In this document: in pieces, positions 1 to 25,855 of the stretch
Layout of the letters: the number at the start of each line of letters is the position of its first letter
How positions within the stretch are numbered: the stretch's first letter is position 1
IMG/VR virus record: IMGVR_UViG_3300010392_000805
Location: 1 to 25,855 of that record
Source of the DNA: a virus
DNA: 25,855 nt
Strand: one strand, 5' to 3'
Translations under genes and position numbers: made by a program
The notes under the pieces: model-generated
Told to the model about the DNA's origin: nothing
The model's database searches: none
Seen by the model: the letters and a program-made list of their open reading frames with translations, nothing else

Positions 1-122
1 TCAGCCGCCCAGGTGTCCGTTCCTGTGCGGGGCCTCGGTCAGCCCGCCGAAAGGCTTGTCGCCCCAGCCGTGGGGCTATGTCGGTTTCAGTATACACCCT
101 GTGGGGTGGGAAGGATCAAGAA
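1..122. other. left edge, no gene assigned; small hairpins
   Basis: All three plus frames are open at the left edge and none gives a recognisable protein, so the end of an upstream gene may be here but cannot be assigned. Two short perfect hairpins are visible: GCCCCA-GCCG-TGGGGC at 61-76 and CACCC-TGTG-GGGTG at 95-108. The first stops one base before an ATG at 78 that is in frame with the next gene. Confidence 0.4.
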
Positions 123-383
123 ATGGGAATGTTCGATACCGTCAAGGTGCCATGCCCGAAGTGCAGTGGCCATGCGTTTGTCCAGAGCAAGACCGGGTGG
201 TGCGACCTGACCACCTACAACTACGCCGATTGCCCGGACGATGTGAGGGCCGGGATTGTCAACGAGCCCTGTGTGTGCGAACTCGGCCACAAGTTCGTGG
301 TCAGGATGGCTACTGAGATTCAGTCGGTCAGAGAGTGGCCGAAGGATGTGGATACCTCTCTAGTATGGGACCACAACTGGTGA
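123..383 (+). CDS. small Cys-rich phage protein (zinc-ribbon-like)
   Basis: An 86-residue protein starting MGMFDTVKVPCPKC. It has a CPxC pair near the N-terminus, a further Cys in a GWCD segment, a CPDD Cys, and a CVCELGH pair later, a spacing that suggests a small metal-binding ribbon. Short proteins opening with MFDTV and a CPxC knuckle are common in phage accessory regions; their function is unknown. I chose 123 because GGAAGGATCAAG lies just upstream. An in-frame ATG at 129 is possible, and one at 78 would add 15 residues and sits directly after a hairpin. Nothing follows it until the terminator near 577. Confidence 0.65.
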   Translation: MGMFDTVKVPCPKCSGHAFVQSKTGWCDLTTYNYADCPDDVRAGIVNEPCVCELGHKFVVRMATEIQSVREWPKDVDTSLVWDHNW

Positions 384-405
384 CCACCCCTGACGGGAAG
401 GATGG

Positions 406-423
406 TGTTAGTGATGACTAACA
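406..423. promoter_or_regulatory. inverted repeat TGTTAGT-N4-ACTAACA
   Basis: A perfect 7-bp inverted repeat with a 4-bp spacer lies immediately 5' of the promoter-like hexamers at 430-458. It has no T-run, so it is more likely an operator than a terminator. The role is inferred. Confidence 0.35.
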
Positions 424-429
424 GAAATC

Positions 430-458
430 TTGACCGACCGGCCATAAATTCAAAGAAT
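430..458 (+). promoter_or_regulatory. sigma70-like promoter candidate
   Basis: TTGACC (430-435), a 17-bp spacer and AAGAAT (453-458) match the -35 and -10 consensus at 5/6 and 4/6 positions. The site is in a gene-free stretch, next to an inverted repeat and upstream of a terminator. A transcript would start near 465. Confidence 0.4.
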
Positions 459-464
459 AGACTC

Positions 465-616
465 GCCACGCTGCATCAGTTCTGGTTATGATGGATGCAC
501 TACACCGTCATCGAGGTGACGGCCTGCCCTTGCCGGGACACCGGCTCGGGCGACTTCAATTCCGGCGAGCATCCATCACAGTGATTCGATCGAAAGGCTG
601 GGTCACTGTGTTTTTT
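465..616 (+). ncRNA. candidate small RNA or attenuated leader
   Basis: Between the promoter candidate and the terminator there is no convincing reading frame, but there are three successive perfect hairpins: CCGTCA-N6-TGACGG (505-522), GCCGG-GACA-CCGGC (532-545) and the terminator stem at 577-610 with T6. A hairpin chain ending in an intrinsic terminator is a typical small-RNA layout. It could equally be a leader controlling read-through into the HNH gene at 659. No known RNA family was recognised. Confidence 0.35.
577..616 (+). terminator. intrinsic terminator
   Basis: A perfect 8-bp stem, CACAGTGA (577-584) with TCACTGTG (603-610), is followed directly by TTTTTT (611-616). The loop contains the palindrome TTCGATCGAA. 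It would end transcription from upstream before the HNH gene. Confidence 0.75.
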
Positions 617-627
617 CTGAGGGAAGA

Positions 628-643
628 TGTAGCATCGACTACA
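628..643. promoter_or_regulatory. palindromic operator candidate TGTAG-N6-CTACA
   Basis: TGTAG (628-632) and CTACA (639-643) form a 16-bp interrupted palindrome between the terminator and the HNH start codon. The same architecture recurs at 12821-12836 upstream of the capsid gene. No clear -35/-10 pair is visible here. Confidence 0.4.
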
Positions 644-658
644 TTTTGGTGATACAGT

Positions 659-1168
659 ATGACCATGACCGCCGAAAGATGGATTCCTATTAGGGGGACG
701 GGGGGCAGCTACGAGGTTTCGTGCCAAGGTCGCGTACGCTCTGTTTCGAGGGTCAAAAGCGGTCAGCCGGTGCCAGGGGTCATCCTTTCGCTTGAACGGC
801 ATACCGAGGGATACCGCAGAGCGAACATCACAATGCCAAATGGACGACGAAAAAAGTTTCGCGTCCATCGCTTGGTTGCCGAGAGCTTTGTCGAAAACCC
901 GCATGGCTTGTCGTGGGTCAATCACATCAATGGAGACAAGTCGGACAACCGATCTGAAAATCTGGAGTGGGTGACACCGCATCGCAACACGATGCACTCG
1001 CTTAGGTCTGGCCTGCAAAAGACCAAGCTGAATGAGACTCAGGTTCGGGTGATTCGCCATCTTCGTGGTCATATGGCGTACGCGGAGATTGGTCGACTCT
1101 TTGGTGTGAGCGGCCAGTTTGCTAGGGATGTTGCTATTGGTCGGCACATGAGTTGGGTTGAAGGTTAG
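659..1168 (+). CDS. HNH homing endonuclease with NUMOD4 and C-terminal helix-turn-helix
   Basis: A 169-residue free-standing endonuclease. Residues 7-30 match the NUMOD4 DNA-binding motif (W-x-PI...YEVS..GRVRSV). Residues 68-110 form the HNH nuclease (RVHRLVAESF, then VNHINGDKSDN, then NLEWVTPHRN) with H70, H89, N101 and H108 as likely active-site or metal positions. Residues about 128-162 look like the helix-turn-helix of NUMOD1/IENR1 type. Such proteins make a site-specific cut and spread their own gene between phages. It is bracketed by terminators at 577-616 and 1180-1211, so it looks like a self-contained unit, and it appears less GC-rich than the structural genes. A second ATG at 665 is possible. 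Confidence 0.92.
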   Translation: MTMTAERWIPIRGTGGSYEVSCQGRVRSVSRVKSGQPVPGVILSLERHTEGYRRANITMPNGRRKKFRVHRLVAESFVENPHGLSWVNHINGDKSDNRSENLEWVTPHRNTMHSLRSGLQKTKLNETQVRVIRHLRGHMAYAEIGRLFGVSGQFARDVAIGRHMSWVEG

Positions 1169-1179
1169 ACCAGCATGCC

Positions 1180-1211
1180 CCCTCGCCTGCGGAGACGCAC
1201 GCGGGGGTTTT
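1180..1211 (+). terminator. intrinsic terminator ending at the next start codon
   Basis: An outer stem (CCC-T-CGC, 1180-1186, with GCG-G-GGG, 1201-1207, one T-G wobble) and an inner stem (TGCG 1188-1191 with CGCA 1196-1199) stack around one C-C mismatch and close on a GAGA (GNRA) tetraloop. TTTT follows at 1208-1211 and the ATG of the next gene begins at 1212. The G-rich 3' arm is also the only Shine-Dalgarno-like sequence for that gene. Confidence 0.65.
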
Positions 1212-1484
1212 ATGGACAAGACTCGACTGATTACCGGAGCCGGTGCCGCTGTCTGTGCGGTGTCGGCTGTCTTTGCTTTTGGGTGCTGCAAGGTTCCCAC
1301 ACCGGCGCAGGAGCAGGCTTTCGCCGCGCTCGAATCCGCATGGGCGAACGAGGCCGACATGAGCCGCTACGGGGCCATGTACCTGCTCGAAAAGGGCGAA
1401 CTGACCGAGGCCGGGAAGCAGGTCTTGGACGCTCGGCGTGATGCGTTTGGTGCGTTGATCCGTGGTCTTCGAGGGGGTGAGTGA
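1212..1484 (+). CDS. small lipoprotein-like secreted protein (possible o-spanin)
   Basis: A 90-residue protein with a basic N-terminus, a hydrophobic stretch at residues 7-24 and an AFGCC lipobox-like end, so Cys25 or Cys26 may be lipidated; the -3 position is not the usual Leu. The rest (residues 27-90) is short and helical. Small phage lipoproteins near membrane-anchored coiled-coil proteins are often outer-membrane spanins, and a coiled-coil partner candidate is encoded at 2989-3369. The role is inferred from architecture. The start at 1212 follows a hairpin and T-run with no separate ribosome binding site. Confidence 0.6.
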   Translation: MDKTRLITGAGAAVCAVSAVFAFGCCKVPTPAQEQAFAALESAWANEADMSRYGAMYLLEKGELTEAGKQVLDARRDAFGALIRGLRGGE

Positions 1485-1485
1485 T

Positions 1486-2184
1486 ATGTATTTCCACTGG
1501 CAGAACCTGAATAAAGGTCGTAATCGCAAGCGTCGTCTGCACGGTCGGTGTTGGCTGCGATTTGGAAAGCGGTGCATCTGTGCGGAGTGGGTGACCCCAC
1601 ACACTCGCCTTGGCTTCGCAATTCAGGCCAAGGCGTTCCATCTCCATATTCCGCTGCTCGGCAGTCTCTACCTGTCGAACGGTGGCGACTTCGGAGACAA
1701 GGAGGTTTCGGTCTCGATTCACAAGGATTGCATCCGCTGGAACCTCTGGACCCCGACTATGGCCTGGTCGTCAGAGACTCCGAAGCGGAGGAATAGATCG
1801 TTCTACTTCATCGACTTCATTCTTGGGCGCTACAAGTACTCGGTGGTTGAGATTGAGTCACGGGATGTTCTCGTTCCCATGATGGAGCGGTCGTACAAGG
1901 GTAAGGCAACACTGGAGGTTGCGTCTTGGAAGCGTCCGAGATGGCCGTTCACAAAGCGGGCTAATCGTGTTGAAATCAACATGGACGATGGTGAGCAAAT
2001 CCCAGTGATGGGCAAGGGTGAGAACTCATGGGACTGTGGGGAGGACGCGATCTATGGGACATCGACGCACGCAAAGACAATCGAGCAGGGAGTTGGGTCT
2101 TTGGTCGAATCAGTCCTGAGTAAGCGACGCAGATACGGCGTTCCGCCCAGCATTTCCAAAGGTCAGGAGCCCACCCATGTCTAA
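1486..2184 (+). CDS. conserved-type phage protein, function unknown
   Basis: A 232-residue soluble protein beginning MYFHWQNLN, rich in aromatic and basic residues, probably alpha/beta with several beta strands. Its C-terminal part has SWDCGEDAIYG followed by a helix ending RRRYG, a pattern I associate with uncharacterised phage proteins, though I cannot name the family. The start at 1486 follows GAGGGGGTGAGTGAT, and the previous gene stops at 1484. The stop overlaps the next gene by 8 bases. No catalytic motif or membrane segment is seen. Confidence 0.65.
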   Translation: MYFHWQNLNKGRNRKRRLHGRCWLRFGKRCICAEWVTPHTRLGFAIQAKAFHLHIPLLGSLYLSNGGDFGDKEVSVSIHKDCIRWNLWTPTMAWSSETPKRRNRSFYFIDFILGRYKYSVVEIESRDVLVPMMERSYKGKATLEVASWKRPRWPFTKRANRVEINMDDGEQIPVMGKGENSWDCGEDAIYGTSTHAKTIEQGVGSLVESVLSKRRRYGVPPSISKGQEPTHV

Positions 2185-2461
2185 CCGCGCCAAGGCGTTC
2201 TTCGACGAGTTCCTGGAAGACTGGACCCGCGAGGGCCAGTCCGTCACCGAAGACATGCGTGAGCGGTTCCAGCGGCTCGCCGACCTTGCCGAACAAGTGG
2301 TGATTGCCGGTGGGTCTCCCGAGGTTGTCCGTGCGTACCAGGACACAGTGAGGCTGGAGATGGCTTCGGGCGCGTTGGCGGCAGAGCGTTCTGCTCGCGA
2401 GGCGTTCAACCGAACAGCGATCCGTGCGATCCGCTGGATTGCAGCGACGGTGGTGGCGTGA
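2177..2461 (+). CDS. small helical phage protein, unknown
   Basis: A 94-residue, largely alpha-helical, charged protein (MSNRAKAFFDEFLEDW) with a weakly hydrophobic C-terminus (IRAIRWIAATVVA). CAGGAGCCCACCC precedes the ATG, which overlaps the previous stop by 8 bases. It belongs to the translationally coupled run from 1486 to 4339. The C-terminal 13 residues are too short for a clear membrane span. Function unknown. Confidence 0.6.
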   Translation: MSNRAKAFFDEFLEDWTREGQSVTEDMRERFQRLADLAEQVVIAGGSPEVVRAYQDTVRLEMASGALAAERSAREAFNRTAIRAIRWIAATVVA

Positions 2462-2664
2462 TGGGTAGTGCAAACATCACTGGCCGAGTGAATTCGACGG
2501 TGCCTCCCCCGCCGCCCCCTGCTCCTGAGAATGTCGGGCACGGTGACGACTTTGCGTCCTGCTTCTTGTGGGGTTTTCTGATGACCTGCCTTGGTGTTCT
2601 CGGCGTGTCTTATGTCGCGCTGATGTTCGTCGTCATGGTCACTAGGTGGGGAGCCGCCCAATGA
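2461..2664 (+). CDS. single-span membrane protein, possible lysis accessory
   Basis: A 67-residue protein with a proline-rich segment (VPPPPPPAPENV, residues about 14-25) and one long hydrophobic helix (CFLWGFLMTCLGVLGVSYVALMF) near the C-terminus. The start shares one base with the previous stop (TGATG). An upstream in-frame GTG at 2458 would add one residue. Size, single helix and neighbours suit a holin, antiholin or other membrane accessory, but this rests on topology only. Confidence 0.6.
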   Translation: MGSANITGRVNSTVPPPPPPAPENVGHGDDFASCFLWGFLMTCLGVLGVSYVALMFVVMVTRWGAAQ

Positions 2665-2702
2665 CCCAGCCAGAACAACCAGCAAGTAAGGCGGTGGTGT
2701 GA
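2661..2702 (+). CDS. 13-codon minigene linking two overlaps
   Basis: ATG at 2661 overlaps the upstream stop (ATGA) and its own TGA at 2700-2702 overlaps the next ATG (TGATG). The peptide is MTQPEQPASKAVV. Without it there would be a 37-base gap in a run where every other junction overlaps, so it may serve to pass ribosomes from one gene to the next. There is no evidence that the peptide itself has a role. Confidence 0.35.
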   Translation: MTQPEQPASKAVV

Positions 2703-2989
2703 TGCCTTGCGGGTGTGGGTCAGGTGAGCCAACGCATGTCCTGCCGATGGTCGAGGGCACGGAGGGCCGGTCCGCAGAGACGGACATCGGGCCTCGTATC
2801 GACGCGCCGAACGGATGCCCTGACTGCACCAGCACCGAAGAAGCGGAATGGGCGGCTCACCTCGCCAGAATCACCAGTTGCGAGAGCACCTATCCGACTG
2901 GCCCGAACCGGAACAACTGCTTTGTCCTGTCGTGGGCGGAGTACTACACGAATGTCTATGCCTGCTTCAAGACAGAGGAGTGCATCTGA
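2702..2989 (+). CDS. small Cys-rich protein, unknown
   Basis: A 95-residue protein starting MPCGCGSGEPTH with eight Cys in total: CGC at the N-terminus, a CPDC pair mid-protein, then four single Cys (SCE, NCF, ACF and ECI). This could be a zinc site or disulphides if exported, but no signal peptide is visible. Start and stop overlap their neighbours by one base (TGATG at both ends), which supports real translation. Function unknown. Confidence 0.55.
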   Translation: MPCGCGSGEPTHVLPMVEGTEGRSAETDIGPRIDAPNGCPDCTSTEEAEWAAHLARITSCESTYPTGPNRNNCFVLSWAEYYTNVYACFKTEECI

Positions 2990-3369
2990 TGGAGTCATCG
3001 ACCAAGCACACGGTGAAGATCGTCGGCCTGTCTTCGCTGGTAACCGCCCTGCTGACATCCGGCGGCATGGCGGGGTTTCGCACGATCGAGCGGCAGAACA
3101 TGCAGGAGCAGGCCGAGGCCGTCAGGACGCTTGAGCGAAGCGACTTGCAGAAGCAACTCCAGATCGCCCGCGTCGAAGGCCGTATGGACGCATTCAGCGA
3201 GCGAATGGATGAGGAGCGAATCCGGACCGCCGAACTCCGTGGCACGGTGTCCGCTCACGAACGAATGATCGTCGAGATCAGATCGACCCAGAACGAAATG
3301 CGGAACGAGATCGAACACCTGAAGAACTGGCGGAACGAGATCTCGCCGGTGCTGGAGATCGACAAATGA
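2989..3369 (+). CDS. membrane-anchored coiled-coil protein (possible i-spanin)
   Basis: A 126-residue protein with an N-terminal hydrophobic helix (residues about 10-29, VGLSSLVTALLTSGGMAGF) followed by roughly 85 residues of charged coiled coil rich in Glu, Arg and Gln. This N-in, C-out single anchor plus coil is the architecture of inner-membrane spanins and some holin-associated proteins. It overlaps the next gene by ATGA; that gene encodes a tiny membrane protein, so a lysis cassette is plausible. A partner lipoprotein candidate is at 1212-1484. Confidence 0.6.
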   Translation: MESSTKHTVKIVGLSSLVTALLTSGGMAGFRTIERQNMQEQAEAVRTLERSDLQKQLQIARVEGRMDAFSERMDEERIRTAELRGTVSAHERMIVEIRSTQNEMRNEIEHLKNWRNEISPVLEIDK

Positions 3370-3515
3370 AGAACATCGAATGGTCCACCATCGTCAAGGC
3401 CGTGCTCGCCGTCGGAGCGGGCATCACTCTCGTCTTCGCTGGTGAGCGCGAGTTCGGTTTCACGCTGATCGGCTTCGGCGTTGGCTACCCGTTCCCCGCG
3501 AAGAAGGCCAACTGA
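3366..3515 (+). CDS. 49-aa membrane protein, holin candidate
   Basis: A 49-residue protein (MKNIEWSTIVKAVLAVGAGI...) with two hydrophobic stretches (residues about 8-25 and 30-43) separated by a short charged turn GERE, and a basic tail (AKKAN). Both ends overlap neighbours (ATGA at the start, TGATG at the stop). Two short helices, small size and a position beside a coiled-coil membrane protein suit a small holin, but the second stretch is only marginally long enough to span a membrane. Confidence 0.6.
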   Translation: MKNIEWSTIVKAVLAVGAGITLVFAGEREFGFTLIGFGVGYPFPAKKAN

Positions 3516-4339
3516 TGATCCACGCCGCCATCGAACTCGCGTCCGCCGGCAAGAGCAACCCCGGAGGGTTCCGAACGGAGATCGTTCGCGGCGGCTACCA
3601 ATGGGTCATCGACCGGTTCCGTCCTGCATACGAGGCCGGTTCTCGCGTGCTGATCCTGCACCGTCCGCGTGGCGAGAGTTACGACGGCTTGACCTTCATG
3701 AACCTCGACAGCGGCAAGGATCTGGAGCGCAGCCCCGATGCCCGCAGAATCCTCGACCAAGAAGACTGGTTCCTTGAACAGTTCGCCAAGGAGTTCCCTG
3801 ATGCCAAGGTCATCGCCTACTTCGGATCGTCGAAAGAGCCTGACCTGCAAGGCCGGATCGACAGGGGCGACCTTCGCCAGTTCTGGGACCGCTACGGCGC
3901 ATCGTTCGGCCCGTGGATCAACTCGCCGATCGTCGATCTGTGCTTCGACCATGCAGGCTCGCTCCGCCCGGGTGACCCGCATGGCATGGCGATCATGCTC
4001 GTGGATGCCCTGCTCTCGCAGCATGGCCGCACGGTCTATGTGGAACCGCAGACGCAGCCGTGGTCGGTGACCGCCCCGCTCCCGTACATCTGCACAGAAC
4101 TGTGGATGGGGCGGTGGGGCGACCCGTCGCGGCCCGGAACCGTGTGGCTGGAGGGCAACAGCGTCGATGAGTTCCCGGAGTGGCGGGACAACTACACCGA
4201 GTGGGCACGCTTCAGGCTCTCACAGGGTCATCAGGTCGCGATCGGTCCAGAGCATATCCCCGCGATCGTCCGTGCCCTCTCGACATCGCATGGGCCGGTG
4301 GGCGATAGCAAGACCGATCTGGCAAAGGTGGGCGCGTAA
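3515..4339 (+). CDS. possible TIM-barrel protein, perhaps a glycan-active enzyme
   Basis: A 274-residue protein with alternating beta strands and helices: VLILHRP, KVIAYFGS, SPIVDLCFDH, TVYVEPQTQP, PYICTELWMG, VWLEGN and HQVAIGPEHI. The acidic residues at strand ends (the D in FDH, the E in VEP, the E in TEL, the E in WLEGN) resemble the layout of TIM-barrel glycoside hydrolases. I recognise no family. It follows the holin candidate and precedes the beta-helix fibre, so it could be an unusual endolysin or a virion enzyme. The start overlaps the previous stop (TGATG) and the stop overlaps the next ATG (TAATG). Confidence 0.6.
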   Translation: MIHAAIELASAGKSNPGGFRTEIVRGGYQWVIDRFRPAYEAGSRVLILHRPRGESYDGLTFMNLDSGKDLERSPDARRILDQEDWFLEQFAKEFPDAKVIAYFGSSKEPDLQGRIDRGDLRQFWDRYGASFGPWINSPIVDLCFDHAGSLRPGDPHGMAIMLVDALLSQHGRTVYVEPQTQPWSVTAPLPYICTELWMGRWGDPSRPGTVWLEGNSVDEFPEWRDNYTEWARFRLSQGHQVAIGPEHIPAIVRALSTSHGPVGDSKTDLAKVGA

Positions 4340-7320
4340 TGGCGACAGGCGACATTAGTTCTGTCTCGGTTCTTGCCAACGGCTATCAGGTCCAAGCCAC
4401 CTTTGAGGGCATGGACTACTCGGCCATCGCGCAGGTTGGCTCGGTCACGCTTAATGTCGCCAACGAGCATGGGTTCAACTCATCAGGCAACGCGGTTACA
4501 AACCTGTCTCGCCTTGGCCTGCGATGCACGCTGGTTTCTGCCACCGACTCGTCAGGCGATGCGGTGTGCGTGTTCGACATCGAGGAATGGCAGCACGGCA
4601 ACGGGACGATCACGCTCACCGGCGAGGCTGGTGCGCTCGATGACGGCTCTGAGTCATCGACGGCGTTCACCTCCCAGCCGGTCACCAACAACGCCACGAA
4701 TGATTACCCGGTTCCCTTCGCGCAGGCCATCAGCAAGATCGCTGAGAAGGTCACTAGCACCTACACGTTCGAGGTGATCGCGGCTGCTGGTGCGTACAAG
4801 GGCCATCGGTCGAACTATGGCATCGCGGCGGTGGTAGTCGATCTGTGCGAGCCCATGGAGGTGTCAAGCATTTCTGGCACGCCCACGGCGGCTGAGGGCG
4901 GCGAGACGATCACTGGTGGGACCAGCGGCGCAACGGCGGTGATGTTCCAACGAGACGGCAACACGCTGTACCTGAGGGACATTGACGGCACATTCTCCGC
5001 GTCCGAGACAATCACAGGCGGGACCAGCGGGTTCACGGCGACCTATGTGAGTGGCGGACGCAAGGCCACGAAGACGATCACCAGCATGTCTTCGATCGAC
5101 AAGATCGGCGACTACGGACACCGGGATTCGTACTACGGGTTCGCGGTCGAGTTCGACATTGCCGACGACGGGGACTTCGGTTCGACCGGTACAGTCGATC
5201 GCGAGTGGCTTACGGTCGATGTCAAGGCGTACCCCAAGATCGGCGACACGCCAAGGCAGACGCTTTCGTGCATCTTCAGCAACACTGGCACGGCGTACTC
5301 CACGCTGTCGAGGTACTGCGATGTCCGAGGCACGATCACCCTGAGCGGCGGCGGCTTGTCGTCTGCTGTCTCGGCTGGCGAGCGGGTCTACAACGACACC
5401 GGGACGAATCACGAGTTCTTCGTCAATGAGGACTACGACGCTGGGGCGACCGAACTGAGCGTGTCCTACATCCGTGGCGACTTCGCATCGTCGGACACCA
5501 TCACAGCGGACGGCGGGGCAACAGGCACGATCGCTACGGTTTCGTGGAACGGCGACGACACCAACGACGGCACTTCGACCGGAACGCCAGTCAGGACGCT
5601 CTCGCGTGCCTTGCGTCTGCTTCGCAATGGGTCGGAGAACGACCGGGCATCGTGGTCTACGATCTACCACATGGGCGGTCGTGCGGTCCTTGGTCCGTAT
5701 TCGTTCAGCAATACCGCGTCCACGATCGACGGTCCAGTGACGATCACGAAAGCACCAGGTGCTGACCGAGACGATTGCATGATCAGCGGCACGCGGACCT
5801 CCACCGGGTCTGCTCGCGGCGGAATGCGGACCAGTTGGCTTCGGCTCTACGATGTCCGGCTCGACTTCAAGGAAGTGGACTACGCCTCACCGGACTCCAA
5901 GAACCTGACTATTTCGAGCGAGAGTGCATCGCATACCGGCAGCATCATGGGGGCCAAGAAATCAATCATCCTTGAGGATGTCGATCTTGAGCATGCAGGC
6001 AAAGAGAATGTCCTTACCGGTCTGCCTGAATACTGGTCATCCAACGACTTCGACGGTGGAACCTACATCTACGGGATGTCGTTCAGCGAGATCAACATCG
6101 CCGCGAGCCGTGCCACGGTCATGCGGGATTGTCAGGCCAGCAACTTCTCGGCGGACTGGGCTCGCCCGATCAACCACGAAAGCACAGGCAACCGCTACGG
6201 CCTCGATACCACAATCCAACGCGGCAACATCACGCTGAACAGCATCATGGAGAACGCGGACCCGTTCGGGACCGGAACCCATGTGGACCTGTGGCAGTTC
6301 GTCGGCGGGTCGTACTCCGACTACGAGAACTGCGGGTTCTACATGAACCTTGCCCGCGATCTGCTGTCGGTCCAGATCGGTCCATTCTTCAACGCTGGCA
6401 CGCAAGAGGATGACCCGTGGCCGGGCTCGCGAGGCAAGTCCATCTTCATGGCCCTGAACATCCAAGAGGACGAAACGCCGACCTCGAACAGCGGTCGAAT
6501 GCAGTGGGATGACGGCCTGTGGGACGGGTTCTACTGCTACAACAATGTGTTCGGCGATGGCGTGCTGTTCAGGAACCGCTATCAGTCGGTGAACACATGG
6601 TTCATCCGCAACTACTTCAAGAACCTGATCCAAGACACGAGCATGGGTACGGCTCTGGTCACCGATGTCCCGAAGACCGGCTGGATTCAGAACCACACCC
6701 TGGAGGCCGCGACCTCGGATTCGGTGGTCGGATTCGACCAGACCGAGGGCGGCACGGTCGCCACGCTGTTCGTGGAGTTTGGCGAGAACTACCGGCCCAT
6801 CTCCGGCGGCACGCTCGACGGCTACGGGTACGACGACCCGATCATGCCGTACGACGCATACGGGACGGCGTGGCCTACGGACGGCAGCGCAAGCATCACG
6901 GCACTGATGTCGGCATCGGTCGAAGACCTGACCGGCGCGGCTATCTCCGATGGGACGATCAGAATGTCCTCGTCTCGCGCCTCCGGCCTCTGGGCCTCTG
7001 GCACGATCACGCCGGACCTCGACAAGATCGTGAGCATCACGGCGGATGGTTCGCCGCTCACACCGGTCTCGGCATCCAACGCGACCGGTGGCGGCTCCGC
7101 AATCCAGTCGATCCTGACCACCGACCCACTTGTGCCGCAAGGCGCGACGCTGGCCATCGAGATCAGTCAGGGGTACATGACCGACGCGGACGGCAACACG
7201 ACCGGCGCGCTGGACGACGCTGACGCGGACAACGGGAGCGAGGTTGCGGCTGGTGGTGGCGGTGCAGAGACAGTCAAGGGCAACTACGGGACCAACCTTG
7301 GGATCAGAATAGGAGTTTGA
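4339..7320 (+). CDS. large beta-helix fibre or spike protein (receptor binding)
   Basis: A 993-residue virion protein. Residues 1-175 look like an N-terminal attachment domain. About 185-235 and near 383 hold three copies of a short beta motif (ETITGGTSGATA, ETITGGTSGFTA, DTITADGGATGT). Near residue 403 is a signature of right-handed parallel beta-helix proteins (GDDTNDGTSTGTPVRTL), followed by about 400 residues of beta-helix. The C-terminal 150 residues resemble an Ig-like domain (SASVEDLTGAAISDGTI onward). Such fibres bind, and sometimes degrade, surface polysaccharide. The next gene resembles a head-spike base protein, so this may be a head spike fibre rather than a tail fibre. Confidence 0.75.
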   Translation: MATGDISSVSVLANGYQVQATFEGMDYSAIAQVGSVTLNVANEHGFNSSGNAVTNLSRLGLRCTLVSATDSSGDAVCVFDIEEWQHGNGTITLTGEAGALDDGSESSTAFTSQPVTNNATNDYPVPFAQAISKIAEKVTSTYTFEVIAAAGAYKGHRSNYGIAAVVVDLCEPMEVSSISGTPTAAEGGETITGGTSGATAVMFQRDGNTLYLRDIDGTFSASETITGGTSGFTATYVSGGRKATKTITSMSSIDKIGDYGHRDSYYGFAVEFDIADDGDFGSTGTVDREWLTVDVKAYPKIGDTPRQTLSCIFSNTGTAYSTLSRYCDVRGTITLSGGGLSSAVSAGERVYNDTGTNHEFFVNEDYDAGATELSVSYIRGDFASSDTITADGGATGTIATVSWNGDDTNDGTSTGTPVRTLSRALRLLRNGSENDRASWSTIYHMGGRAVLGPYSFSNTASTIDGPVTITKAPGADRDDCMISGTRTSTGSARGGMRTSWLRLYDVRLDFKEVDYASPDSKNLTISSESASHTGSIMGAKKSIILEDVDLEHAGKENVLTGLPEYWSSNDFDGGTYIYGMSFSEINIAASRATVMRDCQASNFSADWARPINHESTGNRYGLDTTIQRGNITLNSIMENADPFGTGTHVDLWQFVGGSYSDYENCGFYMNLARDLLSVQIGPFFNAGTQEDDPWPGSRGKSIFMALNIQEDETPTSNSGRMQWDDGLWDGFYCYNNVFGDGVLFRNRYQSVNTWFIRNYFKNLIQDTSMGTALVTDVPKTGWIQNHTLEAATSDSVVGFDQTEGGTVATLFVEFGENYRPISGGTLDGYGYDDPIMPYDAYGTAWPTDGSASITALMSASVEDLTGAAISDGTIRMSSSRASGLWASGTITPDLDKIVSITADGSPLTPVSASNATGGGSAIQSILTTDPLVPQGATLAIEISQGYMTDADGNTTGALDDADADNGSEVAAGGGGAETVKGNYGTNLGIRIGV

Positions 7321-7321
7321 T

Positions 7322-7576
7322 ATGCCTGACATTGAGCGGGATTACGGGTGGGACCAGCCGGGGCGAAAACTGGTCGCGGCCACAAAGAGCAACGACACGG
7401 ACGATCCTGCTGGCATCAGCAGGGCGATCCATATTGGCGGTGACGGTGATATCAAGATCACAACCGCCGGTGACACGACCGTGACGCTCGCTGTGGTTGC
7501 GGGGGTGTATCCGTACATGGTGAAGCGTGTGTGGGATACCGGGACCGATGCGACGGGGATCTTCTTGGTCTACTGA
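7322..7576 (+). CDS. spike base-like small virion protein (RcGTA rcc01079 type)
   Basis: An 84-residue all-beta protein with the pattern D-x-P..ISRAIHIGGDGDIKITTAGDTTVTL, then VAGVYPYMVKRVWDTGT and a short LVY end. This matches small phage proteins with the pattern RAxxVGxxGDxxVxxAGxxxVT...VxxGxxxPVRVxxVxxTGTxATxI, named after the head-spike base of the Rhodobacter capsulatus gene transfer agent. AGGAG at 7311-7315 gives a good ribosome binding site. It sits between the fibre and the terminase genes, consistent with a base that docks the fibre on the capsid. The assignment is from recalled pattern. Confidence 0.65.
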   Translation: MPDIERDYGWDQPGRKLVAATKSNDTDDPAGISRAIHIGGDGDIKITTAGDTTVTLAVVAGVYPYMVKRVWDTGTDATGIFLVY

Positions 7577-7577
7577 C

Positions 7578-7925
7578 ATGCTCAAACCAGAGAACATCCA
7601 GAACAAGGCAATCGACCCAGACGCGCCTGAGAACAGGGGCCGCCAGCGTGGTCTCCTGCGCGAGAGCATCAAGGCGGTCGCGCAGGGCTGGATCAAACCA
7701 GACAGTCCTGTGTGGGAAAAGGTGCTGAGAAACGCGGAGCGGCTGCAAGACAGCCACGATGACCGCGTGGCTCACAATGCATCCCTGCTCGCCGTCAAGA
7801 TGCTTGAGGTCGCCCAGCGAACTGCGGAGTTTGAGGACAAGGCAGACCGTCTGGACGGCGGCGAGGCCACCGAGAATGTCCGAATCGTCAAGTACACCAT
7901 CGCCAAGCCGGAGGACAAGTCCTAG
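7578..7925 (+). CDS. putative terminase small subunit
   Basis: A 115-residue, mostly helical protein (MLKPENIQNKAIDPDAPENR...) ending in a charged tail. It lies directly before the large terminase, with stop and start sharing one base (TAGTG). Position, size and helical composition suit a small terminase subunit, which recognises the packaging site. I see no clear helix-turn-helix consensus, so the name rests mainly on context. No good ribosome binding site precedes 7578, but the previous stop is only two bases upstream, so coupling is likely. Confidence 0.6.
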   Translation: MLKPENIQNKAIDPDAPENRGRQRGLLRESIKAVAQGWIKPDSPVWEKVLRNAERLQDSHDDRVAHNASLLAVKMLEVAQRTAEFEDKADRLDGGEATENVRIVKYTIAKPEDKS

Positions 7926-9253
7926 TGGTCGCGGTCGCGGACACAGTTGAGGTTGGCCTGCTCCAGCACCAGTACGACTTTCTGGTGGATGATTCGCCGT
8001 GGCTGCTCTCTGACGGTGGACGAGGCTCTGCAAAGACGACCGGGCTGGGCCACAAGATCGCGTGGAGGGCTTCGCACCCCGGAGCGCGCGAGGGGCTGTT
8101 TCGTCAGAAACTGATCGACCTCCGCAATACGACCCTGAGGACACTGCTCGATGGTGACGGCCTGAACCCTCCGGTGCTTACACCGGGAACCTATGAGCAC
8201 AACCAGACGCTCAAGACCATCAAGATCAGGGGCGGCGGCGAGATCATCTACAACGGGATGGATCAGGGCGATGCCCGTCGCCAGATGGGATCGACTGGCC
8301 GTGGGTCGTCGCTGAACCTGACTGGCGCGGCATTCGAGGAATGGGTCGAGATGACCGAGGCGAATGTCATCCAGATCAGCGCATCGGTCCGCGTCAAGAT
8401 TGACGGCCTGCCCTTGCAGCGGTACGGCGTGTGCAACCCCGGACCGCCATCGCACTGGCTCGCCAAGCGGTTTGGCATGGCTCCGGGCGAGACCGCCAAG
8501 CCAAGGCACAAGCGTATCTTCGCTCCGGTTCACGCCAATCACTTCCTGCCCCCCGAGGCCATCGAGGAACTGGAGTCGCTGGAGGGCGTGGCCCGCGAGC
8601 GATACCTGTACGGCAAGTGGGTCGGGTCGGATGGTCTGGTGTACAGCCAGTGGGATCGCAGTATTCATGTTGTCGAAAGAGACTTCGACCCGAGGCGGAT
8701 CATCATCGGGTGTGACTACGGGCACAACGACCCGTTTGTTCTGCTCACGATCATGCTGGACAGCGAGAACAATGTGCATATCGCTGACGAGTTCTACAGG
8801 TCGCGCGTATCGCACGATGACAAGGTGGACACGGCAAAGCGTCGGGCCAATGGTGCTGAGGTCGTGGTCGATGATTCCGCGCCAGAGCTGATCGACTCGA
8901 TGAAGCGCGCTGGCATCCGTGCGATCCCATGCACGAAGGGGGCAGGGAGTGTCAATTACGGGATCGATCTTGTATCGAACCTGCTTCGGACAAACGAGGA
9001 AGGTAAGCCTCGGCTGACCGTTGACCCGTCATGCGTGAACACGATCAGGGAGTTTGAAACCTACGAGTGGAAGCCCAACACGGACGGCTCGCTTTCCGAC
9101 ACGCCGTTCGACCGAGACAACCACGCGATGGACGCTCTGAGATACGCGGTCCGCGCGATCCAGAATGAGTCTCGATTGTTCTTCGAGACACCGACACCGA
9201 AGAAGCCTCTGACCCAAGCCGACCGCCTCCGGAGTTTCATGTTCGATGATTAA
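7925..9253 (+). CDS. terL: terminase large subunit (DNA packaging ATPase/nuclease)
   Basis: A 442-residue two-domain packaging motor. The ATPase has a Walker A at residues 31-39 (GGRGSAKTT), a Walker B at about 134-139 (GAAFEE, E138/E139) and a coupling-type CNPGPPSHWL segment at 170-179. The RNase H-like nuclease has D264 (IIIGCDYGHNDP), D316/D317 (VVVDDSAP) and D403 (DNHAMDALRY). The start is GTG, overlapping the TAG of the upstream gene. It overlaps the portal gene by 8 bases. All key residues appear intact and the length is usual for the family. Confidence 0.95.
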   Translation: MVAVADTVEVGLLQHQYDFLVDDSPWLLSDGGRGSAKTTGLGHKIAWRASHPGAREGLFRQKLIDLRNTTLRTLLDGDGLNPPVLTPGTYEHNQTLKTIKIRGGGEIIYNGMDQGDARRQMGSTGRGSSLNLTGAAFEEWVEMTEANVIQISASVRVKIDGLPLQRYGVCNPGPPSHWLAKRFGMAPGETAKPRHKRIFAPVHANHFLPPEAIEELESLEGVARERYLYGKWVGSDGLVYSQWDRSIHVVERDFDPRRIIIGCDYGHNDPFVLLTIMLDSENNVHIADEFYRSRVSHDDKVDTAKRRANGAEVVVDDSAPELIDSMKRAGIRAIPCTKGAGSVNYGIDLVSNLLRTNEEGKPRLTVDPSCVNTIREFETYEWKPNTDGSLSDTPFDRDNHAMDALRYAVRAIQNESRLFFETPTPKKPLTQADRLRSFMFDD

Positions 9254-11690
9254 CAGACTCAGCGATCTCGAATACCGGGTGAAGCGGCTCGCCAAGGATG
9301 ACCGCCTGATCCTTGCAACGGTTCGGCCTGACGAGCAGAACACCGCGCCCGCGAACACGACGAACCCGAAAGCGTACGAACTGCTTTTGCGGTCGTTCGG
9401 TTATGTCGATATCTGCGCGAGAAAGAACGCCGAGGCGGTCAGCGAAAACCCCCTAGTCCTGTACCGGCCTCGGAGCAAGAACGGTCGCCCTGTCAGCGGT
9501 CGCCAAGCGAAGTACCTGCGCGGCGAGATCCCGGGTCTCAAGCGGACCAAGCAGAACGCGGCGATCGCTTCTGAGGATGATGACTTTGAGATCGTCACGG
9601 ATCACGAGGCCATCCAGATCCTGAACAAGCCGAACCCGTACATGCGCGGGATGTCGTCGCTCCGGTTCGTCTCGCAGTACGCCAAAGAGATGACCGGCAA
9701 CTCATATGAGGCGTGGATCGCTGGCGAGTCTCGCCTGTACCCGCTGAGCCCTCAGTATGTGAGGGCATTGCCTGACGAGAACGATGCGGCGGTGATCGCC
9801 AGGTATTCGTACGGTCGCGACACTGCCAGTTGGATGTTCCTTGAGACCGATGAGATCATCCACGGTCGCCTGTTCGACGACTTCCGTCAGCCGTACTACG
9901 GGATCAGTTGGCTCAACGGGATTCTCGATACGGCTGACCTGTGGGGGGCCACCGAGTCGTACCTGAAAAAGGCGATGCAGTCGTCAGGCCGACCCGACCT
10001 GCTCATCTGGCTTGAGGGGTCGTATGACACCGAAACTTGGGAGCAGACCCAGCGAAGCCTAGTCGCTCGCATGAAGCGTTCGTTCAAGACGATGGGCGCG
10101 TTCTTCGTCGGCGCGCATGAGGGCAAGCCGACCGCGACCCAGTTGGGCCACTCTCCGAAGGATATGACCTCGGTGGAGATCGGCAACGACGCGGAGCGCA
10201 CGATTGGCAACGCGGCAGGCATCCCCGAGCCGTTGTACCGGATGAACAGCGCGAACCTCGCATCGTCAGACAACGCGCTTCTGATGTGGAAGCGAGACAC
10301 GATCATGCCCCGGTGCGTGCGTGAGGCGGAAGAGCGCACCGAGTGGTTGCACGCGAACTGGACGAACACGGAGGATTGGTTCTTCGCGCCCGAGAACTGT
10401 GTGCCGGTCGATGTGGCGGCGGAGTCTACGCGGACGGTGACCGAGTGGAACGCTGGCCTGATTCGCCGCAACGAGGCCAGAACGGTGCTTGGGTACGATC
10501 CAATCGAGGGTCCAGAGGGCGACGAACTGTATTCGCCTGCTCCCGCTGTCGCGGGGACAGACGAACAGGCTAATCCGCTCGCTGGCCTGTTCGGTCGGTC
10601 CGCCGAGCCGGAGGAAATGCCGACGCTGACCATCACTCGCCGCGCGAAGGTGCATGATCCCGGTGACGAGTCTGACCATGCGGAGCGTGTGAACACAAAC
10701 GATGACACAGAACCCGCTGTGAACACGAACCCGGAAAAGTGTTCACAGGGCTGTGACCACGCCGCAAAGGTCTGGGTCCAGTCTGAGGCGTGGTCGAAGA
10801 CCCCGGAGACGCTGGCGGGCGAGGGCGAGCAGGAATCACCCGAGTTGGTCGCGGCGTACAAGGGGCTTGTCAAGGTGTTCCGCGAGCAGATGGATGACAC
10901 GCTCGCCAAGATGGACGCGGCCCCGATGGGCCTCAAGGGCGCGAACCCGAGGCGGTACGCCGACACCAAGGCGTTTGAGGAGATGTTCCGAGCGTGGGGC
11001 ATCACCGATGTCGCGAAGTGGGCGGCGGCGATGGAGTCCGCTTCCGGCGAGCCGATCAACCGGGAGTACGCTCAGTCGGTCGTCGATTCGATCCGCCTGA
11101 TCTGGGATGAGTCGGACGATGCCTTGCGTGCCCAGATGCCGGACCCGGACGATATCGACCCGGCATCGTTCATCATTGAGGACGATCGTGCGGCGGTCGT
11201 CACCCGGAGGTTCGCGGATCGGTACGCCGAGTCGATGACCGAGGGCAGCAAGACCACGGCGGAGGCTCTGGCTCGCACGCTGTCTGAGGGCTTGGAGGCG
11301 GGCGAGGGCCTTGGAGACCTACAGGACCGCGTGCGCGATGTGTTTGTGGGCGACGGCGACATTCCCGTCTCGGAGGCCCGCGCAGCCAGGATCGCACGCA
11401 CGGAGGTTGCACAGGCCCAGACCGAGGGGCGTATCGCTGGCATGGCCGGGAGCCGGGTGGTGATGGGCTACAAGTTCGTCAAGGCGAACAGCGCGTGCCC
11501 GATCTGCGATGCCGTCCAGTCGAAGATCGGCGACAAGGTGTTCGGCGTTGATGAGGCGATTTTCCCGAAGGGGAGCAGCATTCAGGGGACGGACGGACGG
11601 ACCTTCAAGTTTGATTATCAGGACACCATCGTGCCCATCCACCCGAATTGCCGGTGCGAGGTGCGCCCGGTGCTGATTGATATGGAGTGA
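9246..11690 (+). CDS. portal protein fused to a MuF/SPP1 gp7-type head morphogenesis domain
   Basis: An 814-residue fusion. Residues about 25-440 are an HK97/SPP1-like portal: ARKNAEAVSENPLVLYRP, then NPYMRGMSSLRFVSQYAKEM, then a stem region around LKKAMQSSGRPDLLIWLEG. After an acidic linker (about 440-530), residues about 560-814 form a MuF-type minor head domain with ARIARTEVAQAQTEG, a CPIC pair near residue 750 and a terminal HPNCRCEVRPV at about 799. Portals form the ring for DNA entry; MuF proteins are ejected or help head assembly. These are usually separate genes. I see no frameshift at the join. Confidence 0.9.
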   Translation: MINRLSDLEYRVKRLAKDDRLILATVRPDEQNTAPANTTNPKAYELLLRSFGYVDICARKNAEAVSENPLVLYRPRSKNGRPVSGRQAKYLRGEIPGLKRTKQNAAIASEDDDFEIVTDHEAIQILNKPNPYMRGMSSLRFVSQYAKEMTGNSYEAWIAGESRLYPLSPQYVRALPDENDAAVIARYSYGRDTASWMFLETDEIIHGRLFDDFRQPYYGISWLNGILDTADLWGATESYLKKAMQSSGRPDLLIWLEGSYDTETWEQTQRSLVARMKRSFKTMGAFFVGAHEGKPTATQLGHSPKDMTSVEIGNDAERTIGNAAGIPEPLYRMNSANLASSDNALLMWKRDTIMPRCVREAEERTEWLHANWTNTEDWFFAPENCVPVDVAAESTRTVTEWNAGLIRRNEARTVLGYDPIEGPEGDELYSPAPAVAGTDEQANPLAGLFGRSAEPEEMPTLTITRRAKVHDPGDESDHAERVNTNDDTEPAVNTNPEKCSQGCDHAAKVWVQSEAWSKTPETLAGEGEQESPELVAAYKGLVKVFREQMDDTLAKMDAAPMGLKGANPRRYADTKAFEEMFRAWGITDVAKWAAAMESASGEPINREYAQSVVDSIRLIWDESDDALRAQMPDPDDIDPASFIIEDDRAAVVTRRFADRYAESMTEGSKTTAEALARTLSEGLEAGEGLGDLQDRVRDVFVGDGDIPVSEARAARIARTEVAQAQTEGRIAGMAGSRVVMGYKFVKANSACPICDAVQSKIGDKVFGVDEAIFPKGSSIQGTDGRTFKFDYQDTIVPIHPNCRCEVRPVLIDME

Positions 11691-11692
11691 CT

Positions 11693-11902
11693 ATGAGCAA
11701 GTCAGGGAACTACTCGCAACGGAAGCGGATCGGCGACAGGTCTAAGGGCCACCAGTTCGGCGTGCTGAACATCCCGGATGATGCGTACCTTAAGCATATC
11801 GGCTACGCGCCCGGTTCTGAAAAGCAGAGTGATCCACTCAATGGCTTGTACGGAGAGTTTCGTCGGGGTCGGCAAACCATTCAGCCGAGGGCAGAACAAT
11901 GA
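11693..11902 (+). CDS. small phage protein, unknown
   Basis: A 69-residue basic protein (MSKSGNYSQRKRIGDRSKGH...) between the portal and protease genes. GGAG at 11684-11687 sits a good distance from ATG 11693. An in-frame GTG at 11687 that overlaps the portal stop (GTGA) would add two residues. The stop overlaps the protease start (ATGA). No membrane segment or motif is seen. Confidence 0.55.
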   Translation: MSKSGNYSQRKRIGDRSKGHQFGVLNIPDDAYLKHIGYAPGSEKQSDPLNGLYGEFRRGRQTIQPRAEQ

Positions 11903-12567
11903 ACTGGATCGAATCAATCGCCGCCAAGCACAACTGCGACCCGTCCGAGGTCGGGGTGGCCGTGTCCACGGTCGAGAATCTGCGGCTGAAAGAGTGGGCA
12001 GCCGACAAGCCGCCGGTGTTCTCCGGTATCGCCACGACCGCGACGGTCGATCTGGACAAGGAAGTGGTGAACCCGATGGGTCTGAACTGGCTGTACGCCA
12101 AACGGCTCAAGGCCATGTACCCGAGCCACGACTACAGCCACCTTCCAATCGCCATGCTCAACAATGTCAAGATGGTCGATGAGGGCTGGTACTTCTCAGC
12201 CGCGTGGTTGCGCAGGACCAAGATGGCAGAGGACTACTACTGGATCGCCAAGGAAATGGGCGTGATGGGCGTGTCGATCGGATTCCAGGTCTTGGATGCC
12301 GGGAGACCAACCGATGAAGAGGTCAAGTCTCATGGCCCCCATGAGCGGCATATCCGCAAGGGCAATGTCCTCGAACTATCCCCCACCTTCATGCCATGCA
12401 ACCCGGACGCGATTGCCACACTCAAGTCGGGCGGTCCCCGTATCGCCGATGACCAGATCGGCAAGGTGGAGCGGCTGGTCAAGTCTGGTCGCGTGTCGCG
12501 GAAAACCTTTGAATTGCTGGTTCCGGACGCGAGGAAGCAGCGTACAATTGTGCTGTTGAGTGCGTAG
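11899..12567 (+). CDS. prohead maturation protease (HK97/S78-type serine protease)
   Basis: A 222-residue protease that trims capsid and scaffold segments inside the procapsid. A central His is in SHDYSHLPI (H77 or H81), the nucleophile is Ser126 in GVMGVSIGFQV, and a third conserved block is ELSPTFMPCNPDA (E159 onward); together these are the usual His-Ser-plus-acidic pattern of the family. It precedes the capsid gene, whose long acidic N-terminus is the likely substrate. The start overlaps the previous stop (ATGA). About 45 C-terminal residues form a basic helical tail. Confidence 0.9.
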   Translation: MNWIESIAAKHNCDPSEVGVAVSTVENLRLKEWAADKPPVFSGIATTATVDLDKEVVNPMGLNWLYAKRLKAMYPSHDYSHLPIAMLNNVKMVDEGWYFSAAWLRRTKMAEDYYWIAKEMGVMGVSIGFQVLDAGRPTDEEVKSHGPHERHIRKGNVLELSPTFMPCNPDAIATLKSGGPRIADDQIGKVERLVKSGRVSRKTFELLVPDARKQRTIVLLSA

Positions 12568-12575
12568 GAGGCGTT

Positions 12576-12773
12576 ATGGATGTGGACGCGCGGGACATGG
12601 AAGATATGATGGGTGGCCTAGAGCCACACCCAAAGTCCAAGCCTGAAAATCGCAGGTGGTATGTGCATGATGGGGCCTCGATTGAATCCGTGCTTCGGGA
12701 GGCCGGTCTAACCAAGACCGATGAGCAGGTGTACCCGGGTGTGTTCACTTGGAAGATTGCCGAGCCTGAATAG
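12576..12773 (+). CDS. small phage protein, unknown
   Basis: A 65-residue acidic protein (MDVDARDMEDMMGGLEPHP...) with a strong ribosome binding site (TAGGAGGCGTT) before ATG 12576. The second half (RRWYVHDGASIESVLREAGL, then YPGVFTWKI) looks like a small alpha/beta fold. It is the last gene before the capsid promoter region. Function unknown; a head accessory role is possible from position only. Confidence 0.6.
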   Translation: MDVDARDMEDMMGGLEPHPKSKPENRRWYVHDGASIESVLREAGLTKTDEQVYPGVFTWKIAEPE

Positions 12774-12806
12774 GAGTCGGGATGAATATTTCTCTGAATT
12801 GACCGC

Positions 12807-12833
12807 TTGACTTCCCAAAGTGTAGTGTATGCT
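12807..12833 (+). promoter_or_regulatory. promoter candidate for the capsid genes
   Basis: TTGACT (12807-12812) with TATGCT (12828-12833) gives a 5/6 and 4/6 match to sigma70 hexamers, but the spacer is only 15 bp, so strength is uncertain. The -10 element lies inside the palindrome at 12821-12836. This is the only gene-free gap among the structural genes, which supports a separate capsid promoter. Confidence 0.45.
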
Positions 12834-12836
12834 ACA
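12821..12836. promoter_or_regulatory. palindromic operator candidate TGTAG-N6-CTACA
   Basis: TGTAG (12821-12825) and CTACA (12832-12836) with a 6-bp spacer, the same arrangement as 628-643. It covers the -10 candidate of the capsid promoter, where bound protein would block transcription. Confidence 0.45.
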
Positions 12837-12840
12837 ACTG

Positions 12841-12968
12841 ATGCCCCACGGTATGGGGCGACGGAACTGACTCCCGGCCCGACGGATCGACGGATTCTCC
12901 GGCACGCGAGCAGCGACGAAAACACGAGTTTTCAACGCTGACGGCGCGTGCGCGCCGGGAGTATCCCA
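12841..12968 (+). promoter_or_regulatory. hairpin-rich 5' leader of the capsid gene
   Basis: About 128 gene-free bases precede the capsid ATG. They contain perfect hairpins GCCCCA-CGGTA-TGGGGC (12843-12859), GAAAAC-ACGA-GTTTTC (12918-12933) and CGGCGCG-TG-CGCGCCG (12942-12957), plus three copies of CGACGGA (12859, 12880, 12888). The Shine-Dalgarno GGGAG (12957-12961) abuts the last stem. Such structure could stabilise the message or tune capsid translation; no known riboswitch was recognised. Confidence 0.55.
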
Positions 12969-14456
12969 ATGAAACTGACTGCGAAGCAGGTTGAATCCCT
13001 GCGCCCGAGCGTTATCAAGGCGCTCCGCTCGTTCGGCTACGAAGGGCCGATCAACGCCGATTCGATGCTTGAGTATGTCGAGTCGAACGAACTCAAGGAT
13101 GCCATCCAGATCAACGGTGAGCCTCTGACCAAGAAGGCTCTGATGCAGATTTCCGGCACGGTGGACATTGAGCCCGCCGAGGAAGTCGCCACCGAGGAAA
13201 TGGACGAAGAGGAAGAGGTCAAAGAGGCCGACGAAGAGAACGAAAAGGGCAAGTCTGTCCGTCGTCAGATCGTCAAAACAAGCACCAGCACCACCAACGC
13301 CGCCGTGTTCTCGCCTATGAGCATGGCCCGCAAGCGGTACGAAAACCGCGTCAAGCGTGGGCAGGCCGGGTTCTGTGACACCGAGGCCGCCGAACTGTTC
13401 TCGGCTTGGTTCCGGTCCCAGTCCGTCAAGCATGTTCACGACAACGACCGGACCAAGGCCAGCAAGTGGTACACCGAATCCGGCCAGGATCGCGCCGATA
13501 TTGATGTCCTGAAAGCCTATGGCTACAAGGATGCGAACACTGTTGATCCGACCCTTGGTGGCTCGCTGCTCCGCGAAGCGTTCGACCAGAATGTTGTGTC
13601 GATCAAGAACGAGTACGGCATCGCTCGAAAGTACGCCGATGTCATCACCTCGCCAGAGAAGGTCTACCGATACACCCTCGATGGTGCGGACAACACCGCG
13701 GCATGGGCCACCGAAGCGTCAACGATCTCGACCAGCGAGAAGAAGTTTGAGCCTCAGGCACTTGTGGCCAACAAACTCGCGGCTCGCGACAAGGCGAGTT
13801 CGGAGATCTACACCGCTCCCGGTGTGAGCATCGCCGAAAAGATCGCAACCTCGATGCTGCGATCCATCTACCAGAAGGAAGATTTGGCGTGGCTGGTTGG
13901 TGACGGCTCTGGAACCTACGGTGGATTCATCGGTCTGGTGAAACGCCTGACGAATATGGGCGTTGCCGCCAATGTCGAAGGTCTGGTTGAAGCCACCGAT
14001 GAGGTTTGGTCGGCCCACACGCACGGCGACATTCTCAAGTTGATGGGCACGGTCACCAAAGGCAACTCTGCCAACCGCAAGTTCATCTGCTCTGAGCCGT
14101 ACTACTACCAAGTCCTTCGCAGACTGGCATCTGGTCAGGGCGGCGTAACCCGCGCTGAGATGGCCGGTGACTACCCCTACTCGTTCGAGGGCAAGGAAGT
14201 CATCATCGACCACTCTGGCGCGATGCCTACCACCGGATCCCTCGGAACTGTTCCGCTGCTCTACGGCGATTTCTCGACCTCATCGCGGATGCTCGATGTG
14301 TCTGGAAGCCAAGAGTTCGCGACCTCCGAACACTTCCACTTCGACACCGACGAAATCGCTCTCCGCTACCGAGTCGAGTGCGCGTTCAATGTCCACGGTC
14401 ACGGCACCACTTCCGAAGCCGGTGCCTACGCCGCTCTCATCAACCCGACCTCGTAA
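12969..14456 (+). CDS. major capsid protein, HK97 fold, with N-terminal scaffold-like domain
   Basis: A 495-residue shell protein. Residues 1-100 are a helical, strongly acidic region (EEMDEEEEVKEADEENEKGK) typical of a delta or scaffolding domain removed by the prohead protease encoded just upstream. From about residue 170 the HK97 capsid core is visible: DPTLGGSLLREAFDQNVV, then YADVITSPEKVYRY, WATEASTIS, LGDFS-like and terminal beta segments ending GAYAALINPTS. I chose ATG 12969 rather than the upstream GTG at 12948 because GGGAG lies 7 bases before it and the GTG is inside a hairpin. It is probably transcribed from its own promoter. Confidence 0.93.
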   Translation: MKLTAKQVESLRPSVIKALRSFGYEGPINADSMLEYVESNELKDAIQINGEPLTKKALMQISGTVDIEPAEEVATEEMDEEEEVKEADEENEKGKSVRRQIVKTSTSTTNAAVFSPMSMARKRYENRVKRGQAGFCDTEAAELFSAWFRSQSVKHVHDNDRTKASKWYTESGQDRADIDVLKAYGYKDANTVDPTLGGSLLREAFDQNVVSIKNEYGIARKYADVITSPEKVYRYTLDGADNTAAWATEASTISTSEKKFEPQALVANKLAARDKASSEIYTAPGVSIAEKIATSMLRSIYQKEDLAWLVGDGSGTYGGFIGLVKRLTNMGVAANVEGLVEATDEVWSAHTHGDILKLMGTVTKGNSANRKFICSEPYYYQVLRRLASGQGGVTRAEMAGDYPYSFEGKEVIIDHSGAMPTTGSLGTVPLLYGDFSTSSRMLDVSGSQEFATSEHFHFDTDEIALRYRVECAFNVHGHGTTSEAGAYAALINPTS

Positions 14457-14468
14457 GGAGCCGACACC

Positions 14469-14897
14469 ATGAGAAACTATCTCGCAGAAACCAAGTTCGT
14501 GACGGCTATCCAGCCGATCTCGCTGTCGGGTGCAACCTCCACCTCGGTCGTGATTGACCGGGCCGGGTACTCGCTTGCGAAGTTCATCGTCCAGTTCGGC
14601 GCGGTGGCCGGTGACATTACCTCCGTTACCGTCCAGTCGTCGGATTCTTCGACCTTCGCATCCGGCGTGGTCGATCGCTACGAAGCGTCTGCCGCTGACA
14701 TCACCGCGGCTGAGGACGGCGGGACCGTTCTTGGCGTGGATGCCGACATTCGCAACTGGGAACGCTATGTGCGGATCGTGGTTGTGAAGGCATCTTCGGC
14801 CACCGTCGTCGCGGCATCCGTGATCCTCGGCAACGCCCACGACTCCCCGATCACTGCGACCGAGCGAGGCTACACCGCCGAACTCGACGCTGCCTGA
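14469..14897 (+). CDS. capsid decoration-type structural protein
   Basis: A 142-residue beta-rich protein (SVVIDRAGYSLAKFIVQFGAV...RYVRIVVVKASSATVVAASVILG) of a kind often encoded right after the capsid gene, with the layout: self-standing beta sandwich, NWERYVR strand, and a final LGNAHDSP turn. It has a good ribosome binding site (AAGGAG) 12 bases after the capsid stop and is followed by a terminator-like hairpin, so it forms a transcription unit with the capsid. A head decoration or other head role is inferred. Confidence 0.65.
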   Translation: MRNYLAETKFVTAIQPISLSGATSTSVVIDRAGYSLAKFIVQFGAVAGDITSVTVQSSDSSTFASGVVDRYEASAADITAAEDGGTVLGVDADIRNWERYVRIVVVKASSATVVAASVILGNAHDSPITATERGYTAELDAA

Positions 14898-14912
14898 TCT
14901 CCCCTCTCCTCC

Positions 14913-14948
14913 ACCCGGCCCTCGTCAGAAATGGCGGGGACCGGGTTT
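14913..14948 (+). terminator. terminator-like hairpin before the connector genes
   Basis: CCCGGCCCTCG (14914-14924) pairs with CGGGGACCGGG (14935-14945) with one mismatch and one G-T wobble, extended by A14913-T14946, then TTT to 14948. The ATG of the next gene is at 14949. The T-run is short, so it may be a weak terminator or a translational control hairpin. Confidence 0.5.
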
Positions 14949-15545
14949 ATGGCACTGACCACAGCAGCCCGTGTACGCCAGAGGCTCGCCATCCCCGACG
15001 ACTCGGGCGGGGCTGATATCACCGCGTCCGAGATCGACGACCTGATTACCGAGGTCGAGTTGCAGGCCGCGCGTATCTGTGGGGTCGCCCAGTGGGAATC
15101 GGCGGCGTATGACGAGCACCACAGCGGGACGGGCACGCAAGACCTGTATCTCCGCGTGCCGTACATGACCAGCGTTTCGGCGGTCACGATCCTGCACGGC
15201 TCGAGCGAGACGACGACGGTATCGAGTGATTCGTACCGTCTGGACTCCAAGACGGCCTGCCTGATCCTGACGGGCGGATGGGATGGATGGGTTGGTACAT
15301 ACGGGTGCTGGCCTGAGGGCAACCGCAACATCCGTGTGCAGGGCACAGGCGGCTTCGACAGCGTCCCCGCTGACCTTGGCCTTGCCATCACCGATATGGT
15401 CTGCACCGCTCTGATGGACCGTCACGACTCGCTGACGACCGCTCAGTTCGCGACGGAGGGTGTGCAGGGGACGAAGCGTACGGTGGCCGAGATCGTGCAG
15501 ATGAAGGCGGCGATGCTTGCGCCGTGGAAGCGGGTGTACGCATGA
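14949..15545 (+). CDS. head-tail connector protein (gp6/gp15-like adaptor)
   Basis: A 198-residue protein beginning MALTTAARVRQRLAI, with an N-terminal helical motif (ITASEIDDLITEVELQAARICG) typical of phage head-tail connectors that ring the portal. A beta segment follows (TQDLYLRVPYMTSVSAVTIL), then a C-terminal helix (DLGLAITDMVCTALMDRHD). The order capsid, decoration, connector, closure, tail completion, tail terminator, tube is classical and supports the call. The in-frame ATG at 14931 lies inside the hairpin, so 14949 is preferred. Confidence 0.8.
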   Translation: MALTTAARVRQRLAIPDDSGGADITASEIDDLITEVELQAARICGVAQWESAAYDEHHSGTGTQDLYLRVPYMTSVSAVTILHGSSETTTVSSDSYRLDSKTACLILTGGWDGWVGTYGCWPEGNRNIRVQGTGGFDSVPADLGLAITDMVCTALMDRHDSLTTAQFATEGVQGTKRTVAEIVQMKAAMLAPWKRVYA

Positions 15546-15883
15546 TCCCGTTCCATCCTACGCACACGGTGACGATCTCCCGCCGGACATTCAGCGCGTC
15601 CGCTGACAACGGGCGTGGCGGCTCCGGCACGGCGACGAATGTGTACACCGACCTGATCTGTGAACTCCGCGAGGCGACCGGAAACGAGGCCGTGATCTAT
15701 GGCGGCGACCGAACGGTGTCGTTCGGGACCGCGAAGTTTCAGGCGGGGGTGACGCTGCAAGAAAGCGATCGGATTGTGGTGACCGGGGAAGACCCGCGAG
15801 AGATCACCAAGGTCTCTGTGCGTAGGCGTTCGATCGGTCTGCCTTACCGCGTGGATTGTGAGTGGCGGAGGGTGCAGTCGTGA
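15542..15883 (+). CDS. head closure or head-tail joining protein
   Basis: A 113-residue beta-rich protein (MIPFHPTHTVTISRRTFSAS...) of about the usual size for SPP1 gp16-like head closure or joining proteins, with ESDRIVVTGEDPREI and a final RVDCEWRRV strand. The start overlaps the connector stop (ATGA) and the stop overlaps the next GTG. The call rests on length, beta content and gene order. Confidence 0.65.
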   Translation: MIPFHPTHTVTISRRTFSASADNGRGGSGTATNVYTDLICELREATGNEAVIYGGDRTVSFGTAKFQAGVTLQESDRIVVTGEDPREITKVSVRRRSIGLPYRVDCEWRRVQS

Positions 15884-16371
15884 TCCTCGAATGGAACGGC
15901 GATGAGTTCTTGCGCGATGTTGACCTGTCTATTGACGGGGCATTGGACGCTGTCGGCTATGTGGTCCGTGATGAGATGGCGAAACTGCTGGACAAGAAAT
16001 CGTCCCACAAGTCTACTGGAGGTACGCCGTCTCAGCCGGGCGAGCCGCCCGCGAAGGACACCGCGACCCTGTCGAGGTCGCTGACTCACAAGGTCAATGA
16101 CGATCGCAGTGTGGGCGTTGGCGTGGCGTCCGGCAGTCCGGCGAACGAGTACGCACTAACGATGGAATACGGGAGCAGGGGCGCGATCAAGCCAAAGACG
16201 GCCAAGGCACTGTCTTGGAAGGACAAGAAGACCGGTGAGCGCGTGTTCGCGAAGCAGGTGTTCATTAAGCCGCGTCCGTTCCTGAGGCCCGCACTGAAAA
16301 AGTCGGCGACCAAGGCGAACGAGACCTTTGCCTTCCAACTCCGCCGGCAACTATCGGAGTGGCTGGACTGA
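15880..16371 (+). CDS. HK97 gp10-like tail completion/neck protein
   Basis: A 163-residue protein with features of the HK97 gp10 family: an N-terminal helix, a KKSSHKSTGGTPSQPGEPP loop followed by LSRSLTHKV, a GVASGSPANEYALTMEYGS segment, and IKPRPFLRPALKKS near the C-terminus. The start is GTG at 15880 overlapping the upstream TGA (GTGA), with GGAGGG 8 bases before. An earlier in-frame GTG at 15862 is less likely because it precedes that site. Confidence 0.85.
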   Translation: MILEWNGDEFLRDVDLSIDGALDAVGYVVRDEMAKLLDKKSSHKSTGGTPSQPGEPPAKDTATLSRSLTHKVNDDRSVGVGVASGSPANEYALTMEYGSRGAIKPKTAKALSWKDKKTGERVFAKQVFIKPRPFLRPALKKSATKANETFAFQLRRQLSEWLD

Positions 16372-16787
16372 TGGCTAGTTCATGGCAAGAACTCGGCCCA
16401 GCGATCCGAACGCGCATCCTCTCTCAGTTGAGCGGTTCGTCGGCAACGCCGGTCTATCTGGATATGGCGGCGCATGATGCCGCGTTGCCCTGCATCATCG
16501 TCACGAACGCCGGCGAGGAAGAAGACCAGGTGTTCGACGACGACGCGGAGACGACCGAGACCGATGTGGATGTGTCGGTCTACTCCAAGAAGGCGGACGG
16601 GACGGCTGGCGCGAGCCATGCGTCCGATGTGGAATTGACCAAAGCAGCGATCCGCCGATGGACACCGACGATGACGAACTGGACGGCGAGCCCGATCAGG
16701 TTCGACGGTGCGCCGATTTCGTTCCAACCCCTTGAAGACGCATACCAGACGGTGTTGAGCTTTTCCGTCGTAACGCAAAGGAAGTAA
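16371..16787 (+). CDS. tail terminator-like protein
   Basis: A 138-residue alpha/beta protein: helix (LGPAIRTRILSQL), strand block (TPVYLDMAAHDAALPCIIV), a polar loop rich in Asp and Glu, then DVDVSVYSKK and a last strand YQTVLSFSVVTQRK. Phage tail terminators (DUF3168-type) have this layout and sit between the neck protein and the tail tube gene, as here. The start shares one base with the previous stop (TGATG). Confidence 0.75.
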   Translation: MASSWQELGPAIRTRILSQLSGSSATPVYLDMAAHDAALPCIIVTNAGEEEDQVFDDDAETTETDVDVSVYSKKADGTAGASHASDVELTKAAIRRWTPTMTNWTASPIRFDGAPISFQPLEDAYQTVLSFSVVTQRK

Positions 16788-16790
16788 GCA

Positions 16791-17579
16791 ATGGCAGTCA
16801 CCGTACCCATTGATGGAGAGGTCACATCGTGGACAAACAACAGCGGCCTTGTCTCTGGAGGCGTGAAGCCGTCCCAGATCGTTTGGAATATTGGCGCAGA
16901 CGATGGTGATATGACCGCTTTCGAGTCTGACACGATCGCCGGTGAGCATGTCGCCGGTCTTCGCAACGCGACCGGAACGATCACGACCTTTCTCACCCCG
17001 GCGACCTACGGGACCGAGGGCCTTGTCTCCGCATCGTCGAACTATGTGACCAACGCGAAGTCTTGGAACATGACAATCGCGATCGCAGAGCATGAGGCGA
17101 CCGTGTTTAGCGGGAGCGGTGTTTCGTATCGAGATTACATCCCCGGTATTTACCGGTGGAGCGGTCAGTATGTGTGCAATACGGACGATTCAACAGCGAT
17201 CACTCTGCCGGGTCTTGCCAAGGAATCACTGACCTTCAAGTACAGGGAGGGATCGGTGACGGACTTCTCTCTCGCTGGATCGGCGTTCGTGACTCAGGTT
17301 GGTTCCACCAGCACGCCGACCGCGATCGCTGAATCCACATTTGCGTACCGAGGTTCAGGTCAGATCACGGCGGCGGGCGAGGACTCAGCCAACACGCCCT
17401 TATTCGCCGCAGGCGCGATCGCGGCGTTTTCGTCTGGGACTCTGACGACGGTTCTGACGAGCGGGACCAGCATCGCTGCGACCGCATTCCCGACCAGTAT
17501 CGCAATCAGCGTGAGTCCTGACAGCCCGATTCAGGTTGTGACGAACTTCCGCGCGTCCGGCGAGATCACCGTCTCGTAA
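16791..17579 (+). CDS. major tail tube protein
   Basis: A 262-residue beta-rich protein with SYRDYIPGIYRWSGQYVCN and repeated Ser/Thr/Gly strands, ending in FRASGEITVS. Such proteins stack as rings to form the tail tube. AAGGAAGTAAGC precedes ATG 16791. It is followed after 10 bases by the tape measure gene, with no chaperone gene between, which is unusual. A single tube gene with no sheath suggests a siphovirus-like tail. Confidence 0.75.
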   Translation: MAVTVPIDGEVTSWTNNSGLVSGGVKPSQIVWNIGADDGDMTAFESDTIAGEHVAGLRNATGTITTFLTPATYGTEGLVSASSNYVTNAKSWNMTIAIAEHEATVFSGSGVSYRDYIPGIYRWSGQYVCNTDDSTAITLPGLAKESLTFKYREGSVTDFSLAGSAFVTQVGSTSTPTAIAESTFAYRGSGQITAAGEDSANTPLFAAGAIAAFSSGTLTTVLTSGTSIAATAFPTSIAISVSPDSPIQVVTNFRASGEITVS

Positions 17580-17589
17580 GGGGTAGCCC

Positions 17590-18828
17590 GTGGCTCAGAA
17601 GCCGGTAGGCAAGGCGAAGATCGAGATTGTTGCCGAGGGGCTGGACAAGGTCCGTCAGCAACTCGATGCGTTGCAGGCTGCGCTGTCGAAGGTCGCCAAG
17701 GAATCCGAGACCAGCGTAGCCAAGGCGACGAAGGCCACCGAGGATGGATACAAGAAGCAGGCTGAAGCCGCCGAGAAAGCAGCGAAGGCTGCTGAGAAGG
17801 TCGCCGCCAAACAGGAAGAAGCAGCCAAGAAAGCCGAGGAAGTCGGCAAGGCTGGCCGGTCCGGTTTCGGTGCGCTCGATGATGCGGTCGGGAAGGTTGG
17901 CGGGAGGATCGAGGGATCGACTCAGGGGTTACGAAAACTCCAAGGCGCACTCTCCGGAATAGTTGGAGCCGTAACTGGATTCGCAGCCGTATTCGCTGTT
18001 GCGTTTGGCGGAATCATCCGAGACATCAAGAAGGCGAAAGAAGAGCAACGAGAACTGAATCGCGAGGTCGAAGAGTCCGCAAGGATCGCATCCGACACCG
18101 CATCTAGTTTTGCGAATCTCGCAGACGAGATCAACACATCGCTCGTGTCTGACCCGGTCAAGCGGTCAATGGAGGAGATCACAGACGAGATACAGAAGAC
18201 TCGCCGATCCATAAGCGATGCCGTCAGGGACATTGATGTTGAACTCGCAAGGCTGGCGGACTCGGGTGACGCTGGCGGCGGTCTCGCTGAGATTCTGAGG
18301 AAGCAAAGGGAGAATGTCGTAAAGGAGGGGGAGCGGCTCATCCGCGCCCTTGAAAGCCAGGGCATCTCTGCCGTGAACTCTGTCTTTGACATGAGGAATA
18401 GGGAGACAGAGGCGCTCGGCGAGATGGTTGAGTCCATGCGGATATCGCTTCTAGATGACGAAATGCAGGTCATCGAAAGGCTCGCAAAGCGTGAGGCTGA
18501 ACTTAAAGAGCAGATCGCGGATGCTCAAGAAAAGGATTTGTCGGCAAGGGTTGAGTACCTGAAAGAGATTCTTGATCTTGAAGGGAAGATCGCGAAGAAG
18601 CAGATTGACAGCATCCTTGAGCGACAGAGAGCAGAGGCCGAGCAGGACGAAGACAAGGCCGCGCGAGAACTGGAGGCCGCGATCCGCGAGAACACCAAGG
18701 CGGTTCAGGAACAGGCACGAAACTTCAATTCCATGCAGCAGGAAATGCAGCGTCTGCGCCAGCAGGTCCAGAACTTCACACCGCACCTTGAGCGGACATC
18801 GCAGGCCGTAACCCGGAGGACTCGCTGA
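17590..18828 (+). CDS. short tape measure protein
   Basis: A 412-residue protein, mostly long coiled coil. Residues about 25-85 are Ala/Lys/Glu heptads (EAAEKAAKAAEKVAAKQEE), about 118-142 form a hydrophobic stretch (LSGIVGAVTGFAAVFAVAFGGII), and about 145-400 are charged coiled coil. This is the usual make-up of a tape measure, which sets tail length and is ejected into the host; at about 0.15 nm per residue it predicts a tail near 60 nm. The start is GTG with AAGGGGTAG upstream, and the stop overlaps the next ATG (TGATG). Confidence 0.75.
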   Translation: MAQKPVGKAKIEIVAEGLDKVRQQLDALQAALSKVAKESETSVAKATKATEDGYKKQAEAAEKAAKAAEKVAAKQEEAAKKAEEVGKAGRSGFGALDDAVGKVGGRIEGSTQGLRKLQGALSGIVGAVTGFAAVFAVAFGGIIRDIKKAKEEQRELNREVEESARIASDTASSFANLADEINTSLVSDPVKRSMEEITDEIQKTRRSISDAVRDIDVELARLADSGDAGGGLAEILRKQRENVVKEGERLIRALESQGISAVNSVFDMRNRETEALGEMVESMRISLLDDEMQVIERLAKREAELKEQIADAQEKDLSARVEYLKEILDLEGKIAKKQIDSILERQRAEAEQDEDKAARELEAAIRENTKAVQEQARNFNSMQQEMQRLRQQVQNFTPHLERTSQAVTRRTR

Positions 18829-19688
18829 TGCCGACAGTCACGAGGCTGGAAACAGGTGAGTCCTATGCCGAGCGTGCCGTGCCGTCCGAAGCGACCGTTC
18901 GGTACAAGGTGCTCGGTGCGTACACTGGCGAGTCCGCTGTGTCTGCGGTCAAGGCCGAGTTTGGACCGACAGGGACCGTCCATCTAGAGGATCAGACCGG
19001 TCGGCTCAAGTCGTACCAGTATGTCGCGGTTGAGCGTGTTGGTGCTGGATCGGATCGCGGGTGGCTTGTCGATGTGATGTTCTCGCTTGACAGCGGCGGG
19101 GCCAGTTTCGAGACCCCGCCCGTCACCGAGCCGGACTACGCGACAGCCGAATTCAACGACCTTGAAAAAACCATCAAGGCCCCCTACTTCTTCAAGGTTC
19201 CGACCCAGTACGAATCTGGCGGTTCGATCGCTACCAGTTTCGACTGGAATTCGGGCGTTCAGGACTTCGTGATTGCGGGCCTCGCCTTCCGCGCTGTCGT
19301 CAATGTTCCCGCGTCTGAATACAACTTCGCGGCGTTCGATTCGGCACGCTTGCAAAAGAACAAGATCCACACCTTTGGCGGTGTGAAGTGGCAGTATCTC
19401 GGCGCGACATCATCGCAGATCGCCTCGGATGTGTGGAAGATCACCCATGAATGGTGGAACGATCCGGGGAATGATGCGCCACCGATCCCGATCGGATCGA
19501 ACGCGAGCGACATCATCAACGCCCCAGCCCGCGCCCCGTTTGAGGACTACGCCAAGTATGTGGACCCGGTTGTTGGGCCTGTCTTGGGGCCGACCTATGA
19601 GCCGGTGGTGTCGGTCTACTCTCCGTATGTCGAAGACCCGTCCGGGTATACCGGCCTGATTGGTGATCCGATCGGGAGGGTCACATGA
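18828..19688 (+). CDS. tail-region virion protein, unknown
   Basis: A 286-residue beta-rich protein without membrane segments. It contains TFGGVKWQYLGATSSQ and a Trp-rich DVWKITHEWWNDPGNDAPP segment, then a Pro/Tyr-rich C-terminus (VSVYSPYVEDPSGYTGL). It is the first gene after the tape measure, where distal tail or tail-tip proteins are usually encoded, but I recognise no family. The stop overlaps the next gene (ATGA). Confidence 0.6.
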   Translation: MPTVTRLETGESYAERAVPSEATVRYKVLGAYTGESAVSAVKAEFGPTGTVHLEDQTGRLKSYQYVAVERVGAGSDRGWLVDVMFSLDSGGASFETPPVTEPDYATAEFNDLEKTIKAPYFFKVPTQYESGGSIATSFDWNSGVQDFVIAGLAFRAVVNVPASEYNFAAFDSARLQKNKIHTFGGVKWQYLGATSSQIASDVWKITHEWWNDPGNDAPPIPIGSNASDIINAPARAPFEDYAKYVDPVVGPVLGPTYEPVVSVYSPYVEDPSGYTGLIGDPIGRVT

Positions 19689-19960
19689 TCGAAGTCATGC
19701 CCGGCATCATCGTAGCGGTCAACGGGACGAATCCGGGCCCGGCCAGCGGGATCACCTACGACATCGAGTACCGAGGCCCGAACGGAATGGTTCGGATCAA
19801 CGGCATCACCCCGAGCGGGTCAAGGTATCCCGATGAGTTGCACACGATCGCTGCTCCGGTCGGTACTCCGATCACGGTCCACTCGCGGGCGGGGACGCTC
19901 TACCTGATCCCGCCCGGCGAATCGTTTGAAATCGAGGAATGTGAGGAGCCAGAAGCATGA
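19685..19960 (+). CDS. small tail-region protein, unknown
   Basis: A 91-residue beta-rich protein with short strands (GIIVAVNGT, GMVRINGITPSGS, TPITVHSRAGTLYLIPPG) and an acidic tail ending EECEEPEA. Both ends overlap neighbours by ATGA, so it is a real member of the tail operon. A single small beta domain such as a tail or fibre accessory is plausible, but function is unknown. Confidence 0.55.
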   Translation: MIEVMPGIIVAVNGTNPGPASGITYDIEYRGPNGMVRINGITPSGSRYPDELHTIAAPVGTPITVHSRAGTLYLIPPGESFEIEECEEPEA

Positions 19961-20358
19961 GGCGCATCGTCGGATTCGACATCGAACTATCGCCAGCGAC
20001 GAACGCGAACGGTGTGACCGACGCGATACCGTGCGTGGTCCCGTTGGAAGCGTTTGTGATTGATGGGCATGCACCCTCGATAGACAACGCGCGCGTCACA
20101 CAGGCTACCAAGGTATCCGTGCAGGTGACGCTTGAGGATGCCGCGAGCGATGCGAGCCTTGTGGTCGGCATCGAGAAAACAATCGACCAGACGGAGTGGA
20201 TCAACCAAGCGAACACAGGATCGTTCGAGTCCGCGAGGTCTGTTCTGGTGGGCCCATTCGACTCGACCGGGATCGGGTGGGTCCGTGCAAATGTGACGAC
20301 TGCGGCGGCGAGTGCCACGCGGGCGCGTGTGACATTCATACTGACAAGGGCTGAATAA
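19957..20358 (+). CDS. tail-region beta-rich protein, unknown
   Basis: A 133-residue protein (MRRIVGFDIELSPATNANGV) predicted to be a beta sandwich with strands such as TKVSVQVTLED, ASLVVGIEKTI and ARVTFILTRAE. It overlaps both neighbours (ATGA at the start, TAATG at the stop). The alternating pattern resembles accessory virion domains, including the protein encoded after the capsid gene, but no family is recognised. Confidence 0.55.
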   Translation: MRRIVGFDIELSPATNANGVTDAIPCVVPLEAFVIDGHAPSIDNARVTQATKVSVQVTLEDAASDASLVVGIEKTIDQTEWINQANTGSFESARSVLVGPFDSTGIGWVRANVTTAAASATRARVTFILTRAE

Positions 20359-21206
20359 TGGCAACGAAATACCTAGTGGGCCTCGACCTGAGCGCGAGCG
20401 CGTCCTACTCCAGTACAGACGGCGGAGCGGGTGGCGATGGCGTGGTGGCTGACGGCGACGATCTCATCATCAACGGTCTTGAGGGCGAGTTGAGCGGGCT
20501 GTCTCAGTTCGCCACGACCACCCCTGCAACGATCACGGTGACCAGCAACAGCCGGGTCTACACCCCGTCAGGGTCGGCGATCGCGATCGGAGACGGAACC
20601 AACACCTGTGACATCGTTTACGAGGGGCAGGGCAAAGAGTTCTCGATCTCCGCGTCCGCCGCTGACGCGATCGACTCGATTAGCATCAACTCGGCGAACG
20701 GGGTCATCAACATCACCAAGGCGACCGAGGCCACGGCCATTGATTCGGTCGATGTTTCGCGGGGTCGTGTGAACCTGCGCGGCTCGCTCAAGCCGACCAC
20801 GGTTCGTGTCTACGGCGGCGAGGTCGATTCTCGCGGTGGCGGCACGATCACGACCTTTGAATCGAACGGAGGTCGGTCTACGGTCGATGGCGCGATCACC
20901 ACGGCGAGAGTCACCGGGCAGGCCAGGCTCACTCACACGGACGGGAACATCACAACCGCCGAGGTGAACGGCGGGTACGCCAACCTGAGATCGTCCGGGA
21001 CCACGACGACCCTCAACCATCGTGGCGGCACGGTGAGTCCAGAGGGCGGCACGCACGCGATCACCACGGCCAACCTGTACGGGACATCGAGCACCACCAA
21101 CTTCATCAAGTCGGTCGGGCTGTCGTCGTTCTCCATCGGGACCACCAACAAATACGGAACGGTCGCCGAAAAGTCGTCTGACACCGGAACGGGTGCGGGT
21201 GCGTGA
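20358..21206 (+). CDS. beta-solenoid repeat virion protein (fibre-like)
   Basis: A 282-residue Gly/Thr/Ser-rich protein. Residues about 150-245 hold at least five degenerate repeats of 16-19 residues with the pattern G-G-x5-8-G-x-I-T-T-x4 (GGGTITTFESN, GAITTARVT, GNITTAEVN, GTTTTLNHR, THAITTANLY). This fits a single-stranded beta-solenoid, typical of phage fibres and tailspikes. The C-terminus (SIGTTNKYGTVAEKSSDTG) is less ordered. It overlaps both neighbours (TAATG at the start, GTGA at the stop). Confidence 0.65.
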   Translation: MATKYLVGLDLSASASYSSTDGGAGGDGVVADGDDLIINGLEGELSGLSQFATTTPATITVTSNSRVYTPSGSAIAIGDGTNTCDIVYEGQGKEFSISASAADAIDSISINSANGVINITKATEATAIDSVDVSRGRVNLRGSLKPTTVRVYGGEVDSRGGGTITTFESNGGRSTVDGAITTARVTGQARLTHTDGNITTAEVNGGYANLRSSGTTTTLNHRGGTVSPEGGTHAITTANLYGTSSTTNFIKSVGLSSFSIGTTNKYGTVAEKSSDTGTGAGA

Positions 21207-22066
21207 GTGCAGGCAGGATCATCAATGGCAAACTCGCCGTCCGCGATGGGCGGCTTGCTTGCGATTGCTGTGGGGGCGGTGACCCTGTCGATCCGCTCCC
21301 GCCGTGGGTAGACCCTGACGACCCCGGTGGTCCGGGCGGACCGGGTGGGCCGACCAACCCTGATGGCGACCCAAGGTGCTGCACAGGCAACACGATCTGC
21401 TCGGCGACCGAGGATGAGCCAATTGAGATGGGCATTCTGATTACGGGGACGGTCGAGAACGAGTACACCTACGGGTCCGGGATCAATGCCGGCGTGCCGT
21501 TCAGTTACACAGGTGACTTTCATGAGGTCTTCGTCTACCAGTCGCCGATCAATTCGTGCGATATGCAGCGGTCCCCGGCGTTCACCGTCACGGTCCCGTA
21601 CCGGGAGCGCAACGGGACATCCGATGTGGACCGCAATATCACCGTCCGGGCGGTGTCGGTGGACTGGGATCGGAACCGCGGGTTCTTCGGCGGTGGCGTG
21701 GACTTCGGCGACGATCCGGTGTCGAACACCAATAGCGGTATCAGCCTCGATGTGACCAGCATTCGCGGGACCAACAACAACGCCTACGATTTCAAACTCA
21801 AGATATGCCGGTCAGACAGTCCCAGCCTCCCGATCGTGGCGCGGCCCGACACCTACCGGCTCTCTCAGCCTCCGTTCACAACCCTTGAGAGCGGGACGCG
21901 CGACGCGACCACGCCGAGCCTTGTGTGTCTCAATCGGGTGATCTCCGAGTACGACAACACATTCAGCGTCGTGAATGGTAGCGACACCAACAGCATCCGC
22001 ATCCAGTACCGCTTCTACGCCGTGGTGAGGAGAGTTGCGCCCTGTCTGACGGAGTTGGTGGTATGA
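21203..22066 (+). CDS. virion protein with N-terminal Cys motif and short collagen-like stretch
   Basis: A 287-residue protein starting at GTG 21203 over the previous TGA (GTGA). Residues 20-24 hold a CDCCG cluster and about 39-52 a short Gly-Pro stretch (DPGGPGGPGGPTNP) with collagen-like G-x-y spacing. The remaining roughly 220 residues are beta-rich (EVFVYQSPINSC, FTVTVPYRERN, FYAVVRRVAPCLTELVV). A tail fibre or appendage is likely from context. The N-terminal collagen-like stretch is too short for a stable triple helix alone. Confidence 0.6.
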   Translation: MSAGRIINGKLAVRDGRLACDCCGGGDPVDPLPPWVDPDDPGGPGGPGGPTNPDGDPRCCTGNTICSATEDEPIEMGILITGTVENEYTYGSGINAGVPFSYTGDFHEVFVYQSPINSCDMQRSPAFTVTVPYRERNGTSDVDRNITVRAVSVDWDRNRGFFGGGVDFGDDPVSNTNSGISLDVTSIRGTNNNAYDFKLKICRSDSPSLPIVARPDTYRLSQPPFTTLESGTRDATTPSLVCLNRVISEYDNTFSVVNGSDTNSIRIQYRFYAVVRRVAPCLTELVV

Positions 22067-22344
22067 GTTGCGGGTGCAAGGGGCGACCGGTCGGAGTACG
22101 CGAAGCCATTGAAGCCGCCCGCAAATCCTTGTCAGTTCTCGGCAGTGACGGCGTCCCCGATGATGCGGTCGAGTCAAACGCCAGCCAGTGCCGAGACTGC
22201 CCGAGCAGGGTCAGACGGTACGGCGTGGACTGGTGCGGAGATCCGATGCGCAGGACCGACACGACCTGCGGATGCATCGTCTATGTGAAGATCAGGACTC
22301 CGGGCGAGGAGTGTCCTCAGGGTCGATGGTCGAACGATCGGTAG
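22063..22344 (+). CDS. small Cys-rich protein, zinc-ribbon-like
   Basis: A 93-residue protein with eight Cys: CGC at the N-terminus, then CRDC, WCG, a CGC pair and a CPQGRW end. The last block (CRDCPS...DWCGDP...TCGCIVYVKIRTPGEECPQGRW) resembles a metal-binding domain I have seen at the end of phage tail operons, but its role is not known. The start overlaps the previous stop (ATGA). The last 53 bases overlap the 3' end of the minus-strand gene at 22292-22477, so the two units converge. Confidence 0.6.
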   Translation: MSCGCKGRPVGVREAIEAARKSLSVLGSDGVPDDAVESNASQCRDCPSRVRRYGVDWCGDPMRRTDTTCGCIVYVKIRTPGEECPQGRWSNDR

Positions 22345-22477
22345 TGTCCGGTATCAACCACTGCCAAGGCTTGCCGTCTTTGATGAGGTCGGAAATCTCT
22401 GCACTGAACAGGTACTCCACCGGGTACTTGTGGTCATCGTCCGGGTCCGGCTGGATCGCTACTCCGAATGTGACCAT
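22292..22477 (-). CDS. moron-unit second protein, unknown
   Basis: A 61-residue acidic protein beginning MVTFGVAIQPDPDDDHKYP, with a likely strand-helix segment (VEYLFSAEISDLIKDGKPWQWLI). I chose ATG 22477 because it shares one base with the upstream stop (TGATG), giving coupled translation in a minus-strand pair. An upstream in-frame start at 22567 would run back through the other gene. The 3' end overlaps the plus-strand gene. Function unknown. Confidence 0.5.
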   Translation of the reverse strand: MVTFGVAIQPDPDDDHKYPVEYLFSAEISDLIKDGKPWQWLIPDTTDRSTIDPEDTPRPES

Positions 22478-22983
22478 CAGTTGGCTTTCAGTTTGTCGAG
22501 TTCCACGAGGAACGCTCTGAGTTGGTCGATGCCGTCTTCGCGGATTTCGTATTCGGATGAATCCCATTTCATTCGAGCTGACCCAGCCTCCAACAAAGAC
22601 CTTGCAACACTGACACTGAATCGACCGGAAAGTGAGTTTCCGTACTCAGCCGTAAATCGCTCGCCACTAGGAAGCAGGATGATACCGGGTATATCAGTGA
22701 CCGCGACCGCATCTGATTCAATGGTGAATTTTTCAGGCTGACCTGACTCCAATTGGCCGTCCGAAAGGTGGTACATCACAAACACCGATCGCGAGCCGTC
22801 ACTCTTGTAGACAGGCAGATCGCAGCGAACCGCAGTCTCACCATCAAATTCGTCATACTCCACCACAGGCGGGGGCAGTGAGATTGTCACTGATGCGGGC
22901 GATCGGTCCATCATCGCGACACCACCGACCACCACTCCCGCGAGAGCGATGCCGACCACAGAGATCCAGAGTGCGTGTTTCAT
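22477..22983 (-). CDS. membrane-anchored or exported protein, moron candidate
   Basis: A 168-residue protein with one N-terminal hydrophobic helix (residues about 5-24, LWISVVGIALAGVVVGGVAM) after a basic residue, no lipobox, then a soluble beta-rich domain (VFVMYHLSD, KFTIESDAVAVT, GRFSVSVARSLLEAG). It would face the periplasm or cell surface. It is transcribed against the tail operon and sits between the tail genes and the integrase, the usual site of lysogenic conversion or superinfection-exclusion genes. The coding region appears less GC-rich than the neighbouring structural genes. Confidence 0.6.
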   Translation of the reverse strand: MKHALWISVVGIALAGVVVGGVAMMDRSPASVTISLPPPVVEYDEFDGETAVRCDLPVYKSDGSRSVFVMYHLSDGQLESGQPEKFTIESDAVAVTDIPGIILLPSGERFTAEYGNSLSGRFSVSVARSLLEAGSARMKWDSSEYEIREDGIDQLRAFLVELDKLKAN

Positions 22984-23084
22984 GCACCAACCCTACCCCG
23001 TATCCACAAAAAAGCAAAAGCCCCTCCACAGCCCCCCGTGTCAATCGGCTGCGATATCGGCCCTTGGCCGGTAACATCTGGGGC
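22984..23084. promoter_or_regulatory. divergent regulatory gap
   Basis: This 101-bp gap separates the minus-strand unit from the plus-strand gene at 23085. On the minus strand a perfect -35 hexamer (TTGACA, plus-strand 23039-23044) is visible, but no good -10 lies at 16-18 bp. An inverted repeat CGGCC-CTT-GGCCG (23058-23070) lies before the plus-strand start, and GCCCCCCGTGTC at 23031-23042 is repeated after the integrase. Confidence 0.35.
23031..23042. repeat. direct repeat, copy 1 (GCCCCCCGTGTC)
   Basis: This 12-mer is identical to 24373-24384 and the next bases are similar (RATYG), so the two copies bracket the integrase region. Related inverted forms occur at 23341-23352 (one inserted base) and 24553-24562. 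Confidence 0.5.
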
Positions 23085-23300
23085 ATGGAGCGAGAAAAGC
23101 AAAAATATGTTGACGAATTCATCGCCGAGACATTAACAGTGTTCAAGAAGTCTCCGCTCACCGTGGAGATGAAGTTCCATCTGATGAGGCTCATAGAGTG
23201 GGAACACTTCTATGAGGCCAAGAGAAGGTCTGGGTCGGTGGAGGAGTTCGATCGCGATGTCGATTTACCCGGCAGTGAGGCCCAAGCAGGGCCGGGATAG
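23085..23300 (+). CDS. small charged protein upstream of the integrase, unknown
   Basis: A 71-residue, mainly helical protein (MEREKQKYVDEFIAETLTVF...) with no clear DNA-binding motif. It is in the place often taken by an excisionase or a small regulator, but there is no sequence support for that. CTGGGGC precedes the ATG. The stop is 100 bases before the integrase start. Confidence 0.5.
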   Translation: MEREKQKYVDEFIAETLTVFKKSPLTVEMKFHLMRLIEWEHFYEAKRRSGSVEEFDRDVDLPGSEAQAGPG

Positions 23301-23345
23301 CGTACAGGCCAAAAACCCTAGTCCGATAGCGGAGAACTTGGACAC

Positions 23346-23397
23346 CGGGGGGTATCCCCCGCTTGCAGACCTGCGAATAGCCCCCATGATTAGGGGG
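23346..23397 (+). promoter_or_regulatory. paired GC hairpins before the integrase start
   Basis: Two hairpins lie just 5' of the integrase: CGGGGG-GTAT-CCCCCG (23346-23361) and CCCCC-N7-GGGGG (23381-23397). The second stem's 3' arm, followed by ACT and then ATG 23401, is the Shine-Dalgarno-like sequence, so folding would hide it. Control of integrase translation is inferred. Confidence 0.45.
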
Positions 23398-23400
23398 ACT

Positions 23401-24300
23401 ATGTCGATCCCGATTACCGAAATCGTGCCGAAATGGGTGAAGGATCGCATTGAGCGGCTGAAACTCGACCGCACAGACTCCGAGAAATGCGGGCGAATCG
23501 TGCTTGCCGCCGCCGAGATGATGGGCTGGGAGACGACCGACGACATCACGCCCAAATCGTGCGTGGCGTGGCTCAATCGCCGGTCCACCGAGGACAATGT
23601 CTCGGCGGGGACCATGAGGAACCAGATGGGGGCCTTGCGGTCGCTGGGTCACTACCTGGTGCAGATCGAGCACTGGACCGAAAACCCGCTGGAGTCGGTC
23701 CAGACCCCGAAGGTCCGATCAAAGGAACGCGGGCCCGGGGCGCGGGCGTTCTCCGTCGCCGAGGTCCGCAAGCTGATCGCGGTCGCCGACCACCTTGAGC
23801 GCACCGACCACCGCACCGCCAAGTTCGGCAAACTTCGATCGACCTTCTACCGCTTCCTGTTCGAGACGGGGCTACGGTACGGCGAGGCGACCAGCCTGCT
23901 CGCGGGCGATGTGGATGTGGGCAACCGGCTGGTCCGCGTCAGAGACGACAAGGCGGGCCGTGGGGAGTCCGTGCCGATCGGCCCCGAACTGATGCGCGTG
24001 CTGTGCCGGTGGATCGACGATCAGGAACTGGACGGCGACGACCGGCTATTCCGCTCAGTGTCGCACCGCACCCTGACAGCCGACATGAAGCGGGCTGGCA
24101 TCCCCCGGCGTGTGGACGGGCAGGGCGGGCAATGGCACTGCTTCCGCAAGGGCATCGTGACGCACTACCTACAGAACGGTGTGGATATCAAAGCGGTACA
24201 GAAGTTGGCTCGGCACGCGACGGTGCAGACGACGCTGAACTTCTACTACCAGTTGAAGGATCACGAGGCGCGGGCTGCGGTTGATGGTGGGGTGGTGTAG
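23401..24300 (+). CDS. int: tyrosine recombinase (phage integrase)
   Basis: A 299-residue integrase that recombines attP with the host attB. The N-terminal residues about 1-100 are a SAM-like core-binding domain. The catalytic domain shows R159 (FETGLRYGEA), K184 (a DDKAGRG lysine), H246 and R249 (WHCFRKG), H272 (LARHATVQTT) and Y282 (LNFYYQ), the complete RKHRH/Y set. ATG 23401 is chosen because the upstream frame (from 23212) runs through the preceding gene in another frame and adds a non-conserved 63 residues. An att-like site lies about 250 bases downstream, on the usual int-att arrangement. Confidence 0.92.
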   Translation: MSIPITEIVPKWVKDRIERLKLDRTDSEKCGRIVLAAAEMMGWETTDDITPKSCVAWLNRRSTEDNVSAGTMRNQMGALRSLGHYLVQIEHWTENPLESVQTPKVRSKERGPGARAFSVAEVRKLIAVADHLERTDHRTAKFGKLRSTFYRFLFETGLRYGEATSLLAGDVDVGNRLVRVRDDKAGRGESVPIGPELMRVLCRWIDDQELDGDDRLFRSVSHRTLTADMKRAGIPRRVDGQGGQWHCFRKGIVTHYLQNGVDIKAVQKLARHATVQTTLNFYYQLKDHEARAAVDGGVV

Positions 24301-24372
24301 AAACACCGCGAGCCGCCCGCTTGCAACCCCCCACTTCCGGGACGACCTTGCAAAAAATCTGACAAACCACTT

Positions 24373-24384
24373 GCCCCCCGTGTC
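24373..24384. repeat. direct repeat, copy 2 (GCCCCCCGTGTC)
   Basis: This is identical to 23031-23042 and lies about 170 bases before the att-like T-arm, which itself contains the inverted form GACACGGGGG (24553-24562). It could be an integrase arm-binding site. Confidence 0.5.
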
Positions 24385-24387
24385 GAT

Positions 24388-24583
24388 TGAGCCGATAGTG
24401 AATCTGTCACCCGCCCGGCTCGCGCCGATACGCGAAAGCGAATCAACGAACCGATGAGCGGACCCAACCAAACGGCGGGTGACACTACCGGCGAGGCAAA
24501 TCCTCGCGGTTGGGTCTGCCGGGGTTCGGGTGTGTGAGGCTGGGAGAACCCCGACACGGGGGTTCGATTCCCCCCGGCTCCAC
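24388..24583 (+). ncRNA. candidate structured RNA with pseudoknot and tRNA-like 3' end
   Basis: Two perfect inverted repeats interleave: TGTCACCCGCC (24405-24415) with GGCGGGTGACA (24474-24484), and GACCCAACC (24461-24469) with GGTTGGGTC (24508-24516). This order is a pseudoknot. Further hairpins are CGGC-TCGC-GCCG (24416-24427), CGC-GAAA-GCG (24431-24440), GCGAGG-N5-CCTCGC (24491-24507) and CGGGGTTC-N18-GAACCCCG (24520-24553), followed by a T-arm. GAGCCG (24389-24394) could pair with CGGCTC (24575-24580) as an acceptor stem. This resembles tmRNA architecture, but I find no tag ending in LAA. The inverted repeats may instead be integrase arm sites, and the RNA may not exist. Confidence 0.35.
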
Positions 24584-24585
24584 TA
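24520..24585 (+). other. attP candidate: tmRNA or tRNA-Ala 3'-end copy
   Basis: A T-arm GGGGG-TTCGATT-CCCCC (24558-24574) is followed by the acceptor strand CGGCTCC and discriminator A (24575-24582), with U at position 70 as in alanine acceptors. The encoded end is CTA rather than CCA, so identity with the host gene may end at about 24583. GACAC just before the T-stem is like tmRNA (GGACGC). No full tRNA body precedes it. The location after the integrase suggests an attachment site. Confidence 0.6.
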
Positions 24586-24625
24586 AGGGCTAGCCCCCTC
24601 CTCCTGGCTGGCCCAATCATCCGAA

Positions 24626-24693
24626 CCCCTTTCGCAGCGAAAGCGGCGCAACCCATGCGGGTTGGTCGCGGACGCAACGGAAGGGGATTTTTT
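24626..24693 (+). terminator. large terminator-like hairpin with T-run before a start codon
   Basis: CCCCTTTCG (24626-24634) pairs with CGGAAGGGG (24678-24686), nine pairs with one G-T wobble, enclosing a sub-hairpin CAACCC-ATGC-GGGTTG (24649-24664). A and then T6 (24688-24693) follow, and the ATG is at 24694. GGAAGGGGA in the 3' arm is also a good Shine-Dalgarno for that ATG. Confidence 0.6.
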
Positions 24694-25101
24694 ATGTCTG
24701 GGCAGAAGCACACGCCTGGCCCGTGGATTCTCGATGAGGAATGCGACGGTCTGGTTCTGGCAATGGGGTCTCGTATTGAGAATCCGTCGAGTTACCAGAC
24801 GCACCACGAGATCGAACTGTACGAAGAGTATTCGTATGACGACTTCGAGCGAGAGCAACGCGAAGAGGCGTTTGCCAACGCCAGATTGATAGCAGCGGCC
24901 CCAGATCTTCTCGCGGCGTGCGAGAAGATCGTCGCTTGGCTCGATCGGCTTACCGCTGACGCTGAACGCGACAAGGCTTCCCGGTTCGTCACCATCGCTC
25001 GCGCCGCAACCGCAGATGCTGCGAACTTCCGAGCAACCGCCGCCGATGTTCGGAAAGCCATCGCCCGCGCCACCGCAGAAGTCGAGGTGGGCAATGGGTA
25101 A
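24694..25101 (+). CDS. conserved-type phage protein (HTPGPW / [12 protein letters not shown])
   Basis: A 135-residue protein with an N-terminal HTPGPW motif, a central [24 protein letters not shown] segment and a charged Ala-rich C-terminus ending [12 protein letters not shown]. The first two motifs are typical of a very widespread phage family of unknown function. The ATG at 24655 lies inside the hairpin, so 24694 is preferred. The last 14 codons belong to a 43-bp direct repeat that also ends the next gene. The stop overlaps the next start by 8 bases. Confidence 0.75.
25057..25099 (+). repeat. 43-bp direct repeat, copy 1
   Basis: This segment matches 25667-25709 at 42 of 43 positions (T at 25082 against G at 25692), 610 bases apart. 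Each copy spans the end of one gene and the start of the next. Confidence 0.8.
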
Positions 25102-25711
25102 GTCAGAAGGAACCTTGAAAATGGACATTCCCGACAGACTGAAGAAGCACAAGTGGTACGCGGAGCATCTCGCTTGGCTGCGTGAGAATGGATACGAAAC
25201 GCGGCACGATCCGGGCGGCGCAAAGCCGAGCCGTGCGAACCTGCGCGGTGCGGACCTGCGCGGTGCGGACCTGCGCGGTGCGGACCTGCGCGGTGCGAAC
25301 CTTCGCGGTGCGGACCTGCGCGGTGCATACCTGAGCAGTGCGAACCTGAGCGGTGCGCGAGGCATCCCCGACAGCGTTCCGACTATCCCAAACATCGACG
25401 CGACGATTCTTGCTGCTGTTGAGCAGGAAGGGAACTCGCTGGATATGTCGGCGTGGCATTCCTGCGAGACGACGCATTGTCGCGCTGGCTGGGCCGTGGT
25501 TCTCGCAGGCCAGTCCGGGAAGTTGCTTGAGGACTTGTACGGCACGAACGCCGCCGCCGCGTTGATCTACGCGAAATCTCGCCCCGACAAGCCGGTCCCG
25601 AACTGGCTGGCGAGTGATGAGGACGCGATGGCTGATCTGCGTGCGTGTGCAGATGAACAACTCGCCGCCATCGCCCGCGCCACCGCAGAAGGCGAGGTGG
25701 GCAATGGGTGA
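25094..25711 (+). CDS. pentapeptide-repeat protein with HCRAGWAV domain
   Basis: A 205-residue protein. Residues about 46-86 hold eight pentapeptide repeats of A(D/N)LxG type ([16 protein letters not shown]), which form a right-handed beta-helix. The C-terminal half has [49 protein letters not shown], a domain often seen in phage proteins after pentapeptide repeats; its function is unknown. The last 14 codons duplicate the end of the previous gene. A start at 25121 is supported by AGAAGGAA just upstream and would give 196 residues; I use 25094 because the same repeat carries the start of the following gene. Confidence 0.75.
25231..25350 (+). repeat. 15-bp tandem repeat (eight units)
   Basis: Eight units of CGGTGCGGACCTGCG-type sequence run without gaps. 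Units 2, 3, 4 and 6 are identical and the rest differ at one to four positions. They encode the pentapeptide repeats, and such identity is prone to slippage or recombination. Confidence 0.85.
25667..25709 (+). repeat. 43-bp direct repeat, copy 2
   Basis: This is the second copy of the junction repeat at 25057-25099. It contains the last codons of the pentapeptide gene and the start codon of the next gene. Confidence 0.8.
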
Positions 25712-25855
25712 GCATGACCGACTGACGGACCCGGCCAACAGCGTTGCCGAAGACCATGCCGCCGCGGACCAGATGCCGTGGACACAGGGCCTCACCATCC
25801 GCGAGTACGCCTGCATCCAACTCCGCCAGCCCGAGACCGGCATCGACGAACTCGA
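25704..25855 (+). CDS. phage accessory protein, partial at right edge (TIREYA family)
   Basis: The first 50 residues are visible, starting [16 protein letters not shown] and running off the window without a stop. [25 protein letters not shown] matches the start of common small phage proteins that open with a (T/S)hREYhAhxxL-type segment; their function is unknown. An internal ATG at 25773 is an alternative start. The gene overlaps the previous one by 8 bases. Confidence 0.55.

Follow-up and report, generated by a model that had tools for sequence, protein, structure and literature searches.

Temperate phages must fit gene expression to their state of integration, and the sib element of phage lambda is a precedent for an RNA near attP doing so. 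Integration separates sib from int. The element lies distal to int and lowers the production of Int (PMC5300877; PMC2951348). The 3' end of the tmRNA gene (ssrA) is a frequent integration site, group I introns occur in tmRNA T-loops, and the CDS-less tmRNA of phage DS6A is reported to inhibit the host tmRNA (PMC11915505). Near integrase genes, a pseudoknot RNA called the STAXI motif has been described (PMC2864571).

The window, meaning the whole 25,855-base virus record analysed here, encodes terminase, a portal/Mu-F protein, capsid, tape measure and a tyrosine integrase. Since structural genes and a tyrosine integrase occur together, the phage is temperate. It has no close relative among sequenced phages, and a search of GTDB genomes with the integrase returned neither a close relative nor a close prophage. 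The integrase gene (int) is at 23212..24300 on the + strand (Pfam Phage_integrase, 3.6e-21; phrog_1 integrase, 3.8e-38); its true start may lie further in than 23212, for example in the 23400s. Pfam matches the catalytic domain and, weakly, Int_N, and from its sequence the protein seems to be without an arm-binding domain. A structured element lies between the int stop (24300) and the next ATG (24694). The gene beginning there (24694..25101, +; phrog_1273) is the supposed target of the element, and its homologue in a related phage contig, L005, is 37% identical and starts at the same place. Elsewhere in the window, a NUMOD4/HNH homing-endonuclease-like gene is found close to the start (659-1168), and a pentapeptide-repeat protein is encoded at 25121-25711 by nearly perfect 15-base tandem repeats (GCGGACCTGCGCGGT).

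The attachment core and its orientation

Within the element, positions 24559..24583 (+) carry the T-arm, acceptor strand and discriminator A of the 3' end of a tmRNA gene. The relatives were collected by scanning IMG/VR for this 25-nt T-arm/acceptor sequence, which gave 20 loci, including L005, and by profile searches, which added the int relatives L063, L017/L064 and L065. In L005, L017, L063 and L065, the same sequence (TGGAGCCGGGGGG...) lies just 3' of int and is read from the opposite strand. One provirus accounts for both L017 and L006, which are its ends: L017 carries a complete tmRNA (154 bits) that finishes with the core, and L006 carries a second copy of the core. From these provirus ends and the core beside int, it follows that this integrase family inserts at the tmRNA 3' end. 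The window core is identical to that 3' end and adjoins int, and we are confident in assigning 24559-24583 as the attP core for integration into the tmRNA gene. The preliminary description had offered an attP as one of its two readings of the region. It was right about the tRNA-like end, while its suggestion that the repeats are integrase or excisionase sites is disfavored by the compensated stems described below.

A core made of T-arm and acceptor strand next to a tyrosine integrase is shared with prophages and islands in ssrA. The present case is unlike them in having a structured RNA, found in the window and L005 only, and in the orientation of the window core. That core is on the int strand, and is inverted relative to int, the pseudoknot and the arms of helix C (both described below) when compared to the cores of L005 (3876-3900), L017, L063 and L065. 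In addition, an 11-bp inverted repeat, CCCCCGTGTCG/CGACACGGGGG, at 24375-24385 and 24552-24562 flanks the pseudoknot. It repeats part of the tmRNA-derived core, oriented as is usual among the relatives, and is possibly a trace of the inversion of the window core or a chance match in a C-rich stretch. In three of the relatives, the integrase frame stays open through the att core (L017:3633-5285 (-), L063:2372-3601 and L065:2153-3559). The core of these may encode the integrase C-terminus (..WSRGxxxPR..), in which case integration would alter the end of the protein.

Interleaved helices between int and the core

The preliminary description had noticed an 11-bp and a 9-bp inverted repeat interleaved upstream of the core, and both are present where it placed them. 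The first (TGTCACCCGCC 24405-24415 / GGCGGGTGACA 24474-24484, +) forms helix A, pseudoknot stem 1. The second (GACCCAACC 24461-24469 / GGTTGGGTC 24508-24516, nine Watson-Crick pairs) extends into helix B, pseudoknot stem 2, with 12 pairs including one G-U (24458-24469 / 24508-24519, +); with the extended B, the two helices span 115 nt (24405-24519). The description considered chance interleaving unlikely, and the shuffles bear this out: a perfect interleaved 11+9 bp pair within 130 nt arose in 2 of 5000 dinucleotide-preserving shuffles of 24301-24693, and none occurs elsewhere in the window. The fold of 24386-24585 has a z of -5.1. The estimated energy of the pseudoknot is about that of nested folds, and we think it probable that A and B coexist as a pseudoknot rather than being alternatives.

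The further hairpins, T-arm and acceptor strand of the earlier account are likewise all found in the sequence. It placed the feature at 24388-24583, which stops too early, as conserved structure reaches about 24686. Near the 5' end is a conserved GAGCCG(ATA) (24389-24397, +) that can pair with CGGCTC at 24416-24421. P4 (CGGCTCG/CGAACCG, within 24416..24453, +) is invariant in the window and L005, hairpin P5 (24427-24444, +) carries a GAAA tetraloop, and hairpin P8 (24491..24507, +) lies between the 3' arms of A and B.

L005 provides the comparison by which these helices can be judged. Its integrase is 53-54% identical to that of the window over the aligned region, and the same kind of element follows int and precedes the homologue of the window's next gene. 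When the two phages are aligned from sequence only, the 5' and 3' arms of A each fall in matching columns. In seven helices (A, B, P5, P8 and the C, D and E described below), 57 pairs can be compared: 30 are unchanged, 7 are changed on one side, 20 are changed on both sides and none is broken. Helix A accounts for two of the double changes and one single change; B for four double changes among nine counted pairs; P5 for two and P8 for three double changes. When the changes in the 3' arms were randomized with the L005 5' arms fixed, all the pairs of A and B were kept in 0 of 200,000 placements. A and B had been named from the window alone by the preliminary description. The same randomization of single helices gave 0.0001 to 0.007, values that are optimistic for C, D, E and P8, which were chosen on the same two sequences. 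For A, P4 and P5, 93% of cells are paired, against no more than 40% when the partner is slid by 1-3 columns. An automatic pair count shows P5 of L005 as unpaired because MAFFT shifts it by one column, and hand placement restores the pairing; the shuffle control of that count (129 of 500) is powerless with two sequences. Also conserved in both phages are the GAAA tetraloop, GAGCCGATA, CGAACCGA and the CCUCCUCC loop of hairpin D. Where pairs in A, B and C are irregular, they read G-U on the + strand, making the int strand the likely RNA; this is moderate evidence, as the helix search itself permitted G-U on that strand.

Compensatory changes in the stems were what the preliminary description had proposed to look for in related phages, and in this one relative they favor an RNA. 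With 20 double changes and no broken pair in seven helices, the repeats speak for an RNA folded from the int strand and against binding sites for protein. The covariation is strong for a family of two members, the window and L005, whose phylogenetic depth is minimal, and a conserved RNA structure in the gap between int and the next gene is very probable. Were the repeats instead attP sites for integrase, excisionase or a host factor, the copies of each would evolve together and pairing would be a by-product. The region is indeed attP, and GGGGTTC recurs in the arms of C and in the core. At least seven different dyads would each need such co-evolution, however; the small hairpins P5, P8 and D compensate too, the irregular pairs are G-U on one strand, and the integrase seemingly has no domain with which to bind arm sites. 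We regard protein-binding repeats as quite improbable.

The other reading in the preliminary description was a shortened or relic tmRNA-like RNA, in which GAGCCG at 24389 and CGGCTC at 24575 would close the acceptor stem; such an RNA would have no CDS, like the tmRNA of phage DS6A. The T-arm and acceptor 3' strand are there, a CDS-less phage tmRNA has a precedent (PMC11915505), and a covariance search of the kind the description called for finds Rfam RF00023 at 34.6 bits against a cut-off of 47. However, att controls with unrelated 5' flanks score alike (L014, 35.3 bits; L006, 29.6 bits), and the 5' side of the L014 control is the end of an integrase gene. The match is therefore due to the 3' end only, and it falls below the message-less tmRNA-like RNAs of other phages (L004, 52; L015, 41.4). 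ARAGORN finds no tmRNA in the window region. By inspection, the GGxTTCGAC motif and a tag frame are absent, and position 1 is unpaired (T against C); the description itself had conceded the missing motif, the unpaired position 1 and the lack of a tag ending in LAA. Neither is there a closed 7-bp acceptor stem with G3-U70; position 3 is A-T, and the partner is not conserved in L005. The proposed pairing of GAGCCG is possible, but the CGGCTC at 24416 is equally able to provide it. L005 has its T-arm on the opposite strand, yet GAGCCG and the pseudoknot are unmoved. Since its core is inverted relative to the pseudoknot, the acceptor-stem reading is ruled out, and the only conserved partner of GAGCCG is the local CGG(U)CUC, which reads CGG(T)CTC in the L005 DNA. 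A relic tmRNA is accordingly the least credible of the explanations, to the point of being negligible. The CDS-less tmRNA of DS6A is alike in being a tRNA-like 3' end in a phage, and unlike in that the window has no acceptor stem or D-region motif and its 3' end is the att core.

Two other pseudoknotted RNAs bear comparison. The strand order of A5', hairpin domain, B5', A3', hairpin, B3' and next helix is that of the group I intron core (P3-P7-P8-P9). Unlike in an intron, there is no bulged P7, J8/7 joint or P6 here, and the T-arm is uninterrupted. Having found no Rfam match to a group I intron at E up to 10, a regular helix B and a P8 that directly abuts B3', we rejected this candidate. The STAXI motif is alike as a pseudoknot RNA near an integrase; it is unlike in being short and repeated, and there is no Rfam match to it here.

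Helices across the core and their possible regulatory role

The attP core and the structured RNA overlap, and the locus is neither a tmRNA nor a set of simple protein-binding repeats. Helix C (24521-24532 / 24618-24629, +) begins right after B and brackets the att core. It has three double and two single changes with none broken, and is predicted at 72-99.9% without the pseudoknot region. Enclosed by C are the core hairpin, which folds in either orientation of the core, and hairpin D (24587..24614, +). The loop of D is CCCTCCTCCT in the window, and the same hairpin in L005 (3912-3936) has a CCTCCTCC loop; three double and two single changes leave all its pairs intact. Hairpin E (24626..24693, +; arms 24626-24634 / 24678-24686, followed by ATTTTTT) has three double changes and a fold of -39.9 kcal/mol (z -5.2) in the window and -39.7 (z -4.8) in L005. 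In both phages, the next gene's ribosome-binding site (GGAAGGGG, a Shine-Dalgarno sequence in the window) lies within it, and the AUUUUUU (U6) stands directly before the start codon. Its form is terminator-like. A sigma-70-type promoter and a standard short-loop terminator were both looked for in the region, and neither was found.

The last four nucleotides of the C 3' arm (three in L005) are common to the 5' side of E. Partition-function folding puts the outer pairs of E at about 99% without the C 5' arm and at 2-27% (window) or 4-33% (L005) with it, so C and E are predicted to compete. Because the RNA spans the joining site of phage and host, integration must split it in two, and an RNA split in this way may report the integration state. 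We lean towards a cis-regulatory role across attP, exerted on the next gene or on int. Our preferred reading, which we hold tentatively and at a little short of even chances, is a structured RNA acting in cis, on the same strand as int, that covers the int 3' UTR, attP and the next gene's leader and is split by integration, in a logic resembling that of lambda sib. Against it, the more distant int relatives do not have the element.

A specific switch can be proposed from the loss of E pairs in the presence of C5' and from the parting of the C arms by integration. The 5' half of the RNA would be the two-stem pseudoknot of A and B with its inserted hairpins, and the 3' half would be a junction closed by C, containing the core hairpin and D, and then the terminator-like E over the ribosome-binding site. 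In the circular genome, given transcription through the region, the arms of C would be together; C would form first and take the CCCC needed by E, E would stay open at its base, the ribosome-binding site would be free, and the next gene would be on. Recombination at the core would send the C 5' arm, with int and the pseudoknot, and the C 3' arm, with E, to opposite ends of the prophage. In the lysogen, E would then close and turn the next gene off, acting as a terminator or on translation. However, the overlap of C and E is just 3-4 nt. Also, when the full window leader is folded with nested pairs only and the pseudoknot left out, the C 5' arm is trapped and E stays closed, so the pseudoknot would have to prevent that trapping; its role would perhaps be to keep the arm free, or it might bind a factor. 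We consider this integration-dependent switch, modeled as it is, rather doubtful. The same doubt applies to the broader proposal of a new class of pseudoknotted phage RNA, with a helix split at attP, in which recombination rewires a terminator/antiterminator or ribosome-binding-site switch with no protein sensor. If the switch works, it would be a compact, protein-free reporter of the recombination state.

The duplexes might serve int instead. By analogy with lambda sib, the target of C, D and E would be the int message upstream of them, which they would affect by way of RNase III or by serving as its terminator or stabilizer; integration would take C3', D and E away from int and so change its expression, and the next gene would be incidental. 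The layout is that of sib, in that D, C3' and E lie beyond attP from int in both phages and would be parted from it by integration, and E ends in U6. On the other hand, a regulator of int alone would have no use for a hairpin covering the next gene's Shine-Dalgarno sequence, as E does in both phages, and some function would still have to be found for the pseudoknot, which remains beside int after integration. We judge an int retroregulator of this kind unlikely. Both loci have an RNA element near int beyond attP, some of which is parted from int by integration. They differ in that the fold here spans the crossover core with one C arm on each side, includes a pseudoknot, and places its last hairpin over the ribosome-binding site of the next gene.

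The loop of D raises a different prospect, a stand-alone small RNA from the int-attP gap acting in trans, with the CCUCCUCC loop binding Shine-Dalgarno sequences. That loop is conserved in both phages, and there is a weak match (E = 1) to the alphaproteobacterial sRNA ar14, an RNA with loops of that kind. The ar14 match is at chance level, though, no promoter was found, and an exact search of the phage for the GGAGGAGG target returned none. The att core is also inside the unit, and integration would cut the gene. Such an sRNA is decidedly unlikely. In the preferred reading of a cis-acting RNA, the fold itself crosses the recombination point, and the case shows that one and the same stretch can be an attP and an RNA region overlooked by annotation pipelines and Rfam.

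Further members and tmRNA-like RNAs in other contigs

IMG/VR scans, GTDB integrase searches and a covariance model gave no third member of the family. IMG/VR pattern scans for the pseudoknot motifs returned L005 as the sole true relative, and a search by the bare pseudoknot topology was too permissive for use. One candidate, L119, had two promising stems, but these are inside a coding sequence with no further similarity, and it was rejected. A covariance model of the 5' half, run against 225 kb of the loci, matches only the window and L005; a 21-bit match in the L004 contig was discarded, since its whole center is missing. In L017, L063 and L065, which are also int relatives, the att core is present and no homologous pseudoknot accompanies it. 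Among the families of Rfam 15, none reaches its gathering score in the window, and L005 has only weak sub-threshold matches. One further contig, L024, is a 99% match to the L005 integrase and ends inside that gene.

Several other tmRNA-like genes were observed in viral contigs. L004:14520-14607 (-) and L015:1937-2021 (+), from one metagenome, are tmRNA-like RNAs of 85-88 nt without the message part. Their acceptor stems are closed, including G3-U70, the one in L015 is directly 5' of a tRNA-Pro gene, and both are similar to the CDS-less DS6A tmRNA. ARAGORN also identifies tmRNAs at L009:5116-5430 (-) and L013:1359-1687 (-) whose predicted tags, of 24 and 29 aa, are unusually long; both tags start with GK and finish with LMAA.
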